Origin: Petropleomorpha daqingensis | Lineage (GTDB): Bacteria > Actinomycetota > Actinomycetes > Mycobacteriales > Geodermatophilaceae | Reading direction: 5' to 3' | DNA: 64,000 nt | NCBI RefSeq assembly: GCF_013408985.1 | Contig: NZ_JACBZT010000001.1 | Location: 2,108,001 to 2,172,000 of the forward strand | Made by a program: the position numbers and the translations under genes | Shown here: positions 1 through 64,000 of the stretch, piece by piece | Numbering within the stretch: position 1 is the stretch's first letter | Layout: every line of letters starts with the position of its first letter | Notes under the pieces: generated by a model | Told to the model about the DNA's origin: nothing | The model's database searches: none | The model's input: only the letters and a program-made list of their open reading frames with translations

Positions 1-471
1 CTGGTCGCGATCCGGGACACCGCGAGGGCGGCGCTGACCGACATGCGGCGGGTGCTCGGCGCGCTCGGCGGCGACGAGGCGCCCGAGCTGGCGCCCGGCC
101 CCGGCCTGGCCCGGGCTCCCGAGCTGCTGGAGCAGGCGTGCGCGGCCGGTCTCGACGTCCGCTTCCGGGCCGAGGGAGAAGCCGCGCCCCTGCCGCAGGC
201 GTTGGACCTGGCCGCCTTCCGGGTGCTGCAGGAAGGGCTGACCAACGTGCGCAAGCACGCCGGCGCCGCCCGGGTCGACGTCCTGCTCCGCTACGAGCCG
301 GACGCGGTCACCGTCGAGGTCGACGACGACGGCGACGGCTCCGGGGCGGGCGGCGGCAGCGGCCGCGGCCTCGCCGGGCTCCGGGAACGGGTGGCCCTGC
401 TCGGGGGCGAGTTCGCCGCCGGACCGGGCACCCGTGGCTTCGCCCTGCGCGTGAAGCTGCCGCTGACGTGA
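1..471 (+). CDS. Sensor histidine kinase, C-terminal part (5' end outside window)
   Basis: The frame is open from base 1, so only the last 156 residues are visible. They begin with the end of a HisKA_3-type dimerisation helix (RAALTDMRRVLGAL). A HATPase_c domain follows, with an N-box (LQEGLTNVRKHAGA) and a glycine-rich G-box (GRGLAGLRERVALLGG). This is the NarL-family kinase architecture: it autophosphorylates on a histidine that lies upstream of the window and passes the phosphate to a LuxR-type regulator. The stop TGA overlaps the GTG start of the response regulator (GTGA), so the pair is translationally coupled. The input signal cannot be judged because the sensor part is missing. Confidence 0.93.
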   Translation: MVAIRDTARAALTDMRRVLGALGGDEAPELAPGPGLARAPELLEQACAAGLDVRFRAEGEAAPLPQALDLAAFRVLQEGLTNVRKHAGAARVDVLLRYEPDAVTVEVDDDGDGSGAGGGSGRGLAGLRERVALLGGEFAAGPGTRGFALRVKLPLT

Positions 472-1142
472 TCCGCGTCCTGCTCGCCGACGACCAGGAG
501 CTCGTGCGCTCCGGCTTCCGGCTGATCCTGGAGCTCGCCGAGGGCATCGAGGTCGTCGGCGAGGCGGGCGACGGTCAGCAGGCGGTGCGGCTGGCGAGGG
601 AGCTGCGGCCGGACGTCGTCCTGATGGACGTGCGCATGCCGGGGCTCGACGGCATCGAGGCGACCCGCCGGCTGCGCCAGGCCGGGGTCGAGGCCCGGGT
701 GCTGGTGCTGACGACGTTCGACCTCGACGAGTACGTCTACGCCGCGGTCCGGGCCGGCGCGAGCGGCTTCCTGCTCAAGGACGCACCGCGCGACCAGCTG
801 GTCACCGCCGTCCGCACCGTGGCGCGGGGTGAGGCGCTGCTCGCGCCGGCGATCACCCAGCGGCTGATCGAGCGCTTCCTCACGCGCCCGGCCCCCGCGC
901 ACGCGGCACCGGCGCTGGCCGAGCTGAGCGCGCGGGAGCTGGAGGTGCTGCGGCTGCTGGCGCGGGGGCTGTCCAACGCCGAGATCGCGGCCGCGCTGTT
1001 CGTCGGCGAGGCGACGGTGAAGACCCACGTGGCCCGCGTCTTCGCCAAGCTCGACCTGCGCGACCGCGTCCAGGCCGTCGTCTTCGCCTACGAGAGCGGA
1101 CTGGTCGAACCCGGCTCCGCCTCCGCGACCGGCCACCGATGA
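468..1142 (+). CDS. NarL/LuxR-family response regulator
   Basis: This 224-residue two-domain regulator is the partner of the kinase just upstream, with which it overlaps by 4 bases. The receiver domain (about residues 1-120) has the acidic pair DD near residue 8, the phospho-acceptor Asp54 in LMDVRMPG, and the conserved lysine in GFLLKDAP. The C-terminal LuxR helix-turn-helix (about 148-210) carries LSARELEVLRLLARG and the recognition-helix region EATVKTHVARVFAKL. The GTG at 468 is chosen because IRVLLADDQE is the usual N-terminus of the family. The target genes are unknown. Confidence 0.95.
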   Translation: MIRVLLADDQELVRSGFRLILELAEGIEVVGEAGDGQQAVRLARELRPDVVLMDVRMPGLDGIEATRRLRQAGVEARVLVLTTFDLDEYVYAAVRAGASGFLLKDAPRDQLVTAVRTVARGEALLAPAITQRLIERFLTRPAPAHAAPALAELSARELEVLRLLARGLSNAEIAAALFVGEATVKTHVARVFAKLDLRDRVQAVVFAYESGLVEPGSASATGHR

Positions 1143-1171
1143 GTACCGGGCTTTCCGGCAGTCTGGACGGC

Positions 1172-1777
1172 ATGGCCACCGTCATCTCGCACATGTCGAT
1201 GTCCCTCGACGGCTTCGTCGCCGGCCCGGACCAGTCGCAGGAGAACCCGCTCGGCATCGGCGGCCACGCGGTGCACCGGTGGCACATGGGCTCGCTCCTC
1301 CCCGAGGACGTCCCCTGGACCGAGCAGCTGCTCGAGCGGGGGAACGCCTACGTCATGGGGCGCAACATGTTCGGCCCGATCCGCGGCCCCTGGGAGGGCG
1401 ACTGGCGCGGCTGGTGGGGGGAGGAGCCGCCCTACCACGCCCCGGTGTTCGTGCTCACCCACCATGCGCGGGAGCCGCTGGAGATGGCGGGGGGCACGAC
1501 CTTCTACTTCGTCACCGACGGCTTCGACTCCGCCCTGAAGCAGGCGAGCGAGGTGGCCGGGGAGGACGGCGTGGTCGACATCGCCGGTGGCGCCTCGACC
1601 GTGCGCCAGGCGATGGCCTCCGGCGCGCTCGACGAGCTCGTCGTCGACCTCGCCCCGGTGGTGCTCGGGCGGGGTGAGTCGATGTTCGACCTCAGCCACG
1701 TCGAGCTCACCCCGGTGGAGGTCGGGCACTCGCCGCGCGCCACCCACATCCGGTACCGGGTCAGCCCGCGCAGCTAG
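1172..1777 (+). CDS. Dihydrofolate reductase-family protein (RibD C-terminal domain)
   Basis: This is a single-domain NADPH-dependent reductase-like protein of about 201 residues. It has the family opening ISHMSMSLDGFVAGPD, the central VMGRNMFGP and the C-terminal segment IAGGASTVRQAMASGALDEL. Such stand-alone RibD_C proteins are common in actinobacteria and their substrates are mostly unknown. An alternative GTG/ATG-type start at 1139 would overlap the regulator stop (ATGA) and add 11 residues. The ATG at 1172 gives the N-terminus usual for the family and is preferred. The gene ends in TAG. Confidence 0.9.
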   Translation: MATVISHMSMSLDGFVAGPDQSQENPLGIGGHAVHRWHMGSLLPEDVPWTEQLLERGNAYVMGRNMFGPIRGPWEGDWRGWWGEEPPYHAPVFVLTHHAREPLEMAGGTTFYFVTDGFDSALKQASEVAGEDGVVDIAGGASTVRQAMASGALDELVVDLAPVVLGRGESMFDLSHVELTPVEVGHSPRATHIRYRVSPRS

Positions 1778-1912
1778 CGAGGACGGCGTTGCGGCAGACG
1801 GCCGGCCCACCGCGACGACGTCGTCCCCCCGCTCGGTGAACAGGCGGACCAGCGCCGAGCCGATGCCACCGGTCCCGCCGGTGATCACGACGGATGCCGT
1901 GCCGCGCAGCAT
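1778..1912 (-). pseudogene. Remnant of a short-chain dehydrogenase/reductase (N-terminus only)
   Basis: Read on the minus strand from an ATG at 1912, the sequence gives a clear Rossmann start, SVVITGGTGGIGSALVRL, followed by FTERGDDVVAVGRP. This is the beta-alpha-beta nucleotide-binding segment with TGxxxGIG typical of SDR enzymes. After about 45 residues the similarity stops. The frame continues antisense into the RibD-like gene without the NAG or YxxxK motifs. It appears to be a 5' fragment left by a deletion. The rest of the gap up to 2216 (about 300 bases) shows no convincing gene. Confidence 0.5.
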
Positions 1913-2216
1913 GGCCGCCGGGACTGCCGATATCCATGTCGCGCACTCTCTGCCGCGGCCCGGCTGACACGCCGCGCGTCGTCCGCGTCGGGAGCATGAC
2001 CGACCGCCGAAACCGCGCGCCACGCTGGGGAAACCGGCGGTTTGTCGACAAGACGGCCCTGGGGACGACGGGTCACTGGAACGACCACAACGATCGGGTG
2101 ACGGGGCCGTTGCCGACCCGTCGCAGCGCGTCGCGGGCACCCGCCGTGCCCGTAACTTTCTGCGCTGACCGGGGCGACTTCCCCCGCCCCGGCCGAAGTT
2201 CTTCGAGGAGATCCGC

Positions 2217-3077
2217 GTGAGCCTTGGCGTGGCGCTGGTGTGGCCGATGGTCGCCGTCTTCGGCTTCCTGGCGCTCACCGGCGTGGTCGTTGCCCTGGGC
2301 GCGACGGCGACCGCTCGCTACGAGTTCGACCGCAACGGCGCGGGCGAACCCCAGCGGCGGTCGTCGTCCACCCGCACCTCACCCGCGCACCCCGCCGGCA
2401 GCCGCCTGCCCGAGGCCGAGACCCAGCCGAAGCCGCAGGCGGTCGGGCTCGCCGTCCGTCCCGTTCCGCCGGCCGGTGGTGCGCCGGTGACCGGGTGGTG
2501 GCTGGTCGCCGAGCACTCCCCGCAGGCGCTCGCCGGTCCCTTCCCCGACCGGATGGACGCCGACTGGGCAGCGCTGGCCGGCGGGCACGAGGCGACCGCG
2601 GTGTACGGCGTCCGCGGCGCCGAGGGCAACGTCGTCCGCCGTCCCTCGCCGGACGAGCGGGTGTGGCTCGACGAGCTCGGCCAGCAGCTGGACCGGCTGC
2701 CCGAGGACTGGGACGAGCTGCTGTCCGACACCGACGAGCTGACCACCCTCGTCGTCGAGGTGACCGCGGCGCTGGTCGAGGCCGGGCTGCCGCTGCACGA
2801 CTGCGCCCAGCGCGGACCGTCGACCGAGGGGCAGGCGAACACGCTGACGGCAGGCGGGGTCTGCATCACGCCCGAGCCGGGCCTGGCCGGGATCCTGGTC
2901 AGCTGGCGGCCGCACGACCGGATGAGCCTGCAGCTGGTCCGCGGCGCCTACGCCGACGCCGCGGTGCAGCAGTCGATGAACGCCGCGATCGCCGAGGTCC
3001 TGTGGCACCTCGGGTTCGCCGTCGAGTCCTTCGGCTCCACCGGCTGCCAGCTCGTCACCGCCGTCCAGCGCGATTAG
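2217..3077 (+). CDS. Membrane-anchored protein of unknown function
   Basis: This 286-residue protein begins with one hydrophobic segment (about residues 4-30, VALVWPMVAVFGFLALTGVV). A proline/serine-rich linker follows to about residue 85, then a soluble C-terminal domain of about 200 residues containing WWLVAEHSP and DELGQQLDRLPEDWDELL. The GTG start at 2217 is supported by GAGGAG at 2205-2210. No family was recognised. The likely topology is a short N-terminal anchor with a large domain on one side. Its TAG stop lies inside the first copy of a 24-bp repeat array. It converges on the ABC exporter operon. Confidence 0.8.
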   Translation: MSLGVALVWPMVAVFGFLALTGVVVALGATATARYEFDRNGAGEPQRRSSSTRTSPAHPAGSRLPEAETQPKPQAVGLAVRPVPPAGGAPVTGWWLVAEHSPQALAGPFPDRMDADWAALAGGHEATAVYGVRGAEGNVVRRPSPDERVWLDELGQQLDRLPEDWDELLSDTDELTTLVVEVTAALVEAGLPLHDCAQRGPSTEGQANTLTAGGVCITPEPGLAGILVSWRPHDRMSLQLVRGAYADAAVQQSMNAAIAEVLWHLGFAVESFGSTGCQLVTAVQRD

Positions 3078-3145
3078 GCACGCGAAACCGCGCGCGGTTA
3101 GGCACGCGAAACCGCGCGCGATTAGGCACGCGAAACCGCGCGTGC
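3074..3145. repeat. Three tandem 24-bp repeats at a convergent gene boundary
   Basis: Three head-to-tail copies of a 24-base unit beginning TTAGGCACGCGAAACCGCGC occupy 3074-3097, 3098-3121 and 3122-3145, with differences only at the last bases. The first copy contains the stop codon of the upstream gene. The same unit is one arm of the 46-bp palindrome at 8007-8052. The array lies between two convergent genes. Confidence 0.9.
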
Positions 3146-3165
3146 TTTATCGCGATAAAGCGCGG
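3140..3165. terminator. Palindromic 3'-end element, TTTATCGCGATAAA core
   Basis: GCTTTATCGCGATAAAGC at 3144-3161 is a perfect 18-bp palindrome placed 5 bases from the stop of the minus-strand ABC permease. The surrounding 26 bases recur, exactly reverse-complemented, at 18082-18107 after menB. The position and symmetry suggest a bidirectional terminator or extragenic palindromic repeat. Confidence 0.6.
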
Positions 3166-3169
3166 GGGG

Positions 3170-3973
3170 TCAGCGGGTGAGGCGGCCGAGCAGGGCCGAC
3201 GCCGCGGTGATCGCCGCGATCGTGGCGACGACGAGCACCGTGAAGTCCAACCAGAGCACCGTGGGCGTGCCGAGAAGCAGCCCGCGCAGCGCGTTCACCT
3301 CGTAGGAGAGGGGGTTCACCGCCGAGACCACCTGCAGCCAGTGCGGCATGACGGCGATCGGGTAGAGCGCGTTCGAGGCGAAGAACAGCGGCATCATGAT
3401 CGCCTGGCCGATGCCCATCAGCCGGTCGCGCTTGAGCACCAGCCCGGCGATGGTCACCGACAGGCAGCAGAAGAACGCCGCCCCCAGCAGGACGACGACG
3501 ACCACCCCGAGCAGCTTCAGCGGGTTCGCGGTGAACCGGACCCCGAGCAGCAGCGACACGACCAGGATCGCCAGTGCCTGCGCCAGGGAGCGGATGCCCG
3601 CCGCGAACGCCTTGCCGGTGACCAGGGCGGCCCGCGGCGTCGGCGTCACCATGAGCTTGGTGAGCACCCCGGCGTCGCGCTCCCAGATGATCTGGATGCC
3701 GTAGAAGATCGAGACGAACAGCGCCGACTGGGCGATGATCCCGGCCGACAGGAAGTCCAGGTACGGGACGTCGCCGCTGGGGATCGCCCGGAGCCGCGTG
3801 AAGGTCTGCCCGAACACGACCAGCCAGAGGACCGGCTGGATCATCCGGGTGAGCAGCTCCGACCGGTCGTGCCGGAGCTTCTGCAGCTCGACCAGGCAGA
3901 ACGTGCCGACGCGAACGAGCAGCCGCGTGCCCTCAGCCCAGGCGACGGGCCGTTCGGCGAGTGACACGGACAC
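3170..3973 (-). CDS. ABC-2 type transporter permease (DrrB-like)
   Basis: This 267-residue integral membrane protein has six predicted hydrophobic segments and the ABC-2 signature region near the C-terminus (NPLSYEVNALRGLL). The family exports drugs, lipids or polysaccharides as a dimer with a separate ATPase. The GTG start at 3973 lies 41 bases inside the upstream ATPase gene, so translation is coupled. Together with the ATPase and a MarR regulator it forms a three-gene minus-strand operon (5206 to 3170). The DrrAB-like layout and the MarR partner suggest efflux of a toxic compound, but the substrate cannot be read from the sequence. Confidence 0.93.
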   Translation of the reverse strand: MSVSLAERPVAWAEGTRLLVRVGTFCLVELQKLRHDRSELLTRMIQPVLWLVVFGQTFTRLRAIPSGDVPYLDFLSAGIIAQSALFVSIFYGIQIIWERDAGVLTKLMVTPTPRAALVTGKAFAAGIRSLAQALAILVVSLLLGVRFTANPLKLLGVVVVVLLGAAFFCCLSVTIAGLVLKRDRLMGIGQAIMMPLFFASNALYPIAVMPHWLQVVSAVNPLSYEVNALRGLLLGTPTVLWLDFTVLVVATIAAITAASALLGRLTR

Positions 3974-4739
3974 TGCGCAGCCCTCCCTTCTCCTCCCCGG
4001 CGAGCAGGTCGCCGGTCCAGTGGCGGAAGACGTCCTCGAGCGTGGCGGCCGGCCCGAGCGCGGCCTTGAGCTCCTCCGGCGGCCCCTCGGCGCGGATCGT
4101 CCCGTGGTGCATGAGCGCCACCCGGTCGCAGAGGGCGTCGGCCTCCTCCATGTAGTGCGTGGTCAGCAGCACCGTCGTCCCGTACTGCTCCTGCAGCTCG
4201 CGCACCCGCTGCCAGACGCTGTCGCGGGCCACCGGGTCCAGCCCCACGGTCGGCTCGTCGAGCACGAGCAGCGCCGGGCGGTTGACCAGCGCCTGCGCGA
4301 GCTCCAGCCGGCGGACCATGCCGCCGGAGTAGGTCGAGGCGAGCCGGTCGGCGGCGTCGGTGAGGTTCATCATCGCCAGCACCTCGTCGACCCGGTCCCG
4401 TCGCTCGCGGCGGGGGACGTCGAAGAGCCGGGCGAACCAGGTGACGTTCTCCCGCCCGGTCAGCGCGCCCTCCACCGAGAGCTGCTGCGGCACGTAGCCG
4501 AGCAGCCGCCGCACGGCCATGGCCTCGCCGCGGACGTCGTGCCCGAACACGCGCACCTCGCCCGCTTCCACGGGCAACAGCGTGACCAGCAGCCGGATCG
4601 TCGTCGTCTTGCCCGCCCCGTTGGGACCGAGCAGGCCGAACACCTCGCCGGCGCCGACGGTCAGGTCGATCGAGTCGACGGCGACGTGCTCGCCGAAGCG
4701 CTGCGTGAGGCCGTGCACCTCGATCGCGGGCGCGGTCAC
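3933..4739 (-). CDS. ABC transporter ATP-binding protein (DrrA-like)
   Basis: This 268-residue ATPase powers the adjacent ABC-2 permease. All nucleotide-binding motifs are present: Walker A GPNGAGKT (residues 38-45), signature YSGGM (about 138), Walker B LLVLDEPTVGLDP (D161, E162) and the switch His195 in TTHYMEEAD. The C-terminal extension after ATLEDVFRHWTG is typical of drug-resistance DrrA-type ATPases. The GTG start at 4739 overlaps the MarR stop as GTGA. A longer upstream reading frame exists but runs antisense-like through the MarR gene and is not credible. Confidence 0.95.
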   Translation of the reverse strand: MTAPAIEVHGLTQRFGEHVAVDSIDLTVGAGEVFGLLGPNGAGKTTTIRLLVTLLPVEAGEVRVFGHDVRGEAMAVRRLLGYVPQQLSVEGALTGRENVTWFARLFDVPRRERRDRVDEVLAMMNLTDAADRLASTYSGGMVRRLELAQALVNRPALLVLDEPTVGLDPVARDSVWQRVRELQEQYGTTVLLTTHYMEEADALCDRVALMHHGTIRAEGPPEELKAALGPAATLEDVFRHWTGDLLAGEEKGGLRSVRVTRRTARRLG

Positions 4740-5206
4740 GACTCGAGCTCCCGCAGCGCCTCCACCATCTTCGACATCGCCGGGACGGCGGCGTCGAGGG
4801 CCGCGCGGTCGGCCGGGTCGAGCCGGTCGAGGGCCTGCGCGGCGAGCTCGTGCCGGCGGTCGCGCCAGCCCTCGATCCGGCGCCGCGCGGTCGCGGTGAG
4901 GTGCAACCGGGCGACGCGGCGGTCGGCGGGGTCGGGGTCGCGGCGCAGCATGCCGGCGTCGGTCAGCTGGCGGACCAGCGTCGAGACCGTGTTCGGGGCC
5001 AGCCCCAGCGCCTCGGCGGCCTCGGACACCGTGCGGCCGGGCTCGCGCCGCAGCAGCCGGACCAGGTCGATCTGCGCGCCGGACAGCGCCGCCGCCGGCC
5101 ACGGGCGCCCCGCCGTCCGCCGGACCTGGCGGCGCAGCGAGGCGACCGCCTCGAACAGCTCCTCGGCCAGCCGGGCGTCTTCCGGCCGATGTTCCACGGC
5201 AGTCAC
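4736..5206 (-). CDS. MarR-family transcriptional regulator
   Basis: This 156-residue winged-helix regulator contains LSGAQIDLVRLLRREPG, the recognition region EAAEALGLAPNTVSTLVRQL, and the wing DPADRRVARLHLTATARRR (DxRxxxLxLT motif). It is the first gene of the operon encoding a DrrAB-like exporter and overlaps the ATPase by 4 bases. The simplest reading is ligand-relieved repression of its own operon. The operator was not identified. The short gap upstream (5207-5238) borders a palindromic terminator-like repeat. Confidence 0.92.
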   Translation of the reverse strand: MTAVEHRPEDARLAEELFEAVASLRRQVRRTAGRPWPAAALSGAQIDLVRLLRREPGRTVSEAAEALGLAPNTVSTLVRQLTDAGMLRRDPDPADRRVARLHLTATARRRIEGWRDRRHELAAQALDRLDPADRAALDAAVPAMSKMVEALRELES

Positions 5207-5238
5207 GCCGAGCAGAATACCTCTGCTCCAGAGCTATC

Positions 5239-5284
5239 GTGGTTTCGCGCGCTTGACCGCGCGCGGTTGAGCGCGCGAAACCAC
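5239..5284. terminator. 46-bp palindrome (family A), downstream of the DUF2510/SHOCT gene
   Basis: The left arm includes GGTTTCGCGCGCTTGACC and the right arm GGTTGAGCGCGCGAAACC. The 46 bases are palindromic with two mismatched positions. It ends 5 bases from the stop codon of the minus-strand gene at 5290. Close relatives lie at 8007-8052 and 13547-13592. No T-tract follows, so termination is inferred only from hairpin strength and position. Confidence 0.65.
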
Positions 5285-5289
5285 GGGGG

Positions 5290-6198
5290 TCAGGCGAGGA
5301 GCTTGGCCTTCTGGACGGCGAACTCGTCGTCGGTGAGGAGGCCGGCGTCGCGCAGCTCGCCGAGCTTGCGCAGCTGGTCGGCCAGGTCCACCTGGGGCGC
5401 TGCCGGAGCGGCCGGCGCCGGGGCCGGCGGGGCGACCGGCGCGCCGTACGGCGGCTGCATGTGCACGTACGACGACTGCCGCTCGATCGTCTTCTTGTGC
5501 CGCGCCTCGCTCACCAGCGGCGCGAGCAGGTCGTGGACGGCGTAGGGCCCGTCGATGTTGTCGAGCACCACCTGGCCGTTGGTCGTCCCGGACTCCGGCG
5601 CCCCGGTCAGGTTGAACATGTCCTGGTGCGCCCCGTAGGCGGGGTCCTCCAGGTTGAGGACGACGTCGCCGACGTCCTTGCCGCGCTGCCAGACGGCCTG
5701 CCGCACGTCCATGTCGCGGACGGCCCACATCGGCACGCTCTCGGAGCGGGTGCCGAGCACGCCGCTCTCGATCCAGATGCGGTCCTTGGTGATCCGGTAG
5801 CGCGCCTTGGCCACGCCGGTCGCGTTCTTGCTCTCGCCGAACCACAGCGTGCTCGGGTCGGTGGCCCACTGCTCGGTGCGCTTCGCGGACTGCTCGGCCA
5901 GCTTCGCCTTGCCCTGCTCGGCCATCGCCTTGCCCTGGTCGGCGGCCTGCTTCAGGCGGTCCTTCCAGCCCAGCTTCCCGGCCGGCGCGGCGGGCGCGGC
6001 GCCGGGAGCGGGGGCGTCGGCGGGGAGGGGCGGAGGCGGCGGCGTGGCCGGCGCCGGCAGCGGTGGGGGCAGCGGCGCGGCGAGCGGGGCCTGGCCCGTC
6101 GTCCCCTGGTCCGAGACGTGCTCGGTCCAGTCGGTGCCGTTCCAGTACCGGAGCTCGTGCGCTCCGCTCGGATCCGGCTGCCAGCTCGCGTCCACCAT
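5290..6198 (-). CDS. DUF2510 and SHOCT domain protein
   Basis: This 302-residue protein has three parts. At the N-terminus is a DUF2510 motif (WQPDPSGAHELRYWNGTDWT, residues 6-25). A proline/alanine linker and a charged helix (about 78-110) come next, then a bacterial PH-like beta domain (about 115-235, with ARYRITKDRIWIESGVLG). At the C-terminus is a SHOCT helix pair (LRKLGELRDAGLLTDDEF). SHOCT and DUF2510 are common in actinobacterial proteins that associate with oligomers or membranes, and no enzymatic function is known. No transmembrane segment is evident. A hydrophobic microprotein gene lies just upstream. Confidence 0.88.
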   Translation of the reverse strand: MVDASWQPDPSGAHELRYWNGTDWTEHVSDQGTTGQAPLAAPLPPPLPAPATPPPPPLPADAPAPGAAPAAPAGKLGWKDRLKQAADQGKAMAEQGKAKLAEQSAKRTEQWATDPSTLWFGESKNATGVAKARYRITKDRIWIESGVLGTRSESVPMWAVRDMDVRQAVWQRGKDVGDVVLNLEDPAYGAHQDMFNLTGAPESGTTNGQVVLDNIDGPYAVHDLLAPLVSEARHKKTIERQSSYVHMQPPYGAPVAPPAPAPAAPAAPQVDLADQLRKLGELRDAGLLTDDEFAVQKAKLLA

Positions 6199-6287
6199 GG
6201 AGACTCCACCCCTTCAGCGGCGGCGACCCTCGCCACCCGGCCGGACAGGATGCCGACCGACCCGGCGCTCCGCCAGGGGTTGTCGCG

Positions 6288-6437
6288 TCAGGTGCGCCGG
6301 CGGATCCAGCCGAAGGCCGCGGTGGCGAGGAAGAGCACGACGCCGATGACGGCCAGCCAGAACAGGCCCTTGACGACGGCGCCGATGACGACCAGCGCGA
6401 TCCAGATGATCAGGAGCAGGACGAGGAAACCGATCAC
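6288..6437 (-). CDS. Small hydrophobic membrane protein (49 aa)
   Basis: A GTG at 6437 preceded by a perfect GGAGGT (complement of 6443-6448, 5-base spacing) opens a 49-residue frame ending in TGA at 6288-6290. The product is almost entirely hydrophobic: two segments, GFLVLLLIIWIALVVIGAVV and FWLAVIGVVLFLATAAFGW, separated by a lysine, with an arginine-rich tail (WIRRRT). It resembles the short actinobacterial proteins usually named hydrophobic protein. The strong Shine-Dalgarno and clean hydrophobic coding make it a probable real gene. Function unknown. Confidence 0.75.
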   Translation of the reverse strand: MIGFLVLLLIIWIALVVIGAVVKGLFWLAVIGVVLFLATAAFGWIRRRT

Positions 6438-6459
6438 GGCGGACCTCCAGGACTCGAGA

Positions 6460-7407
6460 CTAGGAGCCGACGGCGTCGTCCTCCAGGACGTCGGCCGCGG
6501 AGCCGACGATCCGCGGATCGGGCACCCCGACCGCGTCGGCGTCCTTGCCCGTGTACTCGAAACGCGACAGCACGAAACGCATGGCCTCCAGCCGGGCCCG
6601 CTTCTTGTCGTTGCTCTTGATCACCGTCCACGGAGCGTCGGCGGTGTCCGTGTGCAGGAACATCGCCTCCTTGGCGTCGGTGTAGGCGTCCCACTTGTCC
6701 AGGGAGGCGAGGTCGGTCGGCGAGAGCTTCCACTGCCGCACCGGGTCGATCTGCCGGACGATGAACCGGCTGATCTGCTCGCCGCGCGAGACCGAGAACC
6801 ACAGCTTGACCAGCGCGATGTCGCTGCGCACCAGCATCCGCTCGAACAGCGGCGCCTGGCGCAGGAACTGCTGGTACTGCTCCTCGGTGCAGTAGCCCAT
6901 GACCCGCTCGACGCCGGCGCGGTTGTACCAGGAGCGGTCGAACAGCACGATCTCCCCGCCGGCCGGCAGGTGGGCCACGTAGCGCTGGAAGTACCACTGG
7001 GTCTGCTCGCGCTCGCTCGGCTTGTCCAGCGCGACCACCCGCGCGCCACGGGGATTGAGGTGCTCGGTGAACCGCTTGATCGTGCCGCCCTTGCCGGCGG
7101 CGTCGCGGCCCTCGAAGACGATGACGATCTTCTGCCCGGTGTCCTTGACCCAGCCCTGCAGCTTGAGCAGCTCGATCTGCAGCCGGCGCTTGATGATCTC
7201 GTACTCGCGGCGCTGCATCCGGTCGTCGTACGGATAGCCCTCGCGCCAGGTCTCGACCCGCAGCCCGTCAGGGCCGAAGAGCTCGCGGTCGTCGTCCCAG
7301 TCCTCGTCGGAGTTCTCGTCGGGCAGGCTGTTGAGCCGCCACTGGCGCAGGTCGATCAGTTCGCCGGGCTGGCCGTCGATCGGGGTGAATCGGAGCTGCT
7401 GCGTCAC
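6460..7407 (-). CDS. ppk2: Polyphosphate kinase 2 (class I PPK2)
   Basis: This 315-residue single-domain enzyme transfers phosphate between polyphosphate and nucleoside diphosphates. It has Walker A FEGRDAAGKGGTIKR (G100-G107 region), the lid/base motif LNPRGARVVALDKPSERE, Walker B LFDRSWYNRAGVERVMG, and the downstream segment WKLSPTDLASLDKWDAYTDA. The GTG at 7407 overlaps the stop of the upstream unknown gene (GTGA), indicating coupling. A single P-loop domain of about 300 residues fits one-domain class I PPK2. The preferred nucleotide cannot be predicted. The gene ends in TAG. Confidence 0.96.
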   Translation of the reverse strand: MTQQLRFTPIDGQPGELIDLRQWRLNSLPDENSDEDWDDDRELFGPDGLRVETWREGYPYDDRMQRREYEIIKRRLQIELLKLQGWVKDTGQKIVIVFEGRDAAGKGGTIKRFTEHLNPRGARVVALDKPSEREQTQWYFQRYVAHLPAGGEIVLFDRSWYNRAGVERVMGYCTEEQYQQFLRQAPLFERMLVRSDIALVKLWFSVSRGEQISRFIVRQIDPVRQWKLSPTDLASLDKWDAYTDAKEAMFLHTDTADAPWTVIKSNDKKRARLEAMRFVLSRFEYTGKDADAVGVPDPRIVGSAADVLEDDAVGS

Positions 7408-7895
7408 GCGCTCATCGTCGTGCAGTTCCACCGGTCGTGGGGCAGCAGCCGCACCTCGATCACGAGTCCACGGAGGGTCAGGGCGCGGCGAACCGCCGTC
7501 CCCAGGTCGCCACCGAGCAGTCGCGTGACGTCGTCGCCGTCCTCGGTCCGGTACCGGACCTCGACCGGGCAGACCGGGCCCGGCAGGTCCGGGGCGCGCT
7601 CGGCGGGCAGCACCCGGTCCGGGACGACGGTGCGCAGGACGAGCTCGTCGAGCGGTCGGAGCCGGTCGGCGACGACCAGCCGGCCGCTGCCCGGCCGCGG
7701 CCAGGGCGTCGACGGCGGGCGCACCGCCACACGGGCGCCGAGCGCGGTCAGCAGCCCGGCTGCCCTGCACACGTCGCCCCGGCGGCGCGACCGGCGCGGC
7801 ACGAGACGAGTCGCCCCGTGCTGCGCGAGCACGAGCGCCAGCCGGGAGGAGCGACGACGCCGGGTGGCCTCGTCGACGAGGAGAACGGCGGTCAC
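7404..7895 (-). CDS. Protein of unknown function coupled to PPK2
   Basis: This 163-residue soluble protein starts MTAVLLVDEATRRRRSS. It is arginine-rich in the first 45 residues and contains DRLRPLDELVLRTVVPDRVLP and VEVRYRTEDGDDVTRLLG. No family was recognised. The GTG at 7895 is preferred over a longer frame reaching 8042, because that extension would run into the palindromic repeat at 8007-8052. Its stop overlaps the PPK2 start by 4 bases, so the two are made together. A role linked to polyphosphate or nucleotide metabolism is a guess from position only. Confidence 0.6.
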   Translation of the reverse strand: MTAVLLVDEATRRRRSSRLALVLAQHGATRLVPRRSRRRGDVCRAAGLLTALGARVAVRPPSTPWPRPGSGRLVVADRLRPLDELVLRTVVPDRVLPAERAPDLPGPVCPVEVRYRTEDGDDVTRLLGGDLGTAVRRALTLRGLVIEVRLLPHDRWNCTTMSA

Positions 7896-8006
7896 GGCGT
7901 CAGCGTGGGTGGCCCGGGTGGCCGGAGGATGACGCGAATCGGGAACGGCGACGTCCAGAAGACGAAGAGGGGGCCGCCCCGCAAACCGCGGGACGGCCCC
8001 TCCGAT

Positions 8007-8052
8007 GTGGTTTCGCGCGCTTAACCGCGCGCGGTTAGGCACGCGAAACCGC
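8007..8052. terminator. 46-bp palindrome (family A), downstream of alkaline phosphatase
   Basis: The left arm contains GGTTTCGCGCGCTTAACC and the right arm GGTTAGGCACGCGAAACC. It is a near-perfect palindrome with a few mismatches. It ends 3 bases from the TAA of the alkaline phosphatase gene. The right arm is the unit repeated three times at 3074-3145. It probably works as a terminator. Confidence 0.65.
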
Positions 8053-8055
8053 GGA

Positions 8056-9336
8056 TTAGTGGCCGAGCAGGGTGGTGCGCAGGACGTCGTGGATGTGCGT
8101 GTTCGGGTAGTAGCCCTCGAGCTGGTCGCTGTTCGGGCCCTGCGCCGTCACGACGGTCGGGACGCCGGTGTGGCCGGTCGTCGTCCAGTCGATGACGAAC
8201 TGCTTGTTGGTGCCCTTGATGGCGAAGGGCCCGTCCTCACCCGAGATGTGCGTGCCGTCGCCGCTCTCGTCGGCGGTGTCCGTGGCCTCCTCGACGGTGG
8301 GCCCGCCGCAGTCGTGGTCACCGGTGACGACCAGCAGCGTGTTCGGGTGCCGGGCGACGTAGTCGCGCGCCACCTGGACCGCCTTGTCGAGCTCCTGCAT
8401 CGCCTGCAGCATGCGGGTCGCGTTGTTCTGGTGGGCGAACTCGTCGACGCCCTCCTCCTCGACGAACAGGAAGAAGCCGTCCTTGTCCTTGTCGAGGACC
8501 TGCAGCGCCTTGCTCGTCATGGTCGACAGCGGCACCACCGGGTTGTAGAGGTCGCCCTGGCCCTCGGGCTTCTGCTGGAACATCTCCTCGTTGGCGAACA
8601 GGCCGAGCACCGGGCGGGTCGGGTTGACCGAGTTCAGCTGCTGGGCGGTGCTGACGTACTGGTAGCCGCGCTGCTGGGCCTCCTGGACGAGGTTGCCCTT
8701 GTCGCTCTGGCTGTGCTCGGTCGGGTCCTCCGCCGGGGCGTCGGGGTAGGCGCCGGGGGTGCCCGTCGGGTACCAGCGGTCCTCGCCGCCGCCGAGGATG
8801 ACGTCGGGCTTGGAGACCTCGATGTACTGCCGGGCGATCTCGCTCTGCTGGCCGCGGTCGGCGACGTTGGAGAAGAACGCCGCGGGGGAGGCGTCGGTCA
8901 CCTGCGCGGTGGTCACCAGGCCGGTGGCCTTGCCGGCCTTCTTCGCCTCGACGCCGAGCGTCGTCAGCGGCTTCTTGTTCACGTCGACGCTGATCGCGCC
9001 GTTGAAGGTCTTCGTGCCGGTCGCCCAGGCGGTCGCCGCGGCGGCCGAGTCGGTGATGGCGGCGTTCGGGTCGCGCGGGTCGGTCTCCTCCAGTCCGCTG
9101 ACGGGCAGCGAGTCCATCGCGGTGTCGCCGTCGAAGCCGGCCGCCAGGAGGCGGAGGGCCTCGCGGTGCGCGGCGGACATGCCGTCGCCGTTGATGAAGA
9201 TGACGCTCTGGGCGCCGTGGTTGCCGCCCCCGTTGTGGGCCTCGGCCGCGCTGGGCAGCAGCGCGACGGTGCCGCCGACCAGGGCGACAGCCACGCCCAG
9301 GGGGACGGCGCGACGGCGGAACGCCGACGAAATCAT
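8056..9336 (-). CDS. Secreted alkaline phosphatase (PhoA family)
   Basis: This 426-residue exported phosphomonoesterase has a signal peptide at residues 1-33 (arginine-rich start, hydrophobic core PLGVAVALVGGTVALL, cleavage near AEA-HN). Metal and catalytic motifs follow the PhoA pattern: VIFINGDGMS with the first metal Asp, TDSAAAATAWATGTKT containing the nucleophile Ser, EEGVDEFAHQNN for metal binding, and VVTGDHDCGG plus HTGVPT near the C-terminus. It releases phosphate from organic esters outside the cell. The ATG at 9336 has GAGAGGGGA upstream. A PHO-box-like set of 11-nt repeats lies 63-102 bases upstream. It is divergent from a secreted protease. Confidence 0.95.
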   Translation of the reverse strand: MISSAFRRRAVPLGVAVALVGGTVALLPSAAEAHNGGGNHGAQSVIFINGDGMSAAHREALRLLAAGFDGDTAMDSLPVSGLEETDPRDPNAAITDSAAAATAWATGTKTFNGAISVDVNKKPLTTLGVEAKKAGKATGLVTTAQVTDASPAAFFSNVADRGQQSEIARQYIEVSKPDVILGGGEDRWYPTGTPGAYPDAPAEDPTEHSQSDKGNLVQEAQQRGYQYVSTAQQLNSVNPTRPVLGLFANEEMFQQKPEGQGDLYNPVVPLSTMTSKALQVLDKDKDGFFLFVEEEGVDEFAHQNNATRMLQAMQELDKAVQVARDYVARHPNTLLVVTGDHDCGGPTVEEATDTADESGDGTHISGEDGPFAIKGTNKQFVIDWTTTGHTGVPTVVTAQGPNSDQLEGYYPNTHIHDVLRTTLLGH

Positions 9337-9398
9337 GGAAGGGGTCCCCTCTCCGCGCCGGGCGGAGTTGCCCGGGCGGAGCGAACCTCCGTGACGCA

Positions 9399-9438
9399 GA
9401 CGAACCGAATCTGTGCACCGGCTGTACGGATGGTGAAT
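9399..9438 (-). promoter_or_regulatory. Possible PHO box (four 11-nt spaced units)
   Basis: On the minus strand, upstream of alkaline phosphatase, four heptamers spaced exactly 11 bases read ATTCACC, GTACAGC, GCACAGA and GTTCGTC. They match the actinobacterial PhoP unit GTTCACC at 6, 5, 3 and 5 of 7 positions. The spacing and the phosphatase context fit a PHO box; the third unit is weak. This is inferred by eye and has not been scored. Confidence 0.35.
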
Positions 9439-9585
9439 ACAACCAGCGACCTGCGTGCGGGCCGTCGTGCTTCTGGCCAGCCGGGACCACGAAGAGCAAA
9501 GAATCGTGACGGAGGGTTCCCCTCCGCCTCCGGAACGGGCACGATCCGGTTCCCGAGCAGTTGCTCGTCCTCGAAGGGGAGATCG

Positions 9586-10503
9586 ATGCGGATACGGATC
9601 CTGACCGTCCTGGCAGCGGTGGTCACGCTGCTGGGGATCACGACGAACGCCCAGGCCATCAAGGGCGGCGTGGCCGACGCCGGCCAGCACCCCTACGTCG
9701 GGCAGCTGCTCTTCTACCAGCCCGACGAGGTCGACCCCCGGTTCACCGACCCGGGCGGCTGGTTCAACTGCACGGGCACGCTCGTGAACCCGACGACCGT
9801 GGTCACCGCCGGGCACTGCACGTTCGGCACCGGCCTCAACGGCCGGCCGGCTCCGGCGAACACGGCCGGCAACGACGTCTGGATCAGCTTCGCGGAGGTC
9901 CCGAACTACTCGATCCTGCCGCCGAGCTCGGGCTTCGTCCCCGGGAACAACGCCGGCCGGTACACGGCCTGGTCCCGGGCGCTGAACAACTCCTCCGAGT
10001 GGGTCCGCGCCACCGCCCACCCGCACCCGCAGTACGACGACGCGCAGTTCTTCACGCACGACCTCGGGGTGCTGACGCTGAGCCGGCCGGTGACCATGCC
10101 GCAGTACGGGCAGGTCGCCGCGCAGAACCAGCTGGACCGCCTCTACGCGGCCAACAAGCAGCAGCTCTACACCGCGGTCGGGTACGGGCTCGAGGGCTCG
10201 GGTCCGAAGAAGTCCTTCGGCGGGGACACCCGGCGCCGGGCGGACCTGCGGCTGGTCGACCTGAACGGGGTGGGCGGCAACGGCAAGGGGGTCTCGGCGA
10301 AGTTCTCGAACAACGCCAACACCGGCGGCACCTGCTTCGGTGACTCGGGCGGCCCGATCTTCGTCGCCGGCAGCCGCACGCTGGTCGCGGTGAACTCCTA
10401 CGCGACGAATTCTTCGTGCGCGGGCACGACCGGCGCCTACCGGATCGACCAGCCCGACGACCTGCGGTTCCTGGCGACGTTCGGCGTCCGCCCGGCTGCC
10501 TGA
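9586..10503 (+). CDS. Secreted trypsin-like serine protease (S1 family)
   Basis: This 305-residue exported protease has a signal peptide (MRIRILTVLAAVVTLLG, cleavage near NAQA at 21-24). The complete chymotrypsin triad is present: His77 in VTAGHC, Asp159 in THDLGVLTL, and Ser254 in CFGDSGGPIF. The mature enzyme starts almost at once with IKGGVADAGQHPYVGQL, with little or no propeptide. The ATG has AGGGGAGA about 4 bases upstream. It diverges from the alkaline phosphatase across a 249-base region. Conserved cysteines (GHC, GGTC, SSC) suggest disulfides. It may degrade protein for nutrients; the substrate is not known. Confidence 0.94.
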   Translation: MRIRILTVLAAVVTLLGITTNAQAIKGGVADAGQHPYVGQLLFYQPDEVDPRFTDPGGWFNCTGTLVNPTTVVTAGHCTFGTGLNGRPAPANTAGNDVWISFAEVPNYSILPPSSGFVPGNNAGRYTAWSRALNNSSEWVRATAHPHPQYDDAQFFTHDLGVLTLSRPVTMPQYGQVAAQNQLDRLYAANKQQLYTAVGYGLEGSGPKKSFGGDTRRRADLRLVDLNGVGGNGKGVSAKFSNNANTGGTCFGDSGGPIFVAGSRTLVAVNSYATNSSCAGTTGAYRIDQPDDLRFLATFGVRPAA

Positions 10504-10507
10504 GGTC

Positions 10508-11611
10508 TCACCGGAGCCGGCGGACGGCGGCCGCGAGAGTCCTCGCGGTCAGCCGTCCGTCGGCGAGCCCCAGGTCCACCACGTCGTCGAAGACCTGCTG
10601 GTCGGCGGCCGCGGCGCGGAACGCGGCGTCCATCAGCCGCGGCCAGCGCGAGAGCTGCGAGGCCGTCGACGTCGACCGCAGGTGCGCCCCGAGCCGGCGA
10701 TCCAGCGAACTTCGCAGCTCGGCCCCGGCGCCCGCTCCGTGCGCCGCGGCCCGGCCGGCCAGCGCGCCGGAGAGGACGGCGTAGAAGATCCCCTCGCCGG
10801 TCAGCGGGTTGATCAGCCCGGCGGCGTCCCCGGCGAGCAGCACCCGCCCGTCGGGCTGCCGTCGGCGGCCGGTCGACAGCGGCAGCCGGTGCGCGCGCAG
10901 GGCGTCGGGTTCGGCGTCAGGCAGCAACCGGCGCAGCCCCTCGACCAATTGGGCGCGAGTGGCCCCGCCGGAGACCAGCTCGCCGTAGCCGACGTTGGCC
11001 CGTCCGTCGCCGATCGGGAACGACCAGGCGTAGGCCGGCCACCGCTGCGCCGTCGTCACCAGCCGGAGGGCGCCGTCCTCCGTGGTCGGGGCGTAGCCGC
11101 GGATCGCGACGGCCAGCCGGCCGGGCGCGTGGGCACCCAGCCCCAGCGCACGGCGGACGACGGACTCCGCGCCGTCGGCGCCGACCAGCACGCGGGCCTC
11201 CAGCGAGCCGTCGACGACGACGCCGTCCGCCCTCGGCTCGACGCGACGGACGAGTTGTCGCCGGAACTCCGCGTCCGCGGAGACGGCCACCCCCAGCAGC
11301 CGGGCGTCGAGCACCTCGCGCGGGATCACGTACGCCGGGCGCTGCGTGGCGCGCTCGACGGTCGCGCCGCCGGGGGAGCGCAGCGACAGCCGCGGCACCG
11401 GCGGGTAGCCCTCGGTCAGCGGAGCGACGTCCACCCCGAGCCCGGCCAGGACGTCGAACGCCTCCGGGGCGACGGCGTCACCGCACACCTTGTCCCGCGG
11501 GAAGTCGGCGCGGTCGAGCACCAGCACGCGCGCGCCGGTACGGACGACGGCCAGCGCGGCGGCCGCACCCGCGGGCCCGCCGCCGACGACCACGACGTCC
11601 CAGCGCTCCAC
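10508..11611 (-). CDS. FAD-dependent oxidoreductase, geranylgeranyl reductase family
   Basis: This 367-residue flavoprotein opens with the Rossmann motif VVVVGGGPAGAAAA followed by FPRDKVCGDAVAPEA. It has the second FAD motif VLVGADGAESVVRRALG and the C-terminal VLLAGDAAGLINPLTGEGI. The pattern matches the geranylgeranyl reductase or menaquinone-saturating family (GGR/MenJ-like), which reduces isoprenoid double bonds. The first residues start directly at the FAD motif, fixing the start at 11611. It is divergent from a CDF transporter and has no operon partner. The exact substrate (menaquinone tail or other polyprenyl) remains open. Confidence 0.9.
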   Translation of the reverse strand: MERWDVVVVGGGPAGAAAALAVVRTGARVLVLDRADFPRDKVCGDAVAPEAFDVLAGLGVDVAPLTEGYPPVPRLSLRSPGGATVERATQRPAYVIPREVLDARLLGVAVSADAEFRRQLVRRVEPRADGVVVDGSLEARVLVGADGAESVVRRALGLGAHAPGRLAVAIRGYAPTTEDGALRLVTTAQRWPAYAWSFPIGDGRANVGYGELVSGGATRAQLVEGLRRLLPDAEPDALRAHRLPLSTGRRRQPDGRVLLAGDAAGLINPLTGEGIFYAVLSGALAGRAAAHGAGAGAELRSSLDRRLGAHLRSTSTASQLSRWPRLMDAAFRAAAADQQVFDDVVDLGLADGRLTARTLAAAVRRLR

Positions 11612-11652
11612 GGCGGCCGACGCTAGTGCGAAACTCGGCGCGGGGGTGCTGC

Positions 11653-12555
11653 GTGAAGAAGATCGCGTTCCCGCAGGTCGGCGCGGAGGACGGAGCGCCG
11701 GCGGCCGGCCTCGAGCGGTTCGCCTGGCTGTCGATCGCCGCCGCCGTCGTCACCATCGCGCTGAAGACCGGCGCCTTCGCGCTCACCGGCTCGGTCGGCC
11801 TGCTCTCCGACGCCGCCGAGTCGCTGGTCAACCTGGGCGCCGCGGTGATCGCGCTGGTCTCCCTGCGGGTGGCCGCGCGCCCGCCCGACTACAACCACGA
11901 CTACGGGCACGGCAAGGCCGAGTACTTCTCGGCGGGCGCCGAGGGCCTGATGATCTTCGTGGCGGCGGCGGTGATCCTCTACAGCGCCGTCCACCGGCTG
12001 CTGCACCCCGTCGCACTGGAGAGCCTCGGCTGGGGCCTGCTCATCTCCACCGCCGCTTCGGTGATCAACGGCGTGGTCGGGGTGGTGCTGATCCGCGCCG
12101 GGCGGGCGCACCGCTCGGTCACCTTGACCGCCGACGGTCGCCACCTGATGACCGACGTCGTCACCTCGGCGGGGGTGATCGTGGGCGTGCTGCTGGTCGC
12201 GCTCACGGGGTGGGCGCCGCTCGACCCGCTGGTCGCCATCGCCGTGGGCCTGAACATCCTCGTCACCGGCTACCGGCTGATCTCCAGCTCGGTGACCTCG
12301 CTGCTGGACGCGGCGCTGCCGCCGTCGGACCTGGCCGCGCTGCACGCCGCGCTCGACGGGGTGCGCTCGCCGGAGGTCGACTTCGGCGAGATCCGCACCC
12401 GCGAGTCAGGCCGGCAGCGGTTCGTCTCGCTCACCGTCCGGCTGCCGGGCGACTGGACCGTCGAGCGCGCCCACGAGGTGACCGACCGCGTCGAACGGGC
12501 GATCGGCCAGGGCCTGCCGGGCGCGCAGGTGCAGACGCACGTCGCCCCCGCATAG
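11653..12555 (+). CDS. Cation diffusion facilitator family transporter
   Basis: This inner-membrane metal/proton antiporter has about 300 residues and six hydrophobic segments. The metal-site motif is in the second segment and loop (SVGLLSDAAESLVNLGA), the second half-site in TADGRHLMTDVVTSAGV, and a C-terminal cytoplasmic ferredoxin-like domain contains VDFGEIRTRESGRQRFVSLTV. HxxxD and DxxxE/S pairs suggest Zn/Fe/Mn-type divalent export. GTG at 11653 is preferred with CGGGGGTG upstream; an in-frame GTG at 11626 would add nine residues. It ends in TAG. Confidence 0.93.
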   Translation: MKKIAFPQVGAEDGAPAAGLERFAWLSIAAAVVTIALKTGAFALTGSVGLLSDAAESLVNLGAAVIALVSLRVAARPPDYNHDYGHGKAEYFSAGAEGLMIFVAAAVILYSAVHRLLHPVALESLGWGLLISTAASVINGVVGVVLIRAGRAHRSVTLTADGRHLMTDVVTSAGVIVGVLLVALTGWAPLDPLVAIAVGLNILVTGYRLISSSVTSLLDAALPPSDLAALHAALDGVRSPEVDFGEIRTRESGRQRFVSLTVRLPGDWTVERAHEVTDRVERAIGQGLPGAQVQTHVAPA

Positions 12556-12564
12556 CCATTGCGG

Positions 12565-13500
12565 TCAGGACGCCGCCCAGCCGGGAACGCCCTCCGGATT
12601 GCCCGCCAGCAGCGCCCGCCAGCTGGCGCGGTCGTGGCAGGCCGGGGACGTGGTGGCGACGAAGTCGAGCAGCACCTCGCAGAAGCGGTCGGGGTCGTCG
12701 AGGTGCGGCCAGTGCCCGGCGCCGTCGAACACCTCGACGCGAGCGGTGGGCACGAGCGTGCGCACCGTCTCGGCGTGGGCGGTCGGCACGATCGGATCGC
12801 GGCTGCCCCAGACCACCAGCATCGGGATCGCGTTGGCCAGGTAGAGCCGGTCGAGAGCGGTGACCGCCTGCCCGCGGCCGTCGACCACGCCGCGCAGGGT
12901 GCGCAGGAAGGCGCGGCGGGCCTCGACGTCCTTGAGTCCGAGCAGCGCGTCGCCGGCCTCGGCCAGGTCGCGGACCTGCCGCCACCCGGCAGCCGTCCCG
13001 AACTCGCGCACCGCCCACAGCCCCGTCCGCAGGGCCCCGGAGACGCCGGCGAGGGCGGTGAGCACCGCCTCGGCGCCGGGCAGCGTGGCCGCCCGCAGCC
13101 CGACCGAGAGCTCCGGGCCGAGTCCGCCGCTGCCGACCAGCACCAGCCGCTCGCAGCGCTCGGGGAACTGGTAGGCGAACTGCAGCGCGATGCCCCCGCC
13201 GAGCGAGTGACCGACGACCGTGACCGTCTCGAGATCGAGCACGCTGAGCAGATCGCGCATGCCGTTGGCGTAGCCCGCGATCGAGTAGTCACCGCGCGGC
13301 TTGTCCGACGAGCCGTGGCCGAGCAGGTCCGGCGCGAGCACGGTGTGCTCCGCCGCGAGCTTGTCCATCACGCCGGCCCAGGTCTGCGCGCTGTTGCCGA
13401 TGCCGTGCAGCAGGAGCAGCGGCGGTCCGTCGCCGGCGCGGACGAACGCACGCCGGTGACCGTGCACGACACGGCTCTCCCGGACCAGTGGCGGAGGCAT
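12565..13500 (-). CDS. Alpha/beta hydrolase
   Basis: This 311-residue hydrolase of the classic fold has an oxyanion segment LLLLHGIGNSAQTW, the nucleophile elbow VVGHSLGGG (Ser near residue 98), acid VVWGSRDPIVP and His in FDGAGHWPHLDDP. The helical cap contains many arginines (about residues 130-215). It resembles haloalkane dehalogenase/esterase-like proteins, but the substrate is not predictable. Start ATG at 13500. The family A palindrome at 13547-13592 separates it from the LOG gene upstream, so it is probably transcribed on its own. Confidence 0.92.
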   Translation of the reverse strand: MPPPLVRESRVVHGHRRAFVRAGDGPPLLLLHGIGNSAQTWAGVMDKLAAEHTVLAPDLLGHGSSDKPRGDYSIAGYANGMRDLLSVLDLETVTVVGHSLGGGIALQFAYQFPERCERLVLVGSGGLGPELSVGLRAATLPGAEAVLTALAGVSGALRTGLWAVREFGTAAGWRQVRDLAEAGDALLGLKDVEARRAFLRTLRGVVDGRGQAVTALDRLYLANAIPMLVVWGSRDPIVPTAHAETVRTLVPTARVEVFDGAGHWPHLDDPDRFCEVLLDFVATTSPACHDRASWRALLAGNPEGVPGWAAS

Positions 13501-13546
13501 CGCCCCACTCCAGCACGCCCTTGTTGCGTTAGCGTTACCCGGGCAG

Positions 13547-13592
13547 GCGGTTTCGCGCGCTTAACCGCGCGCGGTTAAGCGCGCGAAACCGC
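13547..13592. terminator. Perfect 46-bp palindrome (family A), downstream of LOG gene
   Basis: The 46 bases are an exact palindrome; the arms contain GGTTTCGCGCGCTTAACC and its complement. It starts 5 bases after the LOG stop at 13598 (minus strand). It is the cleanest member of the family seen at 5239 and 8007. Confidence 0.7.
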
Positions 13593-13597
13593 AGAGG

Positions 13598-14176
13598 TCA
13601 GGCGGCGGGTGGGGGCGGGGCGGTCCACTTGCGGGCGGGGTGCTCGTAGCCGTCGACGAAGTCCAGCAGCTGCGCCGCCGAGGTGACGACGCCCAGCGCG
13701 TCGAGCCGGCGCCGGTCGAGGTAGCCGTCGTCGACCATGCGGCGCAGCTGGGTCAGCAGCGGCTGCCAGAACCCGTCGACGTCGAGCAGCACCGTCGGCT
13801 TGGCGTGCAGCCCGAGCATGCCCCAGGTCCAGGCCTCGAACAGCTCCTCGAGCGTGCCGGCGGCCCCGGGCAGCGCGACGAAGACGTCGGCCAGCTCCGC
13901 CATGCGCGCCTTGCGCTCGTGCATGGAGGCGACGACCTCCAGCTGCGGCAGCCCCGGGTGGGCCAGCTCGTCGTCCACGAGGTGCTGCGGGATCACCCCG
14001 ACCACCTCGCCGCCGGCCTCGAGCGCGGCGTCGGCGACGACGCCCATCAGCCCGACGTGGCCGCCGCCGTAGACGATGCCGACCCCGGCCCGCGCGAGGT
14101 CGGCGGCGAAGGCCGCCGCCGCCTCGCGGTGGGACGACGGACCGGACTGCGAGCCGGTGAAGACCGCGACGCGCAC
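13598..14176 (-). CDS. LOG family protein (cytokinin riboside 5'-monophosphate phosphoribohydrolase-like)
   Basis: This 192-residue Rossmann-like protein starts VRVAVFTGSQSG and has GIVYGGGHVGLMG, SMHERKARMAELADVFVALP and the active-site segment PGAAGTLEELFEAW. LOG enzymes cleave nucleoside 5'-monophosphates such as cytokinin ribotides to base plus ribose phosphate. The usual PGGxGTxxE motif reads PGAAGTLEE here, with Ala for the second Gly, while the Arg of HERKARM and the catalytic Glu are kept. GTG at 14176 fits the family length. It follows the MaoC gene by 8 bases, within a likely minus-strand operon 14951-13598. Confidence 0.92.
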   Translation of the reverse strand: MRVAVFTGSQSGPSSHREAAAAFAADLARAGVGIVYGGGHVGLMGVVADAALEAGGEVVGVIPQHLVDDELAHPGLPQLEVVASMHERKARMAELADVFVALPGAAGTLEELFEAWTWGMLGLHAKPTVLLDVDGFWQPLLTQLRRMVDDGYLDRRRLDALGVVTSAAQLLDFVDGYEHPARKWTAPPPPAA

Positions 14177-14184
14177 GGGACCGC

Positions 14185-14643
14185 TCAGCCCCCGTACGCC
14201 CGGGTGACCCACTCGGCGATGCAGACCGGCTTGTCGCCGCCCTCGCGCTCGACCGTGACGGCCAGCGTGTTCTGCACGCCGCCGGGGATCTCCTGGCAGT
14301 CCTGCAGCACGACGCGCGCCCGGACCTTCGAGCCCACCGGCACCGGCGCGGGGAAGCGCACCTTGTTCAGCCCGTAGTTCACGCCCATCTTCGCGTCGCT
14401 GACCTTGTAGGTCCCGGACGCCAGCGGCACCAGCAGGGACAGCGTCATGAACCCGTGGGCGATCGGGCCGCCGAAGGGGCTCTCCGCCTTCGCGCGCTCG
14501 ACGTCGACGTGGATCCACTGGTGGTCCCCGGTGGCGTCGGCGAACTGGTTCACCGCCTCCTGGGTCACCTCGTACCAGTCGCTGGTCCCCAGCTCCTGGC
14601 CCACGAGGCCGGGCAGCTCCGCCAAGGTCGTCGTCGTGGTCAT
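14185..14643 (-). CDS. MaoC family (R)-specific enoyl-CoA hydratase/dehydratase
   Basis: This 152-residue single hot-dog protein has the hydratase-2 signature FADATGDHQWIHVDVERA (catalytic Asp and His) and GPIAHGFMTLSLLVPL. Such proteins hydrate trans-2-enoyl-CoA to (R)-3-hydroxyacyl-CoA. The segment NYGLNKVRFPAPVPVGSKVR is typical of the stand-alone actinobacterial form. ATG at 14643 overlaps the TGA of the NIPSNAP gene (ATGA). Operon order is NIPSNAP, MaoC, LOG. Confidence 0.94.
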   Translation of the reverse strand: MTTTTTLAELPGLVGQELGTSDWYEVTQEAVNQFADATGDHQWIHVDVERAKAESPFGGPIAHGFMTLSLLVPLASGTYKVSDAKMGVNYGLNKVRFPAPVPVGSKVRARVVLQDCQEIPGGVQNTLAVTVEREGGDKPVCIAEWVTRAYGG

Positions 14644-14951
14644 GGCCTCGATCCTGCCAGCACGTCGTCGACGAGGCCGATCTCCATCCGGGCGATGCCG
14701 GCCGGGAACGTCTCGAAGGCGCGGGCCCGCTCGTCGGAGGCGTTGTAGACCTGCTCGACCGACCGGAACTCGTCGGCGTCCCCGTCGTGCTCGACCGCCC
14801 AGGTGAACGTCTCCTGCTCGTGGTCGGCGTAGGCGAACAGGACGCGGAAGCCGAAGTGCTCCCGGACCGGGACGATCGTCGGGTACCACTCGAGGAAGGC
14901 GGCCAGCTTCCCGGGCTCCATGGTGTATCGGCGCAGCTGCACGGTGCTCAC
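14640..14951 (-). CDS. NIPSNAP family protein
   Basis: This 103-residue ferredoxin-like alpha/beta protein has QLRRYTMEPGKLAAFLEWY and GFRVLFAYADHEQETFTWAV, the pattern of the bacterial NIPSNAP family. Small proteins of this kind are usually dimeric; biochemical roles are not established. GTG at 14951 starts the operon and the TGA overlaps the MaoC ATG. Its start is 36 bases from the divergent Nudix gene, so the two promoters must be compact or overlapping. Confidence 0.87.
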   Translation of the reverse strand: MSTVQLRRYTMEPGKLAAFLEWYPTIVPVREHFGFRVLFAYADHEQETFTWAVEHDGDADEFRSVEQVYNASDERARAFETFPAGIARMEIGLVDDVLAGSRP

Positions 14952-14987
14952 GCCCCGATCCTCGCAGCAGGCGTGTTCACTTGCTGC

Positions 14988-15473
14988 GTGCCCTTCACCT
15001 CGACCGACGGCTGGACGGTCTGCGCGCTCGGGCACCGGCACTGGGGCCGGGCCGGCGCGGCCGGGCTGTTCCTGCACCGCGACGGCGCCGACGGCGCGGA
15101 GGTGCTGCTGCAGCACCGGGCCGCCTGGTCGCACCACGGCGACACGTGGGGGACGCCGGGGGGCGCGCTGCACGCCGCGGAGTCGGCCGAGCAGGGCGCG
15201 CTGCGCGAGGCCCGCGAGGAGCTCGGGCTGCTCCCGGACGACGTCGTCCTCGGGGCCTGGTCGGTCGACGACCACGGCGGGTGGTCGTACACGACCGTGC
15301 TGGCGCGGCCGGCCCGCGCGCTCGAGCCGGCCGACCTGCGCCTGGACGGCGAGAGCAACGGGGTGGCGTGGGTGGCGCTGCGCCGCCTGGACGAGGTGCC
15401 GTTGCACCCCGGGCTGGCCGCGTCGCTGCCCCGGCTGGAGGCGTTGCTGCGCGAGGTCGGCGCCGACTTCTGA
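14988..15473 (+). CDS. NUDIX hydrolase
   Basis: This is a 161-residue hydrolase with a complete Nudix box: GGALHAAE, then REAREELGL, fitting Gx5Ex7REUxEExGU. These enzymes cleave nucleoside diphosphates linked to another moiety. The substrate is unknown; WGTPGGALHAAES and the C-terminal LAASLPRLEALLREV are the most recognisable parts. GTG 14988 is used; GTG 14973 is an alternative. It diverges from the NIPSNAP operon. Confidence 0.93.
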   Translation: MPFTSTDGWTVCALGHRHWGRAGAAGLFLHRDGADGAEVLLQHRAAWSHHGDTWGTPGGALHAAESAEQGALREAREELGLLPDDVVLGAWSVDDHGGWSYTTVLARPARALEPADLRLDGESNGVAWVALRRLDEVPLHPGLAASLPRLEALLREVGADF

Positions 15474-15517
15474 TTCCCAGGCGTCACCCGCGTCACGACT
15501 CGCCGGATCGTCGGTTT

Positions 15518-16315
15518 GTGACCCCGGGCAGTGGGGGAAGAGCGCTCCGTTCCACCGCACGACCGAAGGAGCCGGTCCTGTCCACCCGCCCGCGTCACCG
15601 CGCTGCCGGCACCGGCACGCGCCGGGCCCGCGCCTTCCTGCTGATCTCCTTCGCCTGCGGCTTCCTGCTGGTCGCCGCGCCCCTCGCGCTGCTGTTCTCC
15701 GGGGGCGGACTCCCCGGCTCGGGCGTCTTCGGCGGCTCGGACGGCGACAGCGGATCGGGCGGCTCCGGCTCCGACGGCTCCGACGGCTCCGGGGGCTCGG
15801 GGGGCACGGCCACGCTGACGCCCGCCCCCGGTTTCGCGACCGAGTCGTCGTCGTCCGCGGTGCCGGGTGGCGGCAGCGTCGTCCCGGCCGACGGGACGAC
15901 GGTCCTCGACGGCAACGGGTCGCCCGGCGGACTCGTCGGAGGCGGTGGCGGCACCGGCTCGGGCGGCTCGGATGCCGGCGCGGTGGGCGGCTCCGGCGGG
16001 ACCGCGGGCGGCTCCCTGGCCGGCGGGCAGCCCGCCGGCTCGGGTGGGTCGAACGGCGGTGCCACCGGCGGGTCCGGGGGCGGTTCGACCGGCGGCTCCG
16101 GTGGCGGGTCGGCCGGCGGTGGCTCGGGCGGTGGCTCGGGTGGCACCACCACACCGAGGACGACGACGCCGCCCAGCAACCCGCTGCCCCTGCCGCTCCC
16201 CGTCCCGGTGCCCAGCGTGCCGACCTGCCTGTGCTCGGCGGTCAACACGGCGACCAGCGCCGTCGGCGGGGTCGTCGGCGGTGCGACCGGTGCGGTCGGC
16301 GGCCTCGTGCCCTGA
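15518..16315 (+). CDS. Gly/Ser-rich membrane-anchored protein
   Basis: This protein has a short basic N-terminus (RPRHRAAGTGTRRARA), one hydrophobic segment (FLLISFACGFLLVAAPLALL), and then about 170 residues of glycine/serine/threonine-rich low complexity, ending in a proline/valine stretch with a CLC motif and a glycine-rich tail. It is likely exported and anchored with an extended outer domain. The start is uncertain. GTG at 15518 lacks a good ribosome site. CTG at 15578 has GAAGGAG at 15565-15571 with 6-base spacing and would give 245 residues. No family recognised. Confidence 0.7.
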   Translation: MTPGSGGRALRSTARPKEPVLSTRPRHRAAGTGTRRARAFLLISFACGFLLVAAPLALLFSGGGLPGSGVFGGSDGDSGSGGSGSDGSDGSGGSGGTATLTPAPGFATESSSSAVPGGGSVVPADGTTVLDGNGSPGGLVGGGGGTGSGGSDAGAVGGSGGTAGGSLAGGQPAGSGGSNGGATGGSGGGSTGGSGGGSAGGGSGGGSGGTTTPRTTTPPSNPLPLPLPVPVPSVPTCLCSAVNTATSAVGGVVGGATGAVGGLVP

Positions 16316-16334
16316 GACCGCCGACCGCCTCGGC

Positions 16335-17018
16335 TCACTTCAGGATGGGCGGCCCCAGCGGGAGGGCACGTCCACCGGTGGCCGTGCTCATGCTGTTCAC
16401 GAACAGGTACGCGCCCATCGCGATGATCACGAAGAGCACGTAGCCCGCCGTCTTGAGCGCCGCGACGCTGGGGGCGGACGTGCCGACCAGCACCAGCACG
16501 ATGACCACGACCACCAGCGCGAACAGCACGGGGTAGACCGCCGGCAGCCGCAGCCCGCCGAGCGTGAGCAGGGCGAAGATCACCAGCCAGGCGATGAGGA
16601 ACAGCTCCTGGCTGCGGGCCGCGGCGCCCGTGGCGATGGCGAACCAGTTGTGCCCGAGGCCGAGCACCAGCGCCGCGTAGCTCAGCCAGAAGCCGGCGAA
16701 GGCGCCGTAGACCCCGGCGACCGCGTTCTGCCCGAGCCGCGCCGCCCAGATGGTCGCGATCAGCAGGCCCACCGAGGTGGCGCTCATGATGATCGGGATC
16801 GAGGCGGCGCCGGCGGCCGGCGGCACGAACCCCACCAGCACCAGCGCGAGGGCGATGGCGCCGACCAGGAAGGCGGGCAGGCCGATCACGCCGGGATCGC
16901 CCACGGGTGCCGGTTCGGGCGCGGCCGCCACCGCCTCGGGGACGGACTCCGTGGGGACGCGGGGACCCGGGACCTCCTGGGTGACCGATCCGGCGGGACT
17001 GTCGATGGTCTGGCTCAT
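16335..17018 (-). CDS. Acetate uptake transporter (GPR1/FUN34/YaaH family)
   Basis: This 227-residue membrane protein has an N-terminal soluble tail of about 40 residues. The family signature GDPGVIGLPAFLVGAIALA follows, with six hydrophobic segments and VAGVYGAFAGFWLSY in the middle. The family (SatP/Ato) carries acetate and succinate, with protons, as an oligomer. The spacing to the divergent menB (17193) leaves 174 bases for both promoters. The ATG at 17018 has AGGAGCC upstream. It converges with the Gly-rich gene across 19 bases. Confidence 0.93.
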   Translation of the reverse strand: MSQTIDSPAGSVTQEVPGPRVPTESVPEAVAAAPEPAPVGDPGVIGLPAFLVGAIALALVLVGFVPPAAGAASIPIIMSATSVGLLIATIWAARLGQNAVAGVYGAFAGFWLSYAALVLGLGHNWFAIATGAAARSQELFLIAWLVIFALLTLGGLRLPAVYPVLFALVVVVIVLVLVGTSAPSVAALKTAGYVLFVIIAMGAYLFVNSMSTATGGRALPLGPPILK

Positions 17019-17192
17019 GGGACAGGCTCCTTTGCTCTGCCTGCGAACCGGGGCAGGACGGTCCTGCGCCCGAGAGGGCCAGCCGGAGCGGCGACGCGCG
17101 CGGGGCAGCGCCGACCGCTGACGGTCGGAAGTGTCCTGCCTGCGCCCCTGCTGCGGTAGGGCCTACCCGGAGCGGCGGATAGGTTCGGGCCC

Positions 17193-18080
17193 ATGACCGC
17201 CCGCGACGACGTCTCCGAGATCTTCGACAGCGCGGCGTGGCGCCCCGTGGAGGGCTTCGACTTCGCCGACCTCACCTACCACCGCGCCGTGGACGCCGGC
17301 GTCGTCCGGATCGCCTTCGACCGCCCCGACGTCCGCAACGCCTTCCGGCCGCATACCGTCGACGAGCTGATCACCGCCCTGGACCACGCGCGGCTGTCCA
17401 CCGACGTCGGCTGCGTGATCCTCACCGGCAACGGGCCGTCGTCCAAGGACGGCGGCTGGGCGTTCTGCTCGGGCGGCGACCAGCGGGTACGGGGGAAGTA
17501 CGGCTACGAGCACTCCGCCGGCTCGAGCGGCCGGCTGCACGTGCTCGAGGCGCAGCGGCTGATCCGGTTCATGCCGAAGGTGGTCATCTGCGTCGTCCCG
17601 GGGTGGGCGGCCGGCGGCGGGCACAGCCTGCACGTCGTCTCCGACCTGACCCTGGCCAGCGCCGAGCACGCGCGGTTCAAGCAGACCGACGCCGACGTCG
17701 GCAGCTTCGACGGCGGGTTCGGCTCGGCGTACCTGGCCCGTCAGGTGGGGCAGAAGTTCGCGCGCGAGATCTTCTTCCTCGGCGACGAGTACACCGCCGA
17801 CGACGCGCACCGCATGGGCATGGTCAACAAGGTCGTGCCGCACGCCGAGCTCGAGCGGACCGCGCTGGACTGGGGCCGGCGCATCGTCGCGAAGAGCCCG
17901 ACCGCGCAGCGGATGCTCAAGTACTCGTTCAACCTGATCGACGACGGCCTGGTCGGTCAGCAGCTGTTCGCCGGCGAGACGACCCGGCTGGCCTACATGG
18001 CCGAGGAGGCGGTGGAGGGCCGCGACGCCTTCCTCGAGAAGCGCGACCCGGACTTCACCCGTTTCCCCTGGCATGTGTGA
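17193..18080 (+). CDS. menB: 1,4-dihydroxy-2-naphthoyl-CoA synthase
   Basis: This 295-residue crotonase-fold enzyme of menaquinone synthesis cyclises o-succinylbenzoyl-CoA. Strong family landmarks: FDRPDVRNAFRPHTVDEL, the loop GWAFCSGGDQRVRGKYGY, VPGWAAGGGHSLHVVSDLT, and DADVGSFDGGFGSAYLARQ with the catalytic Asp, then the C-terminal DAFLEKRDPDFTRFPW. The length matches the longer mycobacterial-type MenB. It stands alone here, without other men genes. A 26-bp palindromic element begins one base after the stop. It diverges from the acetate permease. Confidence 0.97.
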   Translation: MTARDDVSEIFDSAAWRPVEGFDFADLTYHRAVDAGVVRIAFDRPDVRNAFRPHTVDELITALDHARLSTDVGCVILTGNGPSSKDGGWAFCSGGDQRVRGKYGYEHSAGSSGRLHVLEAQRLIRFMPKVVICVVPGWAAGGGHSLHVVSDLTLASAEHARFKQTDADVGSFDGGFGSAYLARQVGQKFAREIFFLGDEYTADDAHRMGMVNKVVPHAELERTALDWGRRIVAKSPTAQRMLKYSFNLIDDGLVGQQLFAGETTRLAYMAEEAVEGRDAFLEKRDPDFTRFPWHV

Positions 18081-18081
18081 A

Positions 18082-18107
18082 CCGCGCTTTATCGCGATAA
18101 AGCACGC
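18082..18107. terminator. Palindromic 3'-end element, TTTATCGCGATAAA core
   Basis: The 26 bases after the menB stop are the exact reverse complement of 3140-3165, with the perfect palindrome GCTTTATCGCGATAAAGC at the centre. The element touches the menB stop and also precedes the ribosome site of the next gene. It is either a terminator or an mRNA-stabilising hairpin between the two genes. Confidence 0.6.
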
Positions 18108-18122
18108 ACGAGGAGGTGCGCT

Positions 18123-18455
18123 GTGATCGTCGAGGTGGTGGGCGGCACCCACGAGGTGCCCGAGGTGAAGGTCGTGGACGTCGACGACCTGACGAGACTG
18201 CACCTGGCCCTGGGCGAGGTGACCGACGAGGAGGCCGACCAGGCGCTGCGCGAGGCGGGCCTCGGGCGGCTGCAGGACGACCAGGTCGGATTCGTCACCG
18301 TCGACGCGTTGCGAGCCGCGGCGGAGCCGCAGAGCAGCGCGCCGGACTGGGCGCAGCGGTGGGAGGGCATGGTCGCCACCGCCCGCGACAAGGGGTGGAT
18401 CGGGGACGACGGAGCGAGTCTGCAGGTGCACGTCGAGAGCGCCGCCGGTGCCTGA
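18123..18455 (+). CDS. Small acidic protein of unknown function
   Basis: This 110-residue soluble protein starts MIVEVVGGTHEVPEVKVVDV and includes LTRLHLALGEVTDEEADQAL and PDWAQRWEGMVATARDKGW. GTG at 18123 is well supported by GAGGAGG at 18110-18116. It is acidic and has no cysteines or membrane segments. No family recognised. It sits 42 bases after menB, separated by a strong hairpin, so co-transcription is uncertain. Confidence 0.72.
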   Translation: MIVEVVGGTHEVPEVKVVDVDDLTRLHLALGEVTDEEADQALREAGLGRLQDDQVGFVTVDALRAAAEPQSSAPDWAQRWEGMVATARDKGWIGDDGASLQVHVESAAGA

Positions 18456-18581
18456 GCCGGAGGACGTATCCGTTCCGGTTCCGCACGGATGGGCGACCGC
18501 GATCTCGTGGTCATTGTGGTCACTCCACCGATAGGGCCAGGATGACCGGGTGCGCATGACCAGACGTCACGGGAACCGACG

Positions 18582-19178
18582 GTGACCGGCACGCCGGGCC
18601 GTCCGCTCAGTGCCGAACTGTCGGAGCAGTTGGTCACCGTCGCGGTGGACATCCTGGCCGAGGAGGGATGGGGGCGGCTCAACAGCGACCGCATCGCCGC
18701 CCGGGCCCGGGCCGGCAAGGCCGGCATCTACCGCCGGTGGCCGACGATGGCGGCCCTGGCCCGGCACGCCGTCGGCCGGTTCACGCTGGTCGACCTGCCG
18801 GAGGACGCCGGCTCGCTGCGCGGCGACCTGGTCGCGCTGGTCGGCCCGTGGGCCTCGCCGCTCTCCCGCGAGGAGCGGGCCGCGGCGAGCCTGGTCGGCG
18901 CGGCCCGGCACGACGAGGACCTCCGGGCCGGCCTGGACGCCGCCCTGGTGCAGCCGCTGGCCGCCGCGGTCGGCGAGATCGGGGCGCGCTCCGCGGCCCG
19001 CGGTGAACCGCTCGACGAGCGCCGGCTGGCGCTGCTCGGCTCGGTGCTCGAGGCCTTCTGGTGGCAGCGCTACACCGCGGCCGGCGACGGCGCGATGACC
19101 CGCGACCAGGTCGAACGGGTGGTGGACGACGTCCTGCTGCCCGTCGTCGAGCCGACCTCGGAGGCGGCGCGGGTCTGA
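18582..19178 (+). CDS. TetR/AcrR-family transcriptional regulator
   Basis: This 198-residue regulator has an N-terminal HTH (TVAVDILAEEGWGRLNSDRIA, then ARAGKAGIYRRWPTMAALAR) and a C-terminal helical ligand domain of the TetR_C type (LVALVGPWASPLSREERAAA). GTG at 18582 is weakly supported by local sequence. It converges tail to tail with a second TetR gene, 7 bases apart, and has no evident target operon beside it. The preceding gap 18456-18581 shows no gene. Confidence 0.9.
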   Translation: MTGTPGRPLSAELSEQLVTVAVDILAEEGWGRLNSDRIAARARAGKAGIYRRWPTMAALARHAVGRFTLVDLPEDAGSLRGDLVALVGPWASPLSREERAAASLVGAARHDEDLRAGLDAALVQPLAAAVGEIGARSAARGEPLDERRLALLGSVLEAFWWQRYTAAGDGAMTRDQVERVVDDVLLPVVEPTSEAARV

Positions 19179-19185
19179 GCCGGGC

Positions 19186-19896
19186 TCAGCCCGCGCGGGC
19201 GACGTCGACCGGCCAGCCGGTCACCGACGTCGGGGGTGCCTGCAGCGTGCCCAGGTCCTGGAGCGTGCCGAACCCCCGCTCGAGCCGGTCCAGCACGTCG
19301 CCGGTCAGCGTCGCCAGGCAGGTCCCCGTGTCCGCCGTGACGTCGTCCTCGCTCAGGATCGCGGTGCGCCGGCTGAGCACCAGCACGCGGGCGGCCGCCA
19401 GCCAGGTGGCCGCGATCAGCGCGGCGACCGTGTCCGGGTCCTCGGGCCGCGGGTCGGCGCCGTCGGCGCTCCAGGCCTCGACCAGCGCCGCGCAGAGCCG
19501 CTGCTCCGCCTCGCGGACGATGTCCATCTCGCGGGCGCGCAGGGTCGGGGACGCCTCGATGGTCGCGACGTAGCTGCGCCGCTCCTCGTCGGCCTGCGGA
19601 TCGCCCAGCGCCGCCACCGTGCCCACGAGGTACTCGCGCAGCGCGCGCAGCGGGGGCGTCGACGCCGGCCGCGAACGGACCGCCTCGGCCGCGCCCTCGA
19701 CCCACGGCGTGCGGCCGTCGAAGAACAGGTCTTCCTTGGTCGCGAAGTGGTTGAACACCGTCTGGACGGCGACGTCGGCCGCCGCCGCGATGTCCGCGAT
19801 GGTCACCGCCTCGAACCCGCGAGCGGCGAACATCACCCGGGCGGCGGTGCGGATCTCCTCACGAGTCCGGGCCTTCTTGCGTGCACGGCGGTCCAT
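19186..19896 (-). CDS. TetR/AcrR-family transcriptional regulator
   Basis: This 236-residue regulator starts MDRRARKKARTREEIRTAA. The HTH is FEAVTIADIAAAADVAVQT followed by VFNHFATKEDLFFDG, a textbook TetR recognition helix. The C-terminal effector domain (about 80-236) is alanine-rich and helical. ATG at 19896 is preferred; a frame to 19989 would add an improbable cysteine-rich leader overlapping the neighbour. It is convergent with another TetR gene and followed upstream by a DUF5946-like gene on the same strand. Confidence 0.92.
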   Translation of the reverse strand: MDRRARKKARTREEIRTAARVMFAARGFEAVTIADIAAAADVAVQTVFNHFATKEDLFFDGRTPWVEGAAEAVRSRPASTPPLRALREYLVGTVAALGDPQADEERRSYVATIEASPTLRAREMDIVREAEQRLCAALVEAWSADGADPRPEDPDTVAALIAATWLAAARVLVLSRRTAILSEDDVTADTGTCLATLTGDVLDRLERGFGTLQDLGTLQAPPTSVTGWPVDVARAG

Positions 19897-19992
19897 GAGC
19901 TCACCCACGGTGTCGACTGTATGTGCACAAAGTATTGAAGCGCTGAAGGAACGGTGTGGCATACGGCACTTCTCTGTGCAGGAAACCACCCG

Positions 19993-20400
19993 TCACGCAG
20001 ACCAGTCCTGTGCCACGCTCCTCGCCCACGACTCGACGAGCGCCGGCAGGTCGATCACGTCGAGGTCGGCGGCGACGTCGGCGACCGTCATCTGCCAGCT
20101 CTCCGGCGCGCGTCCCGGTTGCCGTCCGAACCGGGCGGTCAGGCGCTCGGCCGCGGCCGTCGACCGCTGCGGGTCGTCGCCGTCCGGGTGCTGGGCGTCG
20201 TAGGCGTCGTCGGCCAGCCGGACCAGTGCCTCGGCCGACGGGTCCGCCGAGGCCTCCTCGCGCGGCCCGCGCAGGGTCACCTCGAACAACCGCGCGCACG
20301 GGGCCGACGCGCCGGGGTGCGCCGGGACGTCGTCCCCACCGGCGGCGAGCACGCTGCCGCACCCGGGGCAGACGACGGTGGTCGACGGGGGAGCGCTCAC
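19993..20400 (-). CDS. DUF5946-like protein with N-terminal zinc-binding motif
   Basis: This 135-residue protein starts VSAPPSTTVVCPGCGSVL. The CPGC motif and later Cys in ASAPCARLFE suggest a small metal site, and the helix LADDAYDAQHPDGDDPQRS has the Y-x2-QHP signature of DUF5946. The function of the family is unknown. The end of the protein (WQMTVADVAADLDVIDLP) is helical. GTG 20400 gives the expected family length. It is divergent from the alcohol dehydrogenase (61 bases between starts). Confidence 0.75.
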   Translation of the reverse strand: MSAPPSTTVVCPGCGSVLAAGGDDVPAHPGASAPCARLFEVTLRGPREEASADPSAEALVRLADDAYDAQHPDGDDPQRSTAAAERLTARFGRQPGRAPESWQMTVADVAADLDVIDLPALVESWARSVAQDWSA

Positions 20401-20461
20401 CTGCCCGATCGTGCCCCACCCGGCTGGGAGCCGCCGGGGCGCGCCGGGGAAGGATGGCCCG

Positions 20462-21574
20462 GTGAGGACGACTGCCGCGGTGCTGCGGGCGCCGGAGACC
20501 GAGTACGAGCTGGTCGAGCTGGAGGTCGCCGACCCGGGCCCGGGCGAGGTGCTCGTCGAGATGGCGTTCGCCGGCCTCTGCCACTCCGACGAGCACCTGC
20601 GGCACAGCAACCCCGGCGGGCGGTACCCGATCGTCGGCGGGCACGAGGGCTCGGGCGTCGTCCTGGCCGTCGGGGACGGCGTGACCGCGGTGGCGCCGGG
20701 CGACCACGTCGTCACCAGCTTCCTGCCCGCCTGCGGGCACTGCCGCTACTGCGCGGCCGGCCGGGCCAACCTCTGCGACAAGGGCGCGACGATCGCCACC
20801 GGGCAGCTGCCCAGCGGGCGCTGGCCGTTCCTCCTGGACGGCGAGCCGCTCGGCGGGTTCTGCATGGTCGGCGCGTTCGCCCGGCACACGCTGCTGTCGG
20901 AGTACTCCTGCGTGCGCATCGACCCGCACGTGCCGTTGGACACCGCGGCGCTGCTGGCCTGCAGCGTGCCGACCGGCTGGGGCTCGTCGGTCTACTCCGG
21001 CGGCGTGCGGCCGGGCGACACGGTGGTCGTGGTCGGGCTGGGCGGGGTCGGGGTGAACGCGGTGCAGGGCGCCCGGCACGCCGGGGCGCTGCACGTGATC
21101 GGCGTCGATCCGGTGGCGCTGAAGCGGGAGTTCGCCTCGTCGGTGGGGGCGACCCGTGTCGTCGCCGACGCGGGGGAGGCGGCGGCCCTCGCGAGGGAGC
21201 TGTCGCGGGGCACCGGGGCGGACGTCGTCGTCGTGACCGTGGGCGTGATGGGGCCGCAGGTGATGGCCGAGGCGTCGGCGTGCCTGGGCAAGGGCGGCAC
21301 GCTGGTGCTCACCGCGCTCGGCTACCGGCCGCACGACGGCGACGTGCAGCTGCGCGGGCAGGTGACCACCGTGTTCGAGCACCGGGTGCAGGGGGCGCTG
21401 TTCGGCTCGTGCAACCCCTTCCGCGACATCCCGATGCTGGCGCGGCTGCACGAGGAGGGCCGGCTCGAGCTCGACCGGCTGATCACGAAGCGGTACCCGC
21501 TCGAGGAGATCGGCGAGGGCTACCGCGCCCAGGCGGCCGGCGAGACGATCCGCGGCCTGCTCGTCCACGAGTAA
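20462..21574 (+). CDS. Zinc-dependent alcohol dehydrogenase (NDMA-dependent type)
   Basis: This 370-residue medium-chain dehydrogenase has catalytic zinc ligands in GLCHSDEH and GHEGSG, a structural zinc lobe CGHCRYCAAGRANLC, and the NAD motif VVVVGLGGVGVNAVQ. The sequences GEPLGGFCMVGAFARHTL and CSVPTGWGSSVYSGGVRPGD match the actinobacterial NDMA-dependent methanol/alcohol dehydrogenase branch, which usually keeps tightly bound NAD(H). It oxidises primary alcohols or aldehydes; the substrate is not predictable. A GTG start is 61 bases from the divergent DUF5946 gene. A hairpin follows the TAA directly. Confidence 0.92.
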   Translation: MRTTAAVLRAPETEYELVELEVADPGPGEVLVEMAFAGLCHSDEHLRHSNPGGRYPIVGGHEGSGVVLAVGDGVTAVAPGDHVVTSFLPACGHCRYCAAGRANLCDKGATIATGQLPSGRWPFLLDGEPLGGFCMVGAFARHTLLSEYSCVRIDPHVPLDTAALLACSVPTGWGSSVYSGGVRPGDTVVVVGLGGVGVNAVQGARHAGALHVIGVDPVALKREFASSVGATRVVADAGEAAALARELSRGTGADVVVVTVGVMGPQVMAEASACLGKGGTLVLTALGYRPHDGDVQLRGQVTTVFEHRVQGALFGSCNPFRDIPMLARLHEEGRLELDRLITKRYPLEEIGEGYRAQAAGETIRGLLVHE

Positions 21575-21575
21575 A

Positions 21576-21599
21576 GGGACTTTTTCGGGCTAAAGGCCC
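21576..21599 (+). terminator. Hairpin between alcohol dehydrogenase and HAD gene
   Basis: GGGACTTT (21576-21583) pairs with AAAGGCCC (21592-21599), 7 of 8 positions, around the loop TTCGGGCT. It starts one base after the dehydrogenase TAA, and its right arm includes AAAGG, the likely ribosome site of the HAD gene (GTG at 21604). It could terminate, or it could control initiation of the next gene. Confidence 0.45.
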
Positions 21600-21603
21600 C
21601 TGC

Positions 21604-22266
21604 GTGAGCAAGCCCATCGCCGTCCTCGATGTCGACGGCACCCTCGTCGACTCCAACTACCAGCACGCGCTGGCCTGGTACCGGGCGCTGCGCTCGCTGG
21701 GCGAGACCTACCCGGTCTGGCGGCTGCACCGGCTGATCGGCATGGGCGGCGACCAGCTCGTGACGGCGCTCGGCGGGGAGGAGCTGGAGGAGCGGCTCGG
21801 CGACCGGGCGCGCGAGCGGCAGGTCGAGGAGGCCGACAAGCTCATGGGCGAGATCGCGGTGCTGCCCGGTGCCCGCGAGCTGCTGCTGGCGGTCAAGGAG
21901 CGCGGGCACCCGCTGGTGCTGGCCAGCTCGGGCAAGGAGCACCACGTCGACGCGTTCCTCGACCTGCTCGACGCCCGCGACATCGCCGACGCGTGGACCT
22001 CCAGCGCCGACGTCGAGACCTCGAAGCCCGCTCCCGACCTGCTGCACGTCGCGCTGAAGAAGCTCGGCGCCCCCGAGGACGCCGACAGCGTGATGGTCGG
22101 CGACTCGGTCTGGGACGTCGAGGCCGCCAAGAACGCCGGGATGCCGGCTCTCGTCGTCCGTTCCGGTGGGTTCGGGGACGACGAGCTGCGCGACGCCGGC
22201 GCGATCGCCATCTTCGACACCCCCGCCGACCTCCGCGACGCGCTGGACACGACACCCCTCGCCTGA
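21604..22266 (+). CDS. HAD-superfamily hydrolase (phosphatase)
   Basis: This 220-residue phosphatase of the beta-phosphoglucomutase-like subfamily has motif I DVDGTLVDSN (nucleophile Asp and acid Asp), a helical cap (about 15-85), motif II VLASSGKEHHV, motif III lysine in ETSKPAPD, and motif IV VMVGDSVWDVEAAKNAG. The substrate may be a sugar phosphate or phosphoglycolate-like metabolite. GTG 21604 uses AAAGG, which lies in the right arm of the preceding hairpin. Confidence 0.93.
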   Translation: MSKPIAVLDVDGTLVDSNYQHALAWYRALRSLGETYPVWRLHRLIGMGGDQLVTALGGEELEERLGDRARERQVEEADKLMGEIAVLPGARELLLAVKERGHPLVLASSGKEHHVDAFLDLLDARDIADAWTSSADVETSKPAPDLLHVALKKLGAPEDADSVMVGDSVWDVEAAKNAGMPALVVRSGGFGDDELRDAGAIAIFDTPADLRDALDTTPLA

Positions 22267-22269
22267 ACT

Positions 22270-22314
22270 CGCCAAATGCGCCACTGTGGCGCAGCACAGG
22301 TGGCGCACTTGGCG
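22270..22314. repeat. Intergenic nested palindrome (GTGGCGCA arms)
   Basis: CGCCAAATGCGCCAC (22270-22284) pairs with GTGGCGCACTTGGCG (22300-22314) with one mismatch. An internal perfect palindrome TGCGCCAC-T-GTGGCGCA occupies 22277-22293. Two alternative hairpins therefore compete. It lies between the HAD stop and the kinase start, and the ribosome site GGCGGGGG overlaps its right end. Confidence 0.75.
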
Positions 22315-22322
22315 GGGGTGGC

Positions 22323-24041
22323 GTGGAGATCCCGATCGGCTCGACCGTCGGCGGCTACCGCATCGAGCAGAAGCTCGGGGAGGGCGGCATGGGGGCGGTC
22401 TACCGCGCCCGGCACCGCAGCCTGCCCAAGGACGTCGCGCTCAAGGTGCTGTGGCCGTCGTACCTGCGCATCCCGCAGTTCCGGGAGCGGTTCGAGCAGG
22501 AGGCCGACGTCCTCTGCCGGCTGGAGCACCCGAACGTCGTCTCCGTCATGGACAAGGGCGAGGACGACGACATGCTCTGGATCGCGATGCAGTTCGTCGA
22601 CGGCGTCGACCTGCACACGGCCCTGTTCGAGCGCGGCCCGTTCCCGCCGGAGCAGGCGGTCGAGATCGTCGGCGCGGTGGGCCGGGCGCTCGACCACGCC
22701 CACGAGCGCGGCCTGCTGCACCGCGACGTCAAGCCCGCGAACATCATGCTCAAGCGCGGGACCGGCGAGGCGATGCTCACCGACTTCGGGATCGCCAAGG
22801 ACGCCGCCCTCGCCTCGCCGCTGACCCAGACCGGCGTCGTGCTCGGCACCTTCGCCTACTCGGCGCCCGAGCAGATCAACGGCGGGCCGATGGACGGCCG
22901 GGCCGACGTCTACTCGCTCGGCGCCGTCCTGTTCGAGCTGCTCACCGGCCGCAAGGCGTTCCCGCAGGAGGGCCAGTACCAGCTGCTGGCCGCCGTCTCC
23001 TTCGAGCCGGCCCCGGACCTGCGCACGGTCCGGCCCGATCTCTCGCCCGCGCTCGCCGCCGTCGTCGCCCGCGCGCTGGCCAAGGACCCGGCGCAGCGCT
23101 ACCCGACCGGCGCCGCGCTGGCCGAGGCCGCGTGGACGGCGGTGCAGCCGCGGCCGGCGCCGGCGACCGTGCCCGGCGCCGGGCAGCCCTCGCCGGACGA
23201 CGTCGCGACCCAGGAGCGCCCGCGCCCGGCGCCGACGCTGCCCGCGCCGCCACCGGTCCAGCCTGCGGTCCAGCAGCCGGGGCCCGCCCCGGCGCCGCGC
23301 CGCCGACGGGCACCGCTCTGGATCGCCGCCGCACTGGTCGTGGTGGTCGCCGCGATCGTGCTCGGCGTGGTGCTGTCCGCGGGCAACGACGGGGGCGGGG
23401 GCGGCGGGAACGGCGGGAACGCCGCCGCCACCGGGACCACGAGCCAGGAGACCGCCACCGGGGGCAACGCGTCAGGCGGGTCGACGGCCCTGGCGGTCGG
23501 TACCTGCGTGACCGAGGCGAAGGCCGCGACCGCCTGCGACGGCCCGCACGCGGCCGAGGTCTACAGCGACGGCGAGTGCACGATGGCCGCGCTGGTCGGT
23601 TACCTGGGCGGGACGCCGGGGGAGGACCCGCTCACCCCGCAGCTGACCCTCGACACCGCCGACGTCCCCGGCGGCGCGGTCTGCACGGTGGGCGCGCCGC
23701 AACCGAGCCAGGCCTCGTCGCAGGGCGTGCTCGCCACCTCGGCCGGCGCGGTCTGGCGCCGCTGCACCGACGACCGCGGCACCGACGTCCTGTGCACCAA
23801 GCCGCACAAGACCGAGGTGGTCTACGACGGCACCGAGGCGGCCGATCCCACCGCGGCGGTGGACTGCGAGGGCCGGGCGAGCACGTTCCTCGGCAAGCCG
23901 TTCGAGCAGGTCCAGGACAAGCTGACCCTCCAGCCCGACGGCTCGCGCTGCCTGCTCAGCGCCCGGGGCGACAACGTGCTGACCGACTCGCTGCACGGCC
24001 TGAAGTCCAGCGCGCTGCCCATCCAGGCCGCGACCGACTGA
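22323..24041 (+). CDS. Receptor-type Ser/Thr protein kinase (PknB-like)
   Basis: This 572-residue transmembrane kinase has a cytosolic kinase domain (about 10-275). Its features are the glycine loop GEGGMGAVYRAR, ATP lysine VALKVL, catalytic HRDVKPAN, DFGIAKD, activation-segment SAPEQ and DVYSLGAVLFELL. A proline-rich linker (275-330), one membrane helix (about 335-357) and an extracytoplasmic domain (about 360-572) with six or more cysteines follow. It has no PASTA repeats, so it senses something other than the muropeptides of PknB. GTG 22323 fits the kinase start. A lipoprotein gene ends close by on the opposite strand. A PP2C phosphatase at 45465 could oppose it. Confidence 0.94.
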   Translation: MEIPIGSTVGGYRIEQKLGEGGMGAVYRARHRSLPKDVALKVLWPSYLRIPQFRERFEQEADVLCRLEHPNVVSVMDKGEDDDMLWIAMQFVDGVDLHTALFERGPFPPEQAVEIVGAVGRALDHAHERGLLHRDVKPANIMLKRGTGEAMLTDFGIAKDAALASPLTQTGVVLGTFAYSAPEQINGGPMDGRADVYSLGAVLFELLTGRKAFPQEGQYQLLAAVSFEPAPDLRTVRPDLSPALAAVVARALAKDPAQRYPTGAALAEAAWTAVQPRPAPATVPGAGQPSPDDVATQERPRPAPTLPAPPPVQPAVQQPGPAPAPRRRRAPLWIAAALVVVVAAIVLGVVLSAGNDGGGGGGNGGNAAATGTTSQETATGGNASGGSTALAVGTCVTEAKAATACDGPHAAEVYSDGECTMAALVGYLGGTPGEDPLTPQLTLDTADVPGGAVCTVGAPQPSQASSQGVLATSAGAVWRRCTDDRGTDVLCTKPHKTEVVYDGTEAADPTAAVDCEGRASTFLGKPFEQVQDKLTLQPDGSRCLLSARGDNVLTDSLHGLKSSALPIQAATD

Positions 24042-24059
24042 CCCGCTCGTCCGGTCGCG

Positions 24060-24713
24060 TCAGTTCAGCGTGATGTCGGTGAGGACGGCGATCACCGAGC
24101 CGGTGCGGCCGCAGTTCTGCACCGCGTCGTCGAGGTACAGCTCGATCTTCAGCGCGTTCACCCCGCTGACCGGGACGGTGAACTGCTGGATCTGGTTGAA
24201 CGGCACGCTGCGGATGTCGATCTGCTGGTTGTTGCCCAGGATCTCCACGGTGACGTTCTGGTCCGACGCCTTCGAGTCGTTCGCCTGACCGACGGAGAAG
24301 GTCAGCTGGTCGAAGTTGTTGGCCAGCCGCAGCTCGAGCTCCTGCGGCGTGTAGCGGGAGCCGCAGTTCTGGACCATCGTCCCGATGCCCTGCACCTGGC
24401 TCTTGTCGGCGATGTCGTAGCGCTTCTCCGACCAGTTCTGGCTCGGCCCGAAGAAGTCGTTGAGGTGCAGCGGCCGGCCGGCGGACTCGGTGCCCAGCGG
24501 TCCGCCCGGGCTCGAGGACGTCGACGACGAGGAGGACGTCGACGTGCTCGTGGAGGTGTCGGCGGGGGTCGTCGTCCGGGCGGCGGAGGTGGACGTGCGC
24601 GAGGTGCTCGACGCGCTCGCGGAGTCCTCGGCGAAGCTGCTGCACGCCGCGGTGCCCAGCAGCAGCGCCGAGGTCAGCAGTGCGGTCCCCAGCATCCGGC
24701 GCGTGCGGCCCAT
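24060..24713 (-). CDS. Lipoprotein with NPCBM-like domain
   Basis: This 217-residue exported lipoprotein has a lipobox (LLLGTAACSS, lipidated Cys about residue 24). A Ser/Thr-rich linker (25-70) precedes a C-terminal beta domain resembling NPCBM (LRLANNFDQLTFSVGQAN, VTVEILGNN, LKIELYLDD) with two cysteines (QNCGS, QNCGR) likely paired. NPCBM-like domains may bind carbohydrate. It converges on the Ser/Thr kinase across 18 bases. The functional link is inference. Confidence 0.8.
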   Translation of the reverse strand: MGRTRRMLGTALLTSALLLGTAACSSFAEDSASASSTSRTSTSAARTTTPADTSTSTSTSSSSSTSSSPGGPLGTESAGRPLHLNDFFGPSQNWSEKRYDIADKSQVQGIGTMVQNCGSRYTPQELELRLANNFDQLTFSVGQANDSKASDQNVTVEILGNNQQIDIRSVPFNQIQQFTVPVSGVNALKIELYLDDAVQNCGRTGSVIAVLTDITLN

Positions 24714-24813
24714 GGCTCCTGGTCCCTTCGGCGAGCAGCCCCCGTCGGCCGCGGACCGCAGAGTAAGGGCCGGATCACGGCTTCGGCGACGTCCCGAGAC
24801 CGAGTCGTGACTC

Positions 24814-26961
24814 TCAGACCTCGGCGGCCGCCCGCCGCAGCGCGGTCACGCTGTCGGCCCCGACGGTCGCGCCCGCGCCGGTCGGCTCGGGGTGGCCCAG
24901 GTCGGACAGCCAGCCGCGCAGCACCCGGTGCAGGTGCTCGGCGCCCAGGATGTCGCCCGGCGCGGTGAACGAGCGCGGGTACATGAGGAAGCCGTGCTGC
25001 TGCGGGCCGCCGAGCCCGCCGTGCGACCCGACGTGCGGCTCGAACGGCGGCGCCTCGTCGGTCTCGGGGTCGTACCGGCTGTTGATCAGGACGTCGGGGC
25101 AGTGGGGGAAGGACGACGTCCGGGCGACGAGTTCCGGGGCGTGCGGGCCGTAGAGCGCGAGCGGGTCCTCGCCGAACACCTCGCCGGTGTCGATGCGGTG
25201 CACGCCGGCGCTGCCGAACACCACCGGCCCGTGCTCGAGGGTCTGCACCAGCAGGAAGCCGACCCCGTCGTGGTCGACCAGCCCGGGCAGCAGGTCGGGC
25301 CAGTGCCGCTCGATCTCCTCCAGCGGCACCCGGCCGGGGATGTCGGGGAAGGACACCATCGCCACGTGCCCGGAGACGACGCAGACGACGCCGGGCGCCA
25401 CCCGCGGGACCTTCGCCTCGCCGGCCGCGGCGTGCTCGGCGTGACCGTCGGTGACCGGCACGGCGGCGACCCGCTCGCGCAGCCGGCGGGCGATCGGCCC
25501 CGGGCCGGCGGCGAACGCCGAGGTGAGCTGCCAGCCCTCGATCGGCCGGCGGCTGGTCGTCGGGCCGGGCAGCTTCTTCTGGTCGACCTCGCCACCGCCG
25601 CAGAGCCGGCCGACGTACTGCTCGATCGTCTCGCCGAACCGGTCCGCGAAGGTCTGGCCCTGGGTCAGCCCGTGGTCGGACAGCGCGACCAGCTGGTACT
25701 CGCGCGGCGCCAGCTCGGTGGCCCGCTGCAGCCTGCCGATCTGCTGGTCGATGCTGCGCAGCACCTCGAGGGCGTCGAAGCGCTCGATGCCGGTGTGGTG
25801 ACCGACCTCGTCGTAGCCCAGGAAGTCGGCGAAGGCGACCGGCCGGCCGAGCAGCATGTCCTCGATCAGCGCCGAGGTGACGATGTCGCGGGTGATCACG
25901 GTGACGCCGGGCCGAGCCAGGGGGTAGATGCCGCCGCGCGAGACCCGCGGCCGGATGTCGTCACGCCGCTCGCGGGCCGAGGCCCGGATCTCGCGGACCA
26001 CCTCGACCAGCGAGACGGCCACGGTGCGGACGGCGTTGACCGGGTTGGCGAAGTAGGCGTAGTAGCCGGCGCCGGCGCGGTCGAACCGGCGCTCGCGGCG
26101 CGAGGTCTTGGGCACCACGTGCGCCAGGGAGCTCATCGTCATCGAGACGTGGTCGGCGTCGCCGGTGAACAGCGTGCCGTGCGCCGCGCCGCCGCCGGCC
26201 AGCAGCCCGCGGCCGTCGGAGTGCCGGCGCTCGATCTCGGCGGCGTCGACCGGGTGCGCCGCGGCGACGACGTGGTCGTGGTCCTTCTCGTACCAGCGGA
26301 AGCCGAGGATGTCGTGGTTGGAGCCGTGCAGGATCGCGCAGACGCTGGCCGCGGTCTGCGAGCTCCAGTCGGTGTGCCACGGCTGCAGCACGTGGCTGCC
26401 GTCGCGCTGCCACGAGGCGAGGGTGGGCATCAGCCCGTCGCGGACCGCGCGGCGCACGGTGTCGTAGCCGAGGCCGTCGATGAGCAGCAGCAGGACGCCG
26501 GGCGGGCTGGGTTCGGCGTCGCCGGTCCGCCCGGCGCGGCGGCGGGCGCGGCGGAAGAAGAGCTCGTCCTCGTCGAGGGCCAGCACGCTGGTGACGACGC
26601 CGGCGACCGCCGCCATCACCAGGATCACCACGATCGCCGTCCACAACCGGGCGATGACCACGCCCGGGATGGCGAAGGAGATGCCCAGCACCGCGGCCCC
26701 CAGCAGCACGAAGCCGCCCAGGCCGAGGGTGAAGAAGGCCAGCGGCAGCGCGACGCGGAGCACCAGCGGCCAGACGACGGCGGCGAGCACGCCGAGGATC
26801 AGCGCCAGCAGCGGCGGCTGCCACCACGAGGGCATGGAGAAGGTCTCGAGCTCCGCGTCCAGGGCGATCAGCGCGCCGGTGGCGACCGCCCAGACGAGCA
26901 GCACCCGGGCGAGCGTGCGGCCGGTCTGCAGCAGCCGGCCGGTGCCGGAGGGCGGGCTCAC
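24814..26961 (-). CDS. Membrane alkaline phosphatase-superfamily protein with holin-like N-terminus
   Basis: This 715-residue protein begins with four membrane segments (residues about 15-125; LARVLLVWAVATGALIALD, then a phage-holin-4-like hairpin region). A large phosphodiesterase/alkaline phosphatase-fold domain follows, with metal Asp in LLLLIDGLGYDTV, nucleophile region DWSSQTAASVCAILHGSN, DFLGYDEVGHHTG and SDHGLTQGQ. The catalytic part is extended to residue 715. The substrate is probably a phosphodiester or phospholipid-like compound. GTG at 26961 overlaps the DedA stop (GTGA). It is the last gene of the MBL-DedA-phosphatase operon. Confidence 0.88.
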   Translation of the reverse strand: MSPPSGTGRLLQTGRTLARVLLVWAVATGALIALDAELETFSMPSWWQPPLLALILGVLAAVVWPLVLRVALPLAFFTLGLGGFVLLGAAVLGISFAIPGVVIARLWTAIVVILVMAAVAGVVTSVLALDEDELFFRRARRRAGRTGDAEPSPPGVLLLLIDGLGYDTVRRAVRDGLMPTLASWQRDGSHVLQPWHTDWSSQTAASVCAILHGSNHDILGFRWYEKDHDHVVAAAHPVDAAEIERRHSDGRGLLAGGGAAHGTLFTGDADHVSMTMSSLAHVVPKTSRRERRFDRAGAGYYAYFANPVNAVRTVAVSLVEVVREIRASARERRDDIRPRVSRGGIYPLARPGVTVITRDIVTSALIEDMLLGRPVAFADFLGYDEVGHHTGIERFDALEVLRSIDQQIGRLQRATELAPREYQLVALSDHGLTQGQTFADRFGETIEQYVGRLCGGGEVDQKKLPGPTTSRRPIEGWQLTSAFAAGPGPIARRLRERVAAVPVTDGHAEHAAAGEAKVPRVAPGVVCVVSGHVAMVSFPDIPGRVPLEEIERHWPDLLPGLVDHDGVGFLLVQTLEHGPVVFGSAGVHRIDTGEVFGEDPLALYGPHAPELVARTSSFPHCPDVLINSRYDPETDEAPPFEPHVGSHGGLGGPQQHGFLMYPRSFTAPGDILGAEHLHRVLRGWLSDLGHPEPTGAGATVGADSVTALRRAAAEV

Positions 26962-27587
26962 GGCGTGGGCTCCGACTCCCGCTCGGTCTTCTCCCGCTCG
27001 GCCTTGCGCTTGCGCCGCCGGGCGGCGATCAGGTTGAGCAGGCCGGTGATGAGCAGGATGAGGACGGCGGCCAGCAGCGTCGCGATCAGCGGGTTGTCGA
27101 ACAGCCCGCCGGAGACGATGCCGATGAGCGTGTAGGCGATCGCCCACAGCACGCAGCCGCCCGCCGCGGCCGGCACCAGCTTGCGCCAGGGGTAGGCCAG
27201 CGCGCCCGCGGCGACCAGCACGGGGATCCGCCCGGCGGGCAGCAGCCGGCCGACGACGATGATCTGCCAGCCGTGGTCGCGGAACTGGCCGCGCACCTCG
27301 TCGATCCGCTCGGTGTGCTGCCCCCGCGACACCCAGCGCACCGCGGTCGGCCCGCCGAACCGGCAGATCGAGAAGGTGATCAGATCGCCCATCAGCGCGG
27401 CGCCCGCCGCGATCAGCACGACCAGCGGCAGCGAGAGGTGGCCGCTGCTGGTGGCCACCGCGGCCGCCGCCCCGACCACCGCTCCGGTGGGGACCACGGG
27501 GACGATCGAGCCGAGCAGGACGCCGCCGAACAGCACCGGGTAGCCCAGCGAGGACGCGTCGGTCCACGACGAGGCGAGCACGGTCAT
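26958..27587 (-). CDS. DedA/SNARE-associated family membrane protein
   Basis: This 209-residue protein has five or so membrane segments. The DedA core is GSIVPVVPTGAVVGAAAAV and GRLLPAGRIPVLVAAGALAYP, including the conserved R-x3-G-x-R region. The tail is very basic and acidic (RRKRKAEREKTERESE). DedA proteins include lipid flippases, some of which recycle undecaprenyl phosphate or move phospholipids. It is translationally coupled to both neighbours (ATGA and GTGA overlaps), which implies a shared pathway. Confidence 0.9.
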   Translation of the reverse strand: MTVLASSWTDASSLGYPVLFGGVLLGSIVPVVPTGAVVGAAAAVATSSGHLSLPLVVLIAAGAALMGDLITFSICRFGGPTAVRWVSRGQHTERIDEVRGQFRDHGWQIIVVGRLLPAGRIPVLVAAGALAYPWRKLVPAAAGGCVLWAIAYTLIGIVSGGLFDNPLIATLLAAVLILLITGLLNLIAARRRKRKAEREKTERESEPTP

Positions 27588-28384
27588 GGCGCGATCACCG
27601 GCAGCGGGACGTGCCGGCCTGGTTCCACGTGGATCACCGTCGTGTCGAGGCCCCGGTGCGCGACCTCCTCGGCGAAGGTGCGCGGCGGCTCGACCAGCAC
27701 GCGGCGCATCCGGCGGCGGAGCTTCGGCAGCAGGTGGCTGCCGCCGACGGCGAGGGTGCCCCAGTGCACCGGGACGGCGACCCGCGGCCGCAGCCGGGCG
27801 ACCGCCTCGGCGGCGCGGTGCGGGTCGAGGTGGCCGTGGCCGAGGTTCGGCCCCCAGCCCCAGACCGGCAGCAGGGCGACGTCGATGCCGAGGTCGCCGA
27901 GGAAGCTCATCGAGTCGAACAGGTCCGTGTCGCCGCTTGCGTAGACCGTGCTGCCGTCGCCGCTGATCAGGTGGCCCATGGCGCGGGTCTGCGGGCCGTG
28001 CTCGAGCCGCGGACCCCAGCGGTGGCCGCTGTGGTGGGCGTGCACGCCGGTGATCTGCAGGTCGCCGTCCCGGAGGGCCTCGCCCGGGGCGAGCTCGGTG
28101 ACGTGCGCGAAGCCCTTGCTGCGCAGCCAGCGGCCGGCGCCGCGCGGGACGACGATCCGGACGTTCCCGAGCATGCGCAGCGAGGGCAGGTGCAGGTGGT
28201 CGCCGTGCAGGTGGGAGAGCAGGACGAGGTCGACGCCGGCCCAGGTGGCCGGATCGGGCATCGGGACGACGCGGCGCAGCGGGCCGACGCCGGGGGTGAG
28301 CACCGGGTCGGTGAGCACGGTCCGGCCGGCCAGCTCGATCCGCACGGTCGAGTGCCCGAGGAAGTGCAGGTCCGGCTCGCTCAC
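27584..28384 (-). CDS. MBL-fold metallo-hydrolase (UlaG/NAPE-PLD-like)
   Basis: This 266-residue metallo-beta-lactamase fold enzyme has the metal motif SHLHGDHLHLPS, GHSTVRIELAG at the start and YASGDTDLFDS, then WGWGPNLGHGHLDP and PVHWGT. These are typical of the UlaG / N-acyl-PE phospholipase D-like branch, with a binuclear metal centre. It is the first gene of the operon with DedA and the membrane phosphatase. GTG at 28384. Substrate unknown, lipid-related by context only. Confidence 0.9.
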   Translation of the reverse strand: MSEPDLHFLGHSTVRIELAGRTVLTDPVLTPGVGPLRRVVPMPDPATWAGVDLVLLSHLHGDHLHLPSLRMLGNVRIVVPRGAGRWLRSKGFAHVTELAPGEALRDGDLQITGVHAHHSGHRWGPRLEHGPQTRAMGHLISGDGSTVYASGDTDLFDSMSFLGDLGIDVALLPVWGWGPNLGHGHLDPHRAAEAVARLRPRVAVPVHWGTLAVGGSHLLPKLRRRMRRVLVEPPRTFAEEVAHRGLDTTVIHVEPGRHVPLPVIAP

Positions 28385-28420
28385 GCCGTCAGTATCCCGT
28401 CGGCGGACGACGTTCCACGC

Positions 28421-30979
28421 CTAGACCGCGACGGCGGGGAGGAGCGCGGCGACCTCGACCGCGCGGAGGTCCTCCGGCGCGACCCGGCCGGCGACGAACT
28501 CCGCGCCGGCGGCCAGCGCGCCCGCGCGCAGCTCAGGGGTGTCGATTCCGTCGGCGATCGTGGTCAGCCCGAAGGACGTCGTCGTCCGCACGATCGCGGA
28601 GAGCACCTGCAGGGCGCGCGCGTCGTCGTCCCGGCCGGCCAGCGCGCCGACCGCGACGCGGACGCCGTCGAGCGGCAGCCGGGCGAGCATCGCGAACAGG
28701 CTGTGGCCCATGCCGTAGTCCGACAGCACCAGCCGGACGCCGCGGTCGCGGACCTGCTCCAGCGCGGGCAGCAGCCCGGCGGGGGAGGTCAGCAGCGTCT
28801 CCTCGGTGAGCGTGATGGTCAGCCGGGACGGCGCCAGCCCCGAGGCCTCGAGCGCGGCGGTCAGCTCGGCGATCATGACGTCGCCGGGGACCTGGCTGGA
28901 CGGCAGCCGGAGGAACAGGCCGAGCTCGTCGTCCATGGCCGCGACCTCGCGGGTGGCCAGGCGCACGCCCCACCGCTGCACCGCCAGCAGCAGGCCCTGC
29001 TTCTCGGCGACCGCCCAGAGGTCCTGGCCGTCGATGCGGCCGCGCTCGGGGTGGATCCAGACGGCGCGGGCCTGCACGTGGGTGACCCGGCCGTCGGGCG
29101 CGGTCACGGCGTCGTAACGGAGCTCGAGCTCGCGGTTGCGCAGTGCCGCGGCGAGGTCGAGGCCGTCGTCGGTGTGGTGGGTGATCCGGTCGGCGACGCG
29201 GACGCAGCCCTTGCCGGCCTGCTTGGCCGCGCGCAGCGCGTCGTCGGCCTCGCGGAAGGCGACCTGCCCGCCGGCCGAGCTCAGCGCCGCGACGCCGACC
29301 GAGGCGCCGACGGCGAACGAGCGCTCGGCGGTGCGGTGCGGCAGCGCCAGGGCGTCGACGACGCGCGAGGCGACCTCGACCGACTCCTCCAGCGTGCCGC
29401 TGACCACGACGGCGAACTCGTCGCCGCCGAGGCGCGCGACCAGGTCGTCCTCGCGGACGAGGGCCTGCAGCCGGCGGGCCATCTCGACCAGCAGGTGGTC
29501 ACCGGCCTCGTGCCCGGCGAGGTCGTTGACCGCCTTGAACCCGTCGAGGTCGAGCACGAGCAGGCAGCGGGCGTCGTCGACGCGGCGGTCGAGCTCCCGG
29601 AACAGCAGCGCGCGGTTGGGCAGCCCGGTGAGGTGGTCGGTGTAGGCCATGCGCTCGAGCTCGCGCTCGCGGGCCAGCCGCCGGGTGACGTCGCGGAGGT
29701 AGAGCACCCGCCGGCCGCTGCCAGGATGCGCGGTCGAGGTGCCCTCGAGCTGGCGGTCGGCGACGCGGAAGCGCAGGTCGGGGCCGTTCGGGCTGCTGAG
29801 CGCGGCCCGCACGAGCGCGCGGTCCGCGGGGTCGACGAGCGCGGTGAGCTCGACGTCCTCGGCCCCGTCGGGCAGGCCGAGCATCGTGCGCGCCACGGGG
29901 GAGACGAGCAGCAGCGTCAGGTCGTCGTCCACGATGACGACGCCGTCCGAGCTGGACTCGACCAGCTCGCGGAAGTCCTCCTCGTGGCGCACGAGGTCCT
30001 CGGTGACCCGGCCGTCCTCGCGGATGCGCAGCACCAGCCGCACGGCGAGCAGGACGAAGATGCCGGCGATCGCGAGCTTGGCGCCGACGGTGAGCGGCTG
30101 GTGCTCCAGCAGGGCCGTCCCGATCGCCAGGGGCAGCGCGAGGACGGCGACGACGAGCAGCGCCAGGCCGACCGGGCTGACCACCGGGTTCGCGGCGCGG
30201 GCGCTGCGCTTGTCGAGGGTGTCGGGGGCGCGCAGCGCGGCGAGCACGGTGGTCTGCAGGGCGAGCGCGACGGCGACGTCCGAGCCCGCGGTCCACAGCC
30301 AGGACGGCGCGACGATCGCCATCGCCTCGCAGGTCGCGGCCACGGCCTGCAGCGAGATCGCGCCGACCATGGTGGTGACCGAGCGGCGCAGCGAGGCGGT
30401 CGAGACCGTGCACAGCGCCGCGCCGGTGCCGAGCATCACGGCCGTGTAACCGCCGTAGGCGAGCACGAGCGAGCGCAGGTCGTCGGGGGCGTTCACCGGG
30501 TTGGCCAGCGGTGCGCGCACCACCTCGGTGACCACCAGCAGGGCCAGGGTGACCATGGCGCCGTCGACGACCAGCGCCGACCAGCGGGTGCGGCGCACCC
30601 GGCGGGCGAGCAGGCCGGCGGAGACCAGCGGCATCGTCGCGCCGACCAGCAGCAGGACGTCGTCGACGCCGAAGCCGTCGAACTCCGGGCCGGGGAAGGA
30701 GCCGGCGAGCAGCTGGGCGACCGTGAAGAGCACGGCGGCGACGCCGAGCAGCTGCCACGGCCGGGCGACTCTGCGGGACATCGTCCGGGTGCGGTGGAAC
30801 AGGGTCCAGGCCGCGGAGGCGGCGACGCAGCCGAGGACCAGTTCGTCCCACTGCATGCCGGTGCCGTCGGGGGCGCTGAAGGGGACGGCCGCGGCGAGGC
30901 CGACCAGACCGGCGAGCACGGTCCAGCGGACGACGCGCAGATGGCTGCGCGCGTCCTCGCCGGACGGTCTGGTGCTCAC
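28421..30979 (-). CDS. Membrane diguanylate cyclase with PAS and degenerate EAL domain
   Basis: This 852-residue protein has about nine N-terminal membrane segments (1-315), a PAS domain (about 325-420), GGDEF (430-590) and an EAL-like domain (595-845). The cyclase active site is intact (GGDEF, residues 518-522), as is the allosteric I-site RxxD (REDD, five residues before GGDEF). The EAL domain has lost its signature: the position usually EAL reads QAR, the DDFG motif is SDYG, and the catalytic E in the last motif is D (IADGID). It likely makes c-di-GMP but cannot cleave it. GTG start at 30979, TAG stop. Confidence 0.92.
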   Translation of the reverse strand: MSTRPSGEDARSHLRVVRWTVLAGLVGLAAAVPFSAPDGTGMQWDELVLGCVAASAAWTLFHRTRTMSRRVARPWQLLGVAAVLFTVAQLLAGSFPGPEFDGFGVDDVLLLVGATMPLVSAGLLARRVRRTRWSALVVDGAMVTLALLVVTEVVRAPLANPVNAPDDLRSLVLAYGGYTAVMLGTGAALCTVSTASLRRSVTTMVGAISLQAVAATCEAMAIVAPSWLWTAGSDVAVALALQTTVLAALRAPDTLDKRSARAANPVVSPVGLALLVVAVLALPLAIGTALLEHQPLTVGAKLAIAGIFVLLAVRLVLRIREDGRVTEDLVRHEEDFRELVESSSDGVVIVDDDLTLLLVSPVARTMLGLPDGAEDVELTALVDPADRALVRAALSSPNGPDLRFRVADRQLEGTSTAHPGSGRRVLYLRDVTRRLARERELERMAYTDHLTGLPNRALLFRELDRRVDDARCLLVLDLDGFKAVNDLAGHEAGDHLLVEMARRLQALVREDDLVARLGGDEFAVVVSGTLEESVEVASRVVDALALPHRTAERSFAVGASVGVAALSSAGGQVAFREADDALRAAKQAGKGCVRVADRITHHTDDGLDLAAALRNRELELRYDAVTAPDGRVTHVQARAVWIHPERGRIDGQDLWAVAEKQGLLLAVQRWGVRLATREVAAMDDELGLFLRLPSSQVPGDVMIAELTAALEASGLAPSRLTITLTEETLLTSPAGLLPALEQVRDRGVRLVLSDYGMGHSLFAMLARLPLDGVRVAVGALAGRDDDARALQVLSAIVRTTTSFGLTTIADGIDTPELRAGALAAGAEFVAGRVAPEDLRAVEVAALLPAVAV

Positions 30980-31062
30980 CTGTCGGTCATCGGAGACCGG
31001 CGAGGGTGCCTACAGAAGGCCTCGCGTGGTGATCACCCGAAGGGGGAGTTGCGCCGGGGCGC

Positions 31063-31227
31063 TCAGTGGATGACGAGGGGGTGGCGCCGGGTCGGCACCC
31101 GCCGGTGGTGCACCGGACGGCGGGACGGGCGCGCGACGACGCTGCCGTGCGCGAGGACGCGGCCGACGATCGGGGCCACCACCGCCGCGCAGATCGTCCA
31201 CGCGAGGAGGACGAGCAGCCAGGTCAT
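31063..31227 (-). CDS. Small membrane protein (54 aa)
   Basis: ATG at 31227 opens a 54-residue frame ending at TGA 31063-31065. The first half is hydrophobic (WLLVLLAWTICAAVVAPIVG), the second strongly basic with arginines and histidines (RPSRRPVHHRRVPTRRH). Upstream AGGCGG is a weak ribosome site. It lies just after the GGDEF gene start on the same strand, so it could precede it in one transcript. No family known; the start region and codon bias support a real gene only moderately. Confidence 0.5.
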   Translation of the reverse strand: MTWLLVLLAWTICAAVVAPIVGRVLAHGSVVARPSRRPVHHRRVPTRRHPLVIH

Positions 31228-31345
31228 CCGCCTGCGATGCCCCTAGGTCACGATTCGGAAACGCTGGAGATGCGGCTTTCTTCACCCGATCGGGCGAACC
31301 GATGATCGAGTCGCGCGCGGCCGGGAGCCCGGCCACCATGCCCTC

Positions 31346-31606
31346 ATGATCCTGGGGGACGAGCTGCGGGAACTTCCCGGCCCACAGCACGACGGCGGCC
31401 CGGACACAGCTGCTGATCTGCGGAAGATGGCGTTGCACCTCGAGACGGCCGCGGTGCTGGAGATGAAGGCGCGCCGCACCACCGACCCCGCCCAGGTGGC
31501 GACCCTGCGCCGCCGGGCCGAACAGCGCCGGCGCCAGGCAGCGCGCCTGCGTGCCCGGCTGGCGGCCAGCGGCGCCGCCGTCCCGGGGCCCGTCCGCTCC
31601 CGCTAG
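31346..31606 (+). CDS. Short helical protein of unknown function
   Basis: This 86-residue frame has an acidic N-terminus and a long arginine/alanine-rich helix (AQVATLRRRAEQRRRQAARL) likely to form a coiled coil. ATG at 31346 lacks a clear ribosome site; an internal ATG at 31427 is an alternative. It ends in TAG. No homologue recognised. A 25-bp inverted repeat follows shortly downstream. Confidence 0.45.
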   Translation: MILGDELRELPGPQHDGGPDTAADLRKMALHLETAAVLEMKARRTTDPAQVATLRRRAEQRRRQAARLRARLAASGAAVPGPVRSR

Positions 31607-31630
31607 CCGCCCGCGCCCGGCGTCCGGGGG

Positions 31631-31702
31631 GCCGAGTGAGCAGTTGCGGTCGCCGACACGCGCGGACACGCCGCGGCCGGCGACCACAACTGCTCAGTCG
31701 GC
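31631..31702. repeat. 25-bp inverted repeat with 22-base spacer
   Basis: Arms at 31631-31655 and 31678-31702 read GCCGAGTGAGCAGTTG... and its complement, with two mismatches in 25. The spacer is 22 bases. The stem is long and AT-interrupted, unlike the GC-only gene-end palindromes. It lies between two tiny genes, so a terminator or a small extragenic palindromic element are both possible. Confidence 0.75.
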
Positions 31703-31816
31703 CGAGCTCGCCGAGAGGTGGGGCCGTGCCGAGCGGGGTACCGGAACGGGCCCGCCGCCCAACTGACGAGCGATGTTCGACCGGCCGTCACCCGCCCGAC
31801 GCCCGGGCGGCGCACC

Positions 31817-31951
31817 GTGGACGCCGTGGTCCTGGTGATCGTCGCAGCGTGGCTGGTCGCGTCGGTGGTCGCCAGCGCGCTGTTCTCGGTGCTCGGACGG
31901 GGCGCCGTCCAGGAGGACATCGCCTGCGGGTACGTCGTCCAGGGAAGCTGA
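31817..31951 (+). CDS. Very small membrane protein (44 aa)
   Basis: GTG at 31817 opens a 44-residue frame with a single membrane helix (VVLVIVAAWLVASVVASALF) and a short polar tail ending VVQGS. No strong ribosome site is visible, so the call rests on hydrophobic coding. It lies 64 bases before the formate dehydrogenase operon on the same strand, and could be its first gene or unrelated. Function unknown. Confidence 0.45.
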   Translation: MDAVVLVIVAAWLVASVVASALFSVLGRGAVQEDIACGYVVQGS

Positions 31952-32015
31952 GCGCTTCCTGGGAGAGGCGGTCGCCGGCGTGCCGGAATGGGTCCGCGGT
32001 GGCAGAGTCCGCAGC

Positions 32016-35000
32016 GTGAAGACGTGGCTCGACGCGTGGCCGGTGTACCGGCAGCTGACCGGCTCCGACCCGCTCGGCCGCGGCAAGGCGGCGCGCAGCA
32101 AGGCCACGGAGAACGTGGTCAGCCGTACGGCCACCGCCGACCGCGTCGTCCAGAGCGTCTGCCCCTACTGCGCCGTCGGCTGCGGGCAGCGGGTGTTCGT
32201 CAAGGACGAGAAGATCGTCCAGATCGAGGGCGACCCGGACTCGCCGATCAGCCGCGGCCGGCTGTGCCCAAAGGGCAGCGCGAGCAAGCAGCTGGTCACC
32301 AGCCCGACCCGGGAGACCAAGGTCCGCTACCGCCGTCCGTACGGGACGCAGTGGGAGGACCTCGACCTCGACACGGCGATGGAGATGATCGCCGACCGCG
32401 TGCTCGACGCCCGCCGCAAGGGCTGGCAGGACGAGGTCGACGGCAAGCGCGTCAACCGCACCATGGGGATAGCGAGCCTCGGAGGGGCGACCCTCGACAA
32501 CGAGGAGAACTACCTCATGAAGAAGCTCTACACGGCCATGGGCGCGATCCAGGTCGAGAACCAGGCCCGGATATAGCACTCCTCCACGGTGCCCGGTCTG
32601 GGTACCTCGTTCGGCCGTGGTGGCGCGACCAACTTCCTGCAGGACCTGGCGAACTCCGACTGCATCGTCATCGAGGGTTCGAACATGGCCGAGTGCCACC
32701 CGGTGGGCTTCCAGTGGGTCAGCGAGGCCAAGGCGCGCGGCGCGAAGGTCGTGCACATCGACCCGCGGTTCACCCGCACCAGCGCGATCGCCGACCTGCA
32801 CGTGCCGCTGCGCGCGGGCAGTGACATCGCGTTCCTGGGCGGCCTGATCAAGTACGTCCTCGACAACGACAAGTACTTTCCGGAGTACGTCGTCGCGTAC
32901 ACCAACGCCGCGGCGATCCTGCGCGAGGACTTCCGCGACACCGAGGACCTCGACGGCCTGTTCTCCGGCTACGACCCGGAGCACAAGCACTACGACGAGT
33001 CGACGTGGGAGTACGAGGGCGACGCGACGCCGGCCGCGGCCGGTCAGCGCGGCCCCGACGAGCCGGGCGGCAAGCCCGCCCGCGACGCCCGCGAGGGCAA
33101 GCAGGCCGGTGAGCACGGCCCGGACGTCCACGAGGCGGCGCAGCACGAGGCGGCCGGCAGCGGCGGCCCCACGGTCCGGGTCAAGCCGAAGCGCGACGAG
33201 ACGCTGCAGCACCCGCGCTGCGTCTTCCAGGTGCTCAAGCGGCACTACGCCCGCTACACCCCGGAGATGGTGGCGCAGATCTGCGGCATCGACCCGCAGG
33301 CGTTCCTGCAGGTCGCCGAGTGGATCACCGCCAACAGCGGCCGGGACAGGACAACGGCGTTCGTCTACTCGGTCGGCTGGACGCAGCACTCGGTCGGCGC
33401 GCAGTACATCCGGACGGCGTCGATCCTGCAGGCGCTGCTGGGCAACATGGGCCGCCCCGGCGGCGGGATCATGGCGCTGCGCGGGCACGCCAGCATCCAG
33501 GGCTCGACCGACATCCCGACGCTGTTCAACCTGCTGCCGGGCTACCTGGTCATGCCGCACGCCCAGCAGCACATGTCGCTCGAGGAGTACTGCGCGCAGA
33601 GCAAGAACACCGCGGGCTTCTGGGGCAACATGCCCAGCTACATGGTCAGCCTGCTCAAGGCCTACTTCGGCGACGCGGCGACGCCCGAGAACGACTTCTG
33701 CTTCGACCACCTGCCGCGGCTGACCGGCGACCACAGCTCCTACCAGTCGGTCGCGCAGATGATCGAGGGCAACGTGCCCGGCTACTTCCTGGTCGGCGAG
33801 AACCCGGTGATCGGGCACGCCAACGGCCGGATGCAGCGCTTCGGGCTGGCCAACCTCGAGTGGCTCGTCGTCCGTGACCTGCAGATGATCGAGTCGGCGA
33901 CCTTCTGGAAGGACGCCCCCGAGATCGAGACCGGCGAGCTGGTCACCGACCAGATCGCGACCGAGGTCTTCTTCCTGCCCGCGGCCTCGCACGTGGAGAA
34001 GGCCGGGACGTTCACCCAGACCCAGCGGCTGCTGCAGTGGCGGCACAAGGCGGTCGAGCCGCCGGGCGACGCCCGCAGCGACCTGTGGTTCTACTTCCAC
34101 CTGGGCCGGCTGCTCAAGCAGCGGCTGGCGAACTCCACCGACCCGCGCGACCGGCCGATCCTCGACCTCGCCTGGGACTACCCGACCGAGGGCGAGACCG
34201 CCGACCCCAGCCCCGAGGCGGTGCTGCGGGAGATCAACGGTGTCGGTCCCGACGGCAAGGCGCTGGGGGCCTACACCGAGCTCAAGGACGACGGCTCGAC
34301 CTCCTGCGGCTGCTGGATCTACTGCGGCGTCTACGCCGACGAGGTCAACCAGTCCGCGCGCCGCAAGCCCGGGCGTGACCAGAACGCGGTCGCCCCCGAG
34401 TGGGGCTGGGCGTGGCCGGCCAACCGGCGCATCCTGTACAACCGCGCCTCGGCCGATCCCGACGGCAAGCCGTGGAGCGACCGCAAGAAGTACGTGTACT
34501 GGGACGACGACGCCGGCACGTGGACCGGGGACGACGTCCCGGACTTCGAGCCGGAGAAGCGGCCGGACTACAGGCCGCCGGAGGGCGCGACCGCGCAGGC
34601 CGCGATCGCCGGCACCGACCCGTTCATCATGCAGAGCGACGGCAAGGCGTGGCTGTACGCACCGGCCGGGCTCGCCGACGGGCCGATGCCGACGCACTAC
34701 GAGCCGGCCGAGTCGCCGATGTCCAACCCGCTGTACGGGCAGCAGGCCAACCCGGGCCGGGAGGAGCTCCCGGCGGCGTACAACCGCGGCAACCCGGTGG
34801 CGAGCGAGGTCTTCCCGTACGTGTTCACCACCTACCGGCTGACCGAGCACCACACCGCCGGCGGGATGAGCCGCACGCTGCCCTACCTGGCCGAGCTGCA
34901 GCCGGAGTTCTTCGTCGAGGTCTCACCGGAGCTGGCCGCCGAGCGGGGACTGGAGAACGGCGGCTGGGCCACGGTGGTCACCTCGCGGTCGGCGGTGGAG

Positions 35001-35315
35001 GCGAAGGTGCTGGTCACCGAGCGGATCCGGCCGCTGCGGCTGGACGGCCGGGTGATCCACCAGATCGGCGTCCCCTACCACTGGGGCGGGACCGGCATCT
35101 CGACCGGCGACTCCGGCAACGACCTGACCGGCGTCGTCATGGACCCGAACGTGCACATCCAGGAGTCGAAGGCGGCGACCTGCGACATCCGGCCGGGCCG
35201 CCGACCGCGCGGGCCGGAGCTGGTCGGGTTCCTCGAGGAGTACCGGCGGCGGGCCGGCGTGCCGTCGGGCACGGTGCCCGTGGGCGGCCGCGCGCCGCTG
35301 GAGGAGGACTCGTGA
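32016..35315 (+). CDS. fdnG: Formate dehydrogenase catalytic subunit, selenoprotein (Sec187 encoded by in-frame TAG)
   Basis: This 1099-residue molybdopterin oxidoreductase oxidises formate to CO2. The N-terminal [4Fe-4S] motif is C49-x2-C52-x3-C56-x27-C84. Residue 187, the active-site Sec/Cys position in ENQARI-x-HSSTVPG, is a TAG codon (32574-32576). The same frame continues with GTSFGRGGATNFLQDLA and runs without a stop to 35315. A SECIS-like hairpin sits directly downstream. A low-complexity insertion occupies about residues 328-388. There is no Tat signal, so the enzyme probably stays in the cytoplasm. GTG at 32016 gives the usual MKTW-like start. Its TGA overlaps the next gene (GTGA). 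A sequencing error is unlikely because TAG differs from both TGA and Cys codons by two bases. Confidence 0.96.
32574..32606 (+). promoter_or_regulatory. UAG selenocysteine codon and SECIS-like hairpin
   Basis: After the TAG (32574-32576) come 18 bases, then the loop GGTCT (32595-32599). The flanking stem is GGTGCCC (32588-32594) with GGGTACC (32600-32606), seven pairs including one G-U. The E. coli fdhF SECIS, as I recall it, has the same GGUCU loop and the same 18-base gap after its UGA. The hairpin should recruit SelB and tRNA-Sec so that UAG is read as Sec. Confidence 0.85.
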
Positions 35316-36379
35316 CGATCAGCTCGGCCAGCCCGGCGTGGACCGGGCGGGATCCGGAGCACCGGCTCTACGGGCCGCTGCCCGACGTGCAGGGGGAGTC
35401 GGGGTACGACGGCGACCACCCGGCGCGGGTCGGCTTCTTCACCGACACCTCGGTGTGCATCGGCTGCAAGGCCTGCGAGGTGGCGTGCAAGGAGTGGAAC
35501 ACGCTGCCGATGGACGACTCGCACGGCCGGCGCGACGCGCTCGGCCTGTCGGGGATGTCCTACGACAACACCGGGCAGCTCGGCGCCAACTCCTGGCGGC
35601 ACGTCGCGTTCATCGAGCAGTCGCGCACGGTGGACCTGCCGATGCCCACGTTCGGTCGGCCGGGGGGCGATCGAACGGGGAGCGGCCCGTCGCCGGCGGC
35701 CGGCGCCGAGCAGGACGACGCCCTGGCCCGCGCGCAGGCGTCGGTGCTCAACGCCGAGGCGCTCAGCGAGTTCGACCCGCAGACGACGCAGAGCGGCACG
35801 GACAAGCAGATCCGGTGGCTGATGAGCTCCGACGTCTGCAAGCACTGCACGCACGCCGGCTGCCTCGACGTCTGCCCGACCGGTGCGCTGGTCCGCACCG
35901 AGTTCGGCACCGTCGTCGTCCAGGGCGACATCTGCAACGGGTGCGGCTACTGCGTGCCGGCCTGCCCGTACGGCGTCATCGAGACGCGCAAGGACGACGG
36001 CCGGGCCTTCAAGTGCACGATGTGCTACGACCGGCTGACCGACGGGCTGATGCCGGCCTGCGCGACCGCGTGCCCCACGCAGTCGATCCAGTTCGGCAAC
36101 CTCGACGAGCTGCAGGCCCGGGCCGACGCGCGGCTGGCGACGCTGCAGAGCCAGGGCGTGGAGTCGGCGCGGCTGTACGGGCGCGACGAGGACGACGGCG
36201 TCGGCGGCAACGGGGCGTTCTTCCTGCTGCTCGACGAGCCGGAGGTGTACGGCCTCCCGCCCGACCCGGTGGTGACCACCCGCGACCTGCCGGCGATGTG
36301 GCGGGCCGCGGCGAAGGGTGCGGCGATGGTCGTCGGTGTGGCGGTGACCGCCGTCCTGGCGTCGTGGAGGCGGAAGTGA
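35312..36379 (+). CDS. Formate dehydrogenase iron-sulfur subunit (four [4Fe-4S] clusters)
   Basis: This 355-residue electron-transfer subunit has four cysteine sets: SVCIGCKACEVACKEW (C49, C52, C55, C59), VCKHCTHAGCLDVCPTGAL, DICNGCGYCVPACPYGV and FKCTMCYDRL...PACATACPTQS. It relays electrons from the catalytic subunit to the membrane. A proline/glycine-rich insertion follows the first cluster. The C-terminus ends in one membrane helix (AAMVVGVAVTAVLASW), like FdnH-type subunits. GTG 35312 and stop 36379 both overlap neighbours as GTGA, so all three subunits are co-translated. Confidence 0.94.
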   Translation: MTISSASPAWTGRDPEHRLYGPLPDVQGESGYDGDHPARVGFFTDTSVCIGCKACEVACKEWNTLPMDDSHGRRDALGLSGMSYDNTGQLGANSWRHVAFIEQSRTVDLPMPTFGRPGGDRTGSGPSPAAGAEQDDALARAQASVLNAEALSEFDPQTTQSGTDKQIRWLMSSDVCKHCTHAGCLDVCPTGALVRTEFGTVVVQGDICNGCGYCVPACPYGVIETRKDDGRAFKCTMCYDRLTDGLMPACATACPTQSIQFGNLDELQARADARLATLQSQGVESARLYGRDEDDGVGGNGAFFLLLDEPEVYGLPPDPVVTTRDLPAMWRAAAKGAAMVVGVAVTAVLASWRRK

Positions 36380-37389
36380 CCGCGGCGGGCGGCTGGCGGC
36401 AGGCGGACCGCGGCCCGCGGCTGAAGCGGAAGAAGCGTGGCGGCGGGGGCGGCAGCCGCGAGCTGTCGATGGTGGACGACGTCGAGTTCACCTCGTACTA
36501 CGGCCGCCCGATCATCAAGCCGCCGGTGTGGAAGAGCCCGGAGGTGCCGCTCTACCTGTTCCTCGGCGGCGCGGCCGGGTCGTCGGCGATCCTGTCGGCG
36601 CTGGGGGAGTTCACGAAGCGGCCGACGCTGGCCAAGGCGGCGCAGATCCTCGCCGGGGGCGGCGCGCTGGGCTCGGTCGGGTTGCTCATCGTCGACCTGG
36701 GCCGGCCGGAGCGGTTCCTGCACATGCTGCGGGTGTTCAAGCCGACGTCGCCGCTGTCGGTCGGGTCGTACATCCTCTCGCCGTTCAGCGCCCTCACGGT
36801 CGGGGCGGCGGGGCTGCACGTGCTGGGCTGGTTCCCGCGACTGCGCAAGCTGGCCGCCGTCGGGGCCGGGGCGCTCGGGGGGCCGATGACGACGTACACG
36901 GCGGTGCTGATCGCGAACACCGCCGTCCCGTCGTGGCACGCGGCGGGGGAGCAGCTGCCGTTCGTCTTCGCCGGGTCGGGGATGGCCGCGGGCGGGGGCA
37001 TGACGATGGCGTTCTCACCGGTCGCCGAGGCCGGGCCGGCGCGCAAGATGGCGGTGGCCGGCGCGGCGATCGAGCTGGCCGCGATGCACCAGGTGGAGAA
37101 CGGCCACGGGATCGTCAGCGAGCCCTACCACGAGGGCCGGCCGGGGCTGCTGCTGAAGATCGCCAAGGCGTGCACCGTCTCCGGCGCGGCGCTCACCCTG
37201 CTGACCGGCCGCAAGCGGGTCGGGGCGGTGCTGGCCGGCGCGCTGCTGGCGGCGGGGTCGGCGCTCACCCGGTTCGGCGTCTTCGAGGCCGGCATGGTCA
37301 GCGCCAAGGACCCGAAGTACACCGTCGTCCCTCAGCGTGAGCGGCTGGCCGCGCGGCAGAACGGGCACGCGCCGACCGTCACCCGCTGA
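36376..37389 (+). CDS. nrfD: NrfD/PsrC-type membrane subunit of formate dehydrogenase
   Basis: This 337-residue polytopic membrane protein starts with a basic cytosolic leader (RLKRKKRGGGG) and an amphipathic stretch (TSYYGRPIIKPPVWK). About eight hydrophobic segments follow (PLYLFLGGAAGSSAILSAL; GGPMTTYTAVLIANTAVPSW). PsrC/NrfD subunits pass electrons from an Fe-S partner to menaquinone, so this replaces the cytochrome b subunit of FdnGHI. Quinone is plausible here because menB is in the window. GTG 36376 overlaps the beta stop by 4 bases. Confidence 0.9.
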   Translation: MTAAGGWRQADRGPRLKRKKRGGGGGSRELSMVDDVEFTSYYGRPIIKPPVWKSPEVPLYLFLGGAAGSSAILSALGEFTKRPTLAKAAQILAGGGALGSVGLLIVDLGRPERFLHMLRVFKPTSPLSVGSYILSPFSALTVGAAGLHVLGWFPRLRKLAAVGAGALGGPMTTYTAVLIANTAVPSWHAAGEQLPFVFAGSGMAAGGGMTMAFSPVAEAGPARKMAVAGAAIELAAMHQVENGHGIVSEPYHEGRPGLLLKIAKACTVSGAALTLLTGRKRVGAVLAGALLAAGSALTRFGVFEAGMVSAKDPKYTVVPQRERLAARQNGHAPTVTR

Positions 37390-37475
37390 CAGGGGAGGCG
37401 TCTAGGCTCCGCGCCACCAGCACCCCGCCGCGGCGCAGCACCGCGCAGAGGCGGGCCGGCGGGCGGGGGAACGAC

Positions 37476-38318
37476 GTGAATCCGTACCAGCCACCTGTGG
37501 GGCAGCAGGACCCGGCGCACCCCTCGGGACCGATCCCGCTGCCGCGGCAGCCCACCTGGCCGGAGACGCCGCTCCACTGGGGGCCGCCGCCCCAGCCCCC
37601 GCCGCCTCAGCCGCCGTTCGACCCCGGGCCGCCGAAGCGCGGCTGGAACACCGGCGTGGTCGTCGCGGTGGTGGTCGTCGTCCTGCTGGCCGTGGGCGGA
37701 GCCGGCTGGTTCATCTGGCAGCGGATGTCGACGGCGACGCCGACCGACAGCGCCACGACCGCGACCGACAACCCGGCCTCGGCGGGCAGCGCGTCGGCCG
37801 GCAGCGCCTCGGCCGGCAGCGCGTCGGCAGGGTCACCGGAGGCGGGGGGCAAGACGCTGCAACCCGGCGAACCCACCACCGCCCCAGGCCCGGCGCCCGA
37901 TGCCGAGCAGGCGGCGCTGAACGAGCTGACCTCGCTGCGCGACCAGTCCGTACCGCAGGTGCCGCTCGACGGGCGCTGGGTGGCGCAGCTGTCGAGCAAG
38001 AGCGTGGGCATCACCGACCCGCTGCAGACGGCGGCGAACGGGACGCACACCTTCTACGCCGCCGACATCCTCGCCGAGCTGCAGAACATCAACGCGACGG
38101 TCGGCAGCTCGGCCACTCTCTACCTGCTCTGGGGCACCGACTTCGGCAAACGCTCGACGGCCGCGGACGGATCGCCGTACTGGACGACGCTCGCCGACGC
38201 CGGCTTCGCGAGCCAGGACGACGTCACGCGGTGGTGCTCGGCGACCTTCCCGGGCCTGCCGGCCGACGTGCTGGCCGACCAGTGCACGGCGCGGCAGCTG
38301 ACCCCGCCGCACGACTGA
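37476..38318 (+). CDS. Pro-rich membrane-anchored protein of unknown function
   Basis: This 280-residue protein has a proline-rich cytosolic N-terminus (MNPYQPPVGQQDPAHPSGPI, then PPQPPPPQPPFDPGPP), one helix (about 58-80, GVVVAVVVVVLLAVGGAGW), a linker with four SASAG-type repeats (37786-37830), and a C-terminal extracytoplasmic domain (about 145-280, LRDQSVPQVPLDGRWVAQLSS). GTG 37476 has no clear ribosome site. No family recognised. It converges with the next gene with no gap between stop codons. Confidence 0.78.
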   Translation: MNPYQPPVGQQDPAHPSGPIPLPRQPTWPETPLHWGPPPQPPPPQPPFDPGPPKRGWNTGVVVAVVVVVLLAVGGAGWFIWQRMSTATPTDSATTATDNPASAGSASAGSASAGSASAGSPEAGGKTLQPGEPTTAPGPAPDAEQAALNELTSLRDQSVPQVPLDGRWVAQLSSKSVGITDPLQTAANGTHTFYAADILAELQNINATVGSSATLYLLWGTDFGKRSTAADGSPYWTTLADAGFASQDDVTRWCSATFPGLPADVLADQCTARQLTPPHD

Positions 38319-39131
38319 TCATGTGCAGATCGGGACGTCGAAGTCGGTGTTGTGGGTGTACGGCCCGCCCGGGACGTCCCCGTTCATGAAGGAGTTGGCC
38401 GGCGTCCAGAGGCCGTTCCACTGCTCGCTCTCGATCAGGTACCAGAACCCGTCGGGCGTCACGCTCGGCACGCTGGGCGCGTAGTACCGGCAGCGGACCT
38501 GGATCTCGGTGTTCGCCGGGATCGCGGCGCCACCGGCGGTGAGGGTGCGCGGATCGGCGAAGGTCTTGGCGCCGATGCTGCCGGTCAGCTCGGTGCGGGA
38601 CGTGCCGTCGCCGGTGCTCGGCAGCGGCACGTTCGCCGCGCTGCGGGCGGCGGCCGCCGCCGCGGCCTTCGCGGCCTCCGCGTCGTTGTGCCGGACGACG
38701 ACCACCGTCGTCACGACGGCGGCGATCAGGACGACGACCGCCGCGGCCGCCCCCAGCACCCAGCGCAGCCGACGCGGCCGCCGCTCGGGCGAGCCCTCCT
38801 CCGCGTCGACCGCAGGCTCGGGAACGGCCGGTGCGCTGCGGTAGGGGCCGCAGGCCTCGATGAGCGAGGGGGCACCGGCCGCGTCCGGGTAGCCGGGCAT
38901 CGCCTGGCGGGCCCAGGCGTCGAGGTCGCGGACGGCGCCGGTGACCTTCGTGCGCGGATAGCTGCCGGCCGTCCAGTTGTCGAGGGTCCGCTCGCTGACC
39001 AGCCCACCGCAGCGCTGGACGAGCTGCTCCTTGCCCCCGGCGGTGGCCACGAGCCAGCCGATCTGCGTCACGAAGGGATCGACCGGTACCGCCGTCTTGG
39101 GCACGTCCCGGCCGGCCGCCGTCTCCGTCAT
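38319..39131 (-). CDS. Membrane protein with N-terminal helical and C-terminal SH3-like region
   Basis: This 270-residue protein has a cytosolic N-terminal helical part (QIGWLVATAGGKEQLVQRCG, SERTLDNWTAG), one membrane helix (about 122-143, WVLGAAAAVVVLIAAVVTTV), an alanine-rich coil, and a C-terminal domain (about 180-270). The C-terminal domain includes QVRCRYYAPSVPSVTPDGFW and YLIESEQWNGLWTPANSFM, whose spacing resembles an SH3-like beta barrel. It may bind a cell-wall component. The function is not known. It lies head to head with a LuxR-type regulator. Confidence 0.75.
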   Translation of the reverse strand: MTETAAGRDVPKTAVPVDPFVTQIGWLVATAGGKEQLVQRCGGLVSERTLDNWTAGSYPRTKVTGAVRDLDAWARQAMPGYPDAAGAPSLIEACGPYRSAPAVPEPAVDAEEGSPERRPRRLRWVLGAAAAVVVLIAAVVTTVVVVRHNDAEAAKAAAAAAARSAANVPLPSTGDGTSRTELTGSIGAKTFADPRTLTAGGAAIPANTEIQVRCRYYAPSVPSVTPDGFWYLIESEQWNGLWTPANSFMNGDVPGGPYTHNTDFDVPICT

Positions 39132-39282
39132 CGAACCCCCCGTATCGGAACTGGCCGCGAACCTAACGCATTCAAGTACCGGCAGGTCAGCGTTTCGTTG
39201 CGGTCAACCTGCGCCGGCTGCGCCCAGTTTGCGGTCCCGGCGGCCGGGTGCCCGCTTGCTGCCGGTTCGGCCCGGCGATTCA

Positions 39283-39729
39283 GTGAGCGCCGTGTCCATC
39301 GGCGGCGATCAGGGGGAGGGCGCAGAGCCGCTCCGGGTGCTGGTCGTCGGCGCCGATCCGGACAAGCGCCGCCGTCTGGCGCGGCTGCTGGCCGGGGTCG
39401 CGGGCGTCGAGGTGGTGGGCTGGCTGGAGTCCTCCGAGGCCCTCGAGGTGCTGGGGTACGACGACGACGAGCTGGCGATCGTCAGCGCCGAACCGGCCCT
39501 GCGCCGGCCGAAGCTCTCCGCCCGGCAGCGGGACGTCCTGATCGCCTACGCCGCCGGCAACCAGCTGATGCCCGCGGTCGCGCGCTCGCTGGGGATGGAC
39601 CAGGAGACGCTCAAGACGCACCTGCGCCGGATCCGGGTCAAGTACCGCGAGGTCGGCCGGCCGGCGCCCACCCGGCGCGATCTCTACGTGCGGGCGGTCG
39701 AGGACGGGCTGCTGCCGCCGCCGTCCTGA
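39283..39729 (+). CDS. LuxR-type HTH protein (paralogue 1)
   Basis: This 148-residue protein has an N-terminal segment resembling a shortened receiver (LRVLVVGADPDKRRRLARLL) without a clear phosphorylation pocket. The C-terminal HTH is RPKLSARQRDVLIAYAAGN, then QETLKTHLRRIRVKYREVGR. Its last 40 residues nearly match the protein at 40552-40902 (PAPTRRDLYVRAVEDGL). The 3' end overlaps the convergent TetR gene by 46 bases. GTG 39283 or 39292 could start it. Confidence 0.82.
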   Translation: MSAVSIGGDQGEGAEPLRVLVVGADPDKRRRLARLLAGVAGVEVVGWLESSEALEVLGYDDDELAIVSAEPALRRPKLSARQRDVLIAYAAGNQLMPAVARSLGMDQETLKTHLRRIRVKYREVGRPAPTRRDLYVRAVEDGLLPPPS

Positions 39730-40442
39730 GGCGTCGTGATGGTCCGGAACAGGATCTCCACGGTCGTGCCGAACAGGTCCCACGACGTCTGCGCCTCGGG
39801 CGCGTCCGGTCGTTCCGACAGCGGCTTGACCGGCACCCTCTCCGGCTCGATCGCCCAGCGCAGGTTGAGGCCCTGCACCAGCGCGGTGATCACGACGGCG
39901 AAGCTGTCGACGGTGAACGGCGGCTGCATCTGACGGCCCGCGGCGGCCAGGCAGGCCTCGAGCAGCGGCACCACCTGATCGGTCACCCAGTCGAAGTTCT
40001 GCCGGAGCGAGGCGTGCACCTGCTCGTCCTGGCTGTGCTTCGACCACAGCGCCTGCCACAGCTGGGCGTAGGGGTCGGCCCGCACGCTCTCGAAGTTGCC
40101 CCGCGCGGCGAGGTGCAGCACGGTCGCGGGCTCCTGGCCGCTGCGCAGCGCGGCCGTGATGAAGGCGACCGCCTCCGCGGTGCTCTCGATGCGCACCGGG
40201 TCGAGCACGTACGCCACGAGGTCGCGGTGGTAGGCCTCGAGGGTGGGCCACTGGTGGAAGAACGCCCCCGTCGTCCGGCCGACGCGCTCCACGACCGCCC
40301 GCGCCGTCACCTGGCTGAGCACGTCGCCGACGGGTTGCTCCCGCAGCAGGGCCGCCCCGGCCTCCAGCAGGGTCGCCCGCGTCTCGGCGCTGGCCTCGGC
40401 CTTGCGGCCGACCGGCGGTCGGGCCGCGGCGTCGTCGCTCAT
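39684..40442 (-). CDS. TetR/AcrR-family regulator between two LuxR-type paralogues
   Basis: This is a 252-residue regulator. The N-terminal HTH (ARAVVERVGRTTGAFFHQWPTLEAYHR) lies at about 55-80; the remainder is a helical ligand domain with LHLAARGNFESVRADPYAQ. ATG at 40442 is preferred; GTG at 40460 adds six residues. The 3' end overlaps the upstream paralogue antisense, and its terminal codons run through AVEDGLLPPP of that gene. An 18-bp palindrome lies 68-85 bases upstream and is the likely operator. Confidence 0.88.
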   Translation of the reverse strand: MSDDAAARPPVGRKAEASAETRATLLEAGAALLREQPVGDVLSQVTARAVVERVGRTTGAFFHQWPTLEAYHRDLVAYVLDPVRIESTAEAVAFITAALRSGQEPATVLHLAARGNFESVRADPYAQLWQALWSKHSQDEQVHASLRQNFDWVTDQVVPLLEACLAAAGRQMQPPFTVDSFAVVITALVQGLNLRWAIEPERVPVKPLSERPDAPEAQTSWDLFGTTVEILFRTITTPQDGGGSSPSSTART

Positions 40443-40509
40443 GGAGGAACTCTCGCCCACCCGGCCGCGCTTGACGACGAGACGTGACGGCTGTCACGAT
40501 CGGTCGCAC

Positions 40510-40527
40510 GCATAGCGCGCGCTATGC
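40510..40527. promoter_or_regulatory. 18-bp perfect palindrome, probable TetR operator
   Basis: GCATAGCGCGCGCTATGC is an exact palindrome located between the divergent TetR gene (start 40442) and LuxR-type paralogue 2 (start 40552). It lies close to both promoters. Symmetry, length and AT-containing ends fit a TetR-family operator controlling both genes. Confidence 0.6.
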
Positions 40528-40551
40528 ATAGCTGCTGCTACGGGGGCACGG

Positions 40552-40902
40552 TTGACCGACGCTCTGAGGGTCCGCATCGTCCGCGCCGACCCGCAGCAGT
40601 GGCGTCGTCTCGCGCGGATCCTGGCCGGCGAACCCGGGATCGAGGTGACGGGCGGAACCGAACCGGTGCCCGCGGCGGACCCCCAGCTGTCGCCCCGGCA
40701 GCGGGACGTGCTGATCGCCTACGCCTCCTGCAACGACCTGCTGCCCGTGGTGGCCCGGCGGCTGGGCATGGACGAGGAGACGCTCAAGACCCACCTCCGG
40801 CGGCTCCGGGTCAAGTACCGGACGGTGGGACGTCCCGCGCCCACCCGCCGTGACCTCTACGTGCGGGCGGTCGAGGACGGCCTGGTCCCGCCGCCGTCCT
40901 GA
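40552..40902 (+). CDS. LuxR-type HTH protein (paralogue 2)
   Basis: This 116-residue protein starts with TTG and reads (L/M)TDALRVRIVRADPQQWRR, a shortened N-terminal part, followed by the HTH LSPRQRDVLIAYASCN and EETLKTHLRRLRVKYRTVGR. Its C-terminal half is almost identical to that of the 39283-39729 protein, so they are recent duplicates differing mostly in the N-terminal part. The preceding TetR palindrome probably governs its expression. GGGGGCA precedes the TTG. Confidence 0.82.
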   Translation: MTDALRVRIVRADPQQWRRLARILAGEPGIEVTGGTEPVPAADPQLSPRQRDVLIAYASCNDLLPVVARRLGMDEETLKTHLRRLRVKYRTVGRPAPTRRDLYVRAVEDGLVPPPS

Positions 40903-40909
40903 GACCGGC

Positions 40910-41719
40910 TCAGGCGACGCCGCTGTCGATCGACTGCTGCCAGGACATCTCGTAGATGATCGCCCGCTTCTCGGTGTCGTCGAGGCGGCGCACCTTGGTG
41001 GCCTTGCCGGCGTCGGTCGTGCCGTAGGAGCCGGTGCGGTACCAGTCGCCCTTGCGGGTCAGGAACCACGAGCGGTCGTGGTAGTCCGGGCCCGCGAACG
41101 GCCAGCCCTCGACCCGGCGCAGCCCGCGCTGCCGGCTCTTGGTGCTCGGCGCGCTGTGGTCGAGCACGTAGATGCACAGCGCGGTGAACTCGTCGGCCGG
41201 CACGCGCTGCAGCACGCGGACGGCGGAGCGGATCTCCTGCTCGGTGCGCGGCTCCGGCACGTAGAGCAGCCAGAGCGCCTCCTCGTCGGAGAGCTCGAGC
41301 ACCGTGGAACGCTGGCGCAGCCGCTCGGCCTCGGCGGCGGCCGCGGCGGCCTGGGCCTGCCGCTCCTCCTCGATGGCGGCGGCCCGCGAGCGCATCCGCG
41401 CCTTGGCCAGGTCGCGGTCGCAGACCCGCCACCCGCGCCAGAGGTCGGAGTGCTCCTCGCAGACCGCGCGGTCGCACTCGGAGCACTCGCCGACCGACGG
41501 CAGCCCGCAGCGGCAGGTGACGCCGTCCTCGGCGGGCGAGTACGGGTAGACGGTGCCGCACCGCCGGGTGCGCGGGCGCTCCGCGGTGGCAGGGGCCGAG
41601 GGGCCGGCGACGGCAGGTGCGGAGACCAGCGGCTTGATCTCGACGACGGCGTCGCAGCGCCAGAACCCCGGCATCATCCGGCTGCGCGTCTCCGTCGCCC
41701 CGCAGGAAGGACAGGGCAT
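40910..41719 (-). CDS. Zinc-ribbon, coiled-coil protein of unknown function
   Basis: This 269-residue cytosolic protein has an N-terminal zinc ribbon (MPCPSCGATETRSRMM, with WRCD) and a second cysteine-rich unit (CRCGLPSVGECSECDRAVC, then EEHSDLWRGWRVCD). A charged coiled coil (about 135-165, EEERQAQAAAAAAEAERLRQ) and a C-terminal domain (165-269) with GDWYRTGSYGTTDAGKATKV follow. The zinc sites suggest nucleic-acid or protein binding. No known family was assigned. The upstream area 41720-41972 shows no gene. Confidence 0.82.
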   Translation of the reverse strand: MPCPSCGATETRSRMMPGFWRCDAVVEIKPLVSAPAVAGPSAPATAERPRTRRCGTVYPYSPAEDGVTCRCGLPSVGECSECDRAVCEEHSDLWRGWRVCDRDLAKARMRSRAAAIEEERQAQAAAAAAEAERLRQRSTVLELSDEEALWLLYVPEPRTEQEIRSAVRVLQRVPADEFTALCIYVLDHSAPSTKSRQRGLRRVEGWPFAGPDYHDRSWFLTRKGDWYRTGSYGTTDAGKATKVRRLDDTEKRAIIYEMSWQQSIDSGVA

Positions 41720-41972
41720 GCGTCGGAGACTAGGAGCGGCCCCGTCGGGCGGGCGTGATACAGGGTCGTGTCGGATCCAGCGCGGCACGCCCGTCACAGG
41801 TGCCACGGGCGTGCACCCGGCCGATGGGTGATCGGCCGGTCGCAGAGGGTCAGGGAACCTCTTCCGCAGACCGCTCGTGAATGACAAGGTTGAAACTCTC
41901 AAGTCATCGTCGCACGCGCGTTTCGGGGGTCGTGGTGCACCGCTGGGGACGGGTCGAGCAGGGAGCCCGCAG

Positions 41973-42539
41973 ATGAGTCCTCGGCACGCCGTCCGGCGGT
42001 CCCGGCGCCGGCTCTGGTGGACCGTGGCCGGTGGCAACGCGGTGCTGGGCGCCGCCGTCCTGACCGCCGTCGTCGTGTCGTCCGGGCCGGTGGTGCCGGT
42101 CGAGCGCACCACGAGCGCGTCGATCGGCACCGCGACGAGCGCCGCGTCCGGCTCGTCGGCCGAGCGCACCCGGTCGGACATCGCGGACGGCTGGGCCACC
42201 GCGACGACCGAGGGGCCGACGGCCGAGCGCGAGACGTCGACGCCTCCCGAGCGCAGGCCCACGACCACGACCACGACGACGACTCCGGAGACGACGCAGC
42301 CCGAGGTCGCCGCGGGGACGACGGCCCCCGGTGGTTCGTCGTCGTCCCGGCCCGCCCCGAGCCCGGGCACGGACGACGGCGCCCCGACGGCCACCCCGAC
42401 GACGGAGCCCGCGCCGACCACGACGGACGAGCCGACGACGCCGAGCGGGTCGAGCGAGCCGACGGAGACCACCGAGCCGTTCCCGCCGTTCCCGGAACCG
42501 CCGGTGGACCTCCCCGGTGAGGAGACGCCGACGCCCTGA
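41973..42539 (+). CDS. Thr/Ser/Pro-rich membrane-anchored protein
   Basis: This is a 188-residue protein. A basic N-terminus (RRSRRRLWW) leads to one membrane helix (about 17-38, TVAGGNAVLGAAVLTAVVVS). About 150 residues of Thr/Ser/Pro/Glu-rich low complexity end PVDLPGEETPTP. It looks like a surface-extended, possibly glycosylated anchor protein. ATG 41973 with AGGGAG upstream is preferred over GTG 41877. It converges on a similar protein at 42544 across 4 bases, and no function is known. Confidence 0.7.
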   Translation: MSPRHAVRRSRRRLWWTVAGGNAVLGAAVLTAVVVSSGPVVPVERTTSASIGTATSAASGSSAERTRSDIADGWATATTEGPTAERETSTPPERRPTTTTTTTTPETTQPEVAAGTTAPGGSSSSRPAPSPGTDDGAPTATPTTEPAPTTTDEPTTPSGSSEPTETTEPFPPFPEPPVDLPGEETPTP

Positions 42540-42543
42540 CTCC

Positions 42544-43092
42544 TCAGGGGGCGGGAACGATCTCGCAGTCGGTCGTGCACTCGGACGCCGGAGGGTCCGA
42601 GCCGGGGTCGCCGGTGGTCGTGTCGCCGGAGCCGGACGATCCGACGTCGGTCGCCGGGTCCTGGGGCGGAGCGTCCGGGGTCGGGGCGGCCACCGGGTCG
42701 GGGTCCGCGTGCGTCGGGACGACGACCACCGGCGGCGCGACCGCGACCGACGACGGCGCCGAGCTGCGCGCCGGAGCGGCCGCGCGGGCCGGGTGCGACG
42801 GCGCCGCGGACGACGTCGACGCCGTCGGGGCGGACACGACCGCGGACGGCGTCGCCGACGGGGTCGCGACCGCGGAGGGCGCAGCCGGTGCGCTCGCCGG
42901 CGCGGAGACCGTCGCCTCGTGCGCCGGGGCCTCGGTGGCGGTCGTGCCGAGCCAGACGAGGGAGCGGCCGAGGACCGGCAGCAGGCCGATGGCGACCAGG
43001 GCCAGCAGCGGAGCGAGCCACGCCCGGCGGACCTCGGAGGTGCGGGACAGGCGCAGCGAGCGGTGCCGTCCGGTCACTCCGATGGTGGCCAC
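42544..43092 (-). CDS. Ala/Pro/Ser-rich membrane-anchored protein
   Basis: This 182-residue protein has a basic start (RHRSLRLSRTSEVRR), one helix (AWLAPLLALVAIGLLPVLG), and a long alanine/proline/serine-rich outer segment ending in ASECTTDCEIVPAP. Two cysteines near the end (ECTTDC) may form a disulfide. GTG 43092 has a good AAGGAG site. It faces the similar protein at 41973-42539 tail to tail. Both could be cell-envelope tethers, a guess from composition. Confidence 0.7.
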   Translation of the reverse strand: MATIGVTGRHRSLRLSRTSEVRRAWLAPLLALVAIGLLPVLGRSLVWLGTTATEAPAHEATVSAPASAPAAPSAVATPSATPSAVVSAPTASTSSAAPSHPARAAAPARSSAPSSVAVAPPVVVVPTHADPDPVAAPTPDAPPQDPATDVGSSGSGDTTTGDPGSDPPASECTTDCEIVPAP

Positions 43093-43518
43093 GCCGGTCT
43101 CCTTCCCGCTGCTGCGCCCACGGTAGGGAAGGAGCGGTCCGGTCCGTGCGATCGGCGTGAACGGTGGGACGGCTGTGCCCGAGGCAGCCGCCTGAGCACG
43201 AGTTCCGACGACGGGGTCAGGGTCGTACGGGCGCACCGGGAAGAGATGGGGTCCGGATCGGGGACCCGCCGATACGCCGGGGCGGCTGCTGCACTCCCGG
43301 CTCGTCGAGGATCAGCGTCGCCGGGCGGGCAGTCCCCGGCAACTCGGTCGGCGTACCTCGCCGAGGTGACAGCGGGTTGCCCACTGGGACGGATGTGCCC
43401 GGATTGGACTGCGGCGCGGTCTCCCGTGGTGCGTCCCCTTGCGGACGGCGACGTCCGTCACGACGCTGCGCCGGAAACGTCGGACACCGCCGACGACCGA
43501 ACCCGAACGGGGACCCGC
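43093..43518. other. Non-coding gap with no recognised feature
   Basis: This 426-base stretch separates two divergent membrane-protein genes. Frames crossing it are composition-biased and lack ribosome sites. It should contain promoters for both flanking genes, but no motif stands out. No hairpin or repeat was noticed. Confidence 0.5.
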
Positions 43519-43920
43519 ATGACCACCGAGCAGTACGACTCGTCCTACCCGCAGAACCCGCAGCAGCCGCCGGCGCCGCAGGGCTACCAGGCCCCCGCGC
43601 CCCAGCCCTACGGCGCGCCCGTGGCCCAGCCGTACGGCTACCCCGCCCCGCAGGCCCAGGCGCAGGGCAACGGCCTCGGCATCGCCGGCTTCGTCTGCGG
43701 TCTCGTCGGCCTGATCCTCTGCTGGGTGCCGTGGTTCGGGATGCTGCTCGGCGTCGTCGGCATCGTGCTGAGCGGCATCGCCATCTCGCAGGGCAAGAAG
43801 CGCGGCACGAGCACCGGCCTGGCGATCGCCGGCCTGGTCTGCGGCATCCTCGCCGTCCTGGCCTTCGTCCTCCTCCTGGCCTTCGTGTTCTCCGTGGCCT
43901 CGTCGATCAACACCTACTGA
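43519..43920 (+). CDS. DUF4190 family membrane protein
   Basis: This 133-residue protein has a Pro/Gln/Tyr-rich cytosolic tail (residues 1-48; YQAPAPQPYGAPVAQPYGYP) and a two-helix hairpin, GLGIAGFVCGLVGLILCW and GLAIAGLVCGILAVLAFVLL. It also has the connecting motif SGIAISQGKKRGTSTG, which is typical of DUF4190. The family has no established function. ATG 43519 follows GGACCCGC. A strong terminator hairpin lies 29 bases after its stop. Confidence 0.9.
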   Translation: MTTEQYDSSYPQNPQQPPAPQGYQAPAPQPYGAPVAQPYGYPAPQAQAQGNGLGIAGFVCGLVGLILCWVPWFGMLLGVVGIVLSGIAISQGKKRGTSTGLAIAGLVCGILAVLAFVLLLAFVFSVASSINTY

Positions 43921-43948
43921 CGCGTCCGCGCCGCATCGCGGCGCGGCA

Positions 43949-43997
43949 CGACGGGCCGGAACCGGGGCCGGCGAGCCGCCCGGGTTCCGGCCCGTCG
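43949..43997 (+). terminator. Strong hairpin downstream of the DUF4190 gene
   Basis: CGACGGGCCGGAACC (43949-43963) and its exact complement (43983-43997) form a 15-bp stem with a 19-base loop. It lies 29-77 bases after the DUF4190 stop. The T-tract is absent, as is usual in this GC-rich genome. Confidence 0.7.
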
Positions 43998-44115
43998 TCG
44001 TCCTCCGGCTGGGGCGGGTGGGGCTCCTGAGCCGCGGACGGAACCGTCCGTAGGGGTACGGATACAGAGCGCTTACGGTGCCTTGCGTAACGATTCCGTC
44101 ACGTCTGGTGTTCTC

Positions 44116-45303
44116 GTGAAGCGACTCCTCCTCGCCCTGCTCTGCCTCACCGCCGTGGTGACCGGCGTCGCCGTCGTCTCCGGCCACGCCGCCGACGCCG
44201 ACTGGTCCTCGGCGGCCTCGCGCAAGCCCGCGAAGCCGGGCAAGCCCACCCCGACCACGACCAGCCCGTCCCCGACGGCGACCGCAACCCCCACGCCGCC
44301 GGCGCCGTCCACGACGACGAGCGCACCGGCACCCACGACGACCACCACCAGCGCCCCGACCTCCACCTCGTCGGGCAGCACCGGCGGATCGGCGAACAGC
44401 GCGCCCCCGCGGGCCGACGGGTACTTCGCGACCGCAGCCGCGGGCTCGTGGTCGACGCTGCCCAGCGGGACCACCTGCGCCCAGCGGGTCACCCGCTCGA
44501 CCTGGGAGCCGCGGCCGGAGAACGCGGCGCAGAACCACGCGACGCCGGATCCGCAGGCGGTGCACGCCTCGCTGGCCGCCCGGCCCCGCGGCGACTCCTA
44601 CGCCCCGCAGTGGGACTCCTGGCTGCTCCCGCGGGTCGACGGCCAGTTCACCGGGACGACCGACGAGATCATCCAGTGGGCGGCCTGCAAGTGGGGCATC
44701 TCCGACAACCTGCTCCGCGCCCAGGCGGTGACCGAGTCCACCTGGTACCAGGGCCTGCACTTCGCCGACGGGCAGTGCTACTGGAACCGCGGCTGCGGTG
44801 ACGCGTTCCCCCGGTCCACCGCCGCCTCGGGCACCTACTGCGCGGGGCTGGCCGGGTTCGGCCACGACTACCAGCGCGACACCAACAGCACGACCGGCGC
44901 CTACCCGTACGCCCCGGCCGCGGGGCTGTGCCCGCAGACGTTCTCGATCATCGGGATCAAGTCGTGGGACGACCCGGCCTGGCAGGCACCCGGTGCGCCC
45001 TACGCCGGCAACCAGAACGGGACCTTCCCCTTCAACCGGGACAGCACCGCCTTCGCCCTCGACTACGAGGCGTCCTACCTGCGCGGCTGCCTCGAGGGCT
45101 GGGTCTCGTGGCTGGGCGGCCCGGGCGACGTCAACGGCTGCGTGGGGTCCTGGTTCTCCGGCGACTGGCACTCCGCGGACGCCGACCGGTACATCGCCGA
45201 GGTGCAGGGCCACCTGACCGCCCACACCTGGCTGACCGCCGACTTCGCCAACGGCGCGGGCAACCAGTACCAGTGCGACCGGGTCAAGGGCTGCCCGCGG
45301 TAG
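44116..45303 (+). CDS. Secreted lysozyme/transglycosylase-like protein
   Basis: This 395-residue exported protein has an N-terminal signal (KRLLLALLCLTAVVTGVAVV, cleavage near GHAADA). A Thr/Pro/Ser-rich linker (about 40-100) precedes a C-terminal domain with IIQWAACKWGISDNLLRAQA and VTESTWYQG. The Glu-Ser pair in AVTESTWY looks like the catalytic Glu of goose-lysozyme or SLT transglycosylase folds, but the usual later motif is different (FSIIGIKSWDDPAW). It contains several cysteines. It may cut peptidoglycan. GTG 44116 starts it and it stops in TAG. Confidence 0.75.
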   Translation: MKRLLLALLCLTAVVTGVAVVSGHAADADWSSAASRKPAKPGKPTPTTTSPSPTATATPTPPAPSTTTSAPAPTTTTTSAPTSTSSGSTGGSANSAPPRADGYFATAAAGSWSTLPSGTTCAQRVTRSTWEPRPENAAQNHATPDPQAVHASLAARPRGDSYAPQWDSWLLPRVDGQFTGTTDEIIQWAACKWGISDNLLRAQAVTESTWYQGLHFADGQCYWNRGCGDAFPRSTAASGTYCAGLAGFGHDYQRDTNSTTGAYPYAPAAGLCPQTFSIIGIKSWDDPAWQAPGAPYAGNQNGTFPFNRDSTAFALDYEASYLRGCLEGWVSWLGGPGDVNGCVGSWFSGDWHSADADRYIAEVQGHLTAHTWLTADFANGAGNQYQCDRVKGCPR

Positions 45304-45464
45304 GGGTCACCGCACGCTGACCGTCCTCGTCGCCGAGGTCCACGTCGCCCGCGATGCGGCAGGCCGACCGCGCCGCAGTGGACCTTGAACCCTTACGCTC
45401 ACGTGCGCTCGCCCACGGGGGGCGATGGAGGTGTCGTGGCGGGACGACGTGGACAGGAGCGCCG

Positions 45465-46199
45465 ATGGACCTACCCGAGCTCAGCTGGGGAGCCGCGACC
45501 GATCCGGGCCGCCGCGCCGAGAACCAGGACAGCCACCTGGCGGCACCGCCGATCTTCGCCGTGGCCGACGGGATGGGCGGTCACGTCGGCGGCGCGCAGG
45601 CCAGTGAGCTGGCCGTGCAGCGGCTCGCCGAGATCGCTCAGGGCCCGACGGTCACCATGGAGGCCATCCGGACTGCGCTGGAGCAGGCCGACAAGGACAT
45701 CATGGCGATGGGGGCGGACGTCGATCCGCTCAGCCGGCCCGGGACGACCGTCGCGGGGCTGGCGCTGACCGAGCATGACGGTGAGTTGTGCTGGCTGGCC
45801 TTCCACGTCGGGGACTCACGGATCTACGGCTGCTCGGAGAAGGGACTCGAGCGCATCAGCACCGACCACTCGGTCGTCCAGGCGCTCGTCGACGCCGGCG
45901 CGATCACCGAGGAGCGGGCCCTCACCCATCCGCAGCGACACATGATCACGAAGGCGCTGGGGTTCGGTGACCGTGGTGGGGCGGATTTCGCCTTTCTCCC
46001 CGTGGTGCCGGGACAGCGCTTCCTCATGTGCTCCGACGGCCTGACCGGCGAGGTGCTCGACGCGCGCATCGGCGAACTGCTCAGGGGCGATGCCGACGAC
46101 CAGTCCCTCGCGGACCGGCTCGTCGCGGAGGCCGATCCGGCGGTCGCCCAGGACAACGTGACGGTGGTGGTCGTCAGCGTCTCTTCGACCGCCGGCTGA
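45465..46199 (+). CDS. PP2C-family serine/threonine phosphatase
   Basis: This 244-residue cytosolic phosphatase has metal-binding motifs ENQDSHLAAPP (about 19-29), FAVADGMGGHVGG (Asp35, Gly36), VGDSRIYGCSE, MCSDGLTGEV and QDNVTVVVVSV near the end. This is the full PPM pattern. It lacks a membrane anchor. It would reverse phosphorylation by Ser/Thr kinases such as the one at 22323. ATG 45465 has AGGAG 6 bases upstream. A two-way terminator follows. Confidence 0.94.
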   Translation: MDLPELSWGAATDPGRRAENQDSHLAAPPIFAVADGMGGHVGGAQASELAVQRLAEIAQGPTVTMEAIRTALEQADKDIMAMGADVDPLSRPGTTVAGLALTEHDGELCWLAFHVGDSRIYGCSEKGLERISTDHSVVQALVDAGAITEERALTHPQRHMITKALGFGDRGGADFAFLPVVPGQRFLMCSDGLTGEVLDARIGELLRGDADDQSLADRLVAEADPAVAQDNVTVVVVSVSSTAG

Positions 46200-46238
46200 T
46201 GGTGATGGGAACCGGCCGCGCCGGTTCCCATCACCATC
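46198..46238. terminator. Bidirectional hairpin containing both stop codons
   Basis: GATGGTGATGGGAACCGGC (46198-46216) and its exact complement (46220-46238) leave a 3-base loop. The stem starts inside the PP2C stop TGA and ends inside the stop of the opposite-strand secreted protein, so a single 19-bp stem serves both convergent genes. It has no T-tract. Confidence 0.8.
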
Positions 46239-49200
46239 AGGGGGCCGGACGGAGGGCGACCAGCCAGCCGCCGGCGGTTGTCGCCTTGGACAGCGACCAG
46301 GTGAGGTTCCCGCTCGCCGCAGCGGCGCCCGTCAACCGGTAGGCGAGACCGGTCTTCTGGGTGCCGGTCGTCTGTGCGGCGATCGTCCAGCCGGCCGGAC
46401 CGGAGGCCGTGATGCCGTTCGCGGAGAGCCCGAGTCCGCTCACGAGCATCGCGCCCGCAGTGACCGTGGAGACGCCGGGGACCGTGAGCGTCGTCGCCGC
46501 GGTGGTGGTCGTCGCGCTGGTGGCCGGGACATCGATGGGGTTGGCGTTGTCGACCCCGGAGAACGCCGTCATCGTCGCCGCCCACTTGAGCCGCGCCGAC
46601 AGCGTCCAGGTGTAGCTCGCCGGGTCGGTGGCCGCGTTCGTGACCACGTGGACGTAGGACCACACGCGCGCAGTCGTCCCCACCGTGAGCGGCGCCGCGG
46701 TGACCGCCGTCCACCCGGCGGGAACAGCGGTCATGGTCGGGTTCTGCTCCGATGTGATCTCCACGACCAGCACGTCGCCGGTGACCACGCCGGCGGGTCG
46801 CGGGACCGCCACGGTGGTGTTCGAGCCGGACGCCGTGCTGGACGACCGCGCCTGGATCGGTGCCTTGGTGACGGTGATGGTGGTGGCCGCCGAGGTGGTG
46901 CTGCCGGTGGTGTTGGTGGCGGTGAGGGTGACCTGGTAGGTGCCCGGGGTGGTGTAGGTGTGCGCGGGGTTCTGGGTGGTGGCGCTGGTGGTGTCGCCGA
47001 AGTCCCAGGCCCAGCTGGTGGGGGTGCCGGTGGAGGTGTCGGTGAACTGGACGGCCAGGGGGGCGGTGCCGCTGGTCTTGTCGACGGTGAAGGTGGCGGT
47101 CGGGGCGACCGGTGCGGGGCTGACGGTGATGGTGGTGGCCGCCGAGGTGGTGCTGCCGGTGGTGTTGGTGGCGGTGAGGGTGACCTGGTAGGTGCCCGGG
47201 GTGGTGTAGGTGTGCGCGGGGTTCTGGGTGGTGGCGCTGGTGGTGTCGCCGAAGTCCCAGGCCCAGCTGGTGGGGCCGCCGGTGGAGGTGTCGGTGAACT
47301 GGACGGCCAGCGGGGCGGTGCCGCTGGTCTTGTCGACGGTGAAGGTGGCGGTCGGGGCGACCGGTGCGGAGCTGACGGTGATGGTGGTGGCCGCCGAGGT
47401 GGTGCTGCCGGTGGTGTTGGTGGCGGTGAGGGTGACCTGGTAGGTGCCCGGGGTGGTGTAGGTGTGCGCGGGGTTCTGGGTGGTGGCGCTGGTGGTGTCG
47501 CCGAAGTCCCAGGCCCAGCTGGTGGGGCCGCCGGTGGAGGTGTCGGTGAACTGGACGGCCAGCGGGGCGGTGCCGCTGGTCTTGTCGACGGTGAAGGCGG
47601 CGGTCGGGGCGACCGGTGCGGAGCTGACGGTGATGGTGGTGGCCGCCGAGGTGGTGCTGCCGGTGGTGTTGGTGGCGGTGAGGGTGACCTGGTAGGTGCC
47701 CGGGGTGGTGTAGGTGTGCGCGGGGTTCTGGGTGGTGGCGCTGGTGGTGTCGCCGAAGTCCCAGGCCCAGCTGGTGGGGCCGCCGGTGGAGGTGTCGGTG
47801 AACTGGACGGCCAGCGGGGCGGTGCCGCTGGTCTTGTCGACGGTGAAGGCGGCGGTCGGGGCGCCGATGGACGAGTCCACCGTGAACGTCGTCGGAACGC
47901 TGACGCCGGTGAGGCCGCCTCTCGTCTGGGCCGCGCTGACGGTGTACGTGCCCGAAGCGAGCGCGCTCGACAGGGTTGCCGACCAGCTGCCCCCGGTAGT
48001 GGCGGCTGTGGCCGTGGCCACCGCGATGCCCTTCGGGTAGCTCCCGCTGTACACGGTGACAGAGACGTTGCCTCCTGAGGGATCCGCAGTGCCACTGAAC
48101 TGGGTGGTCCCGCCGACCGTGGCTCCGGAGGCAGGGGTCGCGATGGTCACGAGCGGCGCGACACCCATGACCTCGGCGACGCTCTTGACGGAGACCCCGG
48201 AGGGGGCGCCGTTCGCCAGCCAGTCCACGAACGCCTGGAGCGTTGCGAGGTCCACCGGTCGGTAGCCGGCCATGCAGGTGTCGAAGCCGCTCGTCCCGTT
48301 CTGGCAGACCTGGTGGAAGAGCGTCTGCAGCCATCCTCCGCCGTGCGAGGACGCCGCGCTGACCGCGTCCTGGAGTGACGCCAGCGTGATGGGCCCGTCG
48401 TACGTCGTCCCGAGGACGCGTGTGGCGTAGGGGTCGCGAGGCGGGATCGTCTCGGCGTACAGCGGGCCGGTGGGCGACACGCTCCCTCCGGTGCGGCCGG
48501 TCTGGTAGCCGCACAGTCGCACGATCTCCTCGGCCGTGGCATCGAAGGCGGCCTCGGGGTAGGCGAAGGACACCGGGTTGAAGCCGTGCTGGATGAGGTC
48601 AGCGCGGTCATCGCAGACCTGGTGGTACTTCGTGTCGTAGTCCGTCGTCGTCTTCAGGTTGACGTGATCGATGGTGTGACCGCCGACGTCGTGGCCCGCA
48701 GCCTGCAGCGCGGCGATCTGCGCCCACGTCATGGTCCCCGGCTCGCCCCGCTCCACGGGGCCGGTGTTGATGAAGAAACTGCCGTGGTAGCCGTGCGAGG
48801 CCAGCACGGGTGGCACGAGGTTCTGCGACACGAGACCGTCGTCGAAGGTCAGGGAAACCGTCGTGGGGCGGTTGGCCAGAGGGGGCTGCGCGGTGATCCC
48901 CATGGCGTCGCGCACGGTCTTCACGGTCGTTCCCGCCGGCGCCCCGCCGCCGTCCAACCACGCCAGGAAGCTGGAGAACACCTGCTCGTCGATCGGCCGC
49001 GAGGAAGCCATGCAGGTCGAGTAGCCGGCGTCGCTGGACCTGCAGACCTGGTTGAAGGTCAGCGGCACCCAGCCGCCCCCGTTGCCGGCCGCGGCATTCA
49101 CCGCGTTCTGGAGATCCGCCAGGGTGATCGGCGAGGAGGTGGTCACGGTCCGGATGGCCAGGGCGTCCTTGGGCGGCAGCGTCTCGGCGTAGGTCGGGCC

Positions 49201-50472
49201 GCTGGCCGACAGCCCACCGGAGGCGCGCGCGGCCTGGTACCCGCAACCGGACACGGTGCTCTTGGTCGTGACGTTGAAGGCGCCGGCCGGGTACGCGAAG
49301 GTCTGCGGGTCGTACCCCTGCTGGGTCAGTCGCTGCCGGTCGTTGCAGACCTCCTGCTGCTGCGTCGCCGCGTCGAGCGTGGTGAGGTCCTTGTGGTTGA
49401 CCCCCATGCCGCCGATCTCGTTGCCGTCCCGGTAGAGGTCGTCGAGCTGCCACCAGGCCAGGATCTGGGACCCGCCCTGGTCGATCCATCCGCTCGGTTC
49501 GTAGAAAGTGCCACGGAGGTTGTGGGCGTTCAGCAGCGGGCGCGCGTAGGTGTACTGGCTCTTGTAGGCATCGTTGAAGGTCAGCGAGACGACCGTCGGG
49601 TCCAGCGGCAGCGGAGGAGGAGCGGGAGCGCCCATGACGTCGCGCACGGTCCGGACCGTCGTCCCGGCGGGCGCGCCGCTCTGCAGCCAGTCGAGGAACT
49701 GGGAGAGGACGGCGTCGTCGATCGGCTTGGACGAGGCCATGCACGTGCTGTAGGTCGACGTTCCGGCGTGGCAGACCTGGTTGAACGAGATGGGCAGCCA
49801 GCCGCCGCCCTTCGCGGCCGCCTGGTTCACGTCCGCCTGCAGCTGCGCCAGCGTGATGGCGCCGGTCGGCACGAAGGCGGTCCGGATCGCGTAGCGGTCC
49901 GTGGGCGGGATGGGCTCGGCCCAGGGCCCCGTCGTGGCGGTGGGCTGGGCCAGGCCGCCGATGGTCCGGGCTGCCAGGTATCCGCAGCCCTGCACCGTGG
50001 CCTCGGCCGTCGCGTTCACACCTGCACCCGGGTAGGCGAACGTCTGCGGATCCACGCCTTGGGTGATCAGCGTCTGGCGGTCACCGCAGACCTGGGTCTG
50101 CTGGGTCGCCGCGTCGATCGTGGTGAGGTTCCGGTGATCGGTGCCCATGCCACCGATCTCGTCCCCGTCGCGGTAGAGGGTCCGCACCTGCCCCCACGAC
50201 ATGCTGCTGTTCGAGCCGGCCGTCACCCAGCCGCTGGCCACGTAGAAGGTGGCCGTCATCTGGTGGGCCTGCAGGACCGGGCGGGCGTAGGAGAACTGGC
50301 TGACATGCCCGTCGTTGAAGGTCAACGACACCACGGTCGGCCCGGCGGCGGGAGCGGACACGGCAGGGAGGAACGCGAACACGACGGCGGCGCAGGTGAG
50401 CACCCAGAACGCGGCATTGCGCACGCGGTGGGACGACGTGCGTGCCCGGTACGACGGCGAATCGGTGACCAC
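46237..50472 (-). CDS. Large secreted protein with three NodB-like modules and four PKD repeats
   Basis: This 1411-residue exported protein has a signal peptide (about 18-43, AAFWVLTCAAVVFAFLPAVS). Three polysaccharide-deacetylase-like modules (about 45-285, 292-530, 537-785) follow, then an Ig-like module, four PKD repeats (about 890-1226) and a C-terminal beta domain (1227-1411). Module 3 has TFDDG and HTIDH metal motifs (H599, H603). Modules 1 and 2 read TFNDG/TFNDA and GGMG.DH, losing the Asp and the first His. GTG 50472 has AGGGGAG. It probably modifies or binds the surface polysaccharide made by the neighbouring genes. Confidence 0.88.
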   Translation of the reverse strand: MVTDSPSYRARTSSHRVRNAAFWVLTCAAVVFAFLPAVSAPAAGPTVVSLTFNDGHVSQFSYARPVLQAHQMTATFYVASGWVTAGSNSSMSWGQVRTLYRDGDEIGGMGTDHRNLTTIDAATQQTQVCGDRQTLITQGVDPQTFAYPGAGVNATAEATVQGCGYLAARTIGGLAQPTATTGPWAEPIPPTDRYAIRTAFVPTGAITLAQLQADVNQAAAKGGGWLPISFNQVCHAGTSTYSTCMASSKPIDDAVLSQFLDWLQSGAPAGTTVRTVRDVMGAPAPPPLPLDPTVVSLTFNDAYKSQYTYARPLLNAHNLRGTFYEPSGWIDQGGSQILAWWQLDDLYRDGNEIGGMGVNHKDLTTLDAATQQQEVCNDRQRLTQQGYDPQTFAYPAGAFNVTTKSTVSGCGYQAARASGGLSASGPTYAETLPPKDALAIRTVTTSSPITLADLQNAVNAAAGNGGGWVPLTFNQVCRSSDAGYSTCMASSRPIDEQVFSSFLAWLDGGGAPAGTTVKTVRDAMGITAQPPLANRPTTVSLTFDDGLVSQNLVPPVLASHGYHGSFFINTGPVERGEPGTMTWAQIAALQAAGHDVGGHTIDHVNLKTTTDYDTKYHQVCDDRADLIQHGFNPVSFAYPEAAFDATAEEIVRLCGYQTGRTGGSVSPTGPLYAETIPPRDPYATRVLGTTYDGPITLASLQDAVSAASSHGGGWLQTLFHQVCQNGTSGFDTCMAGYRPVDLATLQAFVDWLANGAPSGVSVKSVAEVMGVAPLVTIATPASGATVGGTTQFSGTADPSGGNVSVTVYSGSYPKGIAVATATAATTGGSWSATLSSALASGTYTVSAAQTRGGLTGVSVPTTFTVDSSIGAPTAAFTVDKTSGTAPLAVQFTDTSTGGPTSWAWDFGDTTSATTQNPAHTYTTPGTYQVTLTATNTTGSTTSAATTITVSSAPVAPTAAFTVDKTSGTAPLAVQFTDTSTGGPTSWAWDFGDTTSATTQNPAHTYTTPGTYQVTLTATNTTGSTTSAATTITVSSAPVAPTATFTVDKTSGTAPLAVQFTDTSTGGPTSWAWDFGDTTSATTQNPAHTYTTPGTYQVTLTATNTTGSTTSAATTITVSPAPVAPTATFTVDKTSGTAPLAVQFTDTSTGTPTSWAWDFGDTTSATTQNPAHTYTTPGTYQVTLTATNTTGSTTSAATTITVTKAPIQARSSSTASGSNTTVAVPRPAGVVTGDVLVVEITSEQNPTMTAVPAGWTAVTAAPLTVGTTARVWSYVHVVTNAATDPASYTWTLSARLKWAATMTAFSGVDNANPIDVPATSATTTTAATTLTVPGVSTVTAGAMLVSGLGLSANGITASGPAGWTIAAQTTGTQKTGLAYRLTGAAAASGNLTWSLSKATTAGGWLVALRPAP
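46871..47866 (-). repeat. Four near-identical 252-bp tandem repeats (PKD domains)
   Basis: Units begin at 46871, 47123, 47375 and 47627, each 252 bases, differing at only a few positions (for example valine/threonine or glycine/proline changes). They encode four 84-residue PKD repeats (each FTVDKTSGTAPLAVQFTDTS, then SWAWDFGDTTSATTQNPAHT). The high identity suggests recent unequal recombination. Confidence 0.9.
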
Positions 50473-50660
50473 GGGTGCTCCCCTGAACCTTCGGTGCGGG
50501 GCGGATTGCGAGAGCAGCCCCGAGGTGTGGCGACACGCTGGGGGTCTGCTGGACGGGCATGGCTGCGGAACGGCTTCACCGGCGTCGGCTCGTCGCGGGC
50601 GGCGCGCGGCAGGGTTGGCCGGTTGCGGAGGCGACCGGGCTCGGGAACGGGCTCGCCCGT

Positions 50661-51452
50661 TCACTCATCGCCTCCGAGGAACGCCCGGTACGCGGCCCGC
50701 GCCCGGGTGCGCAGCGGCACCAGTTCCGGCCGGTGCAGGTCCGCCCGCAGCGCCTCCTTGGCCTGCCGGCGCCTCTCCGAGGGAAGCCACGCCTCTGAGT
50801 CCTCAGGCGGCGCGGGACGGGTGGTGGGATCGGAGAGGGCGCGGAGAAGCTCCTGCTTCGGGACCTGCCCGGACTCGAACGCCAGCAGCGTCGGCCAGTG
50901 CGTGGGGCGTAGCCCGATCAGCTCGGCCACGAGCGGTTCGTCCTCGGCCGGGAGGGCGAAGGTGGTGCCGAAGCGGTCGTTGATCCGCTGCACCGCTGCG
51001 CGTGGGTCCCTGGTCACCTCGTCGAAGTCGGCCACCACGACCGAGTCGCGGTAGGGCAGGAGGCGTTCGTGGTAGCGGGCGTGCGCCAGGAGCGCGTCGC
51101 GAACCGTCACGTGCGGCTCTCGTGCGGCCTGGGAGAGCGCTGTCCCGTCCGGCTCGCGGACCAGGACGAGCGTGGGCAGTGCCCGTCGCGTGGCCGCGAT
51201 GACCTGCGCCGGCGCGTGCAAGTGGTGGGCCAGGCGGACCGGCCGCGGCTGCGCGAGCTGGAACGCGTAGACCATGTGGGTGCTCGCTGCACGCGTGTAG
51301 GCGTCGATGACCAGCTCCGTGTCCACCCCTACGACCTGCGGGCTCGGCCCCGGATAGCGGCGTCGCGCCAGCGGCAGGTAGAGGGCCGGCTGCTCGCTCA
51401 ACCAGGTGCGCGTCAGGTGGCGAGCCCGACCGAGCGCAGGAGGGGGGTTCAC
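50661..51452 (-). CDS. Sulfotransferase-like protein
   Basis: This 263-residue soluble protein has an N-terminal region with DTELVIDAYTRAASTHMVYA, resembling the PAPS-binding 5'-loop of sulfotransferases (although GRSGTT is not exact), then LPTLVLVREPDGTALSQA and a C-terminal helical part (RINDRFGTTFALPAEDEPLV). GTG 51452 has GGAG upstream. It neighbours ATP sulfurylase and polysaccharide genes. The fold assignment is moderate and the acceptor is unknown; a sugar acceptor would fit. Confidence 0.65.
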   Translation of the reverse strand: MNPPPALGRARHLTRTWLSEQPALYLPLARRRYPGPSPQVVGVDTELVIDAYTRAASTHMVYAFQLAQPRPVRLAHHLHAPAQVIAATRRALPTLVLVREPDGTALSQAAREPHVTVRDALLAHARYHERLLPYRDSVVVADFDEVTRDPRAAVQRINDRFGTTFALPAEDEPLVAELIGLRPTHWPTLLAFESGQVPKQELLRALSDPTTRPAPPEDSEAWLPSERRRQAKEALRADLHRPELVPLRTRARAAYRAFLGGDE

Positions 51453-51462
51453 GGGAGCTCCG

Positions 51463-52122
51463 TCAATCCACGTCGTCGCCTTGGGGCAGCTCGGCCAGCG
51501 TGATCGCGCCGTCCTCGACCCAGAACTGGGTGAGGGAGCCGCGCCCCACCGGGATGCGCCACTCCTCGCCCTCGACCCCGGTGAGCCGCGACACCGCCAG
51601 ACGGATCATCACCGCGTGGCTCACCGCCACGACCGTCTCACCGGCGTGCCGGCCGCCGATCAGCTGCAGCGCTCCCACCATGCGCTCCTGCGCATCCTGG
51701 AGCCGCTCGCCCATCGGGCACGCCGCCCGGCTGGGGGATGTGCGGTAGAGGTCGAAGGCGGCGGGGTCGTAGACGGCCGCCTCGCCGGCGGTCATCCCCT
51801 CCCAGACGCCGTAGTCCACGTTGTTCAGCCCGTGCAGGATGCGCAGGTCAGGGATCCTCGCCTCGTCGGCGATGATCTGCGCTGTGGCGATCGTTCGTCG
51901 CAAGGGCCCGCAGTAGACGGCGCTGAGTCCCACGTCCGACAGCTGCCGGGCTGCGTCGACTGCGTCCTGGTAGCCCTGGGCGTCCAGCGGCACGTCGCGG
52001 CGTCCTCGGTACCGGTTCTCGACGTTCATGGTCGTCGTCCCGTGGCGGACGACGAACAGCCGGCACGCGGTGGTCGTCGTCGCGGGCCGCGCTGCGGTCA
52101 GCGGTTGCTCGGAGATGGTCAC
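51463..52122 (-). CDS. Histidine phosphatase family protein (phosphoglycerate mutase-like)
   Basis: This 219-residue enzyme has the catalytic RHG motif LFVVRHGTTTMNVENRYRG (phospho-His), then LSAVYCGPLRRTIATAQ, NVDYGVWEGMTAGEA, and the second His VAVSHAVMIRLAV. These proteins remove phosphates from small molecules or proteins. GTG 52122 has GAGGAG upstream. It is followed 10 bases later by the sulfotransferase-like gene on the same strand, so co-transcription is likely. Confidence 0.93.
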   Translation of the reverse strand: MTISEQPLTAARPATTTTACRLFVVRHGTTTMNVENRYRGRRDVPLDAQGYQDAVDAARQLSDVGLSAVYCGPLRRTIATAQIIADEARIPDLRILHGLNNVDYGVWEGMTAGEAAVYDPAAFDLYRTSPSRAACPMGERLQDAQERMVGALQLIGGRHAGETVVAVSHAVMIRLAVSRLTGVEGEEWRIPVGRGSLTQFWVEDGAITLAELPQGDDVD

Positions 52123-52443
52123 GGCACTCCTCAGTGGCCCGCAGCACGATCCGTCATTGCTCCGCTGCGCTCGGTGAATGGCAATCCATCGAACGGAGTG
52201 TCGGGCAGATTAGGCGCAGATCCGCGTCGTGGGAACCCGGTCAGGAGCCTTTTGTGCGTCCGGGAGGGATCATTTCTGGCGACGCGGCGGTCTCGCATCC
52301 GGATGGGCGGCGAGCGCTTTCCGCGTGCACCGGGACAATAGGTCGCAGAACCCTGCCTCGCGGCCCCTTCTTGCGGCTATGTTGACGGGCCGCGGTCCCA
52401 TTCCGGACGGTTGCCCGGGATGCTGAAATCGACAGGGGGCAGC
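52123..52443. other. Divergent intergenic region upstream of the antiporter and histidine phosphatase
   Basis: This 321-base region between divergent genes has lower GC than its surroundings in parts, as expected for promoters. It contains no credible gene and no clear hairpin. No specific -35/-10 pair is confidently assigned. Confidence 0.5.
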
Positions 52444-53790
52444 ATGTCGACTGAAGCCCTGGGGTCGCTGGCTCTCGCCCTGCTGCTGTTGCTGGCGGGA
52501 GCCAACCTGCTCGGTCAGGTCGCGGTGCGCCTCCGCCAGCCGCGGGTCGTGGGGGAGATCCTCGCCGGTGTCCTGCTCGGCCCGTCCCTGCTCGGGTTGC
52601 TGGCGCCGGGAGCGGCCGCGGCGATCTTCGGCTCCGGTGGGGAGGACGCCTCCACGGTGGTCCTGGGCTTCCTCTACCAGCTGGGGCTGCTGCTGCTGAT
52701 GTTCGTCTCGGGCGCCGGGGTGCGCAACGTGCTCACCAGGGAGAACAGGAAGCCGACCGCGTGGATGCTCGGCCTGGGGACGGCGCTGCCGTTCCTCGTG
52801 GCCCTGGGCGTCGCGCCGCTGCTGCCGCTCCACCGGTTCATGGGTGAGGCGGGGAACCGACCGGCGGTCGTGCTCGTGTTCGCCATCGCCGCGGCCGTGA
52901 CATCCATCCCGGTGATCACCAAGATCTTCCACGACCTCGGGATCCTGCACACCCGTTTCGCCGGCCTCATGCTGGGCGTCGCCGTCCTCGAGGACATCGT
53001 CCTGTGGGGGTTCCTCGCCGTCGCCACAGCCCTCGCCTCTGCGACCGGTGGTGCGCCCGGAGCCGGACTGGCCGGACGAGTGGCGCTGCACGTCGGGACG
53101 AACGTCCTGTACGTGGCGCTGGCCATGACCGTGCTCCCGCTGCTGCTCCGCCGCCTGAGCCGTGCCCGGTGGAACGTCCTGGCCAGCGGGTCCCCGATCG
53201 CCTGGCTCATGGTCGTCTTCCTCGGCTACGTCTGCGTGGCCGCCGTCCTGGACGTCACGCTCGCCTTCGCGGCCTTCCTCGCCGGGTTCGGCCTGGTCGG
53301 CGGCGTCTCGAACAGCGAGGAGCCGCGCTTCCGGGCCGCGTTCGACGCCCTCAGCCGCGTCTCCTCGGCGGTCTTCATCCCCGTCTACTTCGCGCTCGTC
53401 GGCTACCGCCTCGACTTCACGCGGGGGTTCTCGGTGGTCATGCTGGTCGCGTTCCTGGTCGGTTCCACGGCGGTCGTCCTCGTCTCGGTGGGCCTGGCCG
53501 CCCATGTGTCGGGCTTCCGGGGTCTGGACATCGTCAACCTCGCCCTGACGCACAACGCCCGAGGCGGCCCGGGCATCGTGCTGGCCAGCGTGGCGCTCGA
53601 CGCGGGCATCATCAGCCCGCCGTTCTTCACGACGCTCGTCCTGACCGCGGTCCTCACGTCCCAGGCGTGCGGGGCCTGGCTGGACTTCGTGCTGCGGAGG
53701 GGATGGCCGCTGCTGGCGAGCGAGGGACCGGTGCAGCGGAGCGGTCAGGCGGCGTCGGGCGTCGCCGCGGCGCAGGTGGAACGGCGATGA
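52444..53790 (+). CDS. Cation:proton antiporter (CPA2 family)
   Basis: This 448-residue membrane protein has about 12 hydrophobic segments. The family parts are VVGEILAGVLLGPSLLG near residue 35, IAAAVTSIPVITKIFHDLG and LMLGVAVLEDIVLWGFLAV, and the C-terminal half ends with NLALTHNARGGPGIVLAS. These carry Na+ or K+ in exchange for H+. It has no C-terminal RCK domain. ATG 52444 has AGGGGGC 4 bases upstream. Its stop overlaps the ATP sulfurylase start by 4 bases (ATGA), an unusual pairing which suggests shared regulation. Confidence 0.92.
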   Translation: MSTEALGSLALALLLLLAGANLLGQVAVRLRQPRVVGEILAGVLLGPSLLGLLAPGAAAAIFGSGGEDASTVVLGFLYQLGLLLLMFVSGAGVRNVLTRENRKPTAWMLGLGTALPFLVALGVAPLLPLHRFMGEAGNRPAVVLVFAIAAAVTSIPVITKIFHDLGILHTRFAGLMLGVAVLEDIVLWGFLAVATALASATGGAPGAGLAGRVALHVGTNVLYVALAMTVLPLLLRRLSRARWNVLASGSPIAWLMVVFLGYVCVAAVLDVTLAFAAFLAGFGLVGGVSNSEEPRFRAAFDALSRVSSAVFIPVYFALVGYRLDFTRGFSVVMLVAFLVGSTAVVLVSVGLAAHVSGFRGLDIVNLALTHNARGGPGIVLASVALDAGIISPPFFTTLVLTAVLTSQACGAWLDFVLRRGWPLLASEGPVQRSGQAASGVAAAQVERR

Positions 53791-55001
53791 GTGCCCGGGC
53801 GCGGGCCGCGGAAGAGCGGGACGGGCCGGCTCCGCCACCGCACGGAGGGCAGCTGGTCGATCTGCTGGTGCCGTCGGGACGTGCCGTCGAGCTGCTCCGC
53901 GTGGTGGAGGGGCTGCCGTCGTGGGAGCTCACCCGCCGTCAGCGGTGCGATCTGGAACTCCTCGCCACGGGCGCGTTCTCGCCTCTGCGCAGCTTCCTGG
54001 ACCGGGCCGACAGTGAGTCGGTCTGCGCCTCCATGCGTCTGACCAGCGGCGAGCTGTGGCCTGTCCCCGTCACCCTCGACCTGCCGGGGAACGTGGTGGA
54101 TGCGGGCAGCGCAGCCGGCGCCGTGGTGCTGCGTGTCAAGGGCTCCCCACTCGCCGTGCTGTGGTTGCGCGAGGCATGGCAGCCCGATCGTGTCGCCGAG
54201 GCGAGAGCGGTGTTCGGCACCACCGACCCCGCCCACCCCGGCGTGCACCATCTCCTGCACCAGACCCATCCCTGGTACGTGACCGGCCGGCTGGAGGTGC
54301 TACGGCTACCGCACCACCCGGCCTTCGGGGCCCTGCGGCACACCCCTGCCGAGGTCCGATCCCTGCTGAGCGAGCGGGGCTGGCAGCGTGTGGTCGCCTT
54401 CCAGACCCGCAATCCCATGCATCGGGCCCACCAGGAGCTGACCATCCGTGCGGCGCGGGATCTGGACGCGGCAGTCCTGCTCCACCCCGTCGTGGGGGTG
54501 ACCAAGCCCGGCGACGTGGACCGGTACGTGCGCGTGCGGTGCTACCAGGCACTGCTGCCGACCTATCCGCCCGACCGCGTCCTCCTGTCCCTGCTCCCTC
54601 TGGCGATGCGCATGGCCGGCCCCCGGGAGGCCCTGTGGCACGCCATCATCCGCAAGAACCACGGCGCGACGCACTTCATCGTCGGTCGCGACCACGCCGG
54701 TCCCGGTGTCGACGCCGGCGGCAGGCCCTTCTACGAGCCGTACGCCGCCCAGGAGCTGGTCCGCAGGCACGAGGCGGAGCTGGGGATCGGCGTCGTGCCG
54801 TTCCGGCGGATGGTCTACGTGGAGGAGCTCCGGCGGTACATCCCCGAGGACGAGATCGAGCCCGGACAGCACTGTCTGCACATCTCCGGAACCGAGCAAC
54901 GCCGCCGCCTCTTCGACGGTGCGGAGCTGCCGGATTGGTTCACGCCGCCCGAGGTGGCCGCGGAGCTGCGCCGCACCTGGTCGGCGACCGGCCGGGGGTG
55001 A
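53787..55001 (+). CDS. sat: Sulfate adenylyltransferase (ATP sulfurylase)
   Basis: This 404-residue enzyme makes adenosine-5'-phosphosulfate from ATP and sulfate. It has the PUA-like N-terminal domain (about 20-190) and the catalytic domain with QTRNPMHRAHQELT (equivalent to the HxxH nucleotide motif), GRDHAGPGVDAGGRPFY and HISGTEQRRRLF. The homo-oligomeric Sat type differs from CysDN. It overlaps the antiporter gene and lies near a sulfotransferase-like gene and exopolysaccharide genes; no APS kinase is present in this window. Confidence 0.94.
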   Translation: MSARARAAEERDGPAPPPHGGQLVDLLVPSGRAVELLRVVEGLPSWELTRRQRCDLELLATGAFSPLRSFLDRADSESVCASMRLTSGELWPVPVTLDLPGNVVDAGSAAGAVVLRVKGSPLAVLWLREAWQPDRVAEARAVFGTTDPAHPGVHHLLHQTHPWYVTGRLEVLRLPHHPAFGALRHTPAEVRSLLSERGWQRVVAFQTRNPMHRAHQELTIRAARDLDAAVLLHPVVGVTKPGDVDRYVRVRCYQALLPTYPPDRVLLSLLPLAMRMAGPREALWHAIIRKNHGATHFIVGRDHAGPGVDAGGRPFYEPYAAQELVRRHEAELGIGVVPFRRMVYVEELRRYIPEDEIEPGQHCLHISGTEQRRRLFDGAELPDWFTPPEVAAELRRTWSATGRG

Positions 55002-55028
55002 TACCGGGCGGACGTCCTGCGCCTCAGC

Positions 55029-56210
55029 TCAGTCGTGGCTCCCCTCGGCCAGCGCGGCGCGCACCTCCCGGCCCCAGCCGGTGGGTGCCCCTGCGTCATC
55101 AGCGACCAGGGACAGGCAATCGCCCCACGCGTTCCACGTCCACACGGTCCAGCTGGCCGCGTGGCGGTCGAGCCAGCTGAGGAGGCGCTCGGAGAAGCCA
55201 CGGCGCCCCACGGCGTCGGGGCGGCACGTTTCCCCCGCCACCACCGCGCCGTCCGCCCCGATCTCGCCGGCGTACAGCGGAACCCGGTCGGCGAGCCCGG
55301 CCAGGACGTCGTCGTAACACCGGACGTCGGCGCAGATGCGGTTGAAGGCGTAGCCGTGGAACGAGGCGACGAGCTGGTCCATCGGATCCCTCGGCCGGTA
55401 CTCCAGCCACCGGTCGAGCACCTCGGCCCAGTGGATGCCCCCCACGGCCAGGACGTTGGTCGCCCCAGTCGACCGGACGGCGGCGATGAGCTCGTCCATC
55501 CCCGCCGCTGTGTAGGGCTGCCCGGTGTTCTGCGACGTGAGCGTGCACCCCCCGTCTCGCCAGCACTCCCACGCGCGCCTGCTGTCGGCCTCGCCGAACG
55601 GCCACGGCTCGTTGAACAGGTCGAACACGACTCCGGTGTCCCCGCGGAAGGAGGTCGCGACCTGCCGCCAGAACTCGGGGCTGTGGTCGCGGTCGGGCAT
55701 CTGCTCCTGCTCGAGCGACCGGCCGTCCGCCGGTGCCGACCGGTGCAGGTCGAGGACGACGACGAACCCGTGCCGGCGGAGCAGCTGCACGTATCCCTCG
55801 ATGGCGCGCTGGTACGCGGTGCCACCGAACCCGGGGTGTACCCCCAGGCCGAGCCAGCACTGCTCGTTCAGCGGCACACGGACGGTGTTCGCCCCACGCC
55901 AGCGGGACATCCGTTCCACGACCGCCTCGGGTACCTCCTCGGGTGCGCCCCCCGGCAGGTCGAAGATGCCCCAGCCCTCGACGCATGCGTACTCGGTGCC
56001 CGACGTGTTGAACCCGCGGAGCACGACGGGATGGCCCTCGTCGTCGACGAGCTCCGCGTGGTGGACCGCCAGTCCCGAGATCGGTTCAGCCGCGGACGCA
56101 GAGCTCGCCCGGGTGGTCTCCTGCCCGCAGGCGGAAGCGAGAAGCGTGCCCGATGCGAGGAGGATCGTGCCGTAGACGATGCGGAGGCGCGACCACCTCC
56201 AGCCGGCCAT
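55029..56210 (-). CDS. Lipoprotein glycoside hydrolase family 5
   Basis: This 393-residue exported glycosidase has a lipobox (LLASACGQ, Cys at about 28). The TIM-barrel family has the acid/base region VVFDLFNEPWPFGEAD (Glu of NEP) and the nucleophile region LYAGEIGADG. Early parts are VVLRGFNTSGTEYA and VRVPLNEQCWLG. GH5 enzymes cut beta-glucans or mannans. Its place next to polysaccharide genes suggests trimming or turnover of that polymer. It is divergent from the Gfo/Idh dehydrogenase. Confidence 0.92.
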   Translation of the reverse strand: MAGWRWSRLRIVYGTILLASGTLLASACGQETTRASSASAAEPISGLAVHHAELVDDEGHPVVLRGFNTSGTEYACVEGWGIFDLPGGAPEEVPEAVVERMSRWRGANTVRVPLNEQCWLGLGVHPGFGGTAYQRAIEGYVQLLRRHGFVVVLDLHRSAPADGRSLEQEQMPDRDHSPEFWRQVATSFRGDTGVVFDLFNEPWPFGEADSRRAWECWRDGGCTLTSQNTGQPYTAAGMDELIAAVRSTGATNVLAVGGIHWAEVLDRWLEYRPRDPMDQLVASFHGYAFNRICADVRCYDDVLAGLADRVPLYAGEIGADGAVVAGETCRPDAVGRRGFSERLLSWLDRHAASWTVWTWNAWGDCLSLVADDAGAPTGWGREVRAALAEGSHD

Positions 56211-56613
56211 CGCGTCTCCTCCGCAGGCAGCGAGCGCTGTCGCAGGCTAGACATCGGCGCCAGCTGTCCCAAGAGGCGAACGGCCCTAGTGAGCTCGACG
56301 GGGCGCCAGCGTCCGACAGCGGGGCGTGTTCGCCACCCCGACGAGTCTCCATTTTGGATGGATTGTTCGAGCCCCGAAAAGTTCCGTTAATAGAGGTATG
56401 GACACGACGCCGGAGCGGAGTCAGGATCCATTCGCTTCGCAGGGACGAGTAGGTGCGGAAGTGGCTCGCTGGAATGGGAGGAGACGCCACCTCCGGGGTG
56501 TAGATCGCGCCCATTCAGAAACGCCTGCGAGTTCTGCGCAACGCGCGCCGAAGAATTGGACCGCCCGGGACGTCGAAAATGGCCGCCCCGTGCCGTTGAT
56601 TGCGAAGGCTGCG
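56211..56613. other. Divergent promoter region of the polysaccharide cluster
   Basis: This 403-base gap between GH5 (minus) and the Gfo/Idh gene (plus) contains an AT-richer tract (56349-56400) with TTGTTC and TTAATA 18 bases apart, a weak promoter-like pair. Upstream in-frame ATG at 56400 extends the dehydrogenase frame but lacks the family start. No independent gene is supported. Confidence 0.35.
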
Positions 56614-57666
56614 ATGATGACTGAGTCGGGACTGCGTGTCGGCGTCATAGGCACCGGGTACTGGGGTTCCAAACACGTCCGGGTCGTGAACGGACTCGAG
56701 CGTGTGGCGTCGGTGGCGATCATCGACACCCGCGAGGACCGACTGCGTCCTCTGCTCCGGTCGTACCCGTCGGCTCGAGCCTTCACGAGTCTCGAGGCGG
56801 CATTGCCTCACCTCGACGCCCTGATCGTGGCGACGCCGCCCTCGACGCACGTCCCGCTGGCTCTGGAGGCCATCCGCGCCGGCAAGCACGTCCTGGTGGA
56901 GAAGCCGCTCGCCACCACGACGGCCGGTGCCTGGCAGCTGATCGACGAGGCGGCAGATGCCGGCGTCGTCCTCATGGCCGGACACACCTTCGAGTACAAC
57001 AGCGCCGTCTGGCGACTCCGGGAGATCGTGGAGAGCGGCGAGCTCGGCGATCTCTTCTACATCGACAGCGGCCGGCTGAACCTGGGCCTGTACCAGAGCG
57101 ACGTCAACGTGGTCTGGGACCTCGCCCCCCACGACGTCTCGATCATCAACCTCCTGATGGGGCGGCGCCCGACCTCGGTGCAGGCCTGGGGTTCGCGGCA
57201 TGCCCACCGGCGGTTCGAGGACGTCGCCTACCTGCGTCTGGCGTACGCAGACCTGGGCGTCTCGGCGAACATCCACGTCAGCTGGCTCGACCCGTGCAAG
57301 GTGCGGCGGGTGACGGTCGTCGGAAGCAAGAAGATGGCCGTCTACAACGACCTGGCCATGGAAGAGAAGATCCGCATCCATGACAAGGGCGTGTCCTTCC
57401 CGGTCGACAAGGAGGACCTGACCCAGCCGCCGACGTCGTACCGCTACGGCGACATCACGGCGCCTTACGTTCCCGCCGGTGAGCCGCTGGCCGTCCAGGA
57501 CGACCACTTCGTCGAGTCCGTCGTCACGGGAGCGCCGTGCCTCACCGACGGGCTGAGCGGACTTGCGGTCGTCGAAGTCCTGGAGGCCGCTCAGCTCTCC
57601 CTCGGAAGCGGTCAGTCCGTGCCGCTCGAGGAGAGGGACGGCTCCCTCAGCCTGGCCTCGGCCTGA
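56614..57666 (+). CDS. Gfo/Idh/MocA family sugar dehydrogenase
   Basis: This 350-residue NAD(P)-dependent oxidoreductase has Rossmann motif LRVGVIGTGYWGSKHVR, the family motif AGKHVLVEKPLATT (Lys active), GHTFEYNSAVWRLREI and DLAPHDVSIINLLMG with the catalytic His/Asp. It makes or modifies nucleotide sugars, for example UDP-2-acetamido-type precursors. Two ATGs (56614, 56617) follow GAAGG. It heads the operon with the priming transferase and flippase. The GH5 gene diverges. Confidence 0.93.
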   Translation: MMTESGLRVGVIGTGYWGSKHVRVVNGLERVASVAIIDTREDRLRPLLRSYPSARAFTSLEAALPHLDALIVATPPSTHVPLALEAIRAGKHVLVEKPLATTTAGAWQLIDEAADAGVVLMAGHTFEYNSAVWRLREIVESGELGDLFYIDSGRLNLGLYQSDVNVVWDLAPHDVSIINLLMGRRPTSVQAWGSRHAHRRFEDVAYLRLAYADLGVSANIHVSWLDPCKVRRVTVVGSKKMAVYNDLAMEEKIRIHDKGVSFPVDKEDLTQPPTSYRYGDITAPYVPAGEPLAVQDDHFVESVVTGAPCLTDGLSGLAVVEVLEAAQLSLGSGQSVPLEERDGSLSLASA

Positions 57667-57676
57667 GGCGCTGACG

Positions 57677-58381
57677 ATGACCATCGAGGTGGCCAAGGAT
57701 GCCCGCCTCGGCACCACCGGCCCGGTGACGGACGAGGCGCGACCCGGCTCGGTGCCTCGGCGCCGTGCGTTGTCACGGGCCCTCGACGTCGTCGTCGCGA
57801 CGGCGGTCCTCGTCGTGCTCAGCCCTCTCCTGGCCGCCGTCGCCCTGATCGTGCGCTGCACGTCACGGGGGCCGGCGCTGTTCCGTCAGGAGCGCCTGGG
57901 CCTGAGCCGGCGTCCTTTCGTCATGTACAAGTTCCGCACGATGCGCACCGGGTGCGACGACCGGGCACACCGCGAGTACGTCGCGGCGCTCCTGTCCGAA
58001 CCCGCTCTGGCCGGGCACGCCGGAGGCGTGTACAAGCTGGCCGACGACCCCCGGGTGACCCGACTGGGTCGCTGGCTCCGCGAGACCAGCATCGACGAAC
58101 TGCCGCAGCTGATCAACGTCCTCAAGGGCGAGATGGCGCTCGTCGGTCCGCGGCCCGTCCTCCCCTGGGAGGCGGAACTCTTCGGCCCTGAGCACGACGC
58201 ACGCTTCGACGTCCCGCCCGGGATCACGGGTCTGTGGCAGTGCAGCGGCCGCAACACGTTGACCATGAGCCAGGCCCTCGACCTCGACGTCGAATACGTG
58301 CGGCGGCGGAGCCTCCATCTGGACCTCGCCATCCTGCTGCGCACCGTCCCCTGCGTGCTGGGGAGAGTGGGCGTGCGGTGA
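57677..58381 (+). CDS. Bacterial sugar transferase (priming glycosyltransferase)
   Basis: This 234-residue enzyme transfers a sugar-1-phosphate to undecaprenyl phosphate. It has an N-terminal membrane helix (ALDVVVATAVLVVLSPLLA), LFRQERLGLSRRPFVMYKFRTM, LRETSIDELPQLINVLKGEMALVGPRP and DVPPGITGLWQCSGRN. It resembles the short PglC/WcaJ C-terminal type. Its GTGA stop overlaps the flippase start. It begins the assembly of the repeating unit. Confidence 0.94.
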   Translation: MTIEVAKDARLGTTGPVTDEARPGSVPRRRALSRALDVVVATAVLVVLSPLLAAVALIVRCTSRGPALFRQERLGLSRRPFVMYKFRTMRTGCDDRAHREYVAALLSEPALAGHAGGVYKLADDPRVTRLGRWLRETSIDELPQLINVLKGEMALVGPRPVLPWEAELFGPEHDARFDVPPGITGLWQCSGRNTLTMSQALDLDVEYVRRRSLHLDLAILLRTVPCVLGRVGVR

Positions 58382-60057
58382 CCGCGAGATCGGACGGGGC
58401 GGTCACCGCGGCCGGGATGGTCGACGGGGAGCACCCTGCGGTCTCGGCCGCGTCGGATTCGCTGCGGATCGCAGCCTGGACCTTGGTGAGCCGGCTCACC
58501 GGGGTCCTCCGCATCGCCGCCATCGGGGCCGTCCTCGGACCGACCCTGCTGGGCAACGCCTTCCAGTTCACGAATTCCCTGCCCAACCTCGTCTACTACG
58601 GCTTCCTGGCCGGCTCCCTGTTCTCCTCGCTCCTGGTCCCGACCCTGGTTCGCACGCTGGATGCGGGGGACCGCCTCGGTTCGGAGCGGATCGCGGGCGG
58701 CTTCCTCGGCGTGGCGCTCGGTGCCCTGACGCTGGCTGCCGGCGCAGCCATGGTGCTGGGCCCGCTCGCTCTCCGGGCCGGGGCGGTGGGCACCCAGGAC
58801 GCGGCTGCCCAGGCCGCCCAGGGGCGCGCGGCCCAGCTGCTCGTGCTCCTGCTCGCCCCTCAAGTGCTTCTCTACGCCGTCGTCGGCACCTCGGCTGCGG
58901 TCATGAACGCCCGCCGTCGGTTCGCGCTGGCAGCGGCGGCTCCTGCGCTGGAGAACCTCGGGGTCCTCGTCGTCCTCGGCGTGGCGGCGGCCCGCTACGG
59001 GACGTCGGCGGATGCGGCCGGTGCCCCGGTCGGCGAGCTGGTCCTCCTGGGCGCAGGGTCTACAGCCGCCGTCGCCGTGCACGCCGCGGTTCAGTGGTAC
59101 GGGGCTCGCCGCGCGGGCGTCACCCTGCTGCCCCGGGCCGGCTGGCGTGATCCCGACGTGCGGGCGCTGGTGCGCCGGGCCCTGCCCGCCCTCGCCCTCG
59201 CCGGCACCACGGCCTTGCAACCGCTCGTGCTGCTCGTCCTGGCCAACCGCGTGGCCGGCGGGGTCGTCGCCGTCCAGATGGGGTTGACCTTCTACACCCT
59301 GGTGGTCGCGCTGGGCATCACGCCTGTTGCGCTCTCGGTGCTGCCGAGGCTGTCGCGGATGCACGTCCACGGTGACCGGGAGGGGTTCGGCGAGACCCTG
59401 GCCAACGGCCTTGCGCTCGTCCTGTTCGTCACCGTGCCCGCCGCGGTCGGCTACGTGCTCGTCGCCCGGCCCCTCGGCGAGGTGATCGCCGTGGGGCGGA
59501 TGAGCTCGCACTCCGGCGCGTTGCTGATCGCCGTCACGATCGCCACGCTGGCACCGGGCCTCGTCGGGGACGGGGTGTTCAAGGTGCTGACCTACGCCTG
59601 CTACGCCCGGCAGGACATGCGGACCCCGGTCCGGGCCATGGGCGGCCAGGCCGTCGTGTTCCTCGTCCTGGCGGGTTGCTCGCTGCTGGTGCCCGTCGCG
59701 GCGGTGCCGCTGGTGCTCGGGATCGCCTGGTCGCTGGCGAACACGGTGGGCGCGTGGCGGTTGGCCGTGACGCAGGCTTCGGGGCTCCGCTCGCTGGAGA
59801 GACGGCTGGGGCCGGGTGTGGTCCGGGTGGTCGCAGGGGCCGCTCTGATGGCGGTCCCGGTGGCGCCCGTCGTCGTCCTCGTCCCGCGGGTGCTCGAGGG
59901 CCGGGCCGGCTGGCTGGTCGCCGGAGGGGCGGCCGTGGTGCTCGGTACCGCTGTATTCCTCCTCGTCCAGGCGTGGCTGCGCGCGCCGGAGCTGTCCTGG
60001 CTGACCCGCGGCCTGATCCGGCCCCGGCAGGCCCCGGCGAGGGGGGTGGAGGCGTGA
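58378..60057 (+). CDS. MurJ/Wzx-like lipid II or polysaccharide flippase
   Basis: This 559-residue polytopic membrane protein (about 14 segments) begins with the MVF-family segment LRIAAWTLVSRLTGVLRIAA. It has GNAFQFTNSLPNLVYYGFLA, VMNARRRFALAAAAPALENLG and GLTFYTLVVALGITPVALS. MurJ-type proteins move undecaprenyl-linked sugars across the membrane. Located after a priming transferase and before Wzy, this copy probably flips the polysaccharide repeat. GTG 58378 overlaps the previous stop. Confidence 0.9.
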   Translation: MTARSDGAVTAAGMVDGEHPAVSAASDSLRIAAWTLVSRLTGVLRIAAIGAVLGPTLLGNAFQFTNSLPNLVYYGFLAGSLFSSLLVPTLVRTLDAGDRLGSERIAGGFLGVALGALTLAAGAAMVLGPLALRAGAVGTQDAAAQAAQGRAAQLLVLLLAPQVLLYAVVGTSAAVMNARRRFALAAAAPALENLGVLVVLGVAAARYGTSADAAGAPVGELVLLGAGSTAAVAVHAAVQWYGARRAGVTLLPRAGWRDPDVRALVRRALPALALAGTTALQPLVLLVLANRVAGGVVAVQMGLTFYTLVVALGITPVALSVLPRLSRMHVHGDREGFGETLANGLALVLFVTVPAAVGYVLVARPLGEVIAVGRMSSHSGALLIAVTIATLAPGLVGDGVFKVLTYACYARQDMRTPVRAMGGQAVVFLVLAGCSLLVPVAAVPLVLGIAWSLANTVGAWRLAVTQASGLRSLERRLGPGVVRVVAGAALMAVPVAPVVVLVPRVLEGRAGWLVAGGAAVVLGTAVFLLVQAWLRAPELSWLTRGLIRPRQAPARGVEA

Positions 60058-61553
60058 GCACTCTGACCGTTCCCGCCCCCGCTTTCGGCATCCGGCCGCG
60101 GCGTCGGCGGTGGACGGGCCTCGAGCCGCTCGTCCTCGGCGGGGCCGTCCTCGCCGGAGGTCTGGCGGCCTACCGCCCGCTCCTGGCGGTCGCGGCGTGC
60201 GGGGCGCTGCTCCTGGCCGGGCTCGTGTGGCGCCGCCCGGCGGTCGCCGGTTACCTCCTCGTCGGCATCACCCCACTGGTCGCCGGCATCGACCGCGGGG
60301 TGGCCATCCCCTTCTTCCGGCCCAACGAGGCCCTCGAACTGCTGCTCGGAGCCACCCTGGCCCTGCGCTGGCTGTGCGGTCTGCGCCGGGGAGCGGTCAG
60401 GTTCCGGGGGCCCGGGCGGCTCGAGGTCGCCATCGTGGCGATGGCGGTCGCCAACTCCGTCGTCCTCCTGCTGGCCATGTCCGTGCGGGGCCAGGAGATC
60501 ACCGCCGACGACCTGCTCTACAGCCTCGTGCTCTGGAAGCTGCTCGCGCTGTACCTCATCGTCCGGGCCGCGGTCCGCACTGTCCCGGAGGTGCGCATCT
60601 GCCTGCTGGTGTCGGTCGCTGCGGCGTGCGTCGTGGCGGTCATCGGCATCCTGCAGGGCCTCGGGGTGCTGGGCGTCCGCACATTCCTCACGCACTACTA
60701 CTCCCAGTTCGGCGCGGTCACCCAGCTGACGTCGGTCCGTGGCTCGTCCACCCTGGGCCTGCCTGCGGCGACCGCCGACCTGATGATCCTCAACCTCGCG
60801 CTCCTCACCGCGCTGTGGCTGCGTGAGCGACGCCGCACCGCGCTGTTCTGCGCGGGCGTCGCCGTCCTGGTCTTGGGTTGCCTGGCCGCCGGGGAGTTCT
60901 CCAGCATGCTGGGCCTGGTCGTCGGGATGGGAGCGCTGGCGCTGGTCACCGGCTCGGCAGCGGTGCTGGGTTTCCTGGGGGTGCTCCTGGTCGCCGGCGC
61001 GGTCGTCGTCTGGCCCGTCATCTCCGTCCGGCTGGCGGGCTTCGGCCACGCCTCCGGCCTGCCACCGAGCTGGCTGGGCCGGCTGCACAACCTCACCACC
61101 TACTTCTGGCCGGAGCTGACTTCCCACTGGAACGTGCTGCTCGGGGTGCGCCCGGCAGCGCGGGTGCCGGTGCCCACGCAGCTGACCGGCTACGTCTGGA
61201 TCGAGAGCGGTTACCTCTGGCTGCTCTGGGGAGGCGGTCTGCCGCTGCTCGGGGCATTCCTCTTCTTCGTCCGGGTCGGCGCGTCTCGCGGCTGGCGCCT
61301 CGCCCGCACGCGCAGCGATGCCATGGGCGCGGCAGGGGTGGCGGTCTTCGTGGGCCTCGTGGTCATGGCGGTACTCATGGTCTTCGATCCGCACCTCACC
61401 TATCGCGGCTCCGCCGACGCGCTGTTCGCGCTCCTCGCGCTCACGGCGTGCGCCGACCGCGGCCGACCGTCGGCCATCCCGGGCAGATCGCCCGCGGCCG
61501 TGGTGGCCCCAGCTGCCGGAGGACGACTCCGAGCGGAAGAGACGAGGAGTTGA
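60054..61553 (+). CDS. O-antigen polymerase/ligase-like membrane protein (Wzy-like)
   Basis: This 499-residue protein has about 12 hydrophobic segments and a large extracytoplasmic loop after about residue 330 (LPPSWLGRLHNLTTYFWPE, then IESGYLWLLWGGGLPLLGA). The family is Wzy or O-antigen ligase. It overlaps the flippase by 4 bases. It would polymerise the repeat units flipped across the membrane. The sequence family is diverse, so polymerase versus ligase cannot be settled. Confidence 0.85.
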   Translation: MSTLTVPAPAFGIRPRRRRWTGLEPLVLGGAVLAGGLAAYRPLLAVAACGALLLAGLVWRRPAVAGYLLVGITPLVAGIDRGVAIPFFRPNEALELLLGATLALRWLCGLRRGAVRFRGPGRLEVAIVAMAVANSVVLLLAMSVRGQEITADDLLYSLVLWKLLALYLIVRAAVRTVPEVRICLLVSVAAACVVAVIGILQGLGVLGVRTFLTHYYSQFGAVTQLTSVRGSSTLGLPAATADLMILNLALLTALWLRERRRTALFCAGVAVLVLGCLAAGEFSSMLGLVVGMGALALVTGSAAVLGFLGVLLVAGAVVVWPVISVRLAGFGHASGLPPSWLGRLHNLTTYFWPELTSHWNVLLGVRPAARVPVPTQLTGYVWIESGYLWLLWGGGLPLLGAFLFFVRVGASRGWRLARTRSDAMGAAGVAVFVGLVVMAVLMVFDPHLTYRGSADALFALLALTACADRGRPSAIPGRSPAAVVAPAAGGRLRAEETRS

Positions 61554-61555
61554 CC

Positions 61556-62980
61556 GTGCACTTGGACAAGACGCCGGCGACGCGCGGTCTGCCCCGCGAG
61601 CGGCCGGTGCTGCTGGCATACCTCCGGTGGATCCTGCTCGTCACCCTCGTGGCGGTGGCCAGCGCCTGCGCGCTGTCCTGGGCCCTGCACCACCCGTCCT
61701 TCGAGTCGGAGATACGCGTCCTGGTCGAGCCGGCGGAGCCCCGAGTCGGAGCAGCCGTGGCGCCGGACATGGAGACCGAGCGGCAGGTCGCGATCTCGGG
61801 GGTGGTGACCGCGGCGGCGGCGCAACAGGTGGGCGTGTCCGCCACGTACCTCCAGGAGCACGCGTCGGTCACCGTGCCCGCGGCGAGCACGGTGCTGGTG
61901 ATCCAGTTCGACGACACCTCGGCGGCGTCCGCGCAGCGGTACGCCCAAGCCATCGCCGACGCCTACGTCGACTACCGCAAGGGGCAGGCGGCGACCCTCA
62001 GCGCAGCCTCCATGCCGACCGCCGCGACGACGCCGAACTATCCGGTGAACGGCGCCGCCGGTCTCGCGCTGGGGCTGATCGTCGGTGTGGGGAGCGCACT
62101 GCTCCGCGACCGGTCGGACGACCGTCTGCGAGGTCCGCGGGACTTCGTGGAGCGGACGGAGCTCCCGATCCTGGCCACCGTGCCGGTGCGCCGGCGCCGC
62201 TGGCGCCGGGCCTCGTTGCTGCCCGTCCTGCGCGATCCGAGCTCGACAGCGGGGGAGGCCTACCGGCAGGTGAGCGGAAAGGTCGAGCGGGCCGCGCGGC
62301 AGCGCCGCAAGCTGACGACGGTGACGCTCTTCACGAGTCCGTCCGCTTCGGACGGCGTCGCGCACGTCGCCGCGAACACCGCCATCGCGCTGGCCCAGTC
62401 CGGTCACCGGGTGGTGCTGGTCGAGTGCGACGTGCGGGTGCCCCGCCTCGCCGGGTTGTTCGACATCCCTTCCGGACCGGGGGTGGCCCGGGCGCTGGTC
62501 GGCCGGGTGCCGCTGAACCAGGCGCTGCAGGCGAGCGAGGTGGAGAACCTCTCCCTGCTGCCCGCCGGCAGCCCCGGTCCGCTCGGTCCGGGGGAGCTGT
62601 TCACCTTCGGCGCCGTGGGCCGGCTGCTCAGCGCGATCCCCGCGGACATCGACCACGTCGTCGTCCTGACACCACCGGTCCTGGACGCCGCGGAGACGGC
62701 CGTCGTCGCCGAGCACGCCCACCTGCTCGTGCTGGTGGCGGTGATCGGCGCGACCACCCGCCGCGACCTCGAAGGGGCCGCCGCCGAGCTCTCCGGAGGC
62801 CCCAGCTCGCTCTTCGGCGGTGTGCTGCTGAAGGCCGGGCGCGGCGGACGGGCTGCGCGGCGCAGCCAACCCCTGCCTGCTGAGTGGGACGACGACATGG
62901 GGCCGACTGCCCCTGAGGACGACGGCGTCGCCGAGGAGACGCCGGGCACCACAGCGATCGATCGGCGAGGGAGAGCCTGA
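61556..62980 (+). CDS. Wzz/BY-kinase-like chain-length protein, degenerate Walker A
   Basis: This 474-residue protein has an N-terminal Wzz-like region, with membrane helices at about 20-43 (YLRWILLVTLVAVASACALS) and near 165-180, and a cytosolic kinase-like domain. In BY-kinases the loop is GEGKS/T; here it is SASDGVAHVAANTAIALA with no Lys. The Walker A' segment is kept as VVLVECDVRVPRLAG with Asp. There is no tyrosine cluster at the end. It may regulate chain length without phosphorylation. GTG 61556 has GAGGAG 7 bases upstream. Confidence 0.88.
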   Translation: MHLDKTPATRGLPRERPVLLAYLRWILLVTLVAVASACALSWALHHPSFESEIRVLVEPAEPRVGAAVAPDMETERQVAISGVVTAAAAQQVGVSATYLQEHASVTVPAASTVLVIQFDDTSAASAQRYAQAIADAYVDYRKGQAATLSAASMPTAATTPNYPVNGAAGLALGLIVGVGSALLRDRSDDRLRGPRDFVERTELPILATVPVRRRRWRRASLLPVLRDPSSTAGEAYRQVSGKVERAARQRRKLTTVTLFTSPSASDGVAHVAANTAIALAQSGHRVVLVECDVRVPRLAGLFDIPSGPGVARALVGRVPLNQALQASEVENLSLLPAGSPGPLGPGELFTFGAVGRLLSAIPADIDHVVVLTPPVLDAAETAVVAEHAHLLVLVAVIGATTRRDLEGAAAELSGGPSSLFGGVLLKAGRGGRAARRSQPLPAEWDDDMGPTAPEDDGVAEETPGTTAIDRRGRA

Positions 62981-64000
62981 TGACGGACGTGGACATCGCG
63001 GTGCTGGGAGCCGGCCCGTACGGGCTGGCGACGACGGCGCACCTGCGGCGCGCGGGGGCGGACGTGCGGGTCATCGGTGATCCGATGTCGTTCTGGCGCA
63101 CGATGCCGGAGGGCATGGTGCTGCGTTCGAACTGGACCGCGACCTGCATCGGGGAGTACGAGGGGCCGCTGTCCCTGGACTCCTACATGGCAGCCACCGG
63201 CGCCCGGTTCGGCCGTCCCATCCCGTTGGACCGCTTCATCGACTACGGCGGCTGGGTGCAGCAGCAGGTGGCGCCGGACGTCGACGTCCGGCAGGTCGAG
63301 CTGGTGCAGCAGGGCACGGGCGGATTCCGCCTCGCGTTCGCGGACGGCGGCCGGCTGCACGCCCGGCGGGTCGTCGTGGCCGCCGGCATCGCCCCCTTCG
63401 CACACCGCCCGGCGTGGGCCGCCGGCCTGCCTGCCGAGTTGGTCTCGCACACGTCCGACCACCGCGACCTGTCCTGGTTCCGCGGCCGCCGCGTGCTCGT
63501 CGTGGGCGGCGGCCAGAGTGCCCTGGAGTCGGCGGCGCTGCTGCACGAGAACGGCGCCGAGGTCGAGGTCGCCGCCCGCAAGGACCACCTCACCTGGCTG
63601 CACGGCGGGAAGTACCACCGGATGCTGGGTCGCTGGGCCCCGCTGGTGTACGCCCCGACCGACGTCGGCCCGATGGGCCTGTCCCGGCTGGTGGCGCTGC
63701 CCGACCTCTTCCGTCGCCTGCCGCGCCCGGTGCAGGAGCCGCTCGCCCACCGGGCGATCCGACCGGCCGGGGCCGCCTGGCTTCAGCCGCGCCTGGTGGA
63801 CGTGCCCATCCGGCTGGACAGCACGGTGCGGGAGCTCGAGCCCGTGGGGAACCGGGTGCGGGTCCGGTGGTCCACCGGGGTGGGGCCGACCGTGGACCAC
63901 GTCGTCCTCGGTACCGGCTACCGGGTCGACGTCGCGCGCTACCCCTTCCTCGCGCCGCCGCTGGTCGATGCCCTGCAGCGGGTCGGCGGGTACCCGGTGC
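62980..64000 (+). CDS. FAD-dependent oxidoreductase (3' end outside window)
   Basis: The visible 340 residues begin with an FAD motif (VDIAVLGAGPYGLATTAHLR), then FWRTMPEGMVLRSNWTATCI. The NADPH motif VLVVGGGQSALESAALLHE lies at about residue 170, and VVLGTGYRVDVARYPFL follows near the end. The pattern resembles flavin monooxygenases or ornithine hydroxylases (NAD(P)-binding, single-component). The ATG shares its A with the TGA of the upstream gene, so it is the next gene in the polysaccharide operon, and it may oxidise a precursor. Confidence 0.85.
   Translation, partial: MTDVDIAVLGAGPYGLATTAHLRRAGADVRVIGDPMSFWRTMPEGMVLRSNWTATCIGEYEGPLSLDSYMAATGARFGRPIPLDRFIDYGGWVQQQVAPDVDVRQVELVQQGTGGFRLAFADGGRLHARRVVVAAGIAPFAHRPAWAAGLPAELVSHTSDHRDLSWFRGRRVLVVGGGQSALESAALLHENGAEVEVAARKDHLTWLHGGKYHRMLGRWAPLVYAPTDVGPMGLSRLVALPDLFRRLPRPVQEPLAHRAIRPAGAAWLQPRLVDVPIRLDSTVRELEPVGNRVRVRWSTGVGPTVDHVVLGTGYRVDVARYPFLAPPLVDALQRVGGYPV

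Follow-up and report, generated by a model that had tools for sequence, protein, structure and literature searches.

The catalytic formate dehydrogenase gene (fdhA) of Petropleomorpha daqingensis, located within a 64,000-nucleotide stretch of the genome (the window), very probably encodes a selenoenzyme in which UAG specifies the catalytic selenocysteine; judged from the DNA sequence, we put the probability of this reading at about 0.96. The UAG is almost certainly read as selenocysteine, because a matching tRNA and a directing hairpin are both present. As UAG remains an ordinary stop elsewhere, the recoding appears to be context-dependent, rather than a reassignment or gene decay. The features of the locus are as follows.

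32016..35315, forward strand: fdhA, encoding the catalytic (molybdopterin) subunit of formate dehydrogenase; 1,099 residues, of which residue 187 is the predicted selenocysteine; NF041513 matches both before and after the TAG.
32574..32576, forward strand: in-frame TAG, predicted to be read as selenocysteine; the family has TAG at this codon, where other Actinomycetota have TGA or TGC.
32588..32606, forward strand: SECIS hairpin of bacterial type, 11 nt downstream of the TAG, with the loop GGTCT on the stem GGTGCCC/GGGTACC.
35312..36379, forward strand: fdhB, Fe-S (4Fe-4S dicluster) subunit, matching PF13247 and other Fer4 families; its start overlaps the fdhA stop.
36469..37389, forward strand: probable membrane subunit of the fdhA operon, an open frame assigned from sequence reading only.

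The window sequence directly confirmed the in-frame TAG noted earlier, preceded by ENQARI and followed by HSSTVPG. With TAG translated as selenocysteine, the frame contains no further stop and no frameshift across its 1,099 residues, and the actinobacterial formate dehydrogenase profile NF041513 (NCBIfam) matches from profile positions 2 to 185 upstream of the TAG and from 192 to 1067 downstream, in agreement with the earlier claim of an intact downstream frame showing no decay. The read-through protein carries PF04879, PF00384 and PF01568, the molybdopterin oxidoreductase domains expected for formate dehydrogenase. The gene ends in TGA (35313-35315), which, as had been proposed, overlaps the next subunit gene at its GTG start (35312). 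The formate dehydrogenase is thus intact except for a stop codon at its catalytic Sec/Cys site.

The SECIS hairpin, absent from the earlier account, is present and specific. Its 7 bp stem is capped by a GGUCU loop in the RNA, and both loop and spacing agree with those of the E. coli fdhF SECIS. Pairing is retained in 95.2% of cells across 79 TAG and TGA genes (59 distinct rows). The covariation score was reached by none of 500 shuffles and exceeds that of all slid versions, the signal being confined to two pairs since the hairpin sits within conserved coding sequence; pair 4 covaries through CG, UG, UA and GU. Spacing and loop are identical in TAG and TGA genes, whereas stem and loop are both broken in the two genes with TGC (Cys). 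A single hairpin form is common to the TAG and TGA genes, which indicates that the codon changed while the hairpin did not. When a hairpin grammar was scanned across 1,375 stop triplets on both strands of the window, the fdhA TAG was the sole fit.

The genome (one contig, 5.38 Mb, 99.93% complete) was searched for the decoding machinery, and the single tRNA-Sec detected matches the full-length Rfam model at 66.9 bits, the next match being a tRNA-Ser. Its anticodon is CUA, and the genome holds no UCA copy. Genes for selD (388 bits), selA (413 bits) and selB (295 bits), each above its curated cut-off, adjoin the tRNA-Sec within the same 5 kb, and the C-terminal winged-helix domain of SelB is present. 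Both computational checks suggested by the earlier note, the anticodon and the sel genes, therefore support its designation of fdhA as a UAG-Sec gene, as does the occurrence of the same codon in relatives. In the covariance-model alignment the tRNA (L001:1501-1592) has mismatches at acceptor-branch positions 8-9 and may have fewer than the usual 8 acceptor pairs; these ends are also found in the UCA tRNAs of the sister genera. Two CUA tRNA-Sec genes per genome were seen in G110 (L136:7088-7183 and L137:9044-9139, 59 kb apart on the same contig), G038 (L138, L139) and G097.

In the mechanism we propose, the tRNA-Sec with its CUA anticodon would be charged with serine, which SelA would convert to selenocysteine on the tRNA using selenophosphate from SelD. 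SelB would carry the resulting Sec-tRNA and dock on the SECIS hairpin located 11 nt downstream, so that Sec-tRNA is delivered to that UAG only and the full-length protein is produced, while the other UAGs of the genome would terminate normally. General reassignment of UAG to a sense codon in this lineage, which a native tRNA-Sec reading UAG might suggest, is very unlikely. Within the window, a GGDEF-EAL gene (28421-30979, reverse strand) and a TetR-type gene (39684-40460, reverse strand) both end in TAG without a SECIS. Across the family loci TAG terminates about 10% of genes, compared with 13% in other Actinomycetota, which, with a rough gene caller and overlapping neighbourhoods, amounts to no usable difference with respect to TAG avoidance.

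The codon at the selenocysteine site was compared across 80 related formate dehydrogenase loci obtained from a scan of named genomes. All 17 from Geodermatophilaceae (Blastococcus, Geodermatophilus, Modestobacter, Goekera, Klenkia and one more) have TAG, giving 18 with the gene studied here. In the remaining 63, all from other Actinomycetota, the codon is TGA in 61 and TGC in two, in keeping with the earlier statement that known formate dehydrogenases have Sec or Cys at this position. In a wider survey, formate dehydrogenase was present in 103 of 115 family genomes; some partial matches stop short of residue 187, and every match spanning it carries exactly one TAG and no TGA. Within the genera with UCA tRNA-Sec, the formate dehydrogenase of g8 carries TGA with GGTCT downstream. 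A formate dehydrogenase fragment in a UCA genus (L172, G072:C162:5050-5331), matching query 19-112 in a short frame, contains one TAG distant from the Sec site and resembles a remnant.

These data bear on whether fdhA is a pseudogene, or its TAG a sequencing error, with the product limited to the 908-residue downstream part or lacking altogether. Standard gene callers would be expected to divide the gene at the TAG, as the earlier note anticipated, and a split call would fit such an account. However, TAG recurs in every site-spanning family match and in the 17 named loci, which neither chance nor an isolated error would explain; no second stop or frameshift interrupts the 1,099 codons, the CUA tRNA-Sec matches the codon and the SECIS is conserved. 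We consider this explanation extremely improbable. Equally improbable is decoding as pyrrolysine by a tRNA-Pyl, the label that ARAGORN gives the CUA tRNA on its anticodon. The gene matches tRNA-Sec over its full length, no other Rfam family being above threshold there, and does not fit the tRNA-Pyl structure. It adjoins selA, selB and selD, and only 9-14 of 92 positions distinguish it from the UCA tRNA-Sec of the sister genera; moreover, all homologues have Sec or Cys at the site. The name 'tRNA-Pyl' was given by ARAGORN both to the CUA tRNA-Sec studied here (L001:1501-1596) and at 22 of 30 family tRNA loci examined, and is likely to lead to erroneous annotation of pyrrolysine.

The predicted reading of UAG as selenocysteine is not confined to fdhA in this genome. 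A UGSC-family gene (G000:C1:2972211-2972639) has TAG at the Sec position followed by a hairpin at the same offset with the loop AGTGT; more than one selenoprotein gene with TAG is therefore present, a count that is a minimum. TAG-containing UGSC genes have already been reported in Geodermatophilaceae (PMC5330540). None of the eight AhpC-type matches in the genome contains an internal stop. In a genome of genus g10 (G089; L184, L190, L193), TGC (Cys) is present in two UGSC genes and TAG in a third, so that Sec and Cys forms coexist.

The distribution of anticodons was used to locate the codon switch within the family. A CUA tRNA-Sec was found in 104 of the 115 family genomes, with a nearly invariant 33-nt segment, and in all 95 good-quality genomes outside three deeper-branching genera (g6, g7 and g8). 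In these three, all seven tRNA-Sec genes examined are UCA. Two of the 9-14 positions at which they differ from the P. daqingensis tRNA-Sec are the anticodon changes, and among the other differences is one from T-A to C-G, in the pair flanking the loop region. The SelB tree gives the UAG clade support of 100/100 and places g6 as its sister (99/98), with g7 and g8 outside. The tree fits a single switch from UGA to UAG after g6 split off, in which UGA/UCA would have given way to UAG/CUA, codon and anticodon together, on the stem of the crown Geodermatophilaceae. Two changes are needed from TGA to TAG, and two from UCA to CUA. We infer that the route may have passed through a UAA codon and a UUA anticodon able to wobble to UAG; no such intermediate was seen among the family genomes surveyed.

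One complete genome (G060, genus g4) may use two selenocysteine codons. It has a CUA tRNA-Sec beside selB, and TAG in its formate dehydrogenase and UGSC genes, together with a second tRNA-Sec with a UCA anticodon that scores 81.8 bits, the highest in the family. Two features of its contig C17 are relevant.

L134:1169-1263, reverse strand: UCA tRNA-Sec.
L134:1579-2157, forward strand: AhpD-like gene with an in-frame TGA and a SECIS-like hairpin.

The UCA tRNA-Sec lies 0.3 kb from this CMD/AhpD-like gene, in which the TGA takes the place of the second Cys in a CxxC-type motif, CFYU. In AhpD-like relatives from other Actinomycetota, TGA occupies the same position (CHYU), and a GGTCT hairpin stands at the usual offset in three of the four examined. 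The hairpin of the G060 gene has 6 pairs, shorter than usual, with loop AGTTT and offset 16, and is the sole grammar match in the 69 kb contig; the start of the gene is without a clear ribosome site. G+C falls to about 60% in the cassette stretch compared with over 70%, and the flanking frames read like transposases. Contamination was considered as a source of contig C17 and rejected, because the contig holds the genome's only copy of RNase D, 89% identical to that of a same-genus genome. We read the cassette as a probable imported UGA selenoprotein gene accompanied by its own UCA tRNA-Sec. We give an even chance to the further proposal that G060 decodes selenocysteine by two codons, UAG in the native formate dehydrogenase and UGSC genes through the ancestral CUA tRNA, and UGA in the acquired AhpD-like gene through the UCA tRNA, the one SelB found presumably serving both. 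In another actinobacterial genome (G233; L236:2878-2970), a UCA tRNA-Sec lies about 1 kb from a TGA-containing AhpD-like gene, and the pairing may recur.

The P. daqingensis fdhA is a further case of a known system. As the earlier note stated, UAG-coded selenocysteine was reported for Geodermatophilus and Blastococcus in 2016 (Mukai et al.; cited in PMC5330540), and a 2017 extension described it in three family genomes, adding an AhpC case in B. saxobsidens (PMC5330540). That AhpC gene has no counterpart among the eight AhpC-type matches found here. The present genome resembles those of Geodermatophilus and Blastococcus in its family, its CUA tRNA-Sec, the TAG in the formate dehydrogenase and UGSC genes and the SECIS after the codon, but it belongs to another genus (g1, by our grouping) and its UAG-Sec genes are predicted from sequence, while the 2016 work reportedly confirmed the decoding experimentally in the two best-known genera. 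Compared with the canonical UGA-Sec formate dehydrogenases of Actinomycetota and with E. coli fdhF, the protein site, sel genes, SECIS position and GGUCU loop are alike; the difference is that UAG and CUA replace UGA and UCA. The pyrrolysine system is similar in that a CUA tRNA reads UAG in a subset of genes, but differs in its tRNA family, in the sel neighbourhood seen here and in the site chemistry, which here is that of selenocysteine.

Further literature repeats the UAG-Sec principle without naming Geodermatophilaceae, and a 2026 review makes no mention of the family. A literature search, with most subscription papers outside its reach, returned no report of a family-wide boundary or of a two-codon genome. 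The present analysis adds to the 2016 and 2017 reports the family-wide extent of the system, the position of the switch and the G060 two-codon candidate.

fdhA provides a clean, fully equipped case in which a stop codon other than UGA is predicted to code for selenocysteine, and the gene is one that standard annotation would divide. Limits are set on the switch by the family survey, with UCA sister genera on one side and the 104 CUA genomes on the other, and both the switch itself and the cost of later importing UGA selenoproteins become directly testable. If the two-codon reading of G060 is true, imported selenoprotein genes would have to bring their own tRNA into a lineage whose selenocysteine codon has changed.

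Follow-up and report, generated by a model that had tools for sequence, protein, structure and literature searches.

Retention of a SECIS-type hairpin behind the predicted UAG selenocysteine codon of fdhA in Petropleomorpha daqingensis and its relatives

UAG-coded selenocysteine (Sec) in the Geodermatophilaceae was reportedly described by Mukai et al. in 2016. Because UAG-Sec in this family has been in print since that year, the fdhA gene of Petropleomorpha daqingensis studied here is a further example of a known phenomenon. The published accounts considered here (PMC5330540, PMC5133445, PMC10778597) establish UAG-Sec in the Geodermatophilaceae, and P. daqingensis is no different in kind, having in common with them the family, the gene fdhA, tRNA-Sec(CUA), a UGSC protein as second selenoprotein and a SECIS after the UAG. 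The identical swap has been engineered in E. coli, where UAG/tRNA-Sec(CUA)/SECIS performs as well as UGA/UCA, with SECIS and SelB retained and a similar yield, in a system that differs from the present one in being engineered and in overexpressing the sel genes (PMC3834832). In bacterial SECIS elements, the upper stem-loop lies 11 nt past the codon, and its key bases are U17, G23 and U24 (PMC8659212). To the known code variant, the relatives of P. daqingensis add repeated codon conversion and a possible two-codon genome, both of which are worth following.

The window, the whole 64,000-nt stretch of P. daqingensis DNA that was analyzed (contig NZ_JACBZT010000001.1, positions 2,108,001 to 2,172,000), contains fdhA, encoding the alpha subunit of formate dehydrogenase, at positions 31980..35315 of the plus strand. 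Its product is 1111 aa long if an in-frame TAG is read through as Sec; the start is the first GTG given by the ORF tool, and the true start may lie further in. The TAG (32574-32576, plus strand; residue 199) is in frame with the open reading frames on either side, which encode 198 aa up to the TAG and 908 aa from the next GTG, and it occupies a Sec/Cys position in the motif ENQARI-U-HSSTVPGLG, where homologues align TGA or TGC/TGT. The NCBIfam model NF041513 (formate_DH_Act) matches the product with 1979.6 bits (cut-off 1400) over residues 16-1091, unbroken across the TAG, and Pfam finds molybdopterin domains in it. The closest FdhA, at 87% identity, comes from a Blastococcus MAG, and the P. 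daqingensis strain is apparently not among the strains sampled. Downstream on the same strand, a 355-aa fdhB-like iron-sulfur subunit named from its motif (35312..36379; VTISS...CIGCKACEVACKEWN) has a start that overlaps the end of fdhA, and a 306-aa protein (36469..37389) is, from its position and translation, a probable membrane subunit of the fdhA operon. We infer from the sequence that the fdhA TAG is a Sec codon, giving a full-length selenocysteine FdhA in P. daqingensis.

A stem-loop lies directly 3' of this codon within the open reading frame, as in bacterial SECIS elements of the fdh type. It occupies positions 32588..32606 of the plus strand, behind an 11-nt spacer (32577..32587), and is identified by its fold, covariation, loss in Cys homologues and a weak match to Rfam SECIS_3. 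The original prediction placed a GGUCU loop 18 bases past the codon on a 7-bp stem with one G-U pair, and the fold of 32570-32615 matches this exactly: positions 32588-32594 pair with 32600-32606 in seven base pairs, with a single G-U at 32591/32603, and the loop GGUCU (32595-32599) starts 18 nt after the TAG. The likeness to E. coli fdhF was likewise right, GGUCU there also starting 18 nt after the UGA; of 5426 E. coli genomes, 5368 contain the 44-nt stretch, annotated as fdhF. The two elements also share the 11-nt spacer and equivalent contact bases, E. coli U17, G23 and U24 corresponding to U14, G20 and U21 after the codon, so that the bases contacted by SelB are present: U14 lies in a Val GTN codon, and G20 and U21 occur in every loop (GGUCU, AGUCU or AGUUU) of 119 Sec rows. 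They differ in the codon, UGA in E. coli and UAG in P. daqingensis, and in the stem, where the bulged U (U17) of E. coli fdhF contrasts with a U paired as U-A or U-G (U-A here) in a continuous 7-bp helix.

In this gene of high G+C content, the coding sequence holds eight other hairpins with a 7-bp stem and a 5-nt loop (nine counting the SECIS hairpin), and the folding energy of the hairpin is unremarkable (z -0.2 to -1.5). Since the fold of the single sequence is not significant and similar hairpins are not rare in fdhA, the case rests on comparative tests, and the folding energy of one sequence was rejected as proof of a SECIS. Among synonymous versions of the site drawn with the gene's own codon usage, 6.9% have all seven pairs and 0.57% have all seven pairs together with GGUCU. 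The match to Rfam RF01989 (SECIS_3) at 32571-32629 is the best across the whole P. daqingensis genome; it was also rejected as proof, its 25.7 bits lying under the gathering score of 63. Two microRNA matches on the minus strand (31627-31704) were disregarded, being below threshold in a G+C-rich stretch.

For comparison, 80 relatives were drawn from the genome collection, and searching genomes of the class and of the family supplied another 60 regions; because some of these 60 regions repeat the same genes, tests were run on distinct 45-mers. The Sec-codon position holds TAG in 87 rows, TGA in 32 and a Cys codon in 22, corresponding to 46 UAG, 31 UGA and 22 Cys distinct 45-mers. The UAG rows are Geodermatophilaceae by title or group code except for 'Bacillus sp. 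AZ43' (UNVERIFIED_ORG) and a Frankiales-titled MAG, the sequences of which are both typical of Geodermatophilaceae, and TAG stands at the identical codon in all complete fdhA genes recovered from the family. On average, 6.94 of the seven pairs form in the distinct UAG 45-mers, 6.61 in the UGA and 4.36 in the Cys 45-mers. When the columns of the 3' side were shuffled, the observed pairing was reached in 0/2000 (UAG), 8/2000 (UGA) and 643/2000 (Cys) shuffles; because these shuffles leave relatedness in, we place weight on the base changes themselves. Pair nt 15/27, made of two third codon positions, occurs as G-U, G-C, C-G, U-A and U-G with zero mismatches in 77 Sec sequences, and one sequence has G-C in place of C-G at pair nt 18/24 through two synonymous substitutions (CCC...CTG to CCG...CTC), such that compensatory change preserves the pairing in Sec homologues as in bacterial SECIS elements. 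The central expectation, that the hairpin is conserved despite the UAG, is thus borne out by its retention, with compensatory changes at synonymous sites, in the distinct sequences of both groups, 46 UAG and 31 UGA.

The Cys homologues, which might have kept the hairpin sequence, lack the hairpin in 22 of 22 distinct sequences, none of which forms seven pairs. Their peptide is almost unchanged, HSSTV(A/V/S)GLG (HSSTVAGLGTSFGRG), yet the hairpin is absent when Cys replaces Sec; a codon that builds the stem encodes Pro in all Sec homologues and Ala, Val or Ser in the Cys homologues. The loss may represent a single event because the Cys genes form one clade of the tree. Compared with fdhA genes of UGA-using Actinomycetes (Amycolatopsis, Nocardioides, Pseudonocardia and others), the P. 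daqingensis hairpin is near-identical in sequence and fully alike in geometry; the differences are the codon and pair nt 15/27, which in UGA genes is U-A, U-G or C-G and never the G-U or G-C typical of UAG genes. The Val codon at nt 13-15, which contributes this mid-stem pair, is usually GTG in UAG fdhA but is GTG in 0/32 UGA rows, a difference that may stem from codon bias or from a preference of SelB.

The machinery encoded elsewhere in the genome agrees with this reading of the codon. The sole tRNA-Sec of P. daqingensis (G000:C1:3440656-3440747) has the anticodon CUA and scores 66.9 bits against Rfam tRNA-Sec, over the cut-off. It is followed closely by selA and selB, and selD precedes it closely on the opposite strand; this tRNA-Sec(CUA) with sel genes, together with UAG at the Sec codon of both fdhA and the UGSC gene, agrees with the UAG-Sec code of the Geodermatophilaceae. 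In three other Geodermatophilaceae genera, represented by fragmented genomes, tRNA-Sec has the anticodon UCA. The P. daqingensis tRNA-Sec(CUA) has 92 positions and differs from these UCA tRNAs at 9 to 14 of them (85-90% identity). Both anticodon bases are always among the differences, as is a pair of the anticodon stem altered on both sides: gene positions 33 and 41 are U-A in 8/8 UCA and C-G in 21/21 CUA tRNA-Sec genes read in the family. The proposal that only the codon and anticodon were swapped therefore stands in part: the swap is visible, the only tRNA-Sec of the genome being CUA, but the stem pair changed as well, from U-A to C-G. ARAGORN labels the tRNA-Sec(CUA) 'tRNA-Pyl' (L001:1501-1596), and automatic annotation of Geodermatophilaceae is likely to misname this tRNA and to split fdhA at the TAG.

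RF1 is present in P. daqingensis, and TAG terminates some eight plausible genes of the window, so UAG is still a stop elsewhere, and the release factor competing at the Sec codon should now be RF1. The C-terminal region of SelB is 52-61% identical to that of UGA users and the preceding linker 34-46%; among solved structures, the best match spans only residues 8-453, the C-terminal domain being distant from known ones. This conserved C-terminal domain and published work on E. coli suggest that SelB binds the fdhA hairpin.

A second predicted selenoprotein of the genome, of the UGSC family (L111/L235; G000:C1:2972211-2972639, minus strand), carries TAG at the Sec position and matches NF041046 with 143.9 bits when Cys is substituted for Sec. 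Its hairpin repeats the fdhA geometry (spacer 11 nt, stem 7 bp) with the loop AGUGU, and has C where E. coli has U17. Across the Geodermatophilaceae, UGSC genes carry TAG or a sense codon at this site and never TGA, and in all TAG copies that were read, spacer and stem again measure 11 nt and 7 bp and the loop is AGUGU or AGUCU.

Altogether, we assign a probability of about 95% to a model whereby the hairpin is a genuine bacterial SECIS, and SelB with Sec-tRNA-Sec(CUA) decodes the fdhA UAG using the same RNA address as in UGA-using actinobacteria, binding and RF1 competition being the inferred parts. In this model, a ribosome on fdhA mRNA would arrive at the UAG, SelB carrying Sec-tRNA-Sec(CUA) would use its C-terminal winged-helix domain to bind the hairpin that begins after 11 nt, and delivery of Sec in competition with RF1 would yield full-length selenocysteine formate dehydrogenase. 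Geodermatophilaceae would have exchanged the Sec codon, the anticodon of tRNA-Sec and one tRNA stem pair next to it, with the hairpin address unchanged.

The abundance of such shapes in the fdhA coding sequence, nine in all, and the low folding z-score would fit a decaying fdhA in which the TAG is an ordinary nonsense mutation or an error of sequencing, followed by a chance hairpin in a G+C-rich coding sequence. We regard this reading as refuted and scarcely credible, since TAG occupies the identical codon across dozens of genomes, in every complete fdhA of the family, the frame is open on both sides of it, and the pairing covaries at synonymous sites. Reading of the TAG by a pyrrolysine tRNA, to which the ARAGORN name points, is just as hard to credit given the fit of this tRNA to Rfam tRNA-Sec at 66.9 bits, its 85-90% identity to the UCA tRNA-Sec of the family, its position beside selA, selB and selD, and the Sec or Cys that homologues align at the codon.

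The nature of the constraint on the hairpin could also be questioned. Conserved residues partly set five of the seven pairs, and the hairpin could be kept merely through the peptide HSSTVPGLG and not as an RNA signal; this is most improbable in view of the Cys homologues, 22/22 of which have nearly the same peptide without the hairpin, of the synonymous compensatory pairs in the Sec group, and of the 0.57% of synonymous versions with both stem and loop. Alternatively, the element could be a true SECIS for which the RNA rule of SelB has been altered in the Geodermatophilaceae, the shared hairpin being partly a leftover. The GTG preference for the stem Val codon in the UAG group (0/32 UGA rows) and the C at the U17 position in UGSC speak for such a change, which we nevertheless consider very unlikely because the loop G and U (E. 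coli G23 and U24) are kept in all groups, pairing covaries inside the UAG group, and acquired fdhA genes were recoded with the hairpin retained.

This last point comes from trees of 97 and 45 FdhA proteins, in which UAG fdhA genes occupy four places. The main Geodermatophilaceae clade includes the P. daqingensis gene. The UAG fdhA of Modestobacter sp. DSM 44400 (L100) falls among UGA genes of Jatrophihabitans and Pseudonocardia; second UAG copies in genomes identified as Blastococcus tunisiensis and Geodermatophilus sp. TF02-6 (L199 and L201) lie beside the UGA genes L165, L166 and L169; and the UAG gene of a MAG (L206) adjoins the UGA gene L182. The log-likelihood drops by 537 units (p-AU = 0.00065) when the UAG genes, a group defined by codon and not picked from the tree, are constrained to be monophyletic. 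On this evidence, the FdhA tree holds at least four separate origins of UAG. Most simply, UGA fdhA genes were acquired and their Sec codon then passed from TGA to TAG by two substitutions, with the hairpin kept; the reverse course, an ancestral UAG with several reversions to UGA, is far less probable, since all neighboring groups use UGA.

A related case is Geodermatophilus sp. LHW52908 (G406), which has the usual tRNA-Sec(CUA), UAG in fdhA and UGSC, and a single SelB. On the minus strand of its contig C17, we found a second tRNA-Sec with anticodon UCA (L185:1173-1263; 81.8 bits), and about 300 bp away on the plus strand an AhpD-like gene with an in-frame TGA (L185:1579-2157). The TGA falls at the second Cys of the CxxC of a homologue (RCFY-stop versus KCYYC) and is followed by a hairpin with the loop AGUUU, the energy of which is reached by 1.4% of synonymous versions. 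Searches of the AhpD-like gene against viral contigs gave no match, and those against plasmids gave distant peroxidases alone (< 60% identity). The island is low in G+C (59-65%) and lies amid transposase genes. Contamination is an unlikely source of the second tRNA-Sec, as contig C17 is elsewhere collinear with sister Geodermatophilus genomes, although a chimaeric contig is conceivable. Possibly, LHW52908 reads both UAG and UGA as Sec with one SelB; if so, two selenocysteine codons would coexist naturally in one organism.

The P. daqingensis hairpin offers a clean natural case in which the choice of Sec codon is separable from the RNA address. We lean slightly towards the broader view that the hairpin acts as a codon-independent, transferable address, that incoming UGA genes were converted to UAG at least three times beyond the ancestral switch, and that LHW52908 regained a UGA system and uses both codons with one SelB. 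Repeated conversion of acquired genes from UGA to UAG would mean that genes cross the code barrier to lateral transfer one at a time, via TAA or TGG intermediates.

Finally, we note two irregularities among the relatives. One genome (G431, contigs C4 and C12) has two fdhA copies, each split into two pieces in different frames and one with two in-frame TGA codons, which are probably decaying genes or assembly errors. In another (L179, genome G370), the fdhA frame carries, besides the Sec TGA, a second in-frame stop, TAG, at codon 642 of the FdhA match and otherwise continues; this extra TAG is likely an error because the genome is 63% complete.
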